Translations under genes and position numbers: made by a program
The notes under the pieces: model-generated
The model's input: the letters and a program-made list of their open reading frames with translations, nothing else
Told to the model about the DNA's origin: nothing
Databases searched by the model: none
Part shown: positions 1 to 52,843 of the stretch, piece by piece
Layout: every line of letters begins with the position of its first letter
Position numbering within the stretch: the first letter of the stretch is position 1
Source: a virus
DNA: 52,843 nt
Direction: 5' to 3' (one strand)
Virus record (IMG/VR): IMGVR_UViG_3300050166_000172
Coordinates: 1-52,843 of that record

Positions 1-1248
1 TTATAAAACTCCCGATTTTTTCATAGCCGTTTCCCTGAACACAAACTTATCTTTTAAAAGTTTCATGTCTTCACTTACTTTTCTGTCTAGTACTTTTGCA
101 TAATGTTGCGTAGTGCGAAGGTTTTTATGTCCCAGCATTTTGCTAACACTCTCTATTGGAACACCATTTGTAAGTGTTACAGTAGTTGCGAAGGTGTGTC
201 TGGCAATGTGAAAGGTTAATTCTTTTTCGATTTCACAAACTGATGCTATTTCTTTTAGATAAGCGTTCATTTTTTGGTTGGACAAAATAGGAAGTAGTTT
301 ATCCTCGTTATTACTTTGTGGATGGTTTTCGTATTTGTCGATTATCATTTGTGTAACTGGAAGGATTGGGATTTTGGAAGCGCTTTCGGTTTTTTGTCTG
401 TGCGTGAATATCCATTTTTCACCGTCAATACCATAGCTTATATGGGACTTTGTTAGGTTTTTGACATCAATATAAGCCAAACCGGTAAAGCAGCTAAAAA
501 GGAAGATATCGCGTACAAGTGATAATCTTTCTGTTTTAAAGTCTTTTTCAATTATAGATTGGATTTCTTCTTCAGTTAGATACACGCGCTCCACTTCTTT
601 GACTTTTGATTTGTAATTAGCAAATGGATTTTTATCTAGCCAGTCATTTGCCAAACAAAGCTTGATGATTTTATTGAAATTTTTAAGGTATTTAACCGCT
701 GTGTTGTTTGCGCAATTTCTTACACTACGAAGCCAAAACTCGTAATCGGTTACAAATGCATGATCAATCTTTGTAATATCGATATCGGAAACGTTGTATT
801 TCCATTGCATGAACTCAATGGTATGTTTCAAAGAAGTAGTGTAACGTTCTAATGTTCCTGGAGCGTATTCTTTTCCAACAAGCTCTTTTATTTTGTTGTT
901 GTGGTCTTGGAATATAGGAACTAGCATTCGCTTTGATTCTGTTAAACCAAACAGTTCATTCTTTAAATTTTCAGAGGTAACACTAATGTCTTTTTTGATG
1001 AGCTTTTTTTCCGCTTGTAAGATTTGATTTTTTAGATAATCAAGATGACCATTGATTGTTCTAGCTTCTTCGTTAGTGCCCTTAACTTTACTACCTTCTG
1101 AAGACCATTTATCTGGATTAATAGATTTGTTGGTGCTAAACTCAAAACGCTTAGCGTTCACTGTAACTCTAGTGTAGATTGGACAAACTCCTAAATTGTT
1201 GACTTTTGCTCTCTTGATGTAAAAGAGAATGGATACTGATGTGTTCAT
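1..1248 (-). CDS. Tyrosine recombinase (integrase) of a neighbouring mobile element
   Basis: A 415-residue site-specific recombinase with the Bacteroidota layout: N-terminal arm-binding domain (about 1-90), SAM-like core-binding domain (about 105-210) and C-terminal catalytic domain (about 220-400). I can place His347 and Arg350 in HIARH, His374 in LGHKNL and the nucleophile Tyr383 in QHYAKV. The position of the first catalytic arginine (TGLR in most relatives) reads TGLA, with Ala258; loss of this Arg is known in IntDOT-type enzymes of conjugative transposons, so the protein is probably active. The gene is complete, with its stop at bases 1-3. It is transcribed away from the tRNA-Ser-like site at 1507-1523, from which its start is about 260 bp distant. 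It probably belongs to an element to the left rather than to the phage, which has its own integrase at the right edge. Confidence 0.9.
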   Translation of the reverse strand: MNTSVSILFYIKRAKVNNLGVCPIYTRVTVNAKRFEFSTNKSINPDKWSSEGSKVKGTNEEARTINGHLDYLKNQILQAEKKLIKKDISVTSENLKNELFGLTESKRMLVPIFQDHNNKIKELVGKEYAPGTLERYTTSLKHTIEFMQWKYNVSDIDITKIDHAFVTDYEFWLRSVRNCANNTAVKYLKNFNKIIKLCLANDWLDKNPFANYKSKVKEVERVYLTEEEIQSIIEKDFKTERLSLVRDIFLFSCFTGLAYIDVKNLTKSHISYGIDGEKWIFTHRQKTESASKIPILPVTQMIIDKYENHPQSNNEDKLLPILSNQKMNAYLKEIASVCEIEKELTFHIARHTFATTVTLTNGVPIESVSKMLGHKNLRTTQHYAKVLDRKVSEDMKLLKDKFVFRETAMKKSGVL

Positions 1249-1331
1249 TATTGGTGACCTTAAAGTTAGTATTAAATTTATACGATTTAATAACTACACA
1301 CAAGATGTACATTTTTTGAATATGTTATTGA

Positions 1332-1410
1332 ACACCTTGCCGTAGCGGTGCTTTCGTTGCGAGGAGTCACTTAAAATAATTTTTTTAGTGACACCTTGAA
1401 AGACACCTAA
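1332..1410. repeat. Short repeats between integrase and attachment site
   Basis: The non-coding stretch 1249-1598 holds ACACCTTG at 1332-1339 and 1391-1398, ACACCTAA at 1403-1410, and an inverted repeat GTCACT (1366-1371) / AGTGAC (1387-1392) with an A-run and T-run between. Repeats of this size between an integrase and its core site are where arm-type integrase sites are usually found. That role is inference. Apart from these, the terminator and the tRNA 3' end, I see nothing else in the stretch. Confidence 0.3.
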
Positions 1411-1452
1411 ACTTTGAGATTTAATGAATAATTTGGAATAACCTTAAAAGAA

Positions 1453-1486
1453 AAAACCCACTAAATTGTTGAATTTAGTGGGTTTT
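1453..1486 (-). terminator. Strong terminator for leftward transcription
   Basis: A perfect 14-bp inverted repeat, AAAACCCACTAAAT (1453-1466) and ATTTAGTGGGTTTT (1473-1486), with a 6-nt loop. Read leftwards it is followed by a run of T (TTTTTTCTTTT), as in an intrinsic terminator; rightwards the T-run is short. It lies just past the tRNA-Ser 3' fragment in the tRNA direction, as a native tRNA terminator would, and would also stop the leftward immunity operon. Confidence 0.8.
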
Positions 1487-1506
1487 AGTACCGTTTGCCT
1501 TTCGGC

Positions 1507-1523
1507 TGGCGGAGAAAGAGGGA
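1507..1523 (-). other. Attachment-site core: 3' end of a tRNA-Ser
   Basis: On the minus strand this reads TCCCTCTTTCTCCGCCA, matching the end of a bacterial tRNA-Ser: T-stem strand CCCTC, acceptor strand TTTCTCC, discriminator G, then CCA. The sequence to the right (AAACTC in plus) does not continue into the T-loop, so only the last 17 nt are present. This is what remains at the distal end when an element integrates into a tRNA 3' end. It places the phage to the right, with the intact tRNA-Ser expected beyond base 52843. tRNA identity is inferred from the acceptor and T-stem sequence only. Confidence 0.6.
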
Positions 1524-1598
1524 AACTCTTTTAACTTCTTTTATTTTTATAATTTATTGATTTTTAACGTATTACAAACAAATTAAAATAGGTTAATA

Positions 1599-1886
1599 TT
1601 ACTTTTTGTTCACTTTTTTGTTCATCATAAAATCCTTTATATGCGTGTCTAAATCATTTCGGAATACCTGAGTATCATAGCCAAATATAAAATTAGGGTT
1701 AACTATAAACTTTTGACAAATTGTATCAATTTGTTCAACCGTAAAATGACATTTACCTGATTGTATTTTAGATAATGTACCCTCTTGCATTTCTATAATT
1801 TGAGCAAAATTTTTAGCAGTTGTAATTTTATTTTGAAATTTCAACAACTCAATTAAACGTAATATGGATTTGTCAGTTATTTGCAT
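1599..1886 (-). CDS. Small helix-turn-helix protein of the immunity operon
   Basis: A 95-residue protein resembling a Cro/CI-type helix-turn-helix: the stretch about 22-60 (TTAKNFAQIIEMQEGTLSKI) has the spacing of recognition helices, followed by a third helix (VEQIDTICQKF). The C-terminus is lysine-rich. It is the last gene of the leftward operon that starts with the repressor at 2956, and its first 14 bases overlap the end of the secreted-protein gene, suggesting translational coupling. It may modulate the repressor or act as an antirepressor. The fold call is moderate; the specific role is unknown. Confidence 0.7.
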   Translation of the reverse strand: MQITDKSILRLIELLKFQNKITTAKNFAQIIEMQEGTLSKIQSGKCHFTVEQIDTICQKFIVNPNFIFGYDTQVFRNDLDTHIKDFMMNKKVNKK

Positions 1887-2376
1887 TTTCCATACAAATT
1901 AATGATTCTCTTACTTTTTTAAAATTTTTATCTTTTATGTCAAAATCAAAATCACCTTGTTTAGTAGTTAATCTCATTTTTAAAATTGAATTGTTTTTAA
2001 AAAAATCTTTAATGCTATTATCAAGTTTTATAGAAAAAGCTAAAAAATGAATATTTGTCTTTAATGAAGAATTATAAAAAGAACTACAAACCATATATTT
2101 TGTAATTTTTATTTCATTAGAAACTCCATTATTATCTAATAAAATTATTTTACTTGTATCGTCAACTGAAAAGAAAGGAAATAATTGATAGTAAAACCCA
2201 ATAAATTCTTCTTTTGCTTTTGATTCAAACCAAATTTCACAACCTCTTGATATATCATTTCTTTTTGTCTCAATAATCCTTTCTTTAGTAAAATCATCAA
2301 TTTTATCAACTTTAAATTTACAATTTTGAGCAAATGAAAAATTTGCTACAATTAATAATAAAAAAATCTTTTTCAT
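1873..2376 (-). CDS. Secreted protein of unknown function in the immunity operon
   Basis: A 167-residue protein with a clear Sec signal peptide: Lys-Lys, then a hydrophobic stretch (IFLLLIVANFSF) and a probable signal peptidase I site near Ala16 (AQ-NC). The mature part has several cysteines (NCKF, RGCEIW, MVCSSF, LICMENA) and looks beta-rich. I do not recognise a family. It lies one base after the repressor stop and overlaps the next gene by 14 bp, so it should be expressed from the prophage together with the repressor. A secreted product made during lysogeny fits lysogenic conversion, for example a change to the host envelope or exclusion of other phages; that is inference. Confidence 0.75.
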   Translation of the reverse strand: MKKIFLLLIVANFSFAQNCKFKVDKIDDFTKERIIETKRNDISRGCEIWFESKAKEEFIGFYYQLFPFFSVDDTSKIILLDNNGVSNEIKITKYMVCSSFYNSSLKTNIHFLAFSIKLDNSIKDFFKNNSILKMRLTTKQGDFDFDIKDKNFKKVRESLICMENANN

Positions 2377-2377
2377 A

Positions 2378-2956
2378 CTACATTGTTGTTTTAGTGATTA
2401 CTCCTTTAATTATAAATACTTTTTTAATTTGCTCTAAATGATATTCTTTGGATTCGTAAAAATCATTTTCGCTTTCTAAAATTATATGTTCTTTGTCAGA
2501 TCCTTTTTTTATGTATTTTAATAAAACCTGCTCATCTTTTAATATTACTACATAAGCATAGCCAAAGTTCATGTACTGAAGCTCTACTTCTTTTATACCT
2601 ATAATTTCACCAGAGCAAAATTTTGGATACATACTGTCGCCATAAACATTAATAAAATCAATTCCTTTATCCCAATTAGGTAGGTTTATTGGCAATCTTT
2701 TTAACTCGTCATTTTGCATTTCTTTATCCATTCCTGCTGCTGCTGATACGTTGGGGTAATAATATCCTGTAGGTAATTCTATTTTTTCAACATGTGAATT
2801 ATTTTCACTTAATAATAAATTAATTAATTTAATTTTTGACTCTGGTATAAACTCCCCCTTCTCATAGTTTATAATTGTTCTTCTATCAACTCCAAGCTTT
2901 TTAGCTAAAGCATCTTGAGTTAATCTTGAGGCTTTTCTTAGTTGTTTTAAGTCCAT
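2378..2956 (-). CDS. CI/LexA-type phage repressor (XRE HTH plus S24 peptidase)
   Basis: A 192-residue repressor. Residues 3-50 form an XRE helix-turn-helix (TQDALAKKLGVDRRTIINYEKG). The C-terminal half is an S24 LexA-like domain: probable self-cleavage pair Ala74-Gly75 in SAAAGM, nucleophile Ser108 in GDSMYP, and general-base Lys147 in LLKYIKKG. In this family RecA filaments from DNA damage trigger self-cleavage and induction. It is the first gene of the leftward operon and faces two near-identical operators in the divergent intergenic region. Length and spacing are normal, so it should be functional. Confidence 0.93.
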   Translation of the reverse strand: MDLKQLRKASRLTQDALAKKLGVDRRTIINYEKGEFIPESKIKLINLLLSENNSHVEKIELPTGYYYPNVSAAAGMDKEMQNDELKRLPINLPNWDKGIDFINVYGDSMYPKFCSGEIIGIKEVELQYMNFGYAYVVILKDEQVLLKYIKKGSDKEHIILESENDFYESKEYHLEQIKKVFIIKGVITKTTM

Positions 2957-2979
2957 TTCTTATTTAGATTTATTCTAAA

Positions 2980-3040
2980 TTTCACATAAAATGTGAAATA
3001 ATATCACTTTATTTTTTTATGTGAAATAATTTCACTTTAT
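2980..3040. promoter_or_regulatory. Two repressor operators in the divergent control region
   Basis: Two 22-nt copies differing at one base start at 2991 and 3019, exactly 28 bp apart. Each contains a dyad: GTGAAATAATATCAC (2993-3007, one imperfect position) and GTGAAATAATTTCAC (3021-3035, perfect). A third half-site at 2980-2987 (TTTCACAT) makes a perfect 8-bp inverted repeat with 2991-2998. The cluster lies just upstream of the repressor start and overlaps the rightward -7 element, so repressor binding here would block early transcription. Identity as operators is inference from position and symmetry. Confidence 0.75.
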
Positions 3041-3045
3041 ATTTG
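3038..3045 (+). promoter_or_regulatory. Early rightward promoter, -7 element
   Basis: TATATTTG matches the Bacteroidota -7 consensus TAnnTTTG exactly. It begins inside the right arm of the second operator, so the repressor would occlude it. No convincing -33 TTG is visible, as is common for regulated promoters. It would start a leader of about 220 nt before the first early gene at 3277. The leader contains a TTCTTTGACATATTG stretch and very short ORFs (such as MKLNKQV) but no structure I can name. Confidence 0.6.
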
Positions 3046-3066
3046 CTCCATACAAAAAGCATAACG

Positions 3067-3074
3067 CAAATGTA
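3067..3074 (-). promoter_or_regulatory. Possible repressor promoter, -7 element
   Basis: On the minus strand this reads TACATTTG, a match to TAnnTTTG, about 110 bp upstream of the repressor start. A leftward transcript from here would run through both operators, allowing autoregulation. No clear -33 element is visible. Confidence 0.4.
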
Positions 3075-3276
3075 TTAAAGTTCTTTGACATATTGTATTA
3101 AAAAAATTTAGAATGAAACTAAATAAGCAGGTGTGATGGTAACACGGTGAGAAATGCTGAAATCAAGATAACCTAATGATAGTAAATACTATTACACAAT
3201 AAAGTTTGCCTTGGAAATGAAATCGTACCGTAGCAATAACGGCAAGGCATCAAATGTCCAACTAATACAAATTAAA

Positions 3277-3522
3277 ATGAAACCAATTTTTAAAATAGAA
3301 AAAAACATCCCATTACCTAAAAAAGAAAGCAGATCTATTTATCCATTTTCGATTATGGAAGTTGGCGATAGCTTTTTAATTTCTTGTACAAATCTTATTG
3401 AGTTAGAAAAGTACAGACAACGTATATCAATAACTATTTGGAGATACGTAAAACAAAATAAGGATAAAAAATTTCAAACCAAAACCACCGAGCAAGGTGT
3501 TAGAGTTTGGAGAATTAAATAA
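3277..3522 (+). CDS. First early gene, small protein of unknown function
   Basis: I start this at the ATG at 3277 (MKPIFKIEKNIPLP), giving 81 residues; an in-frame ATG at 3211 would add 22 residues of low-complexity, unphage-like sequence. The core (YPFSIMEVGDSFLISC) resembles a small phage protein family that begins with a basic segment, then a K/YPF-xxM-xVGDSF motif, and ends in a basic beta-hairpin (RVWRIK). It may bind nucleic acid but I can assign no function. It is the first gene after the early promoter. Confidence 0.65.
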   Translation: MKPIFKIEKNIPLPKKESRSIYPFSIMEVGDSFLISCTNLIELEKYRQRISITIWRYVKQNKDKKFQTKTTEQGVRVWRIK

Positions 3523-3539
3523 CTAAAAAATACCAAATC

Positions 3540-3671
3540 ATGGCAAATCAAAATTATAATACTAGCGCTTACGAAAAAGCAAAAGAAAAATTTACAAATC
3601 ATTTAAACAACTTGTGCAAAGAGAGTTTTTGTATGTATATGAAAGTCTCTAAAAACATTATCTGCTTATAA
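3540..3671 (+). CDS. Small ORF, 43 residues, unknown
   Basis: ATG at 3540 to TAA at 3671, starting MANQNYNTSAYEKAKEKF. The N-terminal half is charged and helix-prone; the C-terminal half has two cysteines (NLCKESFCMY). It fills the gap between two early genes in tight spacing (17 bp after the previous stop, 2 bp before the next start), which is the main support. I do not recognise it. Confidence 0.45.
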   Translation: MANQNYNTSAYEKAKEKFTNHLNNLCKESFCMYMKVSKNIICL

Positions 3672-3673
3672 TT

Positions 3674-3877
3674 ATGTTCAGAAAAGAAATTTATCACTTA
3701 ATCAGAAACGATTGGCAATTAAGAGAAGTTATTGCTGATATTTTAGGGGTTTCAGAAGGTACTGTATATGGCCATGCTGTAAGAAAATCTATAAGATTAG
3801 AACATTACTTAGTTGTAAAAAAACTAATGCTTCATACTGGTAAAAAAGACACCGAGATTTTTATTAATAAAAACTAA
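3674..3877 (+). CDS. Small helix-turn-helix DNA-binding protein
   Basis: A 67-residue protein whose middle (REVIADILGVSEGTVYGHAV, about 17-36) has the alanine/glycine and hydrophobic spacing of a helix-turn-helix (helix, LGVS turn, recognition helix). Such small HTH proteins at the head of early operons act as Cro-like or activator proteins. The basic composition supports DNA binding; the target is unknown. Confidence 0.65.
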   Translation: MFRKEIYHLIRNDWQLREVIADILGVSEGTVYGHAVRKSIRLEHYLVVKKLMLHTGKKDTEIFINKN

Positions 3878-3884
3878 TTGTGTT

Positions 3885-4061
3885 ATGGAATTTAAAAAAC
3901 AAGTAACACTAGTTATTTCTTTAGATAGCGAAGAAATCGAAAGCCTAAAAAGCCTTTTAAAAGGAGTTATAGCAGCTAACGTTTCTGTAAATCAAGGTTT
4001 AGGTTTTTTAGATACCGATGAAAAGAAACTAGTAGAAAATCTAATACAAGAATTAAAATGA
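3885..4061 (+). CDS. Small acidic protein, unknown
   Basis: A 58-residue ORF from ATG 3885 to TGA 4061 (MEFKKQVTLVISLDSEEIES). It looks like a beta strand followed by two amphipathic helices. Its stop overlaps the next start as ATGA, a typical phage coupling that supports it as a real gene. Unknown function. Confidence 0.6.
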   Translation: MEFKKQVTLVISLDSEEIESLKSLLKGVIAANVSVNQGLGFLDTDEKKLVENLIQELK

Positions 4062-4282
4062 AAGCTGTTGTATTAAACGCTAATGATATTAAATGTTTGC
4101 GGGAACATTTAGATGCGATTGAAAGTATTATTCAAAAGCATGGGGGACACAACACGGGGCTTAAAAAAAGCTCCGTTGCGGTTCCGAGAGAAACTAAAGC
4201 CCAGAAGATTAATAAGTATAAAGATCTTATTGCTTCTGGATTACGAGGTAAAAAACCTAATCATCTTAAAAATAAAAACTAA
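4058..4282 (+). CDS. Small basic protein, unknown
   Basis: A 74-residue, lysine-rich protein. The first 30 residues form an amphipathic helix (DIKCLREHLDAIESIIQKHG); the tail is strongly basic (GLRGKKPNHLKNKN) and could bind DNA or RNA. Its ends overlap the genes on both sides (ATGA upstream, TAATG downstream), so it is part of a tightly coupled early operon. Confidence 0.6.
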   Translation: MKAVVLNANDIKCLREHLDAIESIIQKHGGHNTGLKKSSVAVPRETKAQKINKYKDLIASGLRGKKPNHLKNKN

Positions 4283-4551
4283 TGAAAAATTTTATCAGTC
4301 AAATTATTAAAAAAGTAAATCGTTTGTTTTCTTCTGAAAAAGTAGATGAAAACATAATTAAAGTAAATGTGTTATTAAAAATTTGCTTTGAAAATAGAGA
4401 GGTTTTAGATGCAATTATAACTTTTAAAAAGTTTGAACAGGCGTTTGAACAAGAATTGAAAAAAAGAAACTTAGATGCTTTAGAAGTAAGCGCAGACTGT
4501 GAGGGATATTTTCACAGAAAATCAAAAAAATTAAATCAAAACTATAAATAA
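4282..4551 (+). CDS. Small early protein, unknown
   Basis: An 89-residue, mostly helical, basic protein beginning MKNFISQIIKKVNRLFSS. The first 15 residues form an amphipathic, positively charged helix that might touch a membrane. The start overlaps the previous stop (TAATG) and the next gene follows after one base. No family recognised. Confidence 0.6.
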   Translation: MKNFISQIIKKVNRLFSSEKVDENIIKVNVLLKICFENREVLDAIITFKKFEQAFEQELKKRNLDALEVSADCEGYFHRKSKKLNQNYK

Positions 4552-4552
4552 T

Positions 4553-4768
4553 ATGAAAAAGTTAGTATTACTGGCAGTTTTAGCTTTATCGGTTAGCTGT
4601 TCAAAAGATGATGATAATTGCGATCAAAAAGCAAGCGAAATTAATGCTTACTACGATCAGCAAATTCAATATGTAATTAGTAACCCAGACCCTTGGGGGG
4701 TTAATTATAATCAAATTTCTCTTTTAAACCAGGAGAGAAATAAAAAATTACAAAACGCTTGTAATTAA
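4553..4768 (+). CDS. Surface-type lipoprotein
   Basis: A 71-residue lipoprotein with signal peptide MKKLVLLAVLALSVS and lipobox LSVSC, so Cys16 is acylated. The residues after it, SKDDD, match the acidic lipoprotein export signal that sends lipoproteins to the cell surface in Bacteroidota. The remaining 50 residues are polar and helical with two more cysteines. Located in the early operon, it would coat the host soon after infection or induction; superinfection exclusion would fit, but that is inference. Confidence 0.75.
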   Translation: MKKLVLLAVLALSVSCSKDDDNCDQKASEINAYYDQQIQYVISNPDPWGVNYNQISLLNQERNKKLQNACN

Positions 4769-4780
4769 TTCGCAGAAATA

Positions 4781-4806
4781 AAAAAACCCAATGCTCTAAC
4801 ATTGGG
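4781..4806 (-). terminator. Terminator-like hairpin reading leftwards
   Basis: CCCAATG (4787-4793) pairs with CATTGGG (4800-4806) over a 6-nt loop. Read on the minus strand it is followed by seven T residues, as in an intrinsic terminator; on the plus strand it is followed by GAAAAC, so it should not stop the early operon. All nearby genes are on the plus strand, so it would act on antisense transcription only. Confidence 0.5.
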
Positions 4807-4844
4807 GAAAACAAAAATTTTAATTATCAGAAAAAAACAAAATT

Positions 4845-6875
4845 ATGAAAAAATTTTTTATTAAGAGTTTATCTCTTACGAATTTTAAAGGAATCAAAAA
4901 TTTACAATTAGATTTTGAAGAAGAAACAGATATTTTCGGAGCAAATGGAACTGGAAAAACAACGTTTGCTGATGCTTTTACTTGGTTGCTTTTTGGAAAA
5001 GATACTTCCGATAGAAAAGATTTTGAAATTAAAACATTAGACGCTAATGGTAAAGTAATTCCAATGATAGACCACGAGGTATATGCTTCGCTATTTGTAG
5101 ATAATGAACCGCTAACCATCAAACGTGTTTTAAAAGAGAAATGGGTTCAAAAACGTGGAGAAGAGGAAAAGGAGTTTTCAGGAAATGTAACAGAGTTATA
5201 TTGGAATGAAGTGCCAATGTCGGTAACAGAATTTACTAAAAAAGTAAATGATGTATTAAACGAACAGGTTTTCAAAATGATAACCTCTCCTACTTACTTT
5301 AATTCAATTAAATGGCAAGACAGAAGAAACCTTTTGATAGATATTTTTGGCGAGTTTTCAAATGAAGATGTGGCCAGAGGAAATTCGGCTTTTGAAAATC
5401 TACTTGCTAAACTAACGCAAGGTAAAACGCTTGAAGAATATAAGTCGCAAATCTTAGCTTCAATCAAAAAAGCAAAAGAAGATTTAAAAAATATTCCAGC
5501 AAGAATTGATGAAGTTTTTAGAGGTAAGCCAGAAGATGTGAATTTTGAAGTTCTTGAAAAAGAATTAGAATCAAAAAATTCAGAATTAAAAAAAGTAGAT
5601 GATTTGATTAATAATACTAATCTATCAATTGAATCACAACTTAAGGAAATCAATGATAAAAAATTAAAAATCAGTAATTTAAAAACTGAAATTTCAATTA
5701 TAGAAGCCAATGCAAAAACAGAAGCTTCAGAACGATTGAAACCTGATACTTCTAAAGTAGATGCTTTGCAAAGAAATTTAACTGCTAAAAAGCAAGAATT
5801 AGCCACTTACGAAAGTTCCCTTAAAACATTATCAGGTAAACTTAACGATTTAGATCAATCAAAAACTTCATTAGAGCAAAAGATTGTAGATGCGAGAAAC
5901 GATTGGAACGTTGAAAATGCAAAACAAATCACTTTCAATGATAATGACTTCCACTGCCCTACTTGTAAAAGAGAATTTGAAAGTGGCAATGTAGATGCTA
6001 AAAAAACAGAATTAACCAATTCGTTTAACCAAAGTAAGCAAAAAAAACTTGCTGAAATTTCTGCAAAAGGAAAATCATTAACTGCAGAAAAAATCAACAC
6101 AGAAAATGAAATAACTGGTATTTCGGAAAGAATTAAAAATGGCAAAATAGTAGTTGATGGATTAAAAACAGAAATTGGAAATATTGAATTTTCAATAAAA
6201 GAAACTGAAAACCCAGCAACAGAAAATTCAGAATTAACACCAGAGTTACTTTACGAATCAATTCTTTCTTTAAATCCAGATTATAAATCAAAAAAATCTG
6301 AATTGGAACAATTAGAAGCAAATCCGGTGCAAGATATTTCAATTGATAATTCAGAATTAATTGAAAAGAAAAGAATATTTCAATCAGAAATTGATGCGAT
6401 TAAAACACAGCTTCAAAACAAAGTTTTAATTGAAGCTGCTGATAAGCGAATTTCTGAATTGAAAGCAGAACAATCTACTTTAACACAACAAATTGCAAAC
6501 GTTGAAAAAGAGCATTTTGTAATTGAAAATTTCATCAAAGCCAAAGTAGATGCTTTAGAGCAAGTGGTTAATTCAAAATTTAAATATGTGAAGTTCAAAA
6601 TGTTTGACGAGCAAATTAATGGAGGGTTAAAAGAAACTTGCGAAGCAACGATAAACGGAGTGCCTTACTCAGATGCAAATACTGCATCTAGAATTAATGC
6701 TGGTTTGGATATTATAAATGTCCTTTCAGAATATTACCAAATGTCTGCACCAATATTTATTGACAATGCAGAAAGCGTTCACAGTTTGATAGAAACAAAT
6801 AGCCAAATAATAAAATTGGTGGTTTCAGAAGAAGCTAAAAAGCTAACAGTATTTTATTCAGAAGCAGTAGCGTAA
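4845..6875 (+). CDS. SbcC/Rad50-like AAA ATPase with zinc hook
   Basis: A 676-residue SMC-type ATPase. Walker A is GANGTGKTT at about 32-40; long coiled coils flank a CPTC zinc-hook motif at 371-374; the C-terminal lobe has a Walker B-like IFIDNAESV, with Asn-Ala where Glu is usual in the strict DE pair. Rad50/SbcC proteins hold DNA ends and power a nuclease partner. No SbcD-type nuclease gene lies next to it, so it may work with a host nuclease or act alone, as in other Bacteroidota phages that place such an ATPase upstream of RecT. Role in phage recombination or end processing is inferred from this neighbourhood. Confidence 0.88.
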   Translation: MKKFFIKSLSLTNFKGIKNLQLDFEEETDIFGANGTGKTTFADAFTWLLFGKDTSDRKDFEIKTLDANGKVIPMIDHEVYASLFVDNEPLTIKRVLKEKWVQKRGEEEKEFSGNVTELYWNEVPMSVTEFTKKVNDVLNEQVFKMITSPTYFNSIKWQDRRNLLIDIFGEFSNEDVARGNSAFENLLAKLTQGKTLEEYKSQILASIKKAKEDLKNIPARIDEVFRGKPEDVNFEVLEKELESKNSELKKVDDLINNTNLSIESQLKEINDKKLKISNLKTEISIIEANAKTEASERLKPDTSKVDALQRNLTAKKQELATYESSLKTLSGKLNDLDQSKTSLEQKIVDARNDWNVENAKQITFNDNDFHCPTCKREFESGNVDAKKTELTNSFNQSKQKKLAEISAKGKSLTAEKINTENEITGISERIKNGKIVVDGLKTEIGNIEFSIKETENPATENSELTPELLYESILSLNPDYKSKKSELEQLEANPVQDISIDNSELIEKKRIFQSEIDAIKTQLQNKVLIEAADKRISELKAEQSTLTQQIANVEKEHFVIENFIKAKVDALEQVVNSKFKYVKFKMFDEQINGGLKETCEATINGVPYSDANTASRINAGLDIINVLSEYYQMSAPIFIDNAESVHSLIETNSQIIKLVVSEEAKKLTVFYSEAVA

Positions 6876-7084
6876 TGAAAAAGGGAGATTTAGTATCAAA
6901 GAATTTTGTTCTTGATGAGCAGATTCAGTCAATTAATCAATTGCTTTTAGTTTTTGAAAATGATAAATCCTTGTTTTGGAGGCATAGAGTTCATCCAACA
7001 GCTTTTTTTCTTTCCTGGCCGTTGAGATTAATTATTCAAACTTTAGAAGGTGGCCATTTTTGGCAAATAAAAAAAATTAACTAA
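6875..7084 (+). CDS. Small protein between ATPase and RecT, unknown
   Basis: A 69-residue protein overlapping the ATPase stop (TAATG). It contains a central tryptophan- and histidine-rich stretch (LFWRHRVHPTAFFLSWPLRL) and ends in GGHFWQIKKIN. Coupling to the ATPase and position before recT suggest a recombination accessory, but no family is recognised. Confidence 0.6.
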   Translation: MKKGDLVSKNFVLDEQIQSINQLLLVFENDKSLFWRHRVHPTAFFLSWPLRLIIQTLEGGHFWQIKKIN

Positions 7085-7096
7085 ATATTTATAAAA

Positions 7097-7990
7097 ATGA
7101 GTGATCAAAAAAACACCACAGCAGTAGCGGTAGAAACAGTAAAAAAAGACATTTCTACACAAGTATTAGCCAAAATAGATACTTTTCAAAAATCTGGCGA
7201 ACTTACAATTCCAAAAGATTATAATGTAGAAAATGCACTGAAAAGCGCTTACATTATGCTTTCTGACCCAAAGAATAATATTCTTGAAAAATGCAATAAA
7301 TCATCTATTGCAGAAGCATTACTTAAAATGGTAGTATATGGGGTTTCACCTATAAAAAAGCAATGTTATTTTATTCCTTATGCGGACAAATTAGAATGTA
7401 GTATTTCTTATGCTGGAAATATTGCCATTGCTAAACGTTACGGAAAACTAAAAAGCATTAAAGGAAATGCGATTTTTGAAGGCGATACTTTTGAATTTGA
7501 AGTGGATAACGTTACAGGAAGAAGAAAAATTGTAAACCACAAACAAACGCTTGAAAGTGTAGGTTGTAATAAGTTAAAAGGTGCATATGCGGTTTACGAA
7601 CTTACTGATGGAACAAGTGATGTAGAAGTTATGAGTATCAATCAAATTCAGTCGGCTTGGAATCAAGGAGGCTCAAAAGGTAATTCTCCAGCGCATAAAA
7701 ATTTTGCTGACCAAATGGGTATTAAAACCGTAATCAATAGAGCTTGTAAGTTATTGATTAGTTCTTCCGATGATTCTGTTTTATATGATCCATTAGAAGA
7801 AGAAAAATTAATTGATGTTACCAATGAAAATGTGCAGCACGAAATTAAAGAAAATGCGAATAAAGAAGTATTAAACTTTGAAAACATTGATGAAGCAGAA
7901 GTAATTGATTCGGAAGTTTTAATTCCAAATGCTTCACCAGAAATGGCTTTTGAAAACGTTGAAGAAATTCAAACTGATGCTGGATTTTAA
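7097..7990 (+). CDS. recT: RecT-family single-strand annealing protein
   Basis: A 297-residue RecT-like annealase. Family features I can see are the N-terminal helical region (VENALKSAYIMLSD), the SIAEALLKMVVYGVSPIKKQCYFIPY stretch (split here as SIAEALLKMV and GVSPIKKQCYFIPY), the SISYAGNIAIAKRYG segment, and INRACKLLI before an acidic, probably disordered tail (about 240-297). RecT coats single strands and anneals homologous DNA during phage recombination and replication. It lies downstream of the SbcC-like ATPase, as expected for a phage recombination module. Confidence 0.93.
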   Translation: MSDQKNTTAVAVETVKKDISTQVLAKIDTFQKSGELTIPKDYNVENALKSAYIMLSDPKNNILEKCNKSSIAEALLKMVVYGVSPIKKQCYFIPYADKLECSISYAGNIAIAKRYGKLKSIKGNAIFEGDTFEFEVDNVTGRRKIVNHKQTLESVGCNKLKGAYAVYELTDGTSDVEVMSINQIQSAWNQGGSKGNSPAHKNFADQMGIKTVINRACKLLISSSDDSVLYDPLEEEKLIDVTNENVQHEIKENANKEVLNFENIDEAEVIDSEVLIPNASPEMAFENVEEIQTDAGF

Positions 7991-7992
7991 AA

Positions 7993-8103
7993 ATGGAAAC
8001 ATTTTTTTTAACTATTGAAAAACACAGAGACACTGCTATTTGTTTAGCGGTGTTTATTGTGATTTGTTTATCAATAATAAAATCTGGAAAAGATGAAACT
8101 TAA
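7993..8103 (+). CDS. Small single-pass membrane protein
   Basis: A 36-residue ORF starting two bases after recT, with one transmembrane segment (AICLAVFIVICLSII, about 16-30) and a short charged tail. Its 3' end overlaps the start of the MBL-fold gene by 11 bp. Very short membrane ORFs recur in this phage (see 20865, 31857 and 51584); function unknown. Confidence 0.5.
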   Translation: METFFLTIEKHRDTAICLAVFIVICLSIIKSGKDET

Positions 8104-8833
8104 AATCATTGGAACAGGCTCAAAAGGTAATGCCTACATTCTCGGAAACGAGAATGAGGCACTTTTGATTGAAGCAGGAGTTAACATCAAAGAAATTAAG
8201 CAAGGCTTAGATTTTGAGTATTCAAAAGTAGTTGGCTGCATTGTTAGCCACGAGCACCAAGACCATTGCAAATCAGCTAATGAAGTAATGAGATTAGGAA
8301 TTGATGTTTACACTAGTTCCAAAACACACCAATCAATAAACGGAGATGTAATTCATAGATCATTACCAATTGCATCGAAAGAAATAATTCAATTGGGTGG
8401 TTTTAAAATTATGGCCTTTGATGTAAAACACGATGCAGCTGAGCCGCTTGGTTATTTAATTGAACATGAAGAATGTGGTAAGGTTTTATTTTTAACTGAC
8501 ACGTTTTATTGCAAGTACACCTTTCCTGGTTTAAATAACATAATTATTGAAGCCAACTATTCAAAAGAAATTATTGATAAAAAATACGGACCTGATAGTG
8601 ATAAAGAATTTTTGAGAAACAGAATTTTACAGTCTCACTTTTCTCTTGAAAACTGCATTGATATGCTAAAAGCAAATGATTTATCTGCAGTAAATAACAT
8701 TGTACTAATTCACTTATCAGATAGCAATTCAAATGAAAAGCAATTCAAAGAAGAAGTATTTAATGCAACTCAAAAAAATATAACCGTAGCTAATAACGGA
8801 ATGATTATAGAATTTAACAAAACACCTTTTTAA
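8093..8833 (+). CDS. MBL-fold metallo-hydrolase (YycJ/WalJ-like)
   Basis: A 246-residue metallo-beta-lactamase-fold protein. The metal-binding signature SHEHQDH gives His53, His55, Asp57 and His58; more ligands are likely in DVKHDAAEPLGY, LTDT and LIHLSD. The start GTGSKGNAYIL is typical of the YycJ/WalJ branch, members of which include nucleases. In Bacteroidota phages it sits next to recT, as here, so a DNA-processing exonuclease role beside RecT is plausible but not proven by sequence. Confidence 0.88.
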   Translation: MKLKIIGTGSKGNAYILGNENEALLIEAGVNIKEIKQGLDFEYSKVVGCIVSHEHQDHCKSANEVMRLGIDVYTSSKTHQSINGDVIHRSLPIASKEIIQLGGFKIMAFDVKHDAAEPLGYLIEHEECGKVLFLTDTFYCKYTFPGLNNIIIEANYSKEIIDKKYGPDSDKEFLRNRILQSHFSLENCIDMLKANDLSAVNNIVLIHLSDSNSNEKQFKEEVFNATQKNITVANNGMIIEFNKTPF

Positions 8834-8834
8834 T

Positions 8835-9047
8835 ATGGCAATATTTCAACAAGAACAATCGGTAAAACAGTTTAATGATGAAGAAGATTTTTTCGTTAAA
8901 CAAGAGGTTAGTATTGATACAGATGGTAGTGAAATATGGATTGTTATCGAACATAACAATAATGATTTAAGTATGAGTTTAGATAACTGGTATCAATTAA
9001 AAGTACTAGTAGAATCAATGTTAAAAAATAATAATATTAAATTTTAA
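8835..9047 (+). CDS. Small acidic protein upstream of the DGR
   Basis: A 70-residue protein starting one base after the MBL gene stop. It has a short glutamine-rich start (MAIFQQEQSVKQF), an EIWIVIEHNNNDLSMSLD beta region and a helical end. It ends 4 bp before the first DGR target gene. It is too short and too acidic to be a typical Avd accessory protein. Unknown. Confidence 0.6.
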   Translation: MAIFQQEQSVKQFNDEEDFFVKQEVSIDTDGSEIWIVIEHNNNDLSMSLDNWYQLKVLVESMLKNNNIKF

Positions 9048-9051
9048 ATAA

Positions 9052-9528
9052 ATGGAAACATTAGAAATTAGTAAGGCAAACGCCTTGAAAGCACACAAAG
9101 ATGCAAATACTAAAGGTAAATCACTTTTAGAAAACTTATTTGGAAAAAAATTTTTCTTAAAAGACATAAAAGACAGAATAAGCTGTTTTGATGATGTTTT
9201 AAAAGAAAATGGTACTACAAGAGAAGAATTTGAAAAATCATGTAAAGATTTAGATCCTGACGAAATTGCTTATAAAATGGCAAAATTAGTATGCCTTGTT
9301 TATAATGAAGGTTGGATTCCAGACTGGAATAATAGTAATGAATACAAATATTACCCGTGGTTTGAAATGGGTTCCTCTTCGGGCGTCGGTTTTTCGTACT
9401 ACGGCTGCGATTACTGGCTTTCGGATTCGAGTGTCGGCTCGCGCCTTTGCTTTAAATCTTCTGATTTAGCAAAACACGCTGGTAAACTTTTTGAACAAGA
9501 AATTTATAAACCATTATTCACAATTTAA
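9052..9528 (+). CDS. DGR target (variable) protein 1
   Basis: A 158-residue protein. Residues 1-90 are helical and charged; from about 98 it has the signature of Bacteroidota DGR targets: KYYPWFEMGSSSGVGFS, a variable stretch, VGSRLCFKS, then a helix (DLAKHAGKLFEQEIYK). The variable repeat covers residues 107-133. Variable residues include Y116, Y117, G118, C119, Y121, L123, S124, D125 and S127. The conserved ends suggest a compact C-type-lectin-like binding domain with an exposed variable face, by analogy with known DGR targets. There is no signal peptide or membrane segment. The gene is in the early operon, so a cytoplasmic ligand or a late-assembled virion role are both open. Confidence 0.9.
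   Translation: METLEISKANALKAHKDANTKGKSLLENLFGKKFFLKDIKDRISCFDDVLKENGTTREEFEKSCKDLDPDEIAYKMAKLVCLVYNEGWIPDWNNSNEYKYYPWFEMGSSSGVGFSYYGCDYWLSDSSVGSRLCFKSSDLAKHAGKLFEQEIYKPLFTI
9371..9450 (+). repeat. DGR variable repeat 1 (VR1)
   Basis: 80 bp aligned without gaps to the template repeat at 9946-10025. It differs at 14 positions, all of them adenine in the template (offsets 11, 18, 30, 34, 37, 42, 48, 49, 51, 54, 61, 66, 73, 78). No other base differs. Replacement bases are G (eight), T (five) and C (one). The last 20 bp (ending CGCGCCTTTGC) should contain the initiation of mutagenic homing site. By hand count 46 of 80 bases are G or C, well above the AT-rich surroundings. Confidence 0.95.
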
Positions 9529-9540
9529 TATATAAAAATT

Positions 9541-9915
9541 ATGTATACAAAAATTAAAACATTTGAAGATGCTTGTGTTAAAGAAAATCTTGATCCTAAT
9601 ACGGTAATTCCTGATTTTTCATTATTCCCAGAAAAAGATAGACAAGCAATGATTGACCATGCTAAATTGATTATTATAAACAAAGCAATAAATGAAGACT
9701 GGATTCCTGATTGGTTAAATTATAACCAAACTAAATATTACCCGTGGTTTGAAATGGGTTCCTCTTCGGGCGTCGGTTTTTCGTGCGACGACTACGTTGA
9801 CTGGAGTACGAGTTCGAATGTCGGCTCGCGCCTTTGCTTTGAAAGTAGAGAAAAGGCAATTTATGCAGGCAAAACTTTTATAGAGTTGTATAAATCATAC
9901 TTTGTAAAAGAATAA
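9541..9915 (+). CDS. DGR target (variable) protein 2
   Basis: A 124-residue paralogue of target 1, starting 12 bp after it. The start (IKTFEDACVKENLDPN) is typical of these small Bacteroidota DGR targets. It shares WIPDW, KYYPWFEMGSSSGVGFS, VGSRLCF and the closing AGKTFIELYKSYF helix with target 1, while the rest of the N-terminus differs. The variable repeat covers residues 73-99 and encodes a different set of residues (C82, D83, Y85, V86, D87, S89, S92). No signal peptide. The conserved frame with diversified residues is the DGR hallmark. Confidence 0.9.
   Translation: MYTKIKTFEDACVKENLDPNTVIPDFSLFPEKDRQAMIDHAKLIIINKAINEDWIPDWLNYNQTKYYPWFEMGSSSGVGFSCDDYVDWSTSSNVGSRLCFESREKAIYAGKTFIELYKSYFVKE
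9758..9837 (+). repeat. DGR variable repeat 2 (VR2)
   Basis: 80 bp aligned without gaps to the template. It differs at 11 positions, all template adenines (offsets 11, 18, 28, 30, 40, 42, 49, 55, 66, 73, 78), nine to G and two to T. Offsets 11, 18, 66, 73 and 78 are changed identically in VR1; the other changes are private or, at 30, 42 and 49, affect the same site with a different base. Confidence 0.95.
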
Positions 9916-9920
9916 AAAAA

Positions 9921-10049
9921 AAGGTTGTGTGGTGTAGTTGCTGTAGTTCCTCTTCAGGCGTCAGTTTTTCGTACAACGACTACGATAACTGGAATACGAA
10001 TTCGAATGTCAGCTCGCACCTTAGCAAAAAAATAAACACCACAGACCTT
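9921..10049 (+). ncRNA. DGR template RNA region with flanking stem
   Basis: The template repeat (9946-10025) is enclosed by an imperfect inverted repeat. AAGGT (9921-9925) pairs with ACCTT (10045-10049), and TGTGGTGT (9928-9935) pairs with ACACCACA (10036-10043), with a small internal loop between. The region has no ORF with a plausible start. A transcript here would hold the template on a closed stem, which could define the ends of the RNA used by the reverse transcriptase. The stem is seen directly; the role is inference. Confidence 0.75.
9946..10025 (+). repeat. DGR template repeat (TR)
   Basis: 80 bp non-coding copy of both variable repeats, between target 2 and the reverse transcriptase. 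It holds 20 adenines. Read in the target frame it has five Asn codons (AAC or AAT) at offsets 30, 42, 48, 54 and 60; AAY codons let adenine mutagenesis reach many amino acids without making stops, a classic DGR template property. The 3' end CGCACCTTAGC is the IMH-star counterpart of CGCGCCTTTGC in the targets. Confidence 0.95.
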
Positions 10050-10080
10050 GCTTACATAGCAAAAAATAACAATTTTAAAA

Positions 10081-10110
10081 GGTTCGTTAGTAAATAATTG
10101 AAAACGAACC
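10081..10110 (+). ncRNA. Hairpin between template and reverse transcriptase
   Basis: GGTTCGTT (10081-10088) pairs with AACGAACC (10103-10110) over a 14-nt AT-rich loop. It ends 15 bp before the reverse transcriptase start. No T-run follows, so it is not a standard terminator. It may be part of the structured spacer RNA that binds the reverse transcriptase, or a translation control element. Confidence 0.55.
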
Positions 10111-10125
10111 ATTAAAGCAAAGGCA

Positions 10126-11088
10126 ATGAAAAGAATAGGAAATTTATATCAAAAAATAATATCGAAAGAAAATCTTTTAGCTTCAGAACTAAAAGCAAGA
10201 AAAGGTAAGTCATTTCAATATGGTGTTCGTGTTTTTGATAAAAACAAATTGGAACTTATTGATCAACTTTATAATGAATTGAAAAGTAAAAATTTTAAAA
10301 CTTCTCAATACACAACTTTTACTGTTTTTGAACCTAAAGAAAGATTAGTTTTTAGACTTCCATACTTTCCAGACAGAATATTACATCATGCAATTATGAA
10401 TATTATGGAGCCTTTATTTACAAAATGGTTTACAAATGATACCTATAGCTCAATTAAAGGAAAAGGCATTCATAATGCAGCCAATAACTTAAAAAAAGCA
10501 TTAAAAGACAAATTAAATACAAAGTATTGTTTAAAGCTAGACATTGTAAAGTTTTATCCAAACATAAATCACAATGTTTTAAAGCAACAACTTCGAAAAA
10601 AAATCAAGGACCAGGATTTACTTTGGTTATTAGATGAAATTATTGAGAGTGCTGAAGGATTACCAATTGGCAACTATTTAAGTCAATATTTTGCTAACTT
10701 TTATTTAACCAGTTTTGACCACTGGATAAAAGAAGAAAAGCAAATTAAATATTACTTCAGATATGCTGATGATATTGTAATTCTATCACAATCAAAAGAG
10801 CATTTACACCAAGTTTTATCAGATATTAAACTGTATTTAAATGATAATTTAAAACTTCAAATTAAAAATAATTATCAAATATTTCCAGTTAAAGCTCGGG
10901 GAATTGATTTTGTTGGATATGTTTTTTACCATACACACACATTGCTACGAAAATCAATTAAAAAAAGATTTGCAAAAGCAATATCAAAAAAGAAAAATAA
11001 CCAAACAATAGCGGCTTACAATGGTTGGACAAAACATTGTAACGCAAAACACTTACTTAAAAAATTATTACCTAATGAACAATTTTAA
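10126..11088 (+). CDS. DGR reverse transcriptase
   Basis: A 320-residue reverse transcriptase lacking maturase or nuclease domains. Motifs: LKLDIVKFYPNI (about 137-147, catalytic Asp139), LPIGNYLSQ (179-187), YADD (213-216, Asp215 and Asp216) and RGIDFVGY (258-265). The SQ ending of the motif at 179-187 instead of SP is typical of DGR enzymes and separates it from group II intron enzymes. It copies the template RNA with adenine errors and delivers the cDNA to the variable repeats. The template lies just upstream, as usual. Its stop overlaps the start of the next gene by 14 bp. Confidence 0.95.
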   Translation: MKRIGNLYQKIISKENLLASELKARKGKSFQYGVRVFDKNKLELIDQLYNELKSKNFKTSQYTTFTVFEPKERLVFRLPYFPDRILHHAIMNIMEPLFTKWFTNDTYSSIKGKGIHNAANNLKKALKDKLNTKYCLKLDIVKFYPNINHNVLKQQLRKKIKDQDLLWLLDEIIESAEGLPIGNYLSQYFANFYLTSFDHWIKEEKQIKYYFRYADDIVILSQSKEHLHQVLSDIKLYLNDNLKLQIKNNYQIFPVKARGIDFVGYVFYHTHTLLRKSIKKRFAKAISKKKNNQTIAAYNGWTKHCNAKHLLKKLLPNEQF

Positions 11089-11371
11089 AGATTTTGATAT
11101 TAAGCCAGTGATAACAAATTTTGTTGGTGAAAAAATTACTACTCAAAAAATACTTGATAAAGAAATTATTGTAATTGACTTCAAAATTTTGCCATCAAAA
11201 TTTGACGGAAAAGGAGATAGATTAGACTTGCAAATTGAGTATAGAGATGAACCAAGAGTTATTTTTACAGGTGGTAAATACCTAATACAAACAATAGAAA
11301 AAGTACCAAAAGATAAGTTTCCATTTAAAACAAAAATAACTAAAAATGGAGAGCATTTGGAATTTACTTAA
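11075..11371 (+). CDS. Small protein coupled to the reverse transcriptase
   Basis: I place the start at ATG 11075, inside the end of the reverse transcriptase gene, giving 98 residues (MNNFKDFDIKPVITNFVG); an upstream in-frame ATG at 11021 would extend it deep into that gene. The pattern is alternating beta strands (EIIVIDFKILPS, RLDLQIEY, PRVIFTGGKYLI) ending in a short conserved-looking tail (GEHLEFT), suggestive of a small OB-like or beta-barrel fold. Overlap with the reverse transcriptase suggests coupled translation and a possible DGR accessory role, but it does not resemble the helical Avd protein. It may simply be a DNA-binding replication protein. Confidence 0.65.
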   Translation: MNNFKDFDIKPVITNFVGEKITTQKILDKEIIVIDFKILPSKFDGKGDRLDLQIEYRDEPRVIFTGGKYLIQTIEKVPKDKFPFKTKITKNGEHLEFT

Positions 11372-11383
11372 TTTTTTAAAATC

Positions 11384-11824
11384 ATGATTTATAATCCTCA
11401 AAAAGAAATCGACATCAAACGTGCAATTGAAAAACTCAAATACTATATCCAAAAAGGAAGGCCGTTTGAACTGAAACAAATGCAAGTAAAAAAATCAATT
11501 AATCAAAATAGTTACTTCCACGCAATTGTAAGTTGGTTTTCTTTTGAATATGGGGAACCAGCAGATTACGTAAAGCAAGAAATTATTAAAAAAATTGTTT
11601 GCCCAGAAATTTTTAAAACGGAATCGGTAAATAAAATAACCGGTGAAGTTAGAGCCGACTGGAAAAGCTTTGCTGTAATTACAAAAGATGAAACCACATA
11701 TGTAATTAACAAGTTTAGAGATTACTCCAGCAAACAAGCAGGTATCTACTTACCTACTCCAGAAGAAAAAGATTTCTTAAAAGAAATTGAAGTGCAACTA
11801 AAAAATAATCAACAATACTTATGA
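11384..11824 (+). CDS. NinB-like recombination protein
   Basis: A 146-residue protein whose middle resembles lambda NinB and relatives: KKSINQNSYFHAIVSWFS (about 36-53), an acidic helix with DYVKQEIIKKIV, then FKTESVNKITGEVRADWKSF and a C-terminal helical region with PTPEEKDFLKEIE. NinB-type proteins bind single-stranded DNA and help phage recombination. It follows the DGR and leads into replication genes. The call rests on residue pattern and context. Confidence 0.55.
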   Translation: MIYNPQKEIDIKRAIEKLKYYIQKGRPFELKQMQVKKSINQNSYFHAIVSWFSFEYGEPADYVKQEIIKKIVCPEIFKTESVNKITGEVRADWKSFAVITKDETTYVINKFRDYSSKQAGIYLPTPEEKDFLKEIEVQLKNNQQYL

Positions 11825-12102
11825 GAAAAGAAACACTAAATGCTAAATTTTATAACCACAAGGAAAATAAAATTGCAAACCAAGAACATTTTGAGAAAAA
11901 CAAAAAAGAGTTCTCAAAACAATGCCAAATCGTTTATGATGCGCTTATGCGTGGCGAACGATTAACAACTACAAAAGCTTTAATTCAATACGGAGTTGGC
12001 GACTTAAGAAGAAGAGTAAAAGACCTTAAAGACATTTGGAACATCCCAGTAAAAGACCAGTATGTACAAGGCAAATTTAAAGAGTATTTTTTAATCAATT
12101 AA
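11821..12102 (+). CDS. Small winged-helix-type protein
   Basis: A 93-residue basic protein overlapping the previous stop by ATGA. The centre (QCQIVYDALMRGERLTTTKALIQYGVGDLRRRVKDL, here abbreviated) has helix - turn - recognition-helix spacing with a basic third helix, as in the small winged-helix proteins that Bacteroidota phages place near replication genes. The end WNIPVKDQYVQGKFKEYFL fits the wing. Likely DNA-binding; target unknown. Confidence 0.65.
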   Translation: MRKETLNAKFYNHKENKIANQEHFEKNKKEFSKQCQIVYDALMRGERLTTTKALIQYGVGDLRRRVKDLKDIWNIPVKDQYVQGKFKEYFLIN

Positions 12103-12110
12103 TTATTATT

Positions 12111-12713
12111 ATGACAAAGAAAGTTTTTACTATCGACACTGAAAAGTTAGATAAAATGACAAAAAAAGTAGAGGAAATATCTAACAAAGAGTTAGAAATT
12201 AAAAGCGCTAATATTAGCGATGCACTTTGTAATTACTCGTATGAGTTATTAAAAGGAAAAACAAAAGGCGATACGCTTCAAAGAAAAGGAGCTCATATCG
12301 TTCACGATGATTTGCAAATAAAATTTGATAATCTAAATGTGTTTTTAGCGCATCTTGATGACGCATACACAGGTAACAAAAACACAACTCCTCTTTCAGA
12401 ATTAGAAGATGAAATTGAAGTTGAAAAATACCATGTTACTGGTTTTAGTATTTCTGGAGTTGAAGAAAATAGATCAGTTATTCTTTCAGGATGGAAAGAA
12501 GTAACAGAAGGGATAGTTAAATACCCAGCTCCTAAAATAAAATATTCAGGCTCATATCTATACTTGAGCGAATTGAAAGAAAGGGTACAAGAAGCAATTG
12601 AAGAGGTGGAACAATACATGAATGGTAAAACAGCTCCACAAGATGATCCTAATCAAGTTGTAATGTCTTTTAGCGAAGAAGATGCCGCTTTTGAACAAGG
12701 AAAAGTAAATTAA
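12111..12713 (+). CDS. Phage protein of unknown function (200 residues)
   Basis: An acidic 200-residue protein. The N-terminus is helical (KVFTIDTEKLDKMTKKVEEI), followed by a charged region with His-rich ahivhdd, a beta section (VTGFSISGVEENRSVILSGW) and a helical, acidic C-terminus (SFSEEDAAFEQG). The GFSISG...ILSG pattern suggests a small beta-barrel that may bind a partner. It lies between the winged-helix gene and the helicase gene in tight spacing; a replication accessory role is inferred from position only. Confidence 0.65.
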   Translation: MTKKVFTIDTEKLDKMTKKVEEISNKELEIKSANISDALCNYSYELLKGKTKGDTLQRKGAHIVHDDLQIKFDNLNVFLAHLDDAYTGNKNTTPLSELEDEIEVEKYHVTGFSISGVEENRSVILSGWKEVTEGIVKYPAPKIKYSGSYLYLSELKERVQEAIEEVEQYMNGKTAPQDDPNQVVMSFSEEDAAFEQGKVN

Positions 12714-12715
12714 TC

Positions 12716-13876
12716 ATGGCTTTTCAACTTCGACCATACCAATCGGAATCAATTAATTTAAGTGTTGATTTTTTAAAAGGTAATTCAAACCAAAAAAGTG
12801 GTTTAGTTATTCTTCCTACAGGTTCTGGTAAGTCAGTTGTAATTGCTAAAATTTTGGAACCATTGGAGGGCAAAACTATTGTCCTCCAACCTTCCAAAGA
12901 AATTTTAGAACAGAACTTTGAAAAATTTTCTAATTACGGAAAAGCCTCAATATATAGCGCATCAGCTGGAGAAAAAAGAATTGATAAAGTTACTTTTTGT
13001 ACCATCGGAAGCATCATTAATAAAAAGCATTTATTTAAGGGATTACAAAATATTCTTATAGATGAATGCCATTTAGTTAATTCAGATGCTGGAATGTACC
13101 AGGACTTTATAAAATCTTTTCCTGAAGCAAAAGTGCTTGGATTAACGGCCACTCCTTATCGATTAGAACAAACTTCTGAAGGACCACAACTTACTTTTTT
13201 AACCAGAAGCATACCGAGAATTTTTGACAACGTTTTATACTACGTTCAAAACGATTTATTATTTAATTCTGGTTTTTTAGCTGAATTAGAGTATTACAAT
13301 TTTGATGTAATTGATCGTTCGAAATTAGAAGTAAATAGTTCGGGAACAGACTTTACACAAAATTCATTAAGAAGATATTACAAATCAATTGATATGCCTA
13401 CAAGAATAGCAAAAACAGCCTATTCTGTTTTAAATAAAAGAAGTAATATTTTGATTTTCTGTGCTTTAATTGAAGAAGCAATTTCTGTTCAAAGAAAAAT
13501 ACCAGGATCTGCAGTTTTAACTGGAGAAACAAAGAAAATTGAACGTGAGAAAATTTTAAGCCAATTTAAAAACGGAAAAATCAAATGTTTAATAAATGTT
13601 GGTGTATTGACTACTGGATTTGATTATCCAGCGTTAGAAGCAGTTTTAATGGCTCGTTCTACAATGTCATTATCACTTTACTATCAAATTGTAGGTCGTG
13701 TGATGCGAATTTTTACGTATGCCGACGGAACTAAGAAAAAAGGATGGTTTGTAGATATGGGAGGAAATATAAACTTCTTTGGAAAAATTGAAACTATGAA
13801 AATAATTGAAAATGAAAATGGTTTTTCAATATGGAATAATGGCCGACAATTGACAAACGTGCCTTTTAAAAAGTAA
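12716..13876 (+). CDS. Superfamily 2 DEAD/DEAH-type helicase
   Basis: A 386-residue SF2 helicase with compact two-lobed core. Visible motifs: Q-like LRPYQSESI near the start, motif I PTGSGKS (34-40), motif II DECH (114-117), motif III TATPYR (about 142-147), and motif VI QIVGRVMR (about 323-330). RecA-like lobe 2 includes SNILIFCALIEEA and INVGVLTTGFDYP. It belongs to the phage type I restriction-like helicase group and probably unwinds DNA at the origin or in recombination. It stands two genes before the initiator that holds the candidate origin. Confidence 0.92.
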   Translation: MAFQLRPYQSESINLSVDFLKGNSNQKSGLVILPTGSGKSVVIAKILEPLEGKTIVLQPSKEILEQNFEKFSNYGKASIYSASAGEKRIDKVTFCTIGSIINKKHLFKGLQNILIDECHLVNSDAGMYQDFIKSFPEAKVLGLTATPYRLEQTSEGPQLTFLTRSIPRIFDNVLYYVQNDLLFNSGFLAELEYYNFDVIDRSKLEVNSSGTDFTQNSLRRYYKSIDMPTRIAKTAYSVLNKRSNILIFCALIEEAISVQRKIPGSAVLTGETKKIEREKILSQFKNGKIKCLINVGVLTTGFDYPALEAVLMARSTMSLSLYYQIVGRVMRIFTYADGTKKKGWFVDMGGNINFFGKIETMKIIENENGFSIWNNGRQLTNVPFKK

Positions 13877-13879
13877 ATT

Positions 13880-14032
13880 ATGGAAGAAGATTATACTGAT
13901 GATATATCACAATTAGAAGATTACAATAAAAAACTTCAAGATTATATAAATCACAGACGATCTGAATTTATTGATTTACTTGAAGAAAAGAAAAGAGTTG
14001 AATTAATACTTAAAAAACATGGCAGAGAATAA
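13880..14032 (+). CDS. Small coiled-coil protein
   Basis: A 50-residue ORF (MEEDYTDDISQLEDYNKKL) starting 3 bp after the helicase stop. Acidic at the start and strongly helical, with a likely short coiled coil (RRSEFIDLLEEKKRVELILKK). Its last 14 bases overlap the start of the initiator gene, consistent with translational coupling. Unknown function. Confidence 0.55.
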   Translation: MEEDYTDDISQLEDYNKKLQDYINHRRSEFIDLLEEKKRVELILKKHGRE

Positions 14033-14771
14033 GAAATCATTTGTGCAATATTCTGACTATCTAACAATATTTCAAAAATTAGTAAAAAACGATAGAGAAA
14101 ATAAAACAAATAATGCTGGTGAATTGTCTCTATTAATTTACGAATATGTAAACGATTTAGATCCTACTCCTGTAAATTTTATAGTAGAAATGGCTTTTGA
14201 ACCAATAAAACTTCAATTAAAAAGAGATTTAAAAAGTTGGGATGTTGTTAAAGAAAAACGTTCAATAGCAGGAAAAGCTAGTGCCGAAGCTAAAAAAACG
14301 TTAAAAGAAAATCAACAAAATTCAACAAAATCAACACATGTTGATTTTGTTGAACAAAATTCAACAAAATCAACTGTTAATGTTAATGATAATGTTACTG
14401 TTAATGTTACTGATAATAATAACAACATACCCGAAATTAAAAATTTCGGTGATTGTGATTTAGAAAAAAATTTATTTCACGCAAAGGTTTTAAAATTTGA
14501 AAGCCCTACTTGGATGGAATCAGTTTCCATGCAACAAAAAATTTCTATCGAAGAAATTAAAATCAAAATCGATGAATTCGTTTTGTTTTTACAAACTACG
14601 CAAACGGAACACAAAATTAAAAAAGCATTTATTGAACATTTTATCAATTGGCTAACCAAAAAAATAAATTCAGAAAAAAATGGAAAACAGCAATATTCAA
14701 GTTCCAGCGGTAAAAAACAATTCCGCTTTAGCACAGCTGATGCAATCGAAACCATTGCTAGCAGTGATTAA
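14019..14771 (+). CDS. Replication initiator-like protein (DUF6291-type N-terminus)
   Basis: A 250-residue protein. The N-terminal domain (about 1-95, with SFVQYSDYLTIFQKLV and AGELSLLIYEYVNDLDPTP) matches the pattern of Bacteroidota phage and plasmid replication proteins annotated DUF6291. A low-complexity linker (about 96-135, rich in NSTKST and VNVNDNV) is encoded by the repeat cluster described at 14312. A helical C-terminal domain (about 140-215) and a basic tail with FRFSTADAIETI follow. An initiator with origin repeats in its linker is the arrangement of lambda O. The last 92 bases also encode the start of the next gene. Confidence 0.72.
   Translation: MAENKKSFVQYSDYLTIFQKLVKNDRENKTNNAGELSLLIYEYVNDLDPTPVNFIVEMAFEPIKLQLKRDLKSWDVVKEKRSIAGKASAEAKKTLKENQQNSTKSTHVDFVEQNSTKSTVNVNDNVTVNVTDNNNNIPEIKNFGDCDLEKNLFHAKVLKFESPTWMESVSMQQKISIEEIKIKIDEFVLFLQTTQTEHKIKKAFIEHFINWLTKKINSEKNGKQQYSSSSGKKQFRFSTADAIETIASSD
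14312..14449. other. Candidate replication origin inside the initiator gene
   Basis: Four copies of a 10-mer, TCAACAAAAT at 14312, 14322 and 14361 and its complement ATTTTGTTGA at 14344. The second and inverted copies are the core of a perfect 16-bp inverted repeat with a 2-nt centre (14321-14354). They are followed by seven hexamers of the form TG(T/A)TA(A/C) at 14375-14416, forming an AT-rich easily melted tract, and by a perfect 8-bp palindrome CCGAAATT / AATTTCGG at 14431-14449. Iterons plus AT-rich direct repeats within an initiator gene are typical of lambdoid origins. No experiment supports this here; it is inference from structure. Confidence 0.6.
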
Positions 14772-15510
14772 TGAAGATTACCCAAAATTAAAAGAAATTC
14801 AAAACGATCAAGAAACAGATGGTTTGATAAATTATCTAATAACAATTTTGAATATAAAAGTTTCTAACGAAGATGAAGCTAAGGATTTACAAATTCAAAT
14901 GCTTGTAGTTTCTGATTTTTTGAAAACAAAATTTGGAAATCTAACTATTCCAGAAATAAAAGAAGCTTTTAAAATGTATGCTGCAAGAGAGTTTTCTAAA
15001 ATAAAAGTATTTCGAATATTAGATTGTATTTCTATTGGCGAAGTATTACAAGCATATATAGAATTCAGAAATGATAGTTTACGGACCTATACCAGTCAAA
15101 AACAAATTCTTTTAAGCGCTTTGCCTGAAAAAACATTCGAAGAAAAAAAAGAAATCAGATTAAAGTTTATTGAAATGCTTTATGAAGAAATCAAAAAAGA
15201 TAAATTTTCTAATAGTGCTTGGTTATTATACGATGAATTTTATAATTCAGGTAAAATAAAAATCACAGACCAGAAAAAAAAGGAAATATATAATAAACAA
15301 TTACTTGTTTATGCAACTGAACAAAGAATAGAAATTGCTAAAAAAAGTACCATCTTATCAAAATCACTACTTGAAGATTTGAATAAAAAAATCAAGTCTG
15401 GATCCCCTATTCAAATAGTTAAAAATAAATGCAAAAACATTATTGTTTGCGATTATTTGAAGAAAAACATGTACGACTTAGAAGATTTTAAAAAAGCAAT
15501 TATTGGATAA
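14680..15510 (+). CDS. Replication-associated phage protein, unknown fold
   Basis: A 276-residue, mostly helical protein. The core (FGNLTIPEIKEAFKMYAAREF and RILDCISIGEVLQAYIEFRN, about 85-130) is a recognisable motif of Bacteroidota phage proteins found beside replication initiators. The start at 14680 gives MENSNIQVPAVKNNSALAQL and overlaps the initiator by 92 bp in another frame; an alternative ATG at 14740 would shorten the overlap to 32 bp. A role as helicase loader is suggested by position alone; I see no Walker A motif, so it is not a DnaC-like ATPase. Confidence 0.7.
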   Translation: MENSNIQVPAVKNNSALAQLMQSKPLLAVINEDYPKLKEIQNDQETDGLINYLITILNIKVSNEDEAKDLQIQMLVVSDFLKTKFGNLTIPEIKEAFKMYAAREFSKIKVFRILDCISIGEVLQAYIEFRNDSLRTYTSQKQILLSALPEKTFEEKKEIRLKFIEMLYEEIKKDKFSNSAWLLYDEFYNSGKIKITDQKKKEIYNKQLLVYATEQRIEIAKKSTILSKSLLEDLNKKIKSGSPIQIVKNKCKNIIVCDYLKKNMYDLEDFKKAIIG

Positions 15511-15511
15511 A

Positions 15512-15757
15512 ATGAAAGTTTCAGAAATATTAAAAAGTGAGAAGTACGCAATTAGTGTAAGTACTTTAGAACAAGCAAAAAAGTTAGTCCCAATCTATAA
15601 AAACTTTGATGATTTGGAGTTGTTTTTTAATAACGACCCAAATCATGTTGAATATGTTGGAGCTAGACATACCATGAACAAAGGATTTCATTTATACTTT
15701 GTTCATAAGGAAGGAAAAAAAATAATTGAATTTGAAAATATAGAAATTGATATATAA
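15512..15757 (+). CDS. Small protein, unknown
   Basis: I start at ATG 15512 (MKVSEILKSEKYAISV), one base after the previous stop, giving 81 residues. An upstream TTG at 15503 would overlap the previous gene and is less likely. The sequence is an amphipathic helix followed by a beta segment (KGFHLYFVHKEGKKIIEFEN). The stop overlaps the next gene as TAATG. No family recognised. Confidence 0.6.
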   Translation: MKVSEILKSEKYAISVSTLEQAKKLVPIYKNFDDLELFFNNDPNHVEYVGARHTMNKGFHLYFVHKEGKKIIEFENIEIDI

Positions 15758-16182
15758 TGGCAAAACTTTTAATTGGAATAGATCCTGATGTGGATAAGTC
15801 CGGTGTAGCTTTCAAGAATGGAAATAACTACACATTAGAGAATTTAACTTTTTTTGAATTGTTTGATTTTCTAAAATTCTACAAGGAGAGAGAAGAAAAA
15901 CCAATTGTTTACATTGAAAAAGGTTCTTTAAATAAATCAAATTGGCACACTAAACAAAGTCATTCAGCTGCATTTAATTCTAAAATTGGCGAAAACACAG
16001 GGAGAAACTTTGAAACTGCCAATAAAATTATTGAAATGTGCCAGTATTTAAAACTTCCATATGTAGAAGTAAAACCAACAAGAAAAAAAATAGATTCAGG
16101 CACTTTTAAAAAACTAACTGGATTTACTAAAAGAACAAACCAAGAGCAGCGCGATGCATTTATGCTGATTTTTGGTCGATAA
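15757..16182 (+). CDS. RuvC-like Holliday junction resolvase
   Basis: A 141-residue RNase H-fold nuclease. Acidic residues expected for metal binding are Asp9 in GIDPD, Glu54 in VYIEKGS and Asp133 in QRDAFML. The region NFETANKIIEMCQYL corresponds to the RuvC helical segment, and KPTRKKI to the usual basic stretch. It is shorter than cellular RuvC (about 170 residues), as is common in phages. It probably resolves recombination or replication junctions before packaging, working with RecT and the SbcC-like ATPase. Confidence 0.85.
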   Translation: MAKLLIGIDPDVDKSGVAFKNGNNYTLENLTFFELFDFLKFYKEREEKPIVYIEKGSLNKSNWHTKQSHSAAFNSKIGENTGRNFETANKIIEMCQYLKLPYVEVKPTRKKIDSGTFKKLTGFTKRTNQEQRDAFMLIFGR

Positions 16183-16214
16183 TACTTCAAATTTCTCTTT
16201 CACAGAAAAATTAA

Positions 16215-16231
16215 TCAACCCAATATTGCTC
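16215..16231 (+). repeat. 17-nt direct repeat, copy A
   Basis: TCAACCCAATATTGCTC, identical to 24534-24550. It lies 36 bp upstream of the PcfK start, in the 85-bp gap after the resolvase gene. The twin copy is 28 bp upstream of the gene at 24579. Being upstream of genes on both occasions suggests a shared leader or promoter element; nothing in it matches the TAnnTTTG consensus. Confidence 0.5.
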
Positions 16232-16267
16232 AAACAAATTAGTATAAACTTATTAAAAATTAAAAAA

Positions 16268-16684
16268 ATGAAATCAACAGAAGCCTTTAAAACAACAATT
16301 AATAACCATTTGGTATCATTAGCCGAAAAAGATGAGTTATTCTCTGAAACCTTTAAAAAAGAAGGTAAAAATATTGATGACTGCATAACTTACATTCTAA
16401 ATGAAGTTCAAAAAAGCGGTTGTAATGGTTTTGCAGACGAAGAAATTTTTGCAATGGCAGTTCATTACTACGATGAAGATGATTTAAAACCAGGTAAAAA
16501 AATTAATGCAAAAGTAGTTGTTAACCATGTTGTTGAATTAACCGAAGAGGACAAAGAAAATGCAAAACAAAAAGCAATACAGCAAGCTATTGAAGAAGCA
16601 AAAGAAAAATTGCAGAAAAAGAAGACGCCAAAAAAAGTAGTTGAAACTAAAAGTTTAGAACCTCAAATCGATTTATTTAGTTAA
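16268..16684 (+). CDS. PcfK-like protein
   Basis: Start at ATG 16268 (MKSTEAFKTTINNHL), giving 138 residues; an in-frame ATG 96 bp upstream would add sequence unlike the family. Hallmarks of PcfK-like proteins are NIDDCITYILNEVQKSGCNGF and AMAVHYYDEDD, followed by a KVVVNHVVELTEEDK segment and a lysine-rich helix. The last residues, PQIDLFS, resemble a beta-clamp-binding motif. PcfK and PcfJ were named from plasmid transfer genes, and the pair is widespread in Bacteroidota phages, where function is not established. The next gene is PcfJ-like. Confidence 0.85.
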   Translation: MKSTEAFKTTINNHLVSLAEKDELFSETFKKEGKNIDDCITYILNEVQKSGCNGFADEEIFAMAVHYYDEDDLKPGKKINAKVVVNHVVELTEEDKENAKQKAIQQAIEEAKEKLQKKKTPKKVVETKSLEPQIDLFS

Positions 16685-16685
16685 A

Positions 16686-17999
16686 ATGAAACCGAGAAAT
16701 AAACTTCATCATCGCGTTGTTGATTTAGCAGAAAGTTTATTTGTTATATCAAAACAAGAAAAAGAATGGGCATATCAAAACTGTTTAGAACACAGGGCAT
16801 ATCAAACTAAAACCAGAGTATTATGTTTAGACTGTGGTGATACATTTTCACCTGAATTAGTGAAAAGAAAAAAAGCAGTTTGTCCACATTGTAATACTAA
16901 AGTTGATGTAAAATTATCACTTTGTACAACTGACCGCCAAGTAAACTATTTTGCAATTACTGATATAGTTCAAGAATTTCAAGTAGTTAGAAACTTTGAA
17001 TTAATTGCTTACTACAAAAAAGGAAAACCAGCTAATTATCATCTTCACGAAATTTTGCAGTATTGGATTCAACCAGATTTAAAAGTTACCATGTTTGGAT
17101 TACAACATACAGTAACTGGATATTTTGATTCATGGGGTGGTAATATGGAAATTAGAGAAGAAAATTTAACAAGTTGGTATGGTAAAAAATATGATGTTTA
17201 TGCAAGAAAATATCATCCAAATTCAGTTATAAAATCTGAATATAAAAAATATGGTATAAATTCTAATCTTCAAGAAATTACTTTTTTAGAAGCTATTAAA
17301 CATATTCCGAATCAACCAAAACTCGAAACACTTTTAAAAGCAAAACAATATTTTTTAATAAATGCCCACGTTAACCATAGAGGAAGAAGTGTAAGTTATT
17401 ATTGGGATAGTATTAAAATATGTTTGCGAAATAAGTACAAATTAAAGGACGCTTCAATATGGATGGATTATATTGATCTATTGCGATATTTCAATAAAGA
17501 TTTCCGAAACGCAAAATATGTTTGCCCTAAGAATTTAAATAAAGAGCATGACAGATTAGTTGAAAAAAAGAAAATAATTCAGAAAAAAAGAGAACTTGAA
17601 GATCAAATAAAAAGAGCCAAAATTGATAATGAATTCTTTTTAAAAGAAAAATCAAAATTCTTTGATTTACAATTTACAAACGGACCACTTGTAATTATAC
17701 CATTAAAATCAGTTGAAGAATTTATTGAGGAAGGCGAAAAACTTAAACATTGTGTATTTGCAAACAGATACTTTGCTTAAGAAAATTCATTAGTTCTATC
17801 GGCTCGTATAAACGATAAACCCATTGAAACTATAGAAATTAATTTAAATAAGTTAAAAATAATTCAATCAAGAGGATTGCAAAACCAACCAACAGAACAC
17901 CACGAAGAAATACTTAAAATTTTAAATCAAAATATGCACAAAATTCGAGCAATTATTAATCCAAAAACAAGTAAAACCCATAAAAAATTAGCATCATGA
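16686..17999 (+). pseudogene. PcfJ-like gene interrupted by a stop codon
   Basis: ATG 16686 opens a PcfJ-like protein that stops at TAA 17778-17780, after FANRYFA. The same frame continues without interruption through ENSLVLSARINDKPIETIEI to a TGA at 17997-17999, as expected for PcfJ family C-termini. One nonsense codon (probably AAA to TAA) therefore splits a protein of about 437 residues into 364 plus 72. The first part keeps a zinc-ribbon (VLCLDCGDTF and AVCPHCNTKV, about 45-80) and the HCVFANRY motif. Sequencing error, true inactivation or readthrough cannot be separated from sequence alone. The final TGA overlaps the clamp gene start (ATGA). Confidence 0.8.
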
Positions 18000-19114
18000 C
18001 GCACTTTTTTGTTATCGACAGTAAATTACTATCAGAAAAACTACAATTACTATCTGGAGTATTATCCAGCAATTCAAGCCTACCAATTTTAGACAATTTT
18101 CTTTTTAAATCCGAAGGTAAAGAATTAAGAATTACAGCATCGGATTTAGACAATACGATGACAACTAAAATTGAATTAGAACAAGAAAACAATTTTTCAA
18201 TTGCAATACCAGGAAAGATGCTAATTGATTTATTGAAATCATTTGCTCATCAACCTATTAAATTTCATTTTGAGAACAATACAATTGATATTGTTTCTAA
18301 TACTGGAAACTATGCAATTGCCTATTTTGACGGGGAAGAATTTCCTAAATCTCCAGAAGTTACTGAAGCATCATCAACAATAATTTATTCAAAAATTCTT
18401 TTAAACGCGATTAATAAAACCCTTTTTGCTACAGGTAATGACGATATGCGAGTTTTTATGAATGGTGTATGCTTTGATTTTTCAACAGAAAAATGTGTTT
18501 TTGTGGCTACAGATGCACATAAACTTTCAAAGTACACCAGAAACGATATAAAAGCTACTTCTGATGTAAAATTTATAGTGCCAAAAAAACCATTATCAGT
18601 TCTTAAAAATGCATTATCAGCATCGGATAATGAATTAGAAATTTTTTACAACCAAACAAATGCTAAATTTATGTTTGAAGATTATGAATTAAGCTGTAGG
18701 TTAATTGATTCTGCATATCCAAACTATGAGGTAGTGATACCTAAAGAAAATGATAAAAGGGTTGAGATTAGCAGAATTAAATTATTAGCATCGCTAAAAT
18801 GTATTTCTATTTTTTCAAACAAAGCAACAAATCAAGTGAAATTATCATTTAACGGTAATATGCTTAGTTTGTCTGCGGAAGACAAGGATTATTCAAACAA
18901 AGGCGATGAATCTTTAACTTGTAATTACACCGGTGAAGATTTAAAAATTGGTTTTAATTCGAAATACCTAATTGAAATTTTAAGTAATTTGAATAGTGAA
19001 GAAATAAGCATCGATTTATCGCAACCTAATCGAGCTGGTATTATTATACCTATTGATGCATCAGAAACTGAAGAAGAAACGCTAATGTTGGCAATGCCAG
19101 TAATTTTGAATTAA
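17996..19114 (+). CDS. dnaN: DNA polymerase III beta subunit (sliding clamp)
   Basis: A 372-residue protein of the usual clamp length (about 366-375), with three repeated domains. Recognisable segments are LLSGVLSSNSSLPILDNFLF and ASDLDNTMT in domain I, FVATDAHKLSKYTR in domain II, and the C-terminal LMLAMPVILN. Clamps tether polymerases to DNA and bind partners by a QLxLF-type peptide. A phage-encoded clamp suggests that replication is partly redirected from the host clamp. It overlaps the broken PcfJ gene by ATGA and is followed after one base by a small gene ending in QLELF. Confidence 0.92.
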   Translation: MTHFFVIDSKLLSEKLQLLSGVLSSNSSLPILDNFLFKSEGKELRITASDLDNTMTTKIELEQENNFSIAIPGKMLIDLLKSFAHQPIKFHFENNTIDIVSNTGNYAIAYFDGEEFPKSPEVTEASSTIIYSKILLNAINKTLFATGNDDMRVFMNGVCFDFSTEKCVFVATDAHKLSKYTRNDIKATSDVKFIVPKKPLSVLKNALSASDNELEIFYNQTNAKFMFEDYELSCRLIDSAYPNYEVVIPKENDKRVEISRIKLLASLKCISIFSNKATNQVKLSFNGNMLSLSAEDKDYSNKGDESLTCNYTGEDLKIGFNSKYLIEILSNLNSEEISIDLSQPNRAGIIIPIDASETEEETLMLAMPVILN

Positions 19115-19115
19115 A

Positions 19116-19352
19116 ATGACACTTCCATTTGTAGAAGACCTTTACTTCTACTCTAGAGAAAATAGCACTTTAATAGCAATTAAAACCAACGGAGAAAAAA
19201 TTCCGTTGGTTAAATTCAAACAAAAATTTATCGATATTTCTATTGTTGGAGGTTCTATTTATGATTACATGATATCATATATGGAAACATTCCCAGAATT
19301 ATGCGAAATAATTTATCCACCAAAAAATAACAAACAATTAGAACTTTTTTAA
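19116..19352 (+). CDS. Small protein ending in a clamp-binding-like motif
   Basis: A 78-residue protein starting one base after the clamp gene stop. It folds as a beta-rich region (LIAIKTNGEKIPLVKF) and helix (YMETFPELCEIIYPP), then ends NNKQLELF. QLELF fits the beta-clamp-binding consensus QL(S/D)LF closely, and a C-terminal, exposed position is typical. Adjacent to the clamp gene, it is a candidate clamp modulator or adaptor. The motif is seen directly; binding is inference. Confidence 0.65.
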   Translation: MTLPFVEDLYFYSRENSTLIAIKTNGEKIPLVKFKQKFIDISIVGGSIYDYMISYMETFPELCEIIYPPKNNKQLELF

Positions 19353-19363
19353 AATTAAATAAA

Positions 19364-19663
19364 ATGGCAAGTATTAAAGGAACTCCAGGACCTTGGAAAA
19401 TAAAACATTCAGAAAGCAAAAAAGCTTTCAATATTGTATCTGTAAAATTAGGATCGAAATACAAAATAGCGAGAATTCCTTATGAATGTGAAGGAGATTT
19501 AAAATTAGAATCGGCTTCAGATGCCAAAATTATTGCAGCAGCTCCAGAATTATTGGAAGCATTAAACCAAATAGCACAATTTAGTGATATAGGAAATGAT
19601 TTTAAAGCAATAGTTAGAATGAAATCAATTGCGGTAGATGCAATAAAAAAAGCAAGGGAGTAA
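19364..19663 (+). CDS. Conserved small phage protein (TPGPW / IAAAPELLEAL type)
   Basis: A 99-residue protein beginning MASIKGTPGPWKI and containing DAKIIAAAPELLEALNQIA, a pair of motifs that recurs in small proteins of many unrelated phages and prophages. The N-terminus is beta-rich, the C-terminus helical. Function is not known. It sits between the clamp-proximal gene and a DEDD exonuclease. Confidence 0.75.
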   Translation: MASIKGTPGPWKIKHSESKKAFNIVSVKLGSKYKIARIPYECEGDLKLESASDAKIIAAAPELLEALNQIAQFSDIGNDFKAIVRMKSIAVDAIKKARE

Positions 19664-19682
19664 TAATAAACTTTTAAAAAAA

Positions 19683-20240
19683 ATGAGCAAAATTTTAATA
19701 TTAGATATAGAAACAACAGGTTTCCTACAGAAGGGTGGTAAAATTGTTGAAATCGGAATTGTAGAACTTGACCTTTCAAACGGAAATAGACAAATCATTT
19801 TCGATAGAGTATGTTGGGAAACTGGAATTACCAAAGAAGAAGTTGAGAAATCATGGATTGTACAAAATTCAGATTTAACACTTGAAGCAATTAGAACCTC
19901 AACAAACTTGCAAGTTCTAAAGCCAGAAATTCAGGAAATTTTAAATAAATATCCTATAGGATCAACAGCATTTAACAATGCTTTTGATTTTGGCTTTATG
20001 GAACACAGAGGTTTTGTATTTCCTAAAAAACTGCCTTGTCCGATGAAGCTTTCAACGGATATATGCAAACTTCCAAAAGCAAATGGTTATGGTCATAAGT
20101 GGCCAAAAGTTGAAGAAGCGCATAAGCACTTTTTTGGTGATGTTGGTTATGTTGAAAAACATAGAGGCGCTGATGATGCTTTTTATGAAGCGGAGATTGT
20201 TTATGAATTATATAAAATTGGAGTTTTTAAAATCGATTAA
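19683..20240 (+). CDS. DnaQ-like 3'-5' exonuclease (DEDDh)
   Basis: A 185-residue exonuclease. Motif I is DIETTG with Asp8 and Glu10, motif II FDFGFMEHRG with Asp102, motif III HRGADDAFYEAEIV with His160 and Asp164 or Asp165; this spacing is the DEDDh class. Family members proofread DNA synthesis or trim single strands. Following the phage clamp, it is a plausible proofreading or processing partner in phage replication. Length is normal for a single-domain enzyme. Confidence 0.88.
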   Translation: MSKILILDIETTGFLQKGGKIVEIGIVELDLSNGNRQIIFDRVCWETGITKEEVEKSWIVQNSDLTLEAIRTSTNLQVLKPEIQEILNKYPIGSTAFNNAFDFGFMEHRGFVFPKKLPCPMKLSTDICKLPKANGYGHKWPKVEEAHKHFFGDVGYVEKHRGADDAFYEAEIVYELYKIGVFKID

Positions 20241-20242
20241 TT

Positions 20243-20785
20243 ATGAAACATAAATTTAGAGTAATACCAAAAGAAGAAGTATTAGCGAACAGAAGTAATG
20301 CTTATGAGTTTATTGATTTTAATAAAAAAAATATGAAACTAATATCAATGACTGATTTTGTATTGGAGCAAGAAAAAGGTTTAGAAAACATATTGCATGA
20401 AAGATTACCAATGATTAAATTATCAAGTTCTTATGACAAAATTCTTAAATATGCAAACTTTCTAAAACAACCATTAAAACTTGAAATGTTTGTGCCGTGT
20501 GATGCGGATGGTAATGTTTTAGAGAAACCTGAAGAACATTTCCCAACTGGAAATAATAATTTAGAAGAGCAAATATTTGCAAAACAAAAGCAATATCAAA
20601 AAGCAAAAGAAAAAGTTTTGTTTGAGGGATGGTTTATTCATTTTGAAGATTGTGTATTTAAACTTAAAGATGGCTGTTTTTCAATAATAGATTTAGATTC
20701 AAATTACACAATTGAAGATTTTTGTGAAAACGAAGAAGAATCAAGAATACTTACGCAAAACGCAATTAAACAATTAGGTTTATGA
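20243..20785 (+). CDS. Phage protein of unknown function (180 residues)
   Basis: Starts 2 bp after the exonuclease. N-terminal part (KFRVIPKEEVLANRSNAYEFIDF) and middle (LKYANFLKQPLKLEMFVPCDADGNVLEKP) resemble a small family of phage accessory proteins; a helical acidic region and the end AIKQLGL follow. The QLGL end is a weak echo of a clamp-binding motif but lacks the closing Phe. No function assigned. Confidence 0.65.
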   Translation: MKHKFRVIPKEEVLANRSNAYEFIDFNKKNMKLISMTDFVLEQEKGLENILHERLPMIKLSSSYDKILKYANFLKQPLKLEMFVPCDADGNVLEKPEEHFPTGNNNLEEQIFAKQKQYQKAKEKVLFEGWFIHFEDCVFKLKDGCFSIIDLDSNYTIEDFCENEEESRILTQNAIKQLGL

Positions 20786-20864
20786 AACTGACATAGGTAC
20801 TTTTTTAGCAATAATCGGAATAATTATGATTTTATTAGGGAAACAATTTAAAAAGAAATAAGAT

Positions 20865-20954
20865 ATGAATGAACTTTTAGTACCAACAGTAATTATAACT
20901 TACTTTATACTAGTTATTATAATTGGAGAATTATTAAACAATAAAAACAAATAA
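20865..20954 (+). CDS. Small single-pass membrane protein
   Basis: A 29-residue ORF starting at ATG 20865, MNELLVPTVIITYFILVIII, with one hydrophobic helix and a polar tail (GELLNNKNK). It ends 3 bp before the next gene. The gap before it (20786-20864) encodes a second hydrophobic stretch (FLAIIGIIMILLG) with no good start codon and may be the remains of another small membrane gene. Support is limited to spacing and composition. Confidence 0.4.
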   Translation: MNELLVPTVIITYFILVIIIGELLNNKNK

Positions 20955-20957
20955 GAT

Positions 20958-21227
20958 ATGAAAGTATTTAAATTTAACCACGATGGTTATGATTATGCAT
21001 TTTTTGCTAAAACAGAAGAATTAGCAATAGCGGAATTTAAACAAACTATTGCTGATGAAGATTTTTCTTTTAAAGAAATTCCACAATCAGAATGGGATAA
21101 AAAAACAATTGAAGTTTTTGAAGATAATCAATTTGATAAAAAGTCTTACAAAGTATCTATATCAGATTTAATTTGTGGAGATGAACCTCAAATGATTTAC
21201 ACAAATGATTATTCAATTATAGATTAA
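20958..21227 (+). CDS. Small acidic accessory protein, unknown
   Basis: An 89-residue acidic protein (MKVFKFNHDGYDYAFFAKTEELAIAEF). A beta-hairpin plus helix start looks like a small alpha/beta domain; the rest is acidic with a single Cys. Tight spacing to its neighbours supports it as part of the early operon. No family recognised. Confidence 0.6.
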   Translation: MKVFKFNHDGYDYAFFAKTEELAIAEFKQTIADEDFSFKEIPQSEWDKKTIEVFEDNQFDKKSYKVSISDLICGDEPQMIYTNDYSIID

Positions 21228-21232
21228 GTATT

Positions 21233-21544
21233 ATGAGTAAAGAAATTCTATTAGTTTGGCAAGGTACAAACGAAAAATCATCGGGTACGATTACAGAAAC
21301 AGATGATATGATTGTTGTTTATTTAGACAATAAATCAAAATGGGAACAAATGGAAAAAGACATTGAAGCTTATAAAAACAGAATTAAAGTTTTAAAAAAC
21401 TTAAACACAAAATATCGTGAAAAACTTGGAATTTCAAATGAACCTATTGACGCTATTAATGCGGTTAATGAATGTACTCACGAAAATATACAAATGAAGT
21501 TAAGCGGAATTTGGAAATGCAAATGTGGTTATACTCATTACTAA
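21233..21544 (+). CDS. Small protein with possible zinc-binding C-terminus
   Basis: A 103-residue protein: a beta-rich start (EILLVWQGTNEKSSGTIT), a coiled-coil helix (SKWEQMEKDIEAYKNRIKVL) and an end with CTHENIQMKLSGIWKCKCGY, where Cys, His, Cys and Cys could form a half zinc ribbon. Starts 5 bp after the previous stop. Function unknown. Confidence 0.6.
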   Translation: MSKEILLVWQGTNEKSSGTITETDDMIVVYLDNKSKWEQMEKDIEAYKNRIKVLKNLNTKYREKLGISNEPIDAINAVNECTHENIQMKLSGIWKCKCGYTHY

Positions 21545-21562
21545 ATAATTTAAACTAAAATT

Positions 21563-21955
21563 ATGGGAAATTTAAAAGCACAAGAATTAAGAATTGGAAA
21601 TTTAGTTGAATATCGTATGGAAGACGATTTAGACTCTAGAAAAGAATGGTGGGCAGTAACAGCAATAGATAGTGAAGATATTAATTGGTTAGAAAAAGAA
21701 GAACCAGAAACAATTGATTATAGACCAATCCCACTAACCGAAGAATGGTTATTGAAGTTTGGGTTTGAAGAAGATGAAACTTATGTAAGTGAAGAAAATC
21801 CTTTTTTAGATTATATTAACGGTAACGTAAGAATTTCGATGCCATATTTTTCATTTGAATATTGTGATGGTGGAATTAAGGAATTGAAATACGTACACCA
21901 AATTCAAAACCTATACTTCGCATTAACTGGAACTGAATTAGAAATCAAAAAATAA
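21563..21955 (+). CDS. Conserved Bacteroidota phage protein (ELRIGN / HQIQNLYFALTG type)
   Basis: A 130-residue protein opening GNLKAQELRIGNLVEY and ending YVHQIQNLYFALTGTELEI. These two motifs define a widespread small protein of Bacteroidota phages and mobile elements. The middle contains a tryptophan-rich beta domain (EEWLLKFGFEEDE). Function unknown; position among accessory genes is typical. Confidence 0.75.
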   Translation: MGNLKAQELRIGNLVEYRMEDDLDSRKEWWAVTAIDSEDINWLEKEEPETIDYRPIPLTEEWLLKFGFEEDETYVSEENPFLDYINGNVRISMPYFSFEYCDGGIKELKYVHQIQNLYFALTGTELEIKK

Positions 21956-21959
21956 TAAA

Positions 21960-22184
21960 ATGCTTATAAACTATTACCGACCAAAAATAACTCCTTTAGC
22001 AAAAAATGGTTCGCTAAAATATGGAGTAACTCTAAAAACAGAAGTATGGACCAGCCAACTAACAAATAAAATGAAAGTTGAAATTCATTGCGAAACAGAA
22101 GAAATTGCAAATCAAAAGCTAAAAAACTTCATTACCCATAAAAATTTTATGCATGAGTGGCCAGAAGATAATCTTAAAAAATAA
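21960..22184 (+). CDS. Small basic protein, unknown
   Basis: A 74-residue protein (MLINYYRPKITPLAKNGSLK) with a basic beta start and a helical second half (TEEIANQKLKNFITHKNFMHEW). It starts 4 bp after the previous gene and is followed by a YopX-like gene. No family recognised. Confidence 0.55.
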   Translation: MLINYYRPKITPLAKNGSLKYGVTLKTEVWTSQLTNKMKVEIHCETEEIANQKLKNFITHKNFMHEWPEDNLKK

Positions 22185-22190
22185 AAAATC

Positions 22191-22547
22191 ATGAATAGAG
22201 AAATAAAATTTAGAGCTTATCAAAAATCAAAGGACTTTATGTATGAAGTTCTAAACATCAATCTTGAAGGATACAATAATGCCTTACGAGAAGTAAAGCT
22301 ATCAAATGGTACAATTATCAGAAGCGACAAGTTAGGCGATATAGTTCTAATGCAATTCACAGGACTTAAAGACAAAAATGGAGTTGAAATTTATGAAGGA
22401 GATATATTATACATTTCTGGAGAAGGAAAAGTAAAAGTTAAGTTTCCTTTTTTTGATTTGTACGAAAGAGTTTATTGTGGCGATTCTGATGATATTGAAA
22501 ATATAATCGGCAACATATACCAAAACCCAGAACTTTTAAATCATTAA
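22191..22547 (+). CDS. YopX-like protein
   Basis: A 118-residue protein of the YopX type. Diagnostic features are MNREIKFRAYQ at the start, LMQFTGLKDKNGVEIYEGDIL in the middle (a conserved GLxDKNGxxIYEGDI signature, about 59-77) and a closing IIGNIYQNPELL. YopX-like proteins are common in phages of Bacillota and Bacteroidota and have no firm function. Part of the accessory block of the early operon. Confidence 0.9.
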   Translation: MNREIKFRAYQKSKDFMYEVLNINLEGYNNALREVKLSNGTIIRSDKLGDIVLMQFTGLKDKNGVEIYEGDILYISGEGKVKVKFPFFDLYERVYCGDSDDIENIIGNIYQNPELLNH

Positions 22548-22549
22548 CC

Positions 22550-22957
22550 ATGTCCCAAAAAGCAGAATCTTATTTAGACGAGTCAGGCAAAAACTGGCTC
22601 GTTTTTTATGACCGAGACGGAGATAAAGAATATGATACCTGGACCACAAACCAACCTCACAACGAATTTACACACGAATTTAAAATTGAAAATGAAAAAG
22701 CAGTTGTGTATGTAAATTTTGAAATAAGAAAATTTCCTAACGGAAAGTATGGTTACGGTTACAACACTAATATTTTCTACAATGACTTTGAGAAATGTTT
22801 TACATGCATTAACAGATCATTCGATACAGAACTTGAGGCGCTGCAACATTGTTGGAATAAAATTAAAGAAGGACAAAAAAGCGGATCAAGTAGGCAACTA
22901 GCAGAAAAACTAATCGATAAAATTAACCAGGACTTGGTTCCACAATCATTATTTTAA
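22550..22957 (+). CDS. Phage protein of unknown function (135 residues)
   Basis: Starts 2 bp after the YopX-like gene. Aromatic-rich beta segments (NWLVFYDRDGDKEYDTW and GYGYNTNIFYNDF) precede a helical tail (SRQLAEKLIDKINQDL) ending VPQSLF. The final QSLF resembles a weak clamp-binding end but is not the full motif. No family recognised. Confidence 0.6.
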   Translation: MSQKAESYLDESGKNWLVFYDRDGDKEYDTWTTNQPHNEFTHEFKIENEKAVVYVNFEIRKFPNGKYGYGYNTNIFYNDFEKCFTCINRSFDTELEALQHCWNKIKEGQKSGSSRQLAEKLIDKINQDLVPQSLF

Positions 22958-22958
22958 G

Positions 22959-23402
22959 ATGAAAGCATTTGAAAGGTATTATTCACTTTGGAACAAAAAA
23001 GAAGAATATACAGATGAGGAATTTAATTTTCTTAAAAAATATATTAAGAATAAAAAATTCACTGTTACTTATGGGTTCTACAATAAAGAAAGTTCACAAA
23101 AAAAACAAATTGCATTGATTATAAATACTAATCCATTTATGACACGTAGAACAGGTTTTGAAAATAATTGGCAATATATTGAAACTCGTGAAATTACAAG
23201 TTTAGAAATTGAAGAATACATAAATTTTTATTTAAGATCTCAATATAAAAGATTTTTAGTCTTTTACTACAATAACATAGATAAACTAATACATGATGAT
23301 AAAAAGCTTAATGCTATAACACCTGATATTTTTATTGAAAAATGTAGAAAAAAAGGATATTCGGGAACTTTTCAATTAAAAATGGATTACAATTTTTTAT
23401 AA
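22959..23402 (+). CDS. Phage protein of unknown function (147 residues)
   Basis: A basic, lysine- and tyrosine-rich protein (MKAFERYYSLWNKKEEYTDE) with a helical start and several beta segments (KQIALIINTNPF). It starts one base after the previous stop. Its low-complexity, basic composition may suit nucleic-acid contact, but no motif is recognised. Confidence 0.6.
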   Translation: MKAFERYYSLWNKKEEYTDEEFNFLKKYIKNKKFTVTYGFYNKESSQKKQIALIINTNPFMTRRTGFENNWQYIETREITSLEIEEYINFYLRSQYKRFLVFYYNNIDKLIHDDKKLNAITPDIFIEKCRKKGYSGTFQLKMDYNFL

Positions 23403-23436
23403 AAAATGAGCACAAGAATTTAAAAACAAATTATAT

Positions 23437-23832
23437 ATGGAAAATCAAAAATTAAAAAAAGGTCAAAAAGTTTATTTTATTGGGGAAAAAGCACCAATGA
23501 TTGTAAATGAAATTAATGAAAACTTTGCAATTTGTACAAGGGATTTGCATAGATGGTATGATGCTAATATAATAAAATATGAAGCAAAAGAAAATTTTTC
23601 ATCATTTACTGAAACATACAAAAAACTAAAAAACAGTATTGTGTATACTATTTTAGATTTTAAAAACAATGTTAAAGGAACTCATAATTCTTGGGGTTAC
23701 GGAATTGAAAGAAAAACTTTGAAAAAAGATTGTAAAGAAATATTAAAAGCTTTAGAGTCAGATGAGATTGAAATTTCAAGAAGAAATTTTGTTCAATTGA
23801 ATATCGATTTCGAACGTACTTCAAATCAATAA
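23437..23832 (+). CDS. Phage protein of unknown function (131 residues)
   Basis: Begins with a small beta-barrel-like stretch (KKGQKVYFIGEKAPMIVNEI, then NFAICTRDL), similar in shape to SH3-like domains of small phage proteins, followed by helices. It is the last gene before a 156-bp gap at 23833-23988 that interrupts the operon. No family recognised. Confidence 0.6.
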   Translation: MENQKLKKGQKVYFIGEKAPMIVNEINENFAICTRDLHRWYDANIIKYEAKENFSSFTETYKKLKNSIVYTILDFKNNVKGTHNSWGYGIERKTLKKDCKEILKALESDEIEISRRNFVQLNIDFERTSNQ

Positions 23833-23956
23833 TGTTTAACGTTTTGCATATAAATGATCTAGCGTTTTAGAGAGCCTAAAGTATCGGTTTATGACTTAAC
23901 AAACCAAACACAAAATTAACATTAAATAACTCCCGAAGTAGCTATATTTTTTATAT

Positions 23957-24469
23957 GCTGTTATCAATTCGGCTTAATTCACACAAAAATGAACAAATAT
24001 CTATTTAAAAAAATTGAACAAGCAAATTCTGCTTATTTTGAAAACTTAATCTTTATAGCAAATGAAGTTTGTAGAGAAAGACAATCAGAAGCATTTGAAG
24101 AATTTACAGAATTAGAACCTATTGAAATTGCAAAGGTTTTAGGTTGGAACACAAAAGACACAACTTTGAAAATGATTAAAGAAAGTATTAAAGAAAAAGA
24201 ATTTGCAACTACATTATTGCAATATGATTTAACTGGATTTATTGCTGAATGTCATTTACCACATCATTCAAGATTTATGTTTAATGATGGCGAAGAACGT
24301 CCTTGGGGTTCATCAGTTCATTTAGGTTCTTTAAGAGTTGCTTGGGTTTATGCTGAATCAATTGGCGAACTTGTAGAAAAACTTGAAGAACTTGCTGAAA
24401 ATTTCTATGTTGAATCCTATGAAAAAGAACGTTCAGAGTTATCTACGGCAAAATCTGAGTGATAACAGC
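23957..24469. repeat. 10-bp inverted repeat bracketing one gene
   Basis: GCTGTTATCA (23957-23966) and TGATAACAGC (24460-24469) are perfect inverted copies; extending outward, 12 of 13 bases match. The left copy is 22 bp before the start of the gene at 23989 and the right copy overlaps its stop codon. The left flank also contains an AT-rich tract (CTATATTTTTTATATGC) that could be a promoter. This packaging suggests a gene inserted or moved as a unit, or an RNA stem closing the transcript. Confidence 0.45.
23989..24462 (+). CDS. Accessory protein of unknown function, likely moron
   Basis: A 157-residue protein (MNKYLFKKIEQANSAYFENL) with an acidic helical N-terminus and a middle section FATTLLQYDLTGFIAECHLPHHSRF. 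Aromatic and acidic residues dominate (WGSSVHLGSLRVAWVYAESIGE). It is the only gene of this block set off by gaps on both sides (156 and 116 bp) and by an inverted repeat, pointing to independent acquisition. I recognise no family. Confidence 0.6.
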   Translation: MNKYLFKKIEQANSAYFENLIFIANEVCRERQSEAFEEFTELEPIEIAKVLGWNTKDTTLKMIKESIKEKEFATTLLQYDLTGFIAECHLPHHSRFMFNDGEERPWGSSVHLGSLRVAWVYAESIGELVEKLEELAENFYVESYEKERSELSTAKSE

Positions 24470-24533
24470 CTAATTGGAAATTGTTTTAATGTCGCCAATC
24501 ATTTGTTAGAATTCCCTTGATACTTCCAAAATG

Positions 24534-24550
24534 TCAACCCAATATTGCTC
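24534..24550 (+). repeat. 17-nt direct repeat, copy B
   Basis: TCAACCCAATATTGCTC, identical to 16215-16231, 28 bp before the start of the next gene. The gap 24463-24578 holds this repeat and no ORF of note. See copy A for interpretation. Confidence 0.5.
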
Positions 24551-24578
24551 TATAATTAATAACTAAAAAATCAATATT

Positions 24579-24788
24579 ATGGCATTACTTTTATTTACAC
24601 CAAGAACCACAATTGAAGCAAACATTTTTCAATTTAGATTAGATCAATCACCTTTTCACGCAGAATGGAATATTAGAACCGGTGCATATGAATTTCAAGA
24701 AGAAGAAGAAAATATAGACGAATTAGAAGAAATCATCGCTAATTCAATTGCATACGATATTAACGGTAGATTCGAACTTCAAAACTAA
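24579..24788 (+). CDS. Small acidic protein, unknown
   Basis: A 69-residue protein (MALLLFTPRTTIEANIFQFR) followed by a strongly acidic stretch (EFQEEEENIDELEEII). It starts after the 17-nt repeat and heads a three-gene set running to the DUF3560 gene. No family recognised. Confidence 0.55.
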   Translation: MALLLFTPRTTIEANIFQFRLDQSPFHAEWNIRTGAYEFQEEEENIDELEEIIANSIAYDINGRFELQN

Positions 24789-24794
24789 TTCAAA

Positions 24795-24983
24795 ATGAAA
24801 AACATATTAAATAAAACAGTAAAAATCGACAATTTTTTAACTTTTGACCCTTTAAACAAACAAGGGGAAAATGGAAAAGTTATAAAGGTAAATGAAATTG
24901 ACGAAGAAAATGCAGATGTAACAATTCTATTTGAAGACGGAAGCAAAGGAATGTATCAACTTGGAACCTTTGAAATTTTATAA
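24795..24983 (+). CDS. Small beta-rich protein, unknown
   Basis: A 62-residue protein (MKNILNKTVKIDNFLTFDPL) with alternating beta strands (GKVIKVNEIDEENADVTILF) and a closing GMYQLGTFEIL, resembling a small SH3-like barrel. Spacing of 6 bp from the previous gene and 2 bp to the next supports it. Unknown function. Confidence 0.55.
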   Translation: MKNILNKTVKIDNFLTFDPLNKQGENGKVIKVNEIDEENADVTILFEDGSKGMYQLGTFEIL

Positions 24984-24985
24984 CT

Positions 24986-25063
24986 ATGTTCAAATTCTGT
25001 AAAAGATGCGTAGCAATGCGCATCTTTAAATTTAATAAATGTATAACCTGTAAAAAAAAATGA
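24986..25063 (+). CDS. Very small cysteine-pair peptide
   Basis: A 25-residue ORF, MFKFCKRCVAMRIFKFNKCI, ending TCKKK. The two CxxC pairs (CKRC and CITC), 14 residues apart, would form a minimal zinc ribbon, and the peptide is strongly basic. It starts 2 bp after the previous stop and its TGA overlaps the next ATG, typical of translational coupling. Real coding is likely but unproven. Confidence 0.5.
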   Translation: MFKFCKRCVAMRIFKFNKCITCKKK

Positions 25064-25701
25064 ATACCTACACAAAATACACAACCAACGTATTCTTGGC
25101 TAAATCCCAGTATCTATACCAAAAAGGAGATACTATTATAGTTCACACAAAATACGGCAAAGAAAACGAATATATTGTTTTCAATCTTGTTTTAAAGAAA
25201 GAAGAATTCTATTATTATTCAATAGTTAGAGCCGATGGTTTTAATGTTCAAGAATTTGCAAAACAAAAAGCAGCACGTTATCAGCAATGGGCAAATGCTC
25301 GAGAAAAAAAATCAGATGAATATTACCAGGCATCACAAGAAGGTAAAGATTTTCTTGTATTAGCCGAACCAATAAAAATTGGACATCATTCTGAAAAAAG
25401 ACATCGAGCGCTAATTGATAGAAATTGGAACAGAATGGAAAAGTCTGTTGAAAATAGTAAAGTCGCAAAAGAACACGAAAGCAAAGCCGATTATTGGGAG
25501 AAGAAAGCAAACACAATAAATCTATCAATGCCTGAAAGTCTTGAATACTTCGAATATAAGTTTGAAGCTGCAAAAGAATATCACGAAGGATTGAAGTCTG
25601 GAAAGTACGAAAGAAGACACTCCTACTCGCTTACTTACGCTAAAAAAGCAGTAAATGAAGCACAAAAGAAATTAGAAACTGCTAAAAAATTATGGTCGTA
25701 A
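25060..25701 (+). CDS. DUF3560-domain protein
   Basis: A 213-residue protein. The characteristic DUF3560 block is EPIKIGHHSEKRHRALIDRN followed by a long charged coiled coil (WNRMEKSVENSKVAKEHESK and ADYWEKKA). The last 60 residues are lysine-rich helices. DUF3560 proteins are found on plasmids and phages, sometimes fused to other domains; function is unknown. It overlaps the preceding peptide gene by ATGA and is the last gene before the early terminator at 25813. Confidence 0.85.
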   Translation: MNTYTKYTTNVFLAKSQYLYQKGDTIIVHTKYGKENEYIVFNLVLKKEEFYYYSIVRADGFNVQEFAKQKAARYQQWANAREKKSDEYYQASQEGKDFLVLAEPIKIGHHSEKRHRALIDRNWNRMEKSVENSKVAKEHESKADYWEKKANTINLSMPESLEYFEYKFEAAKEYHEGLKSGKYERRHSYSLTYAKKAVNEAQKKLETAKKLWS

Positions 25702-25812
25702 TCCAATATTAGCTACATAAACATTTTTAAAGTAAAATAATGTAGTCAATTATAACAAGGATTAAATCGGTTACAATCAATCAATAATAGTCTAAAAATC
25801 AAATACTTATAT

Positions 25813-25842
25813 AAAGCCACTCTAACAAAGTGGCTTTTTTTG
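25813..25842 (+). terminator. Terminator of the early operon
   Basis: AAAGCCACT (25813-25821) pairs with AGTGGCTTT (25829-25837) over a 7-nt loop and is followed by a run of T. It closes the long rightward early transcript. The preceding 110 bp (25702-25812) contain only AT-rich non-coding sequence. Confidence 0.85.
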
Positions 25843-25853
25843 TGTTGTAATTT

Positions 25854-25885
25854 TTGCAATTATCTTGTAAAATTTACTATTTTTG
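25854..25885 (+). promoter_or_regulatory. Promoter of the packaging operon
   Basis: -33 TTG at 25854-25856, then 21 bp, then the -7 element TATTTTTG (25878-25885), an exact TAnnTTTG match. It lies 38 bp upstream of the ParB-methyltransferase. The 13-mer TTGTAAAATTTAC at 25865-25877, directly before the -7 element, recurs at 28174-28186, so a phage regulator may bind here. Confidence 0.7.
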
Positions 25886-25922
25886 TTGCACAATGTAACC
25901 AAAAAAAAATAATATTTTTTTT

Positions 25923-27410
25923 ATGTATGAATTAAAAATAACATCAAAAGTCATTAAAACAGAGCTAATTAAGTGGTCCGAACTTCAATTTGTTCAAAAT
26001 GACAACTTCAAGGAATGGGTAGGTAATGGCGACAAAAAACTAATGGAGTCAATACTAAAATATCAATTCATTGATCCTTTTAAGGTTTATGAAGAAAATG
26101 GTGTTTTATATTGCCTTGACGGTAAACATAGATTTTTGGATTTAAAAAGTGCAATTGAAAACGGTGTAAATATTCCCGAAACACTTCCTGCAACTTTTAT
26201 TGATTGCAAGAATATGAAAGAAGCTGCAGAATTGGTTTTGGTTTACTCTTCGCATTATGCAACTATTACCCAACAAGGATTACTTGACTTTGTAAATAAA
26301 TTTGATTTAGATTTTCCAGAAATAACAAATCTTTTAAATATTGCCGAGTTTGATGATATTAGTTTTCAAGGTTTATTGAACAAAGAAAATAATCCATTGG
26401 AAGGCGAAACCATTACTCCTTCATCATTGAAAGATAGTTTTATATTCCCACCTTTTTCAATATTAGATACTCGATCTGGAGTGTGGCAAGAACGTAAGCG
26501 CAAATGGTTAGAATTAGGTTTCAACTCACAAGAAACTCGCGAAGACGTGGAGCTAATTGCTAAAAGTGGCCAATCAACAGGTATTTATGAATTAAGAAAT
26601 AAAATGCGCGAATCATTGCAGCGTGAGCCTAATTGGGATGAAATAATTGATTATGCAAAAAAGAAAGGAATGCACGTTTATGAGGGAGCGAGTATATTTG
26701 ACCCTGTAGTATGTGAATTGTCTTATCGTTGGTTTTGCCCTGAAGGTGGATTGATTTTAGATCCATTTGCGGGTGGTTCCGTTCGTGGTATTGTAGCTGG
26801 GGTTCTTGGGTATAATTACTGGGGTATTGATTTAAGAAAAGAACAAGTAGAAGCTAACCGTAAGCAGGCATCGATACTAAATATTGAAAATGCTCACTGG
26901 ATACCTGGCGATAGTGATGAGGAGCTTGATATACTCAGAATTGACAATGGAGCCGACTTTATTTACTCCTGCCCTCCATACGCAGATTTAGAAAAGTATA
27001 GCGACGACCCAAAGGACTTATCCAATATGGACTATGACGACTTTAAGGAAGTATATTTTTCAATCATTAAAAAATCAGTTGCTCAATTAAAAGACGACCG
27101 CTTTGCGTGTTTCGTTGTTGGTGATGTTCGCGATAAAAAAGGTTTCTATTATAACTTTGTTAGCGATACAATTCAAGCGTTCAAGGATGCTGGAATGGAA
27201 CTATACAACGAAATCATTTTAGTAAACGTTGTTGGCTCATTGGCTATTAGAGTAAGGCGCCAATTTAACGGAGGTCGTAAAGTAGGTAAAATGCACCAAA
27301 ACGTGTTAGTTTTCTATAAAGGCGACCCTAAAAAAATAAAAGAAAACTATCCTGAATTAAATTTAGGAGAATTAGAGCACTTTGAAAATAATGAAAATTC
27401 AATAATTTAA
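25923..27410 (+). CDS. ParB-like plus DNA methyltransferase fusion
   Basis: A 495-residue protein. The N-terminal third (about 15-130, with LYCLDGKHRFLDLKSAIENG) is a ParB-like nuclease fold; the C-terminal half carries methyltransferase motif I DPFAGGSV (about 280-287) and motif IV SCPPY (about 350-354), the N6-adenine / N4-cytosine class. There is no companion restriction enzyme, so it is an orphan methyltransferase. In Bacteroidota phages this gene usually opens the packaging module, as here, and may protect DNA from restriction or mark it for packaging. Confidence 0.9.
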   Translation: MYELKITSKVIKTELIKWSELQFVQNDNFKEWVGNGDKKLMESILKYQFIDPFKVYEENGVLYCLDGKHRFLDLKSAIENGVNIPETLPATFIDCKNMKEAAELVLVYSSHYATITQQGLLDFVNKFDLDFPEITNLLNIAEFDDISFQGLLNKENNPLEGETITPSSLKDSFIFPPFSILDTRSGVWQERKRKWLELGFNSQETREDVELIAKSGQSTGIYELRNKMRESLQREPNWDEIIDYAKKKGMHVYEGASIFDPVVCELSYRWFCPEGGLILDPFAGGSVRGIVAGVLGYNYWGIDLRKEQVEANRKQASILNIENAHWIPGDSDEELDILRIDNGADFIYSCPPYADLEKYSDDPKDLSNMDYDDFKEVYFSIIKKSVAQLKDDRFACFVVGDVRDKKGFYYNFVSDTIQAFKDAGMELYNEIILVNVVGSLAIRVRRQFNGGRKVGKMHQNVLVFYKGDPKKIKENYPELNLGELEHFENNENSII

Positions 27411-27448
27411 AATAAATTTGCTAGGTATACTATAAAAAAACCTCGCAA

Positions 27449-27685
27449 ATGTCAGACACTAACTATCAAATAATTACCCAAATGAAAAATACAATCATTG
27501 AATACCTTGAAGGGGAAAAAAAGATTAATGAAGATGCTTTAAGAGCTTATGATAACCCAATTATTCCAGATACTAACTCAGAAATTAGAGTAATGCGTGA
27601 GCGTGAAGCTATAAAGTTACGCCATAGTATTGCTGAATTATCTCGTCATATTGAAGTAATTAAAAAAATGTATCCAAATCAATAA
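27449..27685 (+). CDS. Small coiled-coil protein before terminase small subunit
   Basis: A 78-residue helical protein (MSDTNYQIITQMKNTIIEYL) with a central IRVMREREAIKLRHSIAELS coiled coil. It starts 38 bp after the methyltransferase and ends 2 bp before the terminase small-subunit-like gene, so it may assist packaging. No family recognised. Confidence 0.6.
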   Translation: MSDTNYQIITQMKNTIIEYLEGEKKINEDALRAYDNPIIPDTNSEIRVMREREAIKLRHSIAELSRHIEVIKKMYPNQ

Positions 27686-27687
27686 AT

Positions 27688-28164
27688 ATGCCAGGCGTTA
27701 GATCAACAAAAATTGAAACTGAACGACGTATATTTACTATACAAGGCTGGATAATTTCTGGAGTTCCTGATTATCTTATTCTTAAAAATATTCAGCAACA
27801 GTTTAAAAATGCAGATGGCGAATATATTAAAAGACGTCAAGCAAAAGTACTAATTAATAAAGCATATGAAGATTGGCACGCCGAACAAGATGCTTCAATA
27901 GAACAAAGGCGAAGTCTTCGTATTGCAGAACTTAAACAAGATATACGAAATCTAAAAGACGAATTTAAGGGAACGCCAAGAGGTATGACCGTTGTAAATC
28001 AAATTAAAAAAGAAATTACAAAGTTAGAAGATTTGTATCCTGCAAGAAAACATATCATTCAAGGCGACGAAGAAAAGCCCTTAATATTTACTACTGTTGA
28101 AGAAAGGGAAAAAAGAATACAGCAATTGTTGGCTAAAATTCCAACTGATAAGAATTTTTTATAA
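27688..28164 (+). CDS. Terminase small subunit-like protein
   Basis: A 158-residue protein. The first 60 residues resemble a helix-turn-helix used by terminase small subunits to bind packaging sites (GWIISGVPDYLILKNI, then KRRQAKVLINKAY). A long helical middle (about 75-120) is typical for oligomerisation, and the C-terminal 30 residues (EEREKRIQQLLAKI) may contact the large subunit. It is two small genes and an RNA region upstream of terL, which is the expected location. The call rests on context and fold pattern. Confidence 0.65.
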   Translation: MPGVRSTKIETERRIFTIQGWIISGVPDYLILKNIQQQFKNADGEYIKRRQAKVLINKAYEDWHAEQDASIEQRRSLRIAELKQDIRNLKDEFKGTPRGMTVVNQIKKEITKLEDLYPARKHIIQGDEEKPLIFTTVEEREKRIQQLLAKIPTDKNFL

Positions 28165-28169
28165 AAATT

Positions 28170-28213
28170 AAATTGTAAAATTTACAATTTAATTGTAAAA
28201 TATATTATTTTTA
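28170..28213 (+). promoter_or_regulatory. Palindromic operator and promoter-like element
   Basis: 28170-28190 is a 10-bp perfect inverted repeat around a single base, core TTGTAAAATTTACAA. Three bases later a second TTGTAAAAT (28193-28201) is followed, at the same 13-bp offset as in the packaging promoter, by TATTTTTA (28206-28213), one base from TAnnTTTG. Together they form a second promoter-like element in front of the tRNA-like gene and share the 13-mer TTGTAAAATTTAC with 25865-25877. Confidence 0.5.
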
Positions 28214-28253
28214 CGAATTGTAATACAAATAGTTGTAAAAAAGTTTAGTTATT

Positions 28254-28284
28254 AAAAGCTAGTTTGTACGAAAAACTAGCTTTT
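28254..28284 (+). terminator. Strong hairpin upstream of the tRNA-like gene
   Basis: AAAAGCTAGTTT (28254-28265) pairs perfectly with AAACTAGCTTTT (28273-28284) over a 7-nt loop. The T-run at its end is short (TTTTATTT), so termination may be partial. It stands between the terminase small-subunit-like gene and the tRNA-like gene and could act as terminator or as a processing site. Confidence 0.6.
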
Positions 28285-28289
28285 ATTTA

Positions 28290-28370
28290 GGGGAAGTAGC
28301 TCAGTTGGCTAGAGCAGATTTGAGATGATATCAATAAATAGAGTCGCTGGTTCGATTCCAGCCTTTTCCA
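28290..28370 (+). tRNA. tRNA-like gene with abnormal anticodon arm
   Basis: An 81-nt tRNA-like sequence. The acceptor GGGGAAG pairs with CTTTTCC over 7 bp (two G-U); D-arm GCTC-AGTTGGCTA-GAGC and T-arm GCTGG-TTCGATT-CCAGC are canonical. The anticodon arm is not: stem ATTT/AAAT of only 4 bp around a 14-nt loop (GAGATGATATCAAT) instead of 7 nt, within which TTGA / TCAA could form an inner hairpin. No anticodon with the usual U33 is readable. CCA is not encoded. It may be a degenerate phage tRNA or a tRNA mimic. Position is unusual, within the packaging operon. Confidence 0.55.
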
Positions 28371-28380
28371 CAAGTATTAT

Positions 28381-28549
28381 ATACCGTTCAAGGAGATAAG
28401 CCTCCACATGTAATCTTTAGTGTTGTATTCATGCATGATGTTTGGTTTATAGATTAGCAAATAGAAAAAATGAGCGTGTAGCGTTACTATAATCTGTTTT
28501 ATGGGTAAATTTTAAGCTTATAGTTATAAAAAACATTTTTGAACGGTAT
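28381..28549 (+). ncRNA. Candidate structured RNA beside terminase
   Basis: A non-coding 169-nt stretch closed by a perfect 11-bp inverted repeat, ATACCGTTCAA (28381-28391) and TTGAACGGTAT (28539-28549). Inside are GGAG/CTCC (28392-28395 with 28402-28405) and ATAGATTA / TAATCTGT (28449-28456 with 28490-28497, 8 bp with one G-U). It begins 10 bp after the tRNA-like gene and ends 14 bp before the next ORF. I see no credible ORF inside. The structure is proposed from base-pairing only; the function is unknown. Confidence 0.4.
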
Positions 28550-28563
28550 TTCTTTAAAAAAGT

Positions 28564-28743
28564 ATGAAATCAATTGAAACAGAACAAGGAAGAATTTTTA
28601 TTGAAGGTATTGAAACCTCAAACCCTACGCATATTGGTTATGCTGTAATTGATTTGGTACAGCAAGGAAAAGAAATTATCATTAAAAACCCTTGCAAAAA
28701 CAAATGCAAGAATTTTAAACTTTTAAAAAACTGCAAAAAATGA
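28564..28743 (+). CDS. Small protein with cysteine-rich tail
   Basis: A 59-residue ORF from ATG 28564 (MKSIETEQGRIFIEGIETSN), with a beta-rich front and a tail containing PCKNKCKN and LKNCKK, three cysteines among lysines that may bind metal or nucleic acid. Its TGA overlaps the next ATG. Unknown function. Confidence 0.5.
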   Translation: MKSIETEQGRIFIEGIETSNPTHIGYAVIDLVQQGKEIIIKNPCKNKCKNFKLLKNCKK

Positions 28744-28982
28744 AGCATATAAAATCCTTAAACCCATTCAAACCTATTCAGTTATTTTTTGCTAAAATAC
28801 TTAAACAAAGGATTGAAAAGAGAGTGCAAAAACATCAAACAATTAAATATTTAGAATATTTAATTGAAGAGTATAGATTGATCCAGAAAAAAGAATCTAA
28901 GCTATCAAGCACCGAAAGAAGAAAAGTTATAAAAGCCATAGATGATTATGTTGAAAGCGGACATATAATTGAAAAAAAATAA
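28740..28982 (+). CDS. Small basic protein before large terminase
   Basis: An 80-residue, lysine-rich helical protein (MKHIKSLNPFKPIQLFFAKI). It overlaps its neighbours on both sides (ATGA and TAATG), so it is coupled to terL. A packaging accessory role is inferred from position only. Confidence 0.6.
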   Translation: MKHIKSLNPFKPIQLFFAKILKQRIEKRVQKHQTIKYLEYLIEEYRLIQKKESKLSSTERRKVIKAIDDYVESGHIIEKK

Positions 28983-30406
28983 TGCCTTTATCAGATACTG
29001 AAATATTAGAATTAGAAAAACTTGTAAATGAGAAAACACTTTATGTTATTTCAGAAGAAACAAATCCTAATTATTCATATCTGTTTAACTCATTAAATGA
29101 GCAAAAATTCAACGATAAAGGAGAACTTATTTCAGGAAAAAAAGGCGTAGGACTTGAGGGTTCTTCTCGTTCTGCTAAAACATGGTCTTGGATATTTTTC
29201 GTTGTTTATATATGCTTATTTGTAGAAAAAGAATGTACTATAAATATTTATCGTTCTACTTTTGAAGAGTTTAAAACCACTTTATATGATGATTTTAAAC
29301 GTGTTTTAGATATATTTCAATTACCTAATAGGTTTCATAATGCAGATAGAATTAAATCGTTTAAAATAGGTAAAAACTTAATCAATTTTATTGGTTGTGA
29401 TAAGGTTTCAAAAGCGCACGGTGCTGGTTGTGATTATGCTGTTTTTAACGAAATGATTCATATTCCTAAAAATATTTTCGATCAGGTTGAAATGCGTTGT
29501 CGTAAGTTTTGGGTTGGCGACTGGAATCCATCAGTTACACAACATTATATTTTCGACAACATTCTTACAAGGCCAGATATAGGATATTTAAGAACAACAT
29601 TTCAAACAAATAAACACCTTTCAACTCAAGAAAGGAGTAAAATTTTAGGTTACGAACCTTGGAAGCCAGGAACATGTGAAGTAATTGATAACGAAATTTA
29701 TTTTAAAGGATTACCTGTAAGCGCCATTAATCAACCACCACCACACCCTACAAATATAGACCATGGAACAGCTGACGAATTTAACTGGAGAGTATATGGT
29801 CTAGGTTTGAGGGGAGCAATGAAAGGTGTAATATTCCAGCATGTAAAATGGATTGAAGAAAGCGAATTCCCTGATTTAGAATATCGTTACGGAATGGACT
29901 TTGGTTTCACGATAGATCCTTCCACTTTAGTGCGTCATGCAGAAGATGATTATAATATTTGGTTATGGCCATTAATGTACGAGCCAACAGAAAATCCAGA
30001 AATTATTGACAATTATTTTATTAAAATTAATATTGAACGCGACAAGCTAATTACTGCAGATTCAGCAGATAAATACACTGGTGAAAATAAAGGTACTGTT
30101 GAAATGGTTAAATCTCTTAAAACAAAACCCTGGAACATCAAAAAAGTTAAAAAAAATAAAGGAATTCTTTTTTGGATTAACTCTATGAAAACAAAAAAAA
30201 TACACATTGTAAAAAACAGTTTTTATAGTTTTATAAAAAAAGAACAAGAAAATTATAGAATGCGTGAAGTAAATGGAATATCAATAAATCAGCCAATTGA
30301 TGGTTTCGACCATTTTTGGGCAGCTTCAAGATACGCACACATGGCATTCAATAATAACGGAATTACTGAATATAATACATCAGAAGATGTTTTAAGTCAA
30401 TTTTAA
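28982..30406 (+). CDS. terL: Large terminase subunit
   Basis: A 474-residue terminase. ATPase domain: Walker A-like GSSRSAKT (60-67) and Walker B CDYAVFNEM (about 150-158). Nuclease domain: acidic positions in YGMDFGFT (Asp306), ITADSADK (Asp360) and GFDHFWAASRY (about 446-456). The protein cuts concatemers and drives DNA into the procapsid. It begins one base inside the previous stop and is followed after 12 bp by the portal gene, the canonical packaging order. Length is typical. Confidence 0.93.
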   Translation: MPLSDTEILELEKLVNEKTLYVISEETNPNYSYLFNSLNEQKFNDKGELISGKKGVGLEGSSRSAKTWSWIFFVVYICLFVEKECTINIYRSTFEEFKTTLYDDFKRVLDIFQLPNRFHNADRIKSFKIGKNLINFIGCDKVSKAHGAGCDYAVFNEMIHIPKNIFDQVEMRCRKFWVGDWNPSVTQHYIFDNILTRPDIGYLRTTFQTNKHLSTQERSKILGYEPWKPGTCEVIDNEIYFKGLPVSAINQPPPHPTNIDHGTADEFNWRVYGLGLRGAMKGVIFQHVKWIEESEFPDLEYRYGMDFGFTIDPSTLVRHAEDDYNIWLWPLMYEPTENPEIIDNYFIKINIERDKLITADSADKYTGENKGTVEMVKSLKTKPWNIKKVKKNKGILFWINSMKTKKIHIVKNSFYSFIKKEQENYRMREVNGISINQPIDGFDHFWAASRYAHMAFNNNGITEYNTSEDVLSQF

Positions 30407-30418
30407 ATATAAAAAATC

Positions 30419-31855
30419 ATGGAAGAAGAAATCAAATTATTATTAGAAAAGCTAAAAAATGATCCTGACAATGCAGTTAAGGATTTTGAAGCAACAAAAA
30501 AAACTGGAACTGCAGATTTTATTAAAGAGTTTAGTGGAGATAGAGATATTCGGGAAACACAAATAGACAATCTACAAAAAGACAAAACTATTGGTACAGG
30601 TATAAATCAAAAATTAGTTAAAAAAGCAAGATTAAAAGTAAAGTTTCAAAACAAAATTGTAAGAACTGCTACTGCTTTTGAAGTTGGTGAACCAGTTACT
30701 TTAAAACCAAATAATTCAAAATTAAATCTTCATAAAGAAGTAGATGCTATTTGGAGAAATAATAGAATTGATGCCAAAACAAAAGAGTTGGTTAAATTCA
30801 AAAAAGCCCATACAGAAGCAGCTATGTTATTTTATTTAAATTCTATAACTCCTGAAACTTTGATTGGAAAAGTACTAGGTATTCTTGGTATTTCTCAAAA
30901 AAATGAAATAAAAACTAGAGTAATTACAAATAAAAATGCTTCATTATATCCATACTTTGATGCTACTGGAGATATGATTGCATTTGGTTACGGATTTAAT
31001 AGTAAAACAAGCGATAAAGATGTTAAAAATCTTTGGGTTTATACTTCAGATAATTTAATTAAATTAGATAATAGTAAAGGAAACTTCATTTTAACTGAGA
31101 CAAAAGCTCATGGTTTTTCAAAAATTCCAATAGTTTATATAAATCAAGATGAGCCTGAATGGTTTGATGTTAAAGAACTAATCGATAGATATGAAGTAGC
31201 AGTTTCAAAAAATTCTGATTCCATTGATTATTCAGGTCATCCCATTTTAATTGTTGAAGGAGAAGTTAAGGGTGCCCCAGATAAAGGAGAAGTTGGAAAA
31301 GTCTTTAACATTCCAATAAAATATGATGATGAAGGCAAACCACAAAAAGGTGATATTCGTTTCTTAACTCACGAACAAGCTCCAGAATCAGTTAAACTTG
31401 AATTTGATACATTAGAGAATAATGTTTATGCAATTACCTCTACTCCTAACCTTTCGTTTGATAATATAAAAAGCATTGGAGCAGTTTCTGGTGTAGCCTT
31501 AAAATTATTATTTTTAGATGCCATCATAAAAGCAAAAGATAATGAAAGCGATAATCGTACGATGTACGAAAGAATTATAAATGTAATTATTTCTGGAACA
31601 ATAAAAACAGTAAATACTTCATTAGCAAAAGAAGCAAACGAATTGCTTTATGAGATACAATTCAACTCTATACTTCCAGACGATTTAAAAACTGCTGCAG
31701 ATATAGTAAGCACTTTGAGAACTGCTGGAGTAATTTCTAAGAAAACAGCTATTCAATACTTACAAATGGTACAAGATACCGAAAAAGAAATTGAGGAAAT
31801 AAACGCAGAAGAAACTGCAAAAAACGATATTACTAACCCACCTAATACTATTTAA
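30419..31855 (+). CDS. Portal protein (SPP1 gp6-like)
   Basis: A 478-residue protein after terL, with the SPP1-type portal pattern: an acidic helical start, KNASLYPYFDATGDMIAFGY (about 170-190), PIVYINQDEPEWFDVKELID, a SIDYSGHPILIVEG segment and the SIGAVSGVALKLLF helix late in the protein. The C-terminus is acidic and helical. Portals form the dodecameric vertex ring through which DNA passes. Position directly after terL and before capsid genes fits. Confidence 0.85.
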   Translation: MEEEIKLLLEKLKNDPDNAVKDFEATKKTGTADFIKEFSGDRDIRETQIDNLQKDKTIGTGINQKLVKKARLKVKFQNKIVRTATAFEVGEPVTLKPNNSKLNLHKEVDAIWRNNRIDAKTKELVKFKKAHTEAAMLFYLNSITPETLIGKVLGILGISQKNEIKTRVITNKNASLYPYFDATGDMIAFGYGFNSKTSDKDVKNLWVYTSDNLIKLDNSKGNFILTETKAHGFSKIPIVYINQDEPEWFDVKELIDRYEVAVSKNSDSIDYSGHPILIVEGEVKGAPDKGEVGKVFNIPIKYDDEGKPQKGDIRFLTHEQAPESVKLEFDTLENNVYAITSTPNLSFDNIKSIGAVSGVALKLLFLDAIIKAKDNESDNRTMYERIINVIISGTIKTVNTSLAKEANELLYEIQFNSILPDDLKTAADIVSTLRTAGVISKKTAIQYLQMVQDTEKEIEEINAEETAKNDITNPPNTI

Positions 31856-31856
31856 T

Positions 31857-32033
31857 ATGAAATACTTTGCTTTATTATTAATGCTTCCAACAGCTGTTAT
31901 TGTTGGTTTATTTGGAATTTTTTATAAGGAACTTTACAAGAAACCTATTTTTAAAAATGGCTGGTTTTTGGTAATCTTCAATTTATTAATTTGGCTTTTA
32001 ATAGGACTTTTAATTTTTAGATGGATTTTGTAA
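31857..32033 (+). CDS. Small two-pass membrane protein
   Basis: A 58-residue ORF (MKYFALLLMLPTAVIVGLFG) with two hydrophobic segments (about 3-22 and 36-55) separated by a basic loop. It starts one base after the portal stop, and its stop overlaps the next start as TAATG. A membrane protein in a capsid operon is unusual; a holin-like or superinfection role is possible but untested. Confidence 0.5.
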   Translation: MKYFALLLMLPTAVIVGLFGIFYKELYKKPIFKNGWFLVIFNLLIWLLIGLLIFRWIL

Positions 32034-32359
32034 TGCGAGAAAAGAAAATTATAATCCCAATTTACGAATGTAAATTAACTCTTATTTTAGTTAAAGACTT
32101 GTTTTATATTGAAAAAAAATATAAAACACGATCATTAAAATATTATGCTGCGGTAACTATTCCAGACGAAAATAAATTAGGAAATTATTTAGTTGCTTTT
32201 GAATGCAAAGATAGGGGTATTATTGCCCATGAAATTGTTCATTTAATAAATTACATTTTTATAGATCATGGTGTGGAATTAGACAGACATAATGATGAAA
32301 CACAAGCCTATCTTACTTCATGGCTTTTTAATAAAATTGAAAAATTTATTTATAAATAA
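32033..32359 (+). CDS. Zincin-like protein
   Basis: Start at ATG 32033 gives 108 residues; an in-frame ATG at 32021 overlaps the membrane gene and is less likely. The HExxH motif reads AHEIVHLINYIFIDHG, with a downstream acidic candidate ligand in DETQAYLTSW. This is the pattern of small metallopeptidase-like phage proteins that follow the portal in Bacteroidota phages. It could act in capsid maturation, but no substrate is visible. A terminator follows directly. Confidence 0.65.
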   Translation: MREKKIIIPIYECKLTLILVKDLFYIEKKYKTRSLKYYAAVTIPDENKLGNYLVAFECKDRGIIAHEIVHLINYIFIDHGVELDRHNDETQAYLTSWLFNKIEKFIYK

Positions 32360-32367
32360 TAACACAC

Positions 32368-32398
32368 AAAACCACTCAAAATTCGAGTGGTTTTTTTT
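32368..32398 (+). terminator. Terminator of the packaging operon
   Basis: AAAACCACTC (32368-32377) pairs with GAGTGGTTTT (32385-32394) over 7 nt, followed by T residues to 32398. It separates the packaging genes from the capsid operon, which has its own promoter immediately after. Confidence 0.85.
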
Positions 32399-32410
32399 GT
32401 TAAAATTCTA

Positions 32411-32454
32411 ATTATTTTTATTTAGACTAAATAAAAATAATTTCATTACATTTG
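32411..32454 (+). promoter_or_regulatory. Capsid operon promoter with 31-nt palindrome
   Basis: 32411-32441 is a perfect 15-bp inverted repeat around one base, right arm CTAAATAAAAATAAT. Five bases later comes TACATTTG (32447-32454), an exact -7 TAnnTTTG match, 35 bp upstream of the scaffold gene. The same right arm, the same 5-bp gap and the same TACATTTG occur before the gene at 46616. The palindrome is the likely binding site of a late activator or repressor. Confidence 0.7.
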
Positions 32455-32489
32455 TAATCAATATAATAACAATTAAAATCAAATTTATT

Positions 32490-33158
32490 ATGGCAGTAGC
32501 ACCAGAAAAAATTAAGGCAAGACTTAAGGCATTGTTCCCTAAGGCTAACTTATCGACTAAAAGGCTAGACGCTTATGCGGCTAAACTTGCACCAAAACCA
32601 GCAGATGATGCAGATGATGAAGCAATTGATGTTATCATTAACGATTACAATGAAGTAATTGATTTTGAAGCAGTCGCAAAAGAGGATGATAAAACTCGCA
32701 CTCTTGAATCAAAAGCTAAAGCAGATGCAGAAAAAGCAAAAGGAAAAGGTGGGAATAGCGAAGATGATGACCAAGATGATGATATTAATACTGATGGAAT
32801 GACAGAGTTTGAAAAAACAATGTTAAAAAAATTCGGTAAAATTCAATCTGAATTGGAAACAATCAAGTCTGGTAATGCACAAAAAAGCAAATTAGAACAA
32901 GCGAAAACATCACTTGAAAAATCAGAAGTTTTCAAAAAACTTGACGATGATACTAAAGCTTTTATGCTTAAAAATGTTGATTTAGAATCTGAAATCCCAT
33001 TTGAAGAACAAATTACAGGACTTGAGACTGTATTTTCTAAACTAGTTCAAAATAGTGTAGATGGTGGAGATTATGCAGGAGTACCACCAGTAAATAGCGG
33101 TAAAACTGATAAATTTTCTCAAGAAGATGCTGATAAAATTGTTGGAGAAATTTTTTAA
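32490..33158 (+). CDS. Scaffolding-type capsid assembly protein
   Basis: A 222-residue, strongly charged protein: lysine/alanine-rich start, acidic centre (NSEDDDQDDDINTDG), a long helix (TEFEKTMLKKFGKIQSELET) and a glycine-containing tail that ends KFSQEDADKIVGEIF. Low complexity, high charge and helical content, plus position before decoration and capsid genes, fit a scaffolding protein. The assignment is by context and composition. Confidence 0.7.
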   Translation: MAVAPEKIKARLKALFPKANLSTKRLDAYAAKLAPKPADDADDEAIDVIINDYNEVIDFEAVAKEDDKTRTLESKAKADAEKAKGKGGNSEDDDQDDDINTDGMTEFEKTMLKKFGKIQSELETIKSGNAQKSKLEQAKTSLEKSEVFKKLDDDTKAFMLKNVDLESEIPFEEQITGLETVFSKLVQNSVDGGDYAGVPPVNSGKTDKFSQEDADKIVGEIF

Positions 33159-33176
33159 TAATCTAAAACTAAAATC

Positions 33177-33584
33177 ATGTCAGGACAAACCGCAGATTTA
33201 AACAGTCAAGGTAGCCAAGTAGATGTTGGCTATGACTCAGTAACTATTGTTACTAATTTAGAGAATATTCCAGGAGGAAAAACTCTAAATACTACAGGTT
33301 TTACACCAGAAGTAATTAAAGCAGGTCATTTAGTGATCGTGGAAACTGCAACTGGAATACACAAACCAATGCCAGTTAATACTCAAGAAACTGCTTATGC
33401 ATCATTGCCAGCAAATCACGAATATAAAGGCGTGGTAGCTGCTTCCGTATTAAAAGCAAAACCATTTGTGGCCATTATGGTACGTGGAACATTTAATGAG
33501 CAAGCTTTTGCAAACAATGGAGGTTTCGCAACCCCATCAGCTGCAAAAACTGCTTTAAGTTTAATCAGATTTACTAAAGACTAA
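33177..33584 (+). CDS. Head decoration-like protein
   Basis: A 135-residue protein (MSGQTADLNSQGSQVDVGYD) rich in beta strands, small residues and valine (GHLVIVETATGIHKPMPV, then YKGVVAASVLKAKPFVAIM), similar in build to capsid decoration proteins with a beta-tulip-like fold. It lies between scaffold and major capsid, the usual place for such a gene. No catalytic residues. Confidence 0.6.
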   Translation: MSGQTADLNSQGSQVDVGYDSVTIVTNLENIPGGKTLNTTGFTPEVIKAGHLVIVETATGIHKPMPVNTQETAYASLPANHEYKGVVAASVLKAKPFVAIMVRGTFNEQAFANNGGFATPSAAKTALSLIRFTKD

Positions 33585-33590
33585 TACATT

Positions 33591-34865
33591 ATGAAAAAGT
33601 CATTATTCGTAGCTTTTATTGCTGCCTTTCAGGTAATTGCAGCAAGTATTGAAAAAAGAGTCAATGATAAGAAAACAGAACAAACGTATCTGTTTAAAGA
33701 TTTATTGACTAAAAAACAATCAACCGACTTACGTTGGGATTCTTTAACCGTAAATGGAACATTGGTTTCTGCTGATGTAGTGGCTTTAAGTTCTTCTTTA
33801 CCGTTGAAAAAAAGAGATAAGTTTTCTACAGCTTCTGGAGAAATTCCAAAAATAGGAATGAAAATGCAGATGAACGAGAAACAAATGTCAGATGTAGAAA
33901 TTTTAAAATCTCGTGGAGTTGCACAAACTGAATTAGTAAAATTAATTTTCGAAGATGAAGTGAAATGTACTATGGGTATTTATGAAAAATTAGAGTATAT
34001 GTTCCTTCAAGGTTTGTCTTCAGGAGTTGCTTTAGTTGATGATGATACTAACGTAGGAACAGGAATTCGCGTTGATTATGGCTACCAAGACAGTAATAAA
34101 TTTGGTGTAACTGTTAATTGGGCACAAGCAACCGCTAAACCTATCGACGACATCAAAAGAATTATGAGAACAGCAATGATGAAAGGTGATGTTTTAAAAT
34201 TTATGTTCTTAGATACTGAAACATTAGATGCACTTTGTAATAATGAACAGGTAAGACAGCAATTTGCATTCAGCTTAAACTTTGTAGGAAATAATATTCC
34301 AACATTAGATAATGAGCAAATTAAGACATTGTTTTCTAACCGTTTAAAATTATCAATTATAGAAATTGATCGTTACGTTATGGTAGAGCGCGATGCTAAA
34401 CAAAATGCTGTTAAATGCTGGGCTGATAACCAAGTTGTATTTACAACAAATAACAAAGTTGGTGATTTAGTTTGGGGAACTTTAGTAGAAGATTTAAACC
34501 GTTCAAAAGATGTTGATTATGCAAAAGTTGATGGTTTTATTTTACTTAAAAAATGGCACGAGCCAGAACCATTTGCAGAGTTTACATCATCACAAGCATT
34601 AGTATTGCCAGTAATTAATAATGTATCTAGTATTTACATTATTGACTGCGGTGATTCAGTTGCAGATGTACAAACAGAAGGTGATGCTAATTTTTCTTAC
34701 AAAGGAACTAATTATACAAAAGTATCTGTTGTCGCAGCTTACAAAATTGTTAAGCCAACATCTAAAATAACTACATCAACTGCTGATGCTTATATTTTAG
34801 AAGTAATTAACAAATTGTCAGATGAAGAAATTACAATTTTTGAAGCCAACATCGTAGCAGCTTAA
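33591..34865 (+). CDS. Major capsid protein
   Basis: A 424-residue protein of suitable size and position. The front (KKSLFVAFIAAFQVIAAS, about 2-19) is a hydrophobic helix that is not followed by a clear cleavage site; in phage capsid proteins it is part of the N-terminal arm. It contains the E-loop-like region rich in charged residues (EIPKIGMKMQMNEKQMSDVE) and long stretches of beta strand and helix that suit the HK97 fold. The C-terminal 90 residues (VLPVINNVSSIYIIDCGD onward) look like an added surface domain. Position after scaffold and decoration supports the call. Confidence 0.8.
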   Translation: MKKSLFVAFIAAFQVIAASIEKRVNDKKTEQTYLFKDLLTKKQSTDLRWDSLTVNGTLVSADVVALSSSLPLKKRDKFSTASGEIPKIGMKMQMNEKQMSDVEILKSRGVAQTELVKLIFEDEVKCTMGIYEKLEYMFLQGLSSGVALVDDDTNVGTGIRVDYGYQDSNKFGVTVNWAQATAKPIDDIKRIMRTAMMKGDVLKFMFLDTETLDALCNNEQVRQQFAFSLNFVGNNIPTLDNEQIKTLFSNRLKLSIIEIDRYVMVERDAKQNAVKCWADNQVVFTTNNKVGDLVWGTLVEDLNRSKDVDYAKVDGFILLKKWHEPEPFAEFTSSQALVLPVINNVSSIYIIDCGDSVADVQTEGDANFSYKGTNYTKVSVVAAYKIVKPTSKITTSTADAYILEVINKLSDEEITIFEANIVAA

Positions 34866-34868
34866 AAA

Positions 34869-35444
34869 ATGTATAGTCAAGAAACAATAAACTTATTTAA
34901 TAATAGAATTGGTTGGTCTGTAACTACAGACCTTCCATTTACTATTAATGATGAGATTAAATTACCTAATACTGTTTTAAAATTTAACGGTTTTCATGGT
35001 TTGGTTTCATTAACAAATCTTTTACATACTGTTGATGAAAGTTTAAATATTCCTACGGAATTTAATAAATTATTGTTAGAACTTAGAAGCCAATGTATTC
35101 TTTTTTCTTTAACCTGGATATTAGATAAGCATCCAGATTATGTTGATAGTGAAAGCTATGATGCAATTATTGTAGAAAAATCAAAGCTATTTGAAGAAGT
35201 TATTGGGTTACTAATGACGATTAAAGTTTTTGAGCTTTATATGTCAAGTAATCGCTCTAATTACATTGAAAGAAACGCAAAATTGAGCTACCAAAACTTA
35301 AAAATTGAACTTGAAGGAATTAAAAATGATAACGGCCATCAAGTGGCTGTAGGAATTAGACAACAACTTCAAAAAGCAGTTAAAGACGCTCAAAAAGCAA
35401 TTTTCAAAAATGCACCAAGTGTGGAATATATAGAATTTTGGTAA
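34869..35444 (+). CDS. Head-completion or adaptor protein (DUF6712-like)
   Basis: A 191-residue, largely helical protein (MYSQETINLFNNRIGWSVTT). The position directly after the capsid gene and the pattern of helices with a basic C-terminus (RQQLQKAVKDAQKAIF) correspond to head-tail adaptor proteins of Bacteroidota phages. Assignment by synteny; the sequence itself shows no distinct motif. Confidence 0.55.
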   Translation: MYSQETINLFNNRIGWSVTTDLPFTINDEIKLPNTVLKFNGFHGLVSLTNLLHTVDESLNIPTEFNKLLLELRSQCILFSLTWILDKHPDYVDSESYDAIIVEKSKLFEEVIGLLMTIKVFELYMSSNRSNYIERNAKLSYQNLKIELEGIKNDNGHQVAVGIRQQLQKAVKDAQKAIFKNAPSVEYIEFW

Positions 35445-35445
35445 C

Positions 35446-35964
35446 ATGAATTATACTTACACAAATGTAAAAGGTATCGATGTTGATATTCAAGAAATTC
35501 AAACATATTTATACAATCAATTAAATTGGGGTATAATTAATGGTTTCGGAAGGGTTTTTAAGAATATAAACAAAACCAATAAAACATTAGTTCCAGAAGC
35601 TTACATTGGAGTCGGTGAGTATAAAGAAGTATTAACAGATGATTCTGTAAATGCTTTATTTTTCTTTGTCGATGATGATGAACATAAAAGCAAGGAAGGC
35701 TATTTATTTCAAACAAAAATAAATATTATAGTAATTGCCAATCTAAAAAAAATATTCAAAAACTCGCAATATAGAGAAGATAATCAGTGTGAAGATTCTT
35801 TAATTTCATTACTACAAAAAAAAGGAATACAAGTTTTAAAAATCAAAAAAGGATTAAAAGCCGCTTTAAGTGATTTCTATAGTGAAAACATTTCGCTATC
35901 AAATATGGAGCCTTACCACTGCTTTAGTTTGGAGTTTGATTTATCCTATTATTTAGAATGTTAA
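35446..35964 (+). CDS. Head-tail connector or tail completion protein
   Basis: A 172-residue alpha/beta protein (MNYTYTNVKGIDVDIQEIQT) with beta strands (KINIIVIANLKKIF) and a terminal FSLEFDLSYYLEC. Located between the adaptor and tail tube genes, where connector and tail terminator proteins are coded. Assignment by position. Confidence 0.5.
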   Translation: MNYTYTNVKGIDVDIQEIQTYLYNQLNWGIINGFGRVFKNINKTNKTLVPEAYIGVGEYKEVLTDDSVNALFFFVDDDEHKSKEGYLFQTKINIIVIANLKKIFKNSQYREDNQCEDSLISLLQKKGIQVLKIKKGLKAALSDFYSENISLSNMEPYHCFSLEFDLSYYLEC

Positions 35965-35982
35965 TATAATAAAAAAAAAATT

Positions 35983-36861
35983 ATGAGTGTTATTTTAAAA
36001 CATTGCGAAGGTAGCAGTTCTTCAAGAAACACAGGGGCAAAAAAACAATGCCTTGAAGGTTTAACAGATAGAATGTATGCTGCTAAAAAAGGGTTCAAAT
36101 TTGCATCAGTTGCAGATTTTGAAAGTAAAGCAAAATGGCTTGAGGCTATTGCTGCAAAAAATATAGTTCCTTTTTACAAGGTCTATGAATTAACTGCTGA
36201 AAACACAGAAGCAACTGTGTATGAAACTGGAGATTTCGTTTACGAAACTTCTCCAGCAGTAAAGAAAACATCTTTTGAATCTTATTTAGGTTTTTGCTCT
36301 CACAGAGCAATGAAATCATATAATGATTCAACAGAATATACTCAAATCTTCGAATCAACTAATAAAGGAGAATTTATTGGTGTTTCTGAAGGTGATGGCG
36401 TAAAAGGTCAAGATGTTTCTATTCGTGTTGGAATTAGAAATATTGCTACAAAAGACAAACCAGCTTACACAAAAGTGAGTTTAACTTTTGATGATTACAA
36501 CCAATTAGAAGATAATCCGGTGGTAATTAAAACAGGTTTCTTGTCAAGTGATTTAGATGGAATTTACGATGTTAAACTTACGAAGGTTTCTGCTAATTCA
36601 ACTTCAATTAAGTTTACTGCATCAGTAGGCTGTTCTGCAGGAGAAGATACAGTAAAATCATTTGTATTGGCTAACTTTGTTTTAAAAGATAATTTTGGAC
36701 AAGTAGTAAACTCTTCAAGTTTTACTCCAGCAGATTCAGAAGGTGTATATACACTTACTGGTGGACCTTTTGCCAACACTTATACTTTAAATCTTGTAGG
36801 TGTAGTCACAATAGGTGGTATTTGCTATGAATCAGAAAATCCTTTATCAATTACTTTTTAA
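35983..36861 (+). CDS. Major tail tube-type protein with Ig-like C-terminus
   Basis: A 292-residue protein. The first 190 residues are consistent with a tail tube protein (FYKVYELTAENTEATVYE, FESYLGFCSHRAMKSYND). The last 100 residues form an Ig-like beta sandwich (VKLTKVSANSTSIKFTASVG to the end YESENPLSITF), a decoration common on tail tube subunits. Position between connector and chaperone genes supports this role. Stop overlaps the next start (TAATG). Confidence 0.65.
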   Translation: MSVILKHCEGSSSSRNTGAKKQCLEGLTDRMYAAKKGFKFASVADFESKAKWLEAIAAKNIVPFYKVYELTAENTEATVYETGDFVYETSPAVKKTSFESYLGFCSHRAMKSYNDSTEYTQIFESTNKGEFIGVSEGDGVKGQDVSIRVGIRNIATKDKPAYTKVSLTFDDYNQLEDNPVVIKTGFLSSDLDGIYDVKLTKVSANSTSIKFTASVGCSAGEDTVKSFVLANFVLKDNFGQVVNSSSFTPADSEGVYTLTGGPFANTYTLNLVGVVTIGGICYESENPLSITF

Positions 36862-37127
36862 TGAATAAGTATAAAGGGATAGAATTTGCAAAGGGCTATA
36901 ACAAGTCCTTTGCTGATTTTAAAATTGAGTTTGGTTCAACTCATATTTTTAATAATATGTATCCAGATGTCCGTGAAAAAGAACTTAAAAAAGCTTATGA
37001 AATAGCAATTAATCAAAGCGTAAATAATAAAATTGACGTTATTGATGCAGAAATTATAAAACCAGATGGCAACATTACAACAACAAATGGAAAAAGCCAA
37101 AAGCCTAACTCCAGAAAGGGTAAGTAA
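36861..37127 (+). CDS. Small tail-module protein, unknown
   Basis: An 88-residue protein (MNKYKGIEFAKGYNKSFADF) ending in a basic, disordered tail (NSRKGK). Its last 62 bases are overlapped by the next gene in a different frame. It may be a short tail assembly factor; the sequence alone does not show one. Confidence 0.5.
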   Translation: MNKYKGIEFAKGYNKSFADFKIEFGSTHIFNNMYPDVREKELKKAYEIAINQSVNNKIDVIDAEIIKPDGNITTTNGKSQKPNSRKGK

Positions 37128-37542
37128 TGAATTATTTGACTTTTTAAAATCTATTAGTAAAGAAATTGTTGAAATCAATAAAAATAAAGTTTCAAAAGAC
37201 AGCAAAGATATATTTGATAATGCAATAGGTTTTTATTCCGAAGCCACCGAGTACATAACTAAAAACAATGCTCTTTTAGGCAAAGGAAATAAGATAAAAT
37301 ATGCAGGAGAACCATTTGATGCTGACGACACAGGAAGTTTTTTAAAAGGATTTTATGTAAACATTAATAATTCCGAATTAAAATTTGGATCAACAGATTC
37401 TAAAACTGAAATAATACTTAAAAGCGAAAATTGGTTGTCAGACGAATTATTCGGTTTAACAGATAAAGATTTAAGGGAGTTAATTGATAATCAATTACTC
37501 CCTTTTATTATTAAAAATAATAGAAAAATATTAAATGTATAA
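37066..37542 (+). CDS. Tail-module protein, possibly minor tail or completion
   Basis: A 158-residue protein starting at ATG 37066 inside the previous gene (62 bp overlap). N-terminal half is helical (KSLTPERVSNELFDFLKSIS), then a beta section (FLKGFYVNINNSELKFGS) and an amphipathic end. Similar length to HK97 gp10-type completion proteins and in the right position, but I can see no specific motif. The 62-bp overlap is unusually long. Confidence 0.5.
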   Translation: MATLQQQMEKAKSLTPERVSNELFDFLKSISKEIVEINKNKVSKDSKDIFDNAIGFYSEATEYITKNNALLGKGNKIKYAGEPFDADDTGSFLKGFYVNINNSELKFGSTDSKTEIILKSENWLSDELFGLTDKDLRELIDNQLLPFIIKNNRKILNV

Positions 37543-38122
37543 CTCACTTAGCCACATACCAGTAAAAGTATTCTACGAAATATTAGCTACCAATAACTAC
37601 AGATTATTGTTAGAAAAAGAAGACGTTTTTGTTTCTGATGAAAAAGTAATGAATACCTGGTCCGTTCTTAAATTAGATTATGATAGAAAAAATTCAAAAG
37701 AAGAAAATTCATTTTTTGAAATTAGAAAAGAAATCGAAATACTAAGTGCAAAGCATACACAAATAACACTTATTTGTCATTGCTTAAAAAACGATTGGAA
37801 CCAAGAATTAGTAAATATTCTTCTTGAAAATATGTATGTAATCAAAGACGATGAAAATTATATACAATATATCGAAACCATTGAAAGGCAAGTTGAAGCT
37901 TTACAGATTAAAATAAATAGATTAAAAGAACATCTTCCGCAAAAAAGTGAAGATGATGATCTAAACTCTGAAACAGATTTAGATGATGTAATGGCGAGCT
38001 TCTCCTCTATTTTACAAATTGATTTTGATTTCGAAACTATATCAGTCAACAAATTTTTTGCATTACAAAAACAGGTTGATTTAAAAATACAAAACTTAAA
38101 AAAACAATCATCTAAAAAATAA
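37535..38122 (+). CDS. Tail assembly chaperone-like protein
   Basis: A 195-residue helical protein directly before the tape measure gene, the standard chaperone position. The segment DVMASFSSILQIDFDFETIS with FFALQKQVDLKI is a pattern I associate with Bacteroidota phage tail assembly proteins. A charged linker (QKSEDDDLNSETDLDD) separates two helical parts. No slippery sequence with a second overlapping frame is evident, so there is no sign of the classical G/GT frameshift. Confidence 0.6.
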   Translation: MYNSLSHIPVKVFYEILATNNYRLLLEKEDVFVSDEKVMNTWSVLKLDYDRKNSKEENSFFEIRKEIEILSAKHTQITLICHCLKNDWNQELVNILLENMYVIKDDENYIQYIETIERQVEALQIKINRLKEHLPQKSEDDDLNSETDLDDVMASFSSILQIDFDFETISVNKFFALQKQVDLKIQNLKKQSSKK

Positions 38123-38126
38123 TAAG

Positions 38127-41100
38127 ATGGCGACACCAGGAGGCACTATTACCAGAAAAGATTTAATTGAAGACGATGCTTTAAATTATCCTATTCAATT
38201 AGGTAAAAATTTACAATCACTTATTGATGTTCAAGAACAACTTGTTGCTTCTGCTAAAGGATATAATAGTGTAATTGCTGGAATGAAAAAATCAGAAAAT
38301 CAACAACAGTTTCTTACTGAAAAGCAACAGGAACGATTATTATATGAAAAAACTACCAATGCTATAAAACTAGAACAAACTGCGTTAAAAGAAGCAGAAA
38401 AAGCAAAACAAGAAGCAATTAGAACCCGAAAATTAGAACTTGAAGTACTTGCAAAAGAAGAAAGAGCAAAAAATGGAGTTGTAAAACAAACTATTGAAGA
38501 ACGCATTCAGAATGAAGCCAATAATAAAATAATTCGTCAACAAGTTAGAGAACAATTAGGTTTAGTTGGGGCTTATGAAAAAATGAATAAAGCTAGAACC
38601 GATGCGAAAAATAAACTTCGAGATTTAATTGCAACAGAAGGCGCATCTACAGCAGAAATAAAAAAGGCTCAAAAAGAATTTGATGTTTTAGCTGCTAAAG
38701 TTAAAAAAGCAGATGATGCAACAAATGATTTTTCTAAAAACGTAGGTAACTACCCTACTATTGGAAAATTAGGATCAAGTATTAAAGATTTATTTGGCGC
38801 TTTTGGTTTAACAGCTGGAGTTGGTGCAGCTGCTGCAATTTTGAAAGGTGCTTATGATACAATTGTAAAATTCGACCAAGGAGTTGCAGATTTAGGAGCT
38901 ATAACCGGTGCAACGGGTAAAGATTTAGATTATCTAAAAAACCAAGCAATTGAATTAGGAAAAGAAACAAAAGGCGGTGCTGTACAAGTAGTGGAAGCAT
39001 ACAAACTTATTGCATCTGCAAAACCTGAACTTCTTGATAACGTTGAAAGTTTAAATCAAGTAACAAAAGCAGTTTTAACTTTATCAAAAGCCTCTGGTTT
39101 AGAATTGCCAGAAGCTGCAACTGCCTTAACTGATGCAATGAATCAATTCGGAGCGCCAGCGGAAGAAGCGGGAATATTTATTGATGCCTTAGCCAATGGT
39201 GCCAAGTATGGTTCTGCTGAAATTCCACAAGTAACTGAAGCGTTATTAAAATTCGGTGCTGTGGCCAGAAGTTCAAATATTTCTATTCAAGAAAGTACCG
39301 CATTGATTGAATTATTAGCAGAAAACGGAATCAAAGGTGCTGAAGCTGGAACAGCTTTAAGAAATGTACTTTTAAAAATATCGGCTCCAGATGCTTTGCC
39401 AAGAGAAGCACAAAAAGCTTTGAAAGATTTAGGTATTTCATTTGAATTATTGAAAGATAAATCTGTTCCAATTCAGGAAAAATTTGAAGCCTTAAAACCA
39501 TTGCTTGATGATAACGGTAAATTACTTAAAACTTTTGGTTTCGAAAACACCGTAGCTGCAAGAAACATCATTGAACATACGGACAGATTAGCAGATTTAA
39601 CTGGTAAAATGAATGAATACGGAACTGCACAAGCTCAAGCAGAACAAAGAAGCAATACACTTCAAGGTAAAACGGATAAGCTATCTGCTACTTATGATAG
39701 TTTTATTTTAAATTTAAATAGCGGAAGTGGTGTAATATCTGAATTCTTTAAATTTTTTATTGATGGAGCCACAAATACATTAGGTATTCTTGAGAGACTT
39801 AACACTTCTTGGGATGGATTATTTGATAAAGCTAGAAATCAAGGAAAAGAGTTAGGTAAATCTGCTTTTCAAGAACAGTTTCAAAGTTTGAAAGATACTG
39901 GTTCTACAGTAGATGTATCTAATTCTATTATAAAAGTTGCTAGAAAAGATTATGTTATAGCACAGAAAAAAATTAATGAACAAGCATCATATATTTCAAG
40001 TCTTGAAAAATTAAATCAAGAATCAAATTTCATTGGAAATAAAGCAATTTATGCTTTTAGAATAAGAAATGCAAAATCAGATTATGAAGATTTATTAAAA
40101 GAAAGAGCAAGGGCTGGTTCTATAATAGATGAAGGTAAGAATAAAATTTCAAAAGCAAATCAGGAAGAAATTAAATTAACTGAAGATAAAAACACGAAAC
40201 TAAACGAACTTTCTGCTGCACAAATAAAAGCCAATGCAGATGCTGAAAAGAAAAGAAAGCAAGCTAGAAGGGATGAATTAGAAAGGTTGAAACAAGCCGA
40301 TAGTGATGCCTATAATTTATTAAAATTCAGAAAAGAGCAGGAATTAAAAGTAAAAGACGAAATTGTATCAAACGATAAAGAAACTATAAATGATCGTGTT
40401 GATGCATTAGTTTATGGAAATAATATTGAACAATCTATTGCTGAAGAAACTGCGAAATTTAAACTTCGCCAAATTTCGCAGTATAATGACGAAGTTAGAA
40501 ATTTAACTGATGCGGAAATTAGCACATTGTTAAATGGAGGTGAAATTAAAAAAACCTTAACGGATTCTGAAAAATTAGTTTTAGAAGAATTTATTGCACA
40601 AAAAAGACAAATAAAACTAAAAGAAAATGAAGACTCTCAAAAATTAATTGATAGCATTGTTGATCAGGAAAAGAAAAAAGTTGAAGATTTAGTAAAAATT
40701 CAAGAAGACGAATTAAACACAAAAATTACTGACGAAAATATTATTTTCAAAGCAAAACTAGACGCTGCTAAAGGCAATAATTCCGAAATAGAACGTATTA
40801 CATTAGAACACGAAGAAAATCTTTTAAAAATTAAAAAAGACTACGCAAAAAAAGGGCTTCAAACCCAGATTGATGCCTTACAATCTTTTTTAAATGAACA
40901 AGATAAACTCCCTCAAAAAGAGCAAATATCTGCTGATAAAAGAAAAGAAATTGAATCAAAGTTAATTACTGCTAAAAAACTATTATCGGAAGAAGATATT
41001 AAAAACACGGATTTAACCACAAAGAAAAAAGAGGAGTTAGAAAAAGAATATGCAAATCGAGTAAAAGAAGCTTCATTGCAATTAAAAGACGAATTAGTTA

Positions 41101-41873
41101 ATCTTGCAAATACGCTTTTTGATGGAAAAATAGCCAATATAGATAGTGAAATTTCAAAATGGGATGAATACTACAACGAGCAAATTAAATTAGCTGGAGA
41201 CGACCAAAGACAAAAGGATTTAATTACTGCAGAAGCGGAACGCAAAAGAAAAGAATTAGAAAAAGAAAAACGAAAAGAGCAACACAAGCAGGCTATTTTC
41301 AACAAAGCAATGGCAGCATTAAACGTAGGTATTAACACCGCACAAGCAGTTATGGCAATTGCTTCTACAGGTGGTGGTACTATGTATGCTGATTTTGGTA
41401 TTTCTGCTGGTATATTAACCGCAATAACACTTGGTATTGGTGCAGCACAATTAGCAGCGGTTTTAGCAGCTCCTCTTCCTAAATATGAGTTTGGTACAGG
41501 TTGGCACATTGGAGGTCCTGCAATGGTAGCAGAAAAAAGACCAGAGGTTATTATGGAGCCTGGTAAAAATCCATACATAGCAACAAGTCCACAAATACTA
41601 AATTTGGCAAAAGGAACAAAAGTAATACCTTCATTAGAGCAATATGAAAAAGAATTCGGACAAGATAGCATTAATAATATGCTTTATACTAGTAAGGGTA
41701 AAATTGATAATTATAACAATTTATTACAGCTTAATTTTCAATCGAAAGAAATGGTTGAAGAAATGCGAAAAACAAGAAAAGCAATTGAAAAAAACAAACC
41801 AATGCGTCCTGTTGCATCTAAAAATGTAGATATACCTCACTCTATTTGGGCTTATAGTAATATTAAATGGTAA
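38127..41873 (+). CDS. Tail tape measure protein
   Basis: At 1248 residues it is the longest protein, with long charged coiled coils (about 40-210 and 690-1080), a TP901-type core (about 215-560: VVEAYKLIASAKPELLDNVE, ALTDAMNQFGAPAEEAG, LIELLAENGIKGAEAGTALR) and a hydrophobic segment near the C-terminus (about 1065-1120) with an MV-type AEKRPEVIMEPGKN region. It sets tail length and may help DNA enter the cell. A long tape measure marks the phage as having a long, non-contractile or contractile tail; no sheath gene is seen, so a siphovirus is the better fit. Confidence 0.9.
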   Translation: MATPGGTITRKDLIEDDALNYPIQLGKNLQSLIDVQEQLVASAKGYNSVIAGMKKSENQQQFLTEKQQERLLYEKTTNAIKLEQTALKEAEKAKQEAIRTRKLELEVLAKEERAKNGVVKQTIEERIQNEANNKIIRQQVREQLGLVGAYEKMNKARTDAKNKLRDLIATEGASTAEIKKAQKEFDVLAAKVKKADDATNDFSKNVGNYPTIGKLGSSIKDLFGAFGLTAGVGAAAAILKGAYDTIVKFDQGVADLGAITGATGKDLDYLKNQAIELGKETKGGAVQVVEAYKLIASAKPELLDNVESLNQVTKAVLTLSKASGLELPEAATALTDAMNQFGAPAEEAGIFIDALANGAKYGSAEIPQVTEALLKFGAVARSSNISIQESTALIELLAENGIKGAEAGTALRNVLLKISAPDALPREAQKALKDLGISFELLKDKSVPIQEKFEALKPLLDDNGKLLKTFGFENTVAARNIIEHTDRLADLTGKMNEYGTAQAQAEQRSNTLQGKTDKLSATYDSFILNLNSGSGVISEFFKFFIDGATNTLGILERLNTSWDGLFDKARNQGKELGKSAFQEQFQSLKDTGSTVDVSNSIIKVARKDYVIAQKKINEQASYISSLEKLNQESNFIGNKAIYAFRIRNAKSDYEDLLKERARAGSIIDEGKNKISKANQEEIKLTEDKNTKLNELSAAQIKANADAEKKRKQARRDELERLKQADSDAYNLLKFRKEQELKVKDEIVSNDKETINDRVDALVYGNNIEQSIAEETAKFKLRQISQYNDEVRNLTDAEISTLLNGGEIKKTLTDSEKLVLEEFIAQKRQIKLKENEDSQKLIDSIVDQEKKKVEDLVKIQEDELNTKITDENIIFKAKLDAAKGNNSEIERITLEHEENLLKIKKDYAKKGLQTQIDALQSFLNEQDKLPQKEQISADKRKEIESKLITAKKLLSEEDIKNTDLTTKKKEELEKEYANRVKEASLQLKDELVNLANTLFDGKIANIDSEISKWDEYYNEQIKLAGDDQRQKDLITAEAERKRKELEKEKRKEQHKQAIFNKAMAALNVGINTAQAVMAIASTGGGTMYADFGISAGILTAITLGIGAAQLAAVLAAPLPKYEFGTGWHIGGPAMVAEKRPEVIMEPGKNPYIATSPQILNLAKGTKVIPSLEQYEKEFGQDSINNMLYTSKGKIDNYNNLLQLNFQSKEMVEEMRKTRKAIEKNKPMRPVASKNVDIPHSIWAYSNIKW

Positions 41874-41876
41874 TTT

Positions 41877-44138
41877 ATGAAAAATATTAGTCAAGGATAT
41901 AACGACAGAATTAGATTTATTATTACGAATAAACAATTTGGAAGTAAGATAATTACAGAGCCAGAAGGTTGGAGTACGGATCAAAAAGAAATTTCAAGAC
42001 ACCAAGATTATCATGGAATATTCCCAAAGTTTTCAAACTCATTAAAATTTATTGAAGATGGAAAAGACTATATAAAAATGATATATGATGTAGTCGGAAT
42101 AAATGCAGATTTACGTTTAAAAAAAGAAATCCGACATCCAAAAACAGATGAATGGATTTTGGAGTATTCTGGCTTTTTGGATATGTCTACTTATATTTTA
42201 GAAAGCAATAAAATTTCTATGAAATTTAATTCTGGAGGTTTAGAAAGTATTTTGAAGGCACGTGAAAATGAAAGCGTTGAAATTTCGAGAGAAAAAACAA
42301 TGGATGGCATTGCTTTAGATCCAATAAAAATTGAAGAAGTAGAATTGGAAGGAAGAAGAATTTTTTTAAAATCAGATTTAGAGGTAAAAAATACTGTTAA
42401 TAGCGTAAATACTTATAACCAAACTAACGGACAAACAAGAGGTAGCACCTACCCTGTTCCGTTAAAAATAATTAATAAATCACACGAAGAATTACAAGAG
42501 CCTACTATAAGCACAAGAGTTGGCGATGATACTTGGGAACGAACTGGAAATGGTGAAACAGGTTTAATGTTTTTTGCAGTTAGTGAGAAACAAAGAACTT
42601 TAAAAATTAAATTCAAGTTGGAATTCTTCTCAAAATTTGAAGAAACACCAAGTCCATTACCTCCTTTCCAGAATGTAATGACTGGTCTTGATGATGTAAA
42701 TGCGTTTTGGTTTGGCGTTAGGCTTGCTCGTTATGCAAATGGAGTTGGTTACAATAATGTCGCTAATCAAATGTTGTTTGGAACATACGATCAACCTTCA
42801 GAAGTACATAACCAATCAAGGGTTTTAAATTACAATCAAACGATAACAATAAATGCTGGGGATAGCTTGGCTTTAGTTTTTGACCAAAATATGGACGGTG
42901 AAAATGGACAGTCTGCACATTTAAATATTCAGATTACAAATATTAAATGTGAATTATTTATTGAAGAAGAAAGTTTTTATGAAAAATCACTTGCAAAAAC
43001 AATAATGCCTTTTGAATTAGCTGAAAGATTACTTGAAATTGCTTCAAATAGAAAATGTTTATATTCCGAAGCTCTTGGAAGAACAGATATTGGTTATGCT
43101 AATGACGGAGTAAACACCGGTGCTTTATGTGGTGTTTCTCATGGTTTTTGGGTGCGTGGATTTGATGCTTTGCCAGTATCAACAGAAGATAATTTAAACC
43201 CATTCAAGCCGCTTACAACTTCTTTTAAAGAGTTTATGATGTCTTATGCTGCAACTTGGAATTTAGGATTAGGTATTGAAACTTTTGGAAACTTGGAAAG
43301 AGTAAGAATTGAACCTTTAGAGTTTTTTTATAACAGAAATGTAACTATAAAACTGCCTAATCAAGTATCAAATATTAAGCGAAGCATTGATGTTGATAGC
43401 GTGTATTCATCAATAGAAATAGGCTACGAAAAAGGCGGTGATTATGAAGAAGCCTTCGGATTAGATGAATACAACGGTATATCTAAATTTACAACAATAA
43501 TTACTCGTGTTAAAAATGTTTTCACAAAAAAATCAAAATATCGTGGGGATAGTTATGGTAAGGAATTTGCCAGAAGAAAACCAAAAGCAAGATACGGAAC
43601 AGAAGATACAAGATATGATGATGATATTTTTTTAAACGATATGAAAAGAGGAGTTGGACCAGTGTATAAGGAAAGGAAATGGCAAGATGATTTTTCACAA
43701 ATACCATCTGGAACATTTTCTCCAGAAACTGCAACAAATTTAAGACTTTCGCCTTTTAATTTATTGCTACGTCATGGCCGATTTATTTCTTCTTGTTTGC
43801 AAAAAAACACAACAGATTTTGTTAGTTATATATCAAGCACAGGAAACAGTAAACTGAAAACAAAATTAATTGGCGGAAATGAATATTCCGAAAACGGACA
43901 AATAATAAATTCAGAATTACAAAGACCAAGATACACAAGCGATATTGTAGAATTTAATCATCAGATAGATTTTACAATTATGCAATTAATTGAAGGTTAC
44001 ACGGAAATAAATGGTAAAAAAATACCAAATATTTACGGAAGAATAGAATTTATTAATGAAGATAATCAGCCAGAATATGGTTATTTAATGAATTGCAAAA
44101 TAAACGATGGAGAATTTAAACTACTAAAAGCATATTAA
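41877..44138 (+). CDS. Tail tip / distal tail protein
   Basis: A 753-residue protein after the tape measure. Beta-rich, with many asparagine and aromatic residues; contains QTNGQTRGSTYPVPLKI, a compact domain (GDSLALVFDQNMDGENGQSA) and SSIEIGYEKGGDYEEAFGLD near 500. The order tape measure, then two large beta-rich proteins, suits distal-tail and baseplate hub components. Specific homologues are not recognised. Confidence 0.6.
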   Translation: MKNISQGYNDRIRFIITNKQFGSKIITEPEGWSTDQKEISRHQDYHGIFPKFSNSLKFIEDGKDYIKMIYDVVGINADLRLKKEIRHPKTDEWILEYSGFLDMSTYILESNKISMKFNSGGLESILKARENESVEISREKTMDGIALDPIKIEEVELEGRRIFLKSDLEVKNTVNSVNTYNQTNGQTRGSTYPVPLKIINKSHEELQEPTISTRVGDDTWERTGNGETGLMFFAVSEKQRTLKIKFKLEFFSKFEETPSPLPPFQNVMTGLDDVNAFWFGVRLARYANGVGYNNVANQMLFGTYDQPSEVHNQSRVLNYNQTITINAGDSLALVFDQNMDGENGQSAHLNIQITNIKCELFIEEESFYEKSLAKTIMPFELAERLLEIASNRKCLYSEALGRTDIGYANDGVNTGALCGVSHGFWVRGFDALPVSTEDNLNPFKPLTTSFKEFMMSYAATWNLGLGIETFGNLERVRIEPLEFFYNRNVTIKLPNQVSNIKRSIDVDSVYSSIEIGYEKGGDYEEAFGLDEYNGISKFTTIITRVKNVFTKKSKYRGDSYGKEFARRKPKARYGTEDTRYDDDIFLNDMKRGVGPVYKERKWQDDFSQIPSGTFSPETATNLRLSPFNLLLRHGRFISSCLQKNTTDFVSYISSTGNSKLKTKLIGGNEYSENGQIINSELQRPRYTSDIVEFNHQIDFTIMQLIEGYTEINGKKIPNIYGRIEFINEDNQPEYGYLMNCKINDGEFKLLKAY

Positions 44139-44139
44139 C

Positions 44140-46155
44140 ATGGCACAAATTTTAAAAATAACATTTAATGAGGATTTATCTTTATCACAAGGCGTTCATT
44201 TTGATGTTTTGAATAATGGATTAAACCCAGCAATTGGATTTACTCTTTATGAAAACTGGGTTAATTTAAGACAAGGCGCTTATCAAGTTTCACTAGGTAC
44301 GCCATTATTAATTCCTGGAGAAAACTCGGCAATAAATTTTTTACAATCTTTTACTTTAGATTGGTTAAATAGTTTTGGATTTACTGCGTGGCGAGAAGCG
44401 AATGTTGTATATCTTAAACTGCCTTTTGATTATTTAGAATTTCTAAATTATGAATCCACAAACTCAAATGTAGCATTTGAAATTGTAACAGCAGATACTC
44501 CTTTGGTTGTAGAATCTGTTGTTTTTTCTCAAGCAACAACAAATCCTTGTGGAAACATAAAGGTTTCAGTAATTACAAACTTGTTAGCAGATGAAGTTAC
44601 ATTGCCAATTCCGATAACAAATAACACCACCAATCCAATAGTTTTTGAATTGCCCAGAAATCAAAATGTAGCATTTGATTTAAACAGAAATGATGCCATA
44701 AATAATGTGGTTCACAATGTTGGATTTGTTACTCAGTTACCTGGCTTTTTAAATTTAACTTCTGCAAATATATATATTAGCAATACGCCAAATGGTGGAA
44801 ATGTAGCAGTTTTAATTGATGCGAATTTATTACAACTGCAATATTCACTTGATGGTACAAACTGGCAAACAAATAATTCTTTTAATAGTTTATTGGAAGG
44901 TTTATATACCTTACATGTGAAAGATCAGTATGGATGCGTAAAAACTTTAGAATTTGAAGTTTCATTAGAAGCTTTGTATTTGCCATACTTTTATATTTCA
45001 AAATCAAATAGTATTCGTTTTGCTAATCGAATTACTTGGGGCGATGCTGCCAATTACAAAAATGACGAGAATACTTTAAGCTGTGAAGTAGAAGCAAAAA
45101 GAGTATTCAAGCAAATTCAACTTTTTCAAACTTCTGATGTAATTACAACACAATTTAAATCAAATTACGGAAATAATAGTGTAAAAATTATTAAAGAAGA
45201 TTTATCTGAAATGAATGTTCCAGTACTTCAAAAATCTAATAATATTGGTTTAAGTGACTGCAGAGATGCAAGAAAATATAATTTAGGTAATGGAAAAACA
45301 GGAGTTTACTTTACAGATGGAAATGTATATGATTTTAATTCAGGTATTCCAACAGGTGAAACACATTCTCTTAATGGAACACTTCCGCATTGGGCAAAAT
45401 CTGGTAATTATATAAAAATAGCAAGTTCGTGGTTTGTAATTGAAGATATCACTTATGATGAAACCAAAAATGCCGATGTTATTATTATTTCAAGCAATTA
45501 CACTAGTGTAGATGTTTCTTTAGTTGTAGGTTGTTTATATAATAAATTTGATTATGAAATATATGAATTTGTAATTGATATGTTGCCATATATGGATCAA
45601 AACATTAAAGTGAAAATTATCGCAAGTGATACTAATTTCGATACCATTACGCTTATTTCAGAACAAATAAACGTAGCAGTAAGACAGAATAAAACAGTTG
45701 AAATAAACTATTGGAATGACGACAATACGGATATATTTTATTCTACAGGAATAAAGCATAAAATTCGTTTATTGCTTCAAAAAAAGTCGGGTGTTTCAGA
45801 AGATGAAAACGAAATCTTAAAAACAGATAATACTGCTGTTATGCTTAGTTCTCAATTGTACGAAGTAGATGAATTTACTTTTGAACCATTGACAAAAGAA
45901 TTATGGCGAAAATTACTTATTGCATTAAGTTGCAAACACGTAATTATTGACGAAATAGGCTACGTTAAAACAGAAAGCGGATTTGAAACAGAAGGACCAT
46001 TAGAAAAATCAAATTTATATGTTTTGAAAGCAAAAATGATTAAAAATTCTGGCGCTTTTAAATCTTCAAGCGACGGAGCTGCAGAATTTGATTATAGCAA
46101 TACAAGTATTCCAGGATTAATTGATATCGGAAATAATGGGTTTATACAATACTAA
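44140..46155 (+). CDS. Baseplate / tail-associated protein
   Basis: A 671-residue beta-rich protein starting one base after the previous gene. Fibronectin-like segments are visible (GTNWQTNNSFNSLLEGLYTL followed by HVKDQYGCVKTLEFEVS), typical of virion surface proteins. The C-terminal third is mixed alpha/beta. It ends at a bidirectional terminator, closing the structural operon that began at 32490. Confidence 0.6.
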   Translation: MAQILKITFNEDLSLSQGVHFDVLNNGLNPAIGFTLYENWVNLRQGAYQVSLGTPLLIPGENSAINFLQSFTLDWLNSFGFTAWREANVVYLKLPFDYLEFLNYESTNSNVAFEIVTADTPLVVESVVFSQATTNPCGNIKVSVITNLLADEVTLPIPITNNTTNPIVFELPRNQNVAFDLNRNDAINNVVHNVGFVTQLPGFLNLTSANIYISNTPNGGNVAVLIDANLLQLQYSLDGTNWQTNNSFNSLLEGLYTLHVKDQYGCVKTLEFEVSLEALYLPYFYISKSNSIRFANRITWGDAANYKNDENTLSCEVEAKRVFKQIQLFQTSDVITTQFKSNYGNNSVKIIKEDLSEMNVPVLQKSNNIGLSDCRDARKYNLGNGKTGVYFTDGNVYDFNSGIPTGETHSLNGTLPHWAKSGNYIKIASSWFVIEDITYDETKNADVIIISSNYTSVDVSLVVGCLYNKFDYEIYEFVIDMLPYMDQNIKVKIIASDTNFDTITLISEQINVAVRQNKTVEINYWNDDNTDIFYSTGIKHKIRLLLQKKSGVSEDENEILKTDNTAVMLSSQLYEVDEFTFEPLTKELWRKLLIALSCKHVIIDEIGYVKTESGFETEGPLEKSNLYVLKAKMIKNSGAFKSSSDGAAEFDYSNTSIPGLIDIGNNGFIQY

Positions 46156-46207
46156 TATATAATTTCGGTAGATTATTGTATTAATTTTTAGAAATACTTG
46201 TAAAATA

Positions 46208-46235
46208 AAAAAGCCTCTTTAATTAGAGGCTTTTT
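46208..46235. terminator. Bidirectional terminator between convergent genes
   Basis: AAAAAGCCTCT (46208-46218) pairs with AGAGGCTTTTT (46225-46235) over a 6-nt loop. A-run and T-run on both sides let it work in both directions: it ends the tail operon from the left and the antisense membrane gene from the right. Confidence 0.85.
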
Positions 46236-46239
46236 GTAT

Positions 46240-46512
46240 TTATAAATTATCTTTTTCAAATTTCTCTAATCCTTTTCTATGTGTTTCTTCGTCTATAACG
46301 GTAAGGTTTTGGTGAAGATGATTTTGGTTTGATAAATACCTATCACCATGCTCGTGCGTATGATGATGTACCGAATTATCAATATAATTTGGCGTTCTTT
46401 TTTCTTCTTTTTTTCTATTCATTTTATCCAATACTCCACCTATTCCACTTCCAAGCCGATAGCCTATAAATGGTAAAGAAAGAACGAATAAAAGAAATAG
46501 AAATATTGCCAT
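46240..46512 (-). CDS. Antisense His-rich membrane protein
   Basis: I start at the ATG at 46512 (MAIFLFLLFVLSLPFIGYRL), giving 90 residues. A TTG two codons upstream (46518) would overlap the -7 element and is unlikely. One transmembrane helix (about 1-18) is followed by a basic stretch and a histidine-rich cytoplasmic or periplasmic tail (VHHHTHEHGDRYLSNQNHLH) that could bind metal. It is the only leftward gene of the late region, shares a terminator with the tail operon, and may be expressed in the lysogen. No family recognised. Confidence 0.6.
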   Translation of the reverse strand: MAIFLFLLFVLSLPFIGYRLGSGIGGVLDKMNRKKEEKRTPNYIDNSVHHHTHEHGDRYLSNQNHLHQNLTVIDEETHRKGLEKFEKDNL

Positions 46513-46515
46513 GTA

Positions 46516-46523
46516 CAAATATA
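46516..46523 (-). promoter_or_regulatory. Possible promoter for the antisense membrane gene
   Basis: On the minus strand TATATTTG is an exact TAnnTTTG match ending 3 bases before the ATG at 46512. A start site a few bases downstream would fall at or inside the ATG, so the mRNA would be leaderless, or the match is fortuitous. Confidence 0.35.
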
Positions 46524-46555
46524 ATTAATTAGTGTTGAATTATTTATAATATTTT

Positions 46556-46599
46556 ATTATTCTTATCAAGTCTAAATAAAAATAATATTTATACATTTG
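46556..46599 (+). promoter_or_regulatory. Tail-fibre promoter with imperfect palindrome
   Basis: 46556-46586 is a 31-nt imperfect palindrome (12 of 15 bp), whose right arm CTAAATAAAAATAAT is identical to the one at 32427-32441. A 5-bp gap then leads to TACATTTG (46592-46599), as in the capsid promoter. The gene starts 16 bp further on. The degenerate left arm may lower affinity for the regulator. Confidence 0.65.
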
Positions 46600-46615
46600 T
46601 AAAAAGATTTTTAAC

Positions 46616-48226
46616 ATGAGCTTATTAAATGAATTAATCGCAAAAGTATCTGCATTAACATCTACTGTTAATCAATTAACTACGAATTCTAAGGCCATAC
46701 AAGAATTGCCAGCTCAAGAAACTTTAAATCTAGATTCACTTATTCATGTTTCTAAAGATAATACTTCAAAAAAAATTACTGTTCAGCAAATTATTAATGC
46801 AGCAATAAGCAATCAGAACGATCAAATTATATCAATTGGAACCATTACATTATCTGGTAATGATTTAAAAATTTCAGATATTTCTGCAAAAATTAATAAT
46901 GTAATTCAATCCATTTCTTTACCAACTATTGTAAACATACCTTTTTGTGCAAGTGGCTTAAAAAGAATTGATTTACTTGTTTATAATACAAGTAATGAAA
47001 TTACAAGAATTGCAGGAACAGAAACCTCAGGAGCTATTGTTATAGCTCCTACTCTACCTATAAATTCTTTGTTAATTACTCAAATTTCAGTTACAGATTC
47101 AGTAATAAGCGAACCGCAACCACCTATTTTAGGTACCAACTTCCTTCAAAAAGAATTCGAAAAGGCTCAACTGGTTAATGCTACAGGTTCTAATGTTGTT
47201 ATTGCTTTAAACATAAAAGGGCGAAACAACATCATTCTTAATGGTGCATTGACTGGAGTAATTGGTTTTTCTCTTACAAATTTAGAGTTAAATCCAACTT
47301 ATGCAGAATACCCACACGAAGGAAAAGATTACTTTATACAAAACAAAACAGGGCATTCTGTAACGCTTAAAAACGGTGATGAAACTGTAGATATAGGTTT
47401 CCTTTCAAAAGACGGAAACGATATTTTGTTACCAAATAATGGAATTGTATTTTTTAAAAAATCTTTAAATATTTTACAAGAAATTTTTAGAAGTTTCCAA
47501 ACCCTTCAATCTGTTACAGATGAAGGAAATACTACAACAAACTCAATAACGGTTCCACAAATTGATTTATTGGAACCTGAAGGAACTTATAGTAGTACAA
47601 TTAAGTCTCAAGCCCTAAGTGAGGACCGTGAGCTATTAGCACCTGATGAAAGCGGATACATTGCAACTCAAGATTATGTTTTTCAACAATTATTTGATGG
47701 ACTTGAAACAAAGCAAAATAAATTGTTCTCTTTACAAAAGGCAAATGGAATAGTATCTGTAACTGGAACACTTTCAGAAACACAAGTTTTTAAAGAAAGT
47801 TTTAGAATGCAAGATAATTTTGGTGTTAATTCATACGGATTAGGTTTTTTTTTAAATATTTATTCTCTTTTTTCAAAAATAGGTTCTTCTTCGGGATATA
47901 CTATCAGAGTAAAATTGTCAACATTGTCAACAATGCCATCTGGTGCAACAGACCAAATTGCAGTTTTTAATGGAACATCTACTAATTTATATGCACAATT
48001 AATTAGAAACTTTTCAATAATACGACCTGTAAGTTTAGGAAATATGCAAATTCACGGGTTTCCATTTACAACATCTTCAATAAATGATTTTGCAGTTGGA
48101 AGTTCTGTAACTACATCAAGAGATATTCTTTATGGTGATATTTACTATTTATATGTATCTGTTCAATTAACAACAAGTACTGCTGACACATTGAACTTCA
48201 TCTCATTAAAAGCATCAAACGTTTAA
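46616..48226 (+). CDS. Receptor-binding / tail fibre-type protein
   Basis: A 536-residue protein with helical start (SLLNELIAKVSALTSTVNQL), then a repetitive, beta-rich middle with Ser, Thr, Asn and Ile (IVNIPFCASGLKRIDLLVYN), a stretch LAPDESGYIATQDYVFQQL and a beta-rich C-terminus (ending TADTLNFISLKASNV). Length, composition and position before lysis genes match a tail fibre or spike that binds the host surface. It has its own promoter, so it may be expressed at a different level than the rest of the tail. Confidence 0.65.
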   Translation: MSLLNELIAKVSALTSTVNQLTTNSKAIQELPAQETLNLDSLIHVSKDNTSKKITVQQIINAAISNQNDQIISIGTITLSGNDLKISDISAKINNVIQSISLPTIVNIPFCASGLKRIDLLVYNTSNEITRIAGTETSGAIVIAPTLPINSLLITQISVTDSVISEPQPPILGTNFLQKEFEKAQLVNATGSNVVIALNIKGRNNIILNGALTGVIGFSLTNLELNPTYAEYPHEGKDYFIQNKTGHSVTLKNGDETVDIGFLSKDGNDILLPNNGIVFFKKSLNILQEIFRSFQTLQSVTDEGNTTTNSITVPQIDLLEPEGTYSSTIKSQALSEDRELLAPDESGYIATQDYVFQQLFDGLETKQNKLFSLQKANGIVSVTGTLSETQVFKESFRMQDNFGVNSYGLGFFLNIYSLFSKIGSSSGYTIRVKLSTLSTMPSGATDQIAVFNGTSTNLYAQLIRNFSIIRPVSLGNMQIHGFPFTTSSINDFAVGSSVTTSRDILYGDIYYLYVSVQLTTSTADTLNFISLKASNV

Positions 48227-48236
48227 AAATATAATT

Positions 48237-48497
48237 ATGTTAAAAAAAATTGTAGAAAAAGATACTGCTCAAGAAATGAAATTACAATCTGAAGAAATAA
48301 TTTTAGATAAAAAAGTTCAATTAAGAACAATTATTCATAAAAAAACGGGGCAAGAAATTCGTGCGCAATTTGATGAGATAATTTCAGATGAAGAAATGAT
48401 AATTGACGCATTAAGAACTGAAGTAATGGAAAATCCTCATTGGGATTTTGAAAAGCAAGTTTTTTATGATAAACCATTTGAAATAATTACTCAATAA
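48237..48497 (+). CDS. Small protein after the fibre gene, unknown
   Basis: An 86-residue acidic protein (MLKKIVEKDTAQEMKLQSEE) with a helical and beta pattern, starting 10 bp after the fibre gene. The position matches small fibre assembly proteins, but no homology is recognised. Confidence 0.5.
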   Translation: MLKKIVEKDTAQEMKLQSEEIILDKKVQLRTIIHKKTGQEIRAQFDEIISDEEMIIDALRTEVMENPHWDFEKQVFYDKPFEIITQ

Positions 48498-48508
48498 AAA
48501 AATATGCT

Positions 48509-49075
48509 ATGCTAAAAAATATATACTATACAATTTTATTATTTGGTTGCGGAACTAAAGTTCCTTCAAAATTAAAATTCTTAAATATTCATCAATCTAA
48601 TTATGAGTTAGATTTTTTTGAAAAAGCACAATATTTATTTAAACTTATTTTAACTTTTACTCCAATAGCTTACGTTTTAAACGCATTCAATGCATGGTTT
48701 CCTGATAATAAAATGTTCTTTCAGGTTTTAGTTTGGACCATAATAGTAAATATTGCAGCTGGTAGTAAAGTACATTGGTCTAACAATACCTTCAAAATAA
48801 AAATTTTGCTTATAAAAAATATTGAAATGTGCGTTATAATTTTGCTTACTTATCCAATATTAGAAGGTATTAATAGTTTAACTGGTGATAATATGGTAGG
48901 TAATATTTTTCAATGGGGAATTCAAATAGGAACCATTCTTTATCCAGGATCCAAAGCAATAAAAAATATTCATATATGGTCTGAAGGAAAATACCCGCCA
49001 AAATTCATCATGGAAAAAATATATAAGTTTGAAAAAGATGGAAATGTAAATGATTTGTTAAATAGAAAAGAGTAA
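48509..49075 (+). CDS. Holin-like membrane protein
   Basis: A 188-residue protein with three or four hydrophobic segments (about 46-62 LILTFTPIAYVLNAF, 70-85 FFQVLVWTIIVNIAAG, 107-122 IEMCVIILLTYPILEG, 130-145) and a charged C-terminal tail. Located immediately before the M15 endopeptidase, the expected holin position, and of typical length for large Bacteroidota phage holins. Holins permeabilise the inner membrane so the endolysin can reach peptidoglycan. Confidence 0.65.
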   Translation: MLKNIYYTILLFGCGTKVPSKLKFLNIHQSNYELDFFEKAQYLFKLILTFTPIAYVLNAFNAWFPDNKMFFQVLVWTIIVNIAAGSKVHWSNNTFKIKILLIKNIEMCVIILLTYPILEGINSLTGDNMVGNIFQWGIQIGTILYPGSKAIKNIHIWSEGKYPPKFIMEKIYKFEKDGNVNDLLNRKE

Positions 49076-49077
49076 TT

Positions 49078-49578
49078 ATGGATCAAATTTCTTTAATCCG
49101 AATAAAAACGGCTCACCCAGAATATAGAGATGAGCTTGGTGCTTTATATAATAAGGCAAATAACGTCTTAGGCAAAAATGTAAGACTTCGCTTGGCTTAT
49201 GTTTACCGTACTCCTGAAGAACAACACAGGCTTTTTTTACAACGCCCTAAAGTCACAAAAGCGGACAGATGGCAAAGCATTCACAACTACGGCTTGGCGT
49301 TTGATATTGTTTTGCTTATTGACAAAGACGATAACGGAACATTTGAAACCGCTACATGGGACACGATTAAAGACTTCGACGGTGATAAAATTGCCGACTG
49401 GATGGAAGTGGTAAAAGTTTTTAAAGCAGCTGGCTGGGAATGGGGCGGTGATTGGAAAAAATTTCCTGACGCACCGCATTTTCAAAAAACTAATGGTTTC
49501 GATTGGAAAGTATTAAAACAAAGAATTGATAAAGGAATTACCATAATAGATAACGGAATTACTTACCCTAAAATTTAA
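49078..49578 (+). CDS. M15 (VanY-type) peptidoglycan endopeptidase, endolysin
   Basis: A 166-residue endolysin of the M15 family. Zinc ligands: His69 and Asp76 in HNYGLAFD, and His134 in DAPHF. The enzyme should cleave an L-alanyl-D-glutamate or related bond of the peptide stem. Between these motifs is an insertion with LLIDKDDNGTFET and DGDKIADW, Asp-rich loops that resemble calcium sites; this is unusual for the family and could regulate activity. It has no signal peptide, which fits the holin next door. Confidence 0.88.
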   Translation: MDQISLIRIKTAHPEYRDELGALYNKANNVLGKNVRLRLAYVYRTPEEQHRLFLQRPKVTKADRWQSIHNYGLAFDIVLLIDKDDNGTFETATWDTIKDFDGDKIADWMEVVKVFKAAGWEWGGDWKKFPDAPHFQKTNGFDWKVLKQRIDKGITIIDNGITYPKI

Positions 49579-49581
49579 TTT

Positions 49582-50238
49582 ATGTCAATAAATATATTTG
49601 ATTCTAGAATTAAAAAATCCTTCCTATACCTAGGATGGGTTTTGTTTTTCTTTTGCTTATGGTTAAAAGGATGTAGTTCTGAAACTTCTAAACACGAGTT
49701 TAGTAAACCAATTAAAAAAACATTTGAAAGAGTGGTTCCATTGCAAAAAGAAATTCCTCATTTTGCCAATAAAAAACAATTGACAAATTTTGTCAAATTA
49801 AATTCAGATAAAAAGTATATCAATGAATTAGAAGATAAATTATTTAAGATTCAATATGAAAATGATAGTATTAAAAATAATTTCATATCGTTACCAGATA
49901 CCATAAAAGTAATTGAATACAATAAATCTATTCAATTAAAACTTTTTGAAAAAACCTTTGAAGATAATTATTTTATTGGTCAAGTTAATGGAGTTATCCA
50001 GGGCGATGTAAAAGATTTAGGTTTTAGTTACGAAATCAAAAAACAGCCTATGCCAATAACAAAATTCAGGCTTATTGCTGGTGTAGGGATAGCAAACACA
50101 ATAAACTTAGATAAACTATTGTTTAATACAAATTTAGGCTTTCAAAATGCAAAAGGAAATGTATTAAGAGTTGGTTACGATTCTGAAAGTAGAATTTTGG
50201 TGGGATATGATTTCACAATATTTAAGATTAGCAGATAG
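49582..50238 (+). CDS. Envelope protein, possible spanin
   Basis: A 218-residue protein with a hydrophobic N-terminal segment (about 14-29, LYLGWVLFFFCLWLKG) followed by a lipobox-like KGCSS (Cys31), then a long coiled-coil region (about 60-110) and a beta-rich C-terminus (RLIAGVGIANTINLDKLLF). It could be anchored in inner or outer membrane. Position after the endolysin is that of spanins; a single-chain spanin usually has its transmembrane helix at the C-terminus, which is not the case here, so the call is tentative. Confidence 0.5.
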   Translation: MSINIFDSRIKKSFLYLGWVLFFFCLWLKGCSSETSKHEFSKPIKKTFERVVPLQKEIPHFANKKQLTNFVKLNSDKKYINELEDKLFKIQYENDSIKNNFISLPDTIKVIEYNKSIQLKLFEKTFEDNYFIGQVNGVIQGDVKDLGFSYEIKKQPMPITKFRLIAGVGIANTINLDKLLFNTNLGFQNAKGNVLRVGYDSESRILVGYDFTIFKISR

Positions 50239-50318
50239 GTTAATTTATAATCAATATAAATAATGTTGTTAATATGATTTTTTATTTATAAAAATTATAC
50301 AATTAAAATACTTATATA

Positions 50319-50326
50319 TACATTTG
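50319..50326 (+). promoter_or_regulatory. Promoter -7 element upstream of the leader
   Basis: TACATTTG, an exact TAnnTTTG match, the same octamer as at 32447 and 46592, but without the palindrome upstream. It would start transcription about 120 bp before the DUF3825-like gene, through the leader ORF and hairpin at 50349-50437. The stretch 50239-50318 is AT-rich and has no other feature. Confidence 0.6.
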
Positions 50327-50348
50327 TCAAATAATTAATACTATATAG

Positions 50349-50437
50349 ATGGTTGCAGGTCTATCTGCAAAAAAACACACAAACATAAAGAACTCACATA
50401 AAGAGCCATTCCGATAAGTAATGGCTCTTATTTTTTA
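50349..50437 (+). promoter_or_regulatory. Leader ORF overlapping a terminator (possible attenuator)
   Basis: A 22-codon ORF (50349-50417, MVAGLSAKKHTNIKNSHKEP, then FR) ends inside the loop of a strong terminator hairpin: AAGAGCCATT (50401-50410) and AATGGCTCTT (50420-50429), followed by ATTTTTT. The DUF3825-like gene starts 11 bp after the T-run, so transcription into it must pass the hairpin. Translation of the leader would occupy the left arm and open the terminator. This is an attenuator-like layout; alternatively a small RNA ends at the hairpin. Both are inference. Confidence 0.45.
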
Positions 50438-50447
50438 ATATTATTTT

Positions 50448-51239
50448 ATGGCAAAAAATTTTAACTCTGAATTATTTAATTTTGCATTCATACCAAATTA
50501 TGATAAAGTAATATCTGATTTAGCTGATAATTTAGCTCAAAAAGAAGAGTGGGATTTTTTAGACATGCAAAGTAAAAATAATAGTATTCTAAAAAATTAT
50601 CTCGAATTTACTTTCAGAAAATTAGCTCAGGAAAAAAAAATTTGTTTTACAACTGGTAATAAGCACGCTTGTTTTAATACAGGTTTAGTTACTGAAAATT
50701 ATGAAGATATTTTTGCTTTATTTGAAGAATATAAAAATCCTAAAAAAGGTAATAGTTGTCCATTTTTCTTTAAAGGCTTTGTAAAAAAAAGTGATAATAC
50801 TTTCTTGAAATTCTTTTCTAGTAATTTACCTGATGTCACTGATTTTTTTGAAAAACCAGAATTACTGATTTTTAATCCTAAATGTGATTTAATTCCTGAT
50901 TTAGATCATATTATTGGTGATAATTTAAGTAGGTTTCCCGCTCATCTTCAGGTTGCAGATGATGCTGAATTAAGAAGGCAATTAGTAGGAGCTATTGACG
51001 AAGTAAAGAAAAAAGTTAGATCTAACTATAAAATAGCTGTTCCTCAGTTTTACGATGGTAGAATTCAATTATTGTTACCATTATGTTTAACATCTGGTTC
51101 TCCAAATCCTGATTTGGCTTTAGTGACTCATAAATTAAATGAAAATACATATACGGCTAGAACTTGTTTGACATTAAAAATGGCGTATACAAATGCTAGA
51201 TTAATTGTAAAGCCACAAAGTAATTGGCTTAAGCCATAA
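50448..51239 (+). CDS. DUF3825-like protein, lysogenic-conversion candidate
   Basis: A 263-residue protein. Features matching DUF3825 are the early WDFLDMQSKNNSILKNYLE region (about 36-54), FTTGNKHACFNTGLVTENYE (about 67-86), FFFKGF, a central LQVADDAELRRQLVGAIDE helix, and the ending ARTCLTLKMAYTNARLIVKP. DUF3825 domains occur in bacterial proteins of unsettled function. It sits after the lysis genes, next to the integrase, behind its own promoter and leader, a typical place for genes that help the lysogen, including defence. That role is inference. Confidence 0.7.
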   Translation: MAKNFNSELFNFAFIPNYDKVISDLADNLAQKEEWDFLDMQSKNNSILKNYLEFTFRKLAQEKKICFTTGNKHACFNTGLVTENYEDIFALFEEYKNPKKGNSCPFFFKGFVKKSDNTFLKFFSSNLPDVTDFFEKPELLIFNPKCDLIPDLDHIIGDNLSRFPAHLQVADDAELRRQLVGAIDEVKKKVRSNYKIAVPQFYDGRIQLLLPLCLTSGSPNPDLALVTHKLNENTYTARTCLTLKMAYTNARLIVKPQSNWLKP

Positions 51240-51278
51240 ATATAAAAAACTGTCCTATTTATTTAAAACTCTTGAATT

Positions 51279-51286
51279 TATCTTTG
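51279..51286 (+). promoter_or_regulatory. Promoter -7 element
   Basis: TATCTTTG, an exact TAnnTTTG match 25 bp before the gene at 51312. No clear -33 TTG at the usual distance. It indicates independent transcription of the small gene that follows. Confidence 0.5.
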
Positions 51287-51311
51287 TTTCTTAATTTAAA
51301 AATATAGTATT

Positions 51312-51569
51312 ATGTTAAGAAAATCAGAAATGAAAACCGAAATTGATTCTTTGTTAAGAATGCAAAGTTATTGGATCAAAAACAATTCCTTAAATTTTAT
51401 CGATATAATTAAAAGGAAGCGGCAATTAACTAAAAAGCAAAGCTATACTTTGCTTAAAGTAAAAAAGTCAATTGAAGAAATTAAAATTGATAACTGGCAA
51501 ACACATTTGAATTTTAAAGCTATTTGTGAAATTAAAAATCATTTGCTAGAAATTAGAATGGTTTTTTAA
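51312..51569 (+). CDS. Small basic helical protein, unknown
   Basis: An 85-residue protein (MLRKSEMKTEIDSLLRMQSY) made of amphipathic helices rich in Lys and Ile (KRKRQLTKKQSYTLLKVKKS). It has its own promoter and terminator, in the lysogenic-conversion area beside the integrase. It could be a small regulator, but no helix-turn-helix is evident. Confidence 0.55.
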   Translation: MLRKSEMKTEIDSLLRMQSYWIKNNSLNFIDIIKRKRQLTKKQSYTLLKVKKSIEEIKIDNWQTHLNFKAICEIKNHLLEIRMVF

Positions 51570-51571
51570 TT

Positions 51572-51599
51572 AAAGAGGGGTTTTTACCCTCTTTTTTTT
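51572..51599 (+). terminator. Terminator after the small basic gene
   Basis: AAAGAGGG (51572-51579) pairs with CCCTCTTT (51587-51594) over 7 nt, followed by T residues. It terminates rightward transcripts, and the small leftward ORF at 51584 ends inside it. Confidence 0.8.
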
Positions 51600-51670
51600 C
51601 GTATCCAGGTATAGACAAATATTCCAATTACCCAAAAAACAACTAATGCAATGATTTCGAATGGTTTCAT
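51584..51670 (-). CDS. Very small membrane protein downstream of the integrase
   Basis: A 28-residue ORF read leftwards from ATG 51670, MKPFEIIALVVFWVIGIFVY then TWIRKKRG. One transmembrane helix with a basic tail. It starts 12 bp after the integrase stop, so it would be co-transcribed with it in the lysogen. It shares sequence with the rightward terminator. Support is moderate. Confidence 0.5.
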   Translation of the reverse strand: MKPFEIIALVVFWVIGIFVYTWIRKKRG

Positions 51671-51682
51671 AAATTATAAATT

Positions 51683-52843
51683 TTAAAGTGCTGGTGAATT
51701 TTCTAAAATATTTTTTCTGTGGACTTCTTTCACAACTTTAGCATATTTTTCAGTCATTAATTTAGAAGTATGGCCATAAAGTTCACGTAAACTATCTAAC
51801 TCTAAACCTGCTAAAATTTTTCTGTTAGCTCCTAAGTGTTTCATAGCATATAAATTCATTTGAATTCCTAAGCCTTTTTTAACTAAATTTTCCCATCTAC
51901 GAGTTGCAGTGTCGCGATTCATTTTAGTTGGTCCTGGAATAAAATCATTAAATTTTCCAACATTACCTTTTCCAGGATCTCTAAAACTACCAAATAAATA
52001 AAAATTTTTTGGAAGTATTTCAAAATCTAATTTATAAAAATACTCTTTTAAATGATTATTTATCGGCACTATCCTTTTTTTGTTCGTTTTTGTAATTGAT
52101 GCAGGAAGAACAATTTCTGAATTTTGTAAATCAATCATATCTAAAGTTAATTTTGTAATTTCTTCTGGACGAATTCCTGTGTGAAAAATTGTTAAGCAAA
52201 AAACCCAAAAATTAAAATGTTTACCTTCTAAAGCATTTTTTATAATTTCTATATCTTCAATTGATGCTGGAGCATTAGCATCGCTTTCAGTAACTGGCAA
52301 ATTTTTAACGTTATGCGCTGGATTAGTTTCTATTATATCCCATTGAATAAGCTCACTTAAAATGGCCTTTAAATGATTAAGGTGTTTGTTGTATGCATTA
52401 TTAGACCAATTTCGCTGCTCCTTAGCTTTTTCAATAATTAGTTTTATATGTATTCTTTTTACTTCAATTATTGGAAGTTGTACAAAATTAAGTGATTTAA
52501 TAGATTCTTTTACAAATTTAATTGTTCCGTTATAACCAGATATGGTTTTCGGACTTAAATTTGCTTTCTTTTTATCCATTGCAAAAAACAAAGCTTCAAT
52601 CAATGATAAATCACTTTGTTTTTGAATTACTTCAGGAACTAATGGATTCCATCCTTCTTTTAATTTTTGATGCAAAGCCTCTTTAAGTAAATTAGCTTCT
52701 TTTTCACGTTTTTTGTAATCATCAATGTAATTTATTCCATATTTAAAACGGAATAGTTTTTTGTCATATCTAAAATAGACAAACCATGATTTTTTTAGGT
52801 CATCATATTTGACAACCTTGGGGATAGTGTAGATTGATTTCAT
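51683..52843 (-). CDS. Phage integrase (tyrosine recombinase)
   Basis: A 386-residue tyrosine recombinase whose ATG is at the last bases of the window (52841-52843). N-terminal part (about 80-180) resembles the SAM-like core-binding domain. Catalytic domain: Arg225 in HTGIRPEE, His358 in YGHTSK and nucleophile Tyr367 in TEKYAK. The HxxR box appears as YAMKH (Tyr332, Lys335), as in Bacteroidota integrases with a KH-type box. It is transcribed leftwards and its attachment site is expected just beyond the window, in a tRNA-Ser. Confidence 0.9.
   Translation of the reverse strand: MKSIYTIPKVVKYDDLKKSWFVYFRYDKKLFRFKYGINYIDDYKKREKEANLLKEALHQKLKEGWNPLVPEVIQKQSDLSLIEALFFAMDKKKANLSPKTISGYNGTIKFVKESIKSLNFVQLPIIEVKRIHIKLIIEKAKEQRNWSNNAYNKHLNHLKAILSELIQWDIIETNPAHNVKNLPVTESDANAPASIEDIEIIKNALEGKHFNFWVFCLTIFHTGIRPEEITKLTLDMIDLQNSEIVLPASITKTNKKRIVPINNHLKEYFYKLDFEILPKNFYLFGSFRDPGKGNVGKFNDFIPGPTKMNRDTATRRWENLVKKGLGIQMNLYAMKHLGANRKILAGLELDSLRELYGHTSKLMTEKYAKVVKEVHRKNILENSPAL

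Follow-up and report, generated by a model that had tools for sequence, protein, structure and literature searches.

How does the mutated cDNA of a diversity-generating retroelement (DGR) find the variable repeat (VR) that it rewrites, and how is the template repeat (TR) spared? According to a 2026 study, how the cDNA finds the VR and integrates is unresolved (PMC12875486). The question is raised here by a locus in a viral sequence of 52,843 nucleotides, hereafter called the window, which is the IMG/VR record IMGVR_UViG_3300050166_000172 (positions 1 to 52,843). The initial annotation had described a complete DGR with two target genes, one 80-nt TR, and a DGR-type reverse transcriptase (RT). 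This description was borne out by the alignment of the repeats and by the profile matches of the RT; the window element is a DGR. Its features are as follows.

9052..9528, + strand: target gene T1 (158 aa, phrog_11581)
9371..9450, + strand: VR1, with 14 differences from the TR, all at A, 9 of them in the core
9443..9453, + strand: end of VR1 (IMH), GCCTTTGCTTT, the exact complement of the guide
9541..9915, + strand: target gene T2 (124 aa, phrog_11581)
9758..9837, + strand: VR2, with 11 differences from the TR, all at A, 6 of them in the core
9830..9840, + strand: end of VR2 (IMH), GCCTTTGCTTT, the exact complement of the guide
9923..9935, + strand: 5′ arm of stem P1, which encloses the TR (RNA fold, covariation)
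9946..10025, + strand: TR; core adenines 28-61 diversify, while outer adenines 11, 18, 66, 73, and 78 are fixed TR/VR differences
10036..10047, + strand: 3′ arm of stem P1 (RNA fold, covariation)
10049..10061, + strand: RNA hairpin P2 (RNA fold, covariation)
10081..10110, + strand: RNA hairpin P3 (RNA fold, covariation)
10114..10124, + strand: guide AAAGCAAAGGC, complementary to the VR ends and mismatched to the TR
10126..11088, + strand: DGR-type RT (320 aa, profile matches)
11075..11371, + strand: OB-fold-like accessory gene (98 aa, phrog_19665), overlapping the RT stop codon

The DGR parts had been listed correctly, while the template-RNA structure, the OB-fold-like gene, and the guide were missing from the list. 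The element had also been taken to end at 11088, which is not the case: the partner gene (11075-11371) overlaps the RT stop codon, and the RNA structure starts at 9923.

Both VR1 and VR2 align to the TR without gaps. Adenines account for 20 of the 80 nucleotides of the TR, and all 14 differences of VR1 and all 11 of VR2 are located at these adenines (25/25), exactly as annotated before. By simple counting, the chance of this is 2.6e-11 for VR1 and 1.6e-8 for VR2. The RT matches PF00078 and phrog_1423 (3.6e-123), is 35% identical to the BPP-1 brt over 85% of the query, and has the motifs YADD and GLPIGNYLSQ (the SQ motif) as judged by eye. Each VR lies near the 3′ end of the target ORF, with about 26 codons from the VR end to the stop. 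The IMH of the VR and the IMH* of the TR have fixed differences at positions 66, 73, 77/78, and 81-83. Hairpin DNA 3′ of the VR is only weakly in excess (mean z of -1.4 for VR1 and -0.8 for VR2, with mononucleotide shuffles only), and a clear hairpin was found only after VR1 in the window. No match to Avd was found among the neighboring proteins scanned, and no ORF of at least 60 aa exists between T2 and the RT. An accessory gene homolog is absent from about a quarter of DGRs (PMC7290462). Since Avd is an optional feature, the assignment to DGRs stands without it.

The window also encodes integrases at both ends, a CI-like repressor, SbcC, RecT, a helicase, and a sliding-clamp-type protein, together with terminase, portal, head, and tape-measure genes. 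The virus record is a temperate tailed phage or prophage. The integrase genes at the two record ends (1-1248 and 51683-52843, both on the - strand) perhaps belong to neighboring integrated elements. A tRNA gene (28290-28370, + strand; Rfam, 44.9 bits) lies just 5′ of the terminase region, and a gene for a metallo-beta-lactamase-fold hydrolase (phrog_392; 8093-8833, + strand) lies between RecT and the DGR targets. Relatives of the window RT were found in genomes of Flavobacteriaceae, Chryseobacterium, Aquimarina, Pedobacter, and Sphingobacterium; the window DGR lineage has relatives in Bacteroidota.

Four scans of viral contigs gave 272 loci including the window, some of which are re-fetched copies of one contig. 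The TR/VR scan was seeded with 8-mers, as 12-mer seeds missed the window and many other loci. Recognizable TR/VR pairs were found in 235 of the 272 loci, mostly with two VRs and in 15 loci with three. TR adenines account for 2966 of the 3066 mismatches in the first 107 loci (the scan demanded at least 80% at A). A few relatives, such as L069 and L078, have one VR 3′ of the RT (about +1.5 kb from the TR) instead of upstream, and the guide match is kept there.

Are all 25 differences in the window the result of diversification, as was first supposed? This is wrong for 10 of them, five fixed sites per VR which are common across the lineage. Five TR adenines (A11, A18, A66, A73, and A78) have an identical non-A base in both VRs, and nearly all relatives with adenine at these positions have the same non-A base. 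Their uniformity across VRs and relatives indicates fixed differences and not diversification. The diversified differences number nine in VR1 and six in VR2, and VR1 and VR2 differ from each other at 12 core sites. Across 76 distinct TRs, the core adenines (28-61 of the window TR) face mixed VR bases, often still A. At the outer sites, the VRs have G at 11 (74/75), 18 (62/65), 66 (142/147), and 73 (132/136), and T at 77 (101/105).

It could be argued that the outer adenines lie inside the transferred tract and that protein selection retains only the Gly, Arg, and Cys variants, as sites 18, 66, 73, and 78 are at conserved target residues. However, fixation is equally strong at sites 11 and 77 (74/75 G and 101/105 T), both of them synonymous third positions, so protein selection cannot account for it there. 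Recent events also skip the outer sites. The comparison of VRs among relatives with the same cassette, which the initial annotation had recommended, revealed hardly any differences between near-identical relatives apart from those at core TR-adenine sites. Between L255 and L256, 13/51 core and 0/12 outer adenines are changed, with 0/181 changes at other VR positions and 0/2184 outside. The corresponding counts are 11/30, 0/17, 0/122, and 0/1787 for L057 and L059, and 15/27, 0/3, 1/86, and 0/1549 for L086 and L087. Over five near-identical pairs (including L254/L261 and L209/L210), 80/174 core and 0/50 outer adenines differ; two of the five are closely related to one another. Protein selection was rejected: two of the fixed outer sites are synonymous, and recent events leave all of them untouched. 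I regard this explanation as very improbable.

The core-only changes between near-identical contigs suggest that the DGR lineage is active and that transfer is limited to about TR 19-65. This is read from the sequences of relatives, and activity of the window copy is not shown from its one genome. Could the cassette of the window phage be an inactive relic, only one copy of each VR having been seen in a single isolate? This is hardly credible given that the RT ORF, the RNA fold, the guide (11/11 to both VRs), and the accessory gene are all intact, that the two VRs are distinct at 12 core sites, and that the relatives are active judging from their sequences.

The alignment of 64 template RNAs gave a 12-bp stem P1 enclosing the TR, followed by the hairpins P2 and P3. 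In this alignment, paired cells amount to 93.5%, compared with 72.8% after shuffling and at most 45% when slid; the double-change cells number 363 versus 93 in the shuffled control, and the covariation score is 0.659 versus 0.241. The single window RNA has a folding z of -3.4 against shuffles. Thus, the template RNA fold is conserved and strongly covarying. No Rfam match was found at the DGR, and Rfam has no family for the template RNA. It is inferred that P1 is a natural cDNA stop.

The last segment of the spacer before the RT start, AAAGCAAAGGC, is the 11/11 complement of GCCTTTGCTTT in both VRs. Its TR counterpart, ACCTTAGCAAA, mismatches this guide at 5 of 11 positions, every one of which is an adenine. 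The whole spacer was searched in the relatives without choosing a position beforehand, and the best VR complement ends 1-4 nt 5′ of the RT start in 203 of 295 VR/spacer pairs. Complementary runs of at least 9 nt exist for 153/295 VRs, for 0/295 TRs, and for 1.8% of shuffled VRs; the TR matches the guide no better than shuffled sequence does. In permutations, guides fit their own VR over the VRs of other loci with z of 10.6 (128 unique guides), and the atypical guides alone gave z of 8.0 (n=31). Shuffles and permutations leave some common-descent effects, for which thinning by RT identity served as the control. After thinning the RTs to <70% identity, z was 6.0 (26 RTs) and, for the atypical guides, 4.5 (12 RTs); with the limit set at <65%, the test of the atypical guides gave only weak support (n=8, p 0.06). 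In L078, CTCTGTTTT replaces CTTTGCTTT in both VRs, Leu-Cys-Phe is still encoded, and the guide is changed to match. Further paired changes of guide and VR were found in L118, L147, L148, L208, L107, L069, and L070. Among bacterial contigs, L384 has an 11-nt variant match, and Bacteroidales elements have matches of 9-10 nt. The guide matches are poor in L139, L197, L240, L170, L125, L067, and L043. In summary, the guide complementarity is specific to the VR and covaries across loci. That the guide pairs with the VR at the IMH, directs the cDNA there, and spares the TR is inferred, in the absence of a pairing experiment. A11, A18, and A66 are outside the guide-paired segment, and the guide does not explain their fixation. 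No earlier description of guide-VR pairing was found in the literature searched, which did not extend to a structural study of the BPP-1 RNA from 2025; an earlier description is therefore not excluded.

Is a guide present in other DGRs? In BPP-1, the spacer sequence AGGTGGTCA (Sp 48-56) is the complement of the VR sequence TGACCACCT (118-126), where the TR has TGCCCATCACCT. In 35 of 45 BPP-1 relatives, VR TGACCAC and spacer GTGGTCA are found together, while no TR has the motif (0/45); variation is far greater in the TR counterpart than in the VR. The overall longest-run score of this group is hardly higher than that of shuffles (6.9 versus 6.1), and the case rests on the recurrent motif and its position, mid-spacer and 80-100 nt 5′ of the RT. 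I take the priming adenine of the BPP-1 cDNA to be Sp A56 and the cDNA start to be TR 117; if both hold, the guide and the cDNA would form one continuous strand along the VR. An internal spacer adenine primes the BPP-1 cDNA at IMH*, giving an RNA-cDNA hybrid from which an Okazaki-like intermediate has been proposed to arise by processing (PMC12875486). The IMH/IMH* mismatches determine directionality in BPP-1, and the BPP-1 guide site falls in the region of the IMH mismatches tied to it (PMC3240598). In the relatives of Bacteroides phage Versailles, the spacer sequence ACGGCACA is present in 14 of 20, which are all 14 with TGTGCCGT in the VR, and in no case does the TR have it; this spacer sequence is close to an ATG. 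Fourteen other DGR phages were also searched: 13 have no VR-specific run of at least 8 nt at the IMH, and no TR was detected in LBR48. Thus, at present sensitivity, not every DGR has the guide, or those phages have a shorter one. In a distant DGR lineage of Lachnospiraceae and other Clostridia (L404-L409), the TR and VR ends likewise show A-to-G differences (TTAGTAAATG versus TTGGTGTATG), with a spacer complementarity of merely 6-7 nt.

The segment 1-4 nt 5′ of the RT start codon in the window lineage might be merely the ribosome-binding region of the RT, with the VR match a by-product of the conserved Arg-Leu-Cys-Phe codons of the targets; indeed, a conserved SRLCF motif is encoded in the VR. 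It is difficult to reconcile this with the covariation of guide and VR across loci, including the codon-silent change in both VRs of L078, with a TR match no better than that of shuffled sequence, and with the mid-spacer guide of the BPP-1 relatives, 80-100 nt from the RT. I consider this explanation unlikely. Another possibility is that the partner of the guide is not DNA but the VR segment of the target mRNA, and that this pairing controls RT translation as a feedback on the RT level. The targets, TR, and RT are on the same strand and probably in one transcript, and the guide is at the RT start in the window lineage. Against such feedback, the BPP-1 relatives have their guide far from the RT start, the guide overlaps the IMH, whose TR mismatches set BPP-1 directionality (PMC3240598), and the match is kept in several VR copies per locus when one would be enough. 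The mRNA pairing is doubtful to a similar degree.

The accessory gene has homologs in 225 of the 229 relatives with room 3′ of the RT, mostly in the same place. The protein model has a pLDDT of 92.6. Its best PDB matches are mostly OB domains (RuvBL2, SSB, PriB, and LEF-3), with Z up to 6.5, rmsd 3.1, and 69 aligned residues; Foldseek gave no E below 0.07. With Z below 8 alone, the evidence for the predicted OB fold is modest. The best viral matches of the model are RT-domain proteins (1.4e-7), which suggests that the accessory domain is fused to the RT elsewhere. A crAss RT model contains an OB-like domain, while the window has it as a separate gene. Pfam gave only scattered matches for the accessory protein, and these for a few of its members, NCBIfam gave none for it or the targets, and PHROG 19665 is listed as of unknown function without a DGR role.

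T1 and T2 have no significant Pfam domain, and PHROG 11581, to which both belong, is likewise listed as of unknown function with no DGR role. The T2 model has no fold match in the PDB and its VR loop is of low confidence, which leaves a CLec fold possible but unproven. The placement in an early region had been noted before; a neighborhood of DNA-metabolism genes proved right for the window and general among the relatives. The window's own neighbor genes are near the DGR in just 10 of 234 relatives. In ten relatives, the nearest large upstream ORF is primase-like (five), an exonuclease (two), or a methyltransferase, HNH endonuclease, or transposase-like ORF. Since primase, exonuclease, methyltransferase, and HNH genes lie upstream in relatives, the early placement stands. 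Most phage DGR targets adjoin tail genes (PMC8144416). Targets of the T1/T2 type are among replication genes, not beside tail genes, and are not evident tail fibers. It is inferred that T1 and T2 are diversified binding proteins produced during infection.

With a probability of roughly 0.65, I conclude that this phage DGR diversifies two paralogous small proteins of the replication region and that the guide addresses the cDNA to the VR and spares the TR. The TR would be transcribed within a folded RNA in which P1 closes the TR off and the spacer holds P2, P3, and the 11-nt guide. DGR RTs misincorporate opposite template adenines. The window RT would copy the TR in this way, and the A-only differences in the window are consistent with it. 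The guide may then anneal to the VR sense strand at the IMH, whether it is still part of the RNA or serves as an RNA primer attached to the cDNA, and the mutated cDNA would replace the VR; both steps are inferred. The TR adenines at the guide-pairing sites may protect the TR from rewriting, resulting in one-way transfer. A probable role for the OB-fold-like protein, inferred from fold and linkage only, is to bind the cDNA or the target in single-stranded form while they anneal.

A broader reading, which I hold with a little more belief than doubt, is that in DGR template RNAs of several unrelated lineages a short guide pairs with the IMH of the VR and mismatches IMH*. Such a guide would provide the address and might also be the RNA primer in an Okazaki-like RNA-cDNA strand, and IMH/IMH* directionality would be self/non-self discrimination by base pairing. 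An IMH-complementary guide is a concrete and testable answer to cDNA targeting and may explain how DGRs find their targets. If true, it explains the IMH/IMH* mismatches on which directionality in BPP-1 depends (PMC3240598), and a stretch of about ten bases in the RNA could determine the target of a DGR. In addition, the proteins hypermutated in the window lineage are small and encoded in the replication region, with an OB-fold-like partner and without Avd.

How does the window compare with known systems? The crAss-like phage DGRs (LMMB and others) share the target-TR-RT order and the lack of avd (PMC7290462), and their RTs are up to 56% identical to the window RT. In contrast, they have a single tail-collar fiber target, and no guide of at least 8 nt was found at the IMH. 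The BPP-1 DGR resembles the window in its RT, adenine mutagenesis between TR and VR, IMH/IMH* difference, spacer complement to the VR IMH, and structured RNA spacer (PMC12875486). It differs in having one tail-protein target, Avd, and a mid-spacer guide, and its TR is identical to the VR over the first 22 nt, leaving no fixed 5′ adenines. The Versailles DGR and its relatives have a target annotated as a tail protein, a longer spacer, and an RT about 45% identical to that of the window; as in the window, however, their spacer sequence ACGGCACA complements the VR IMH and mismatches the TR.
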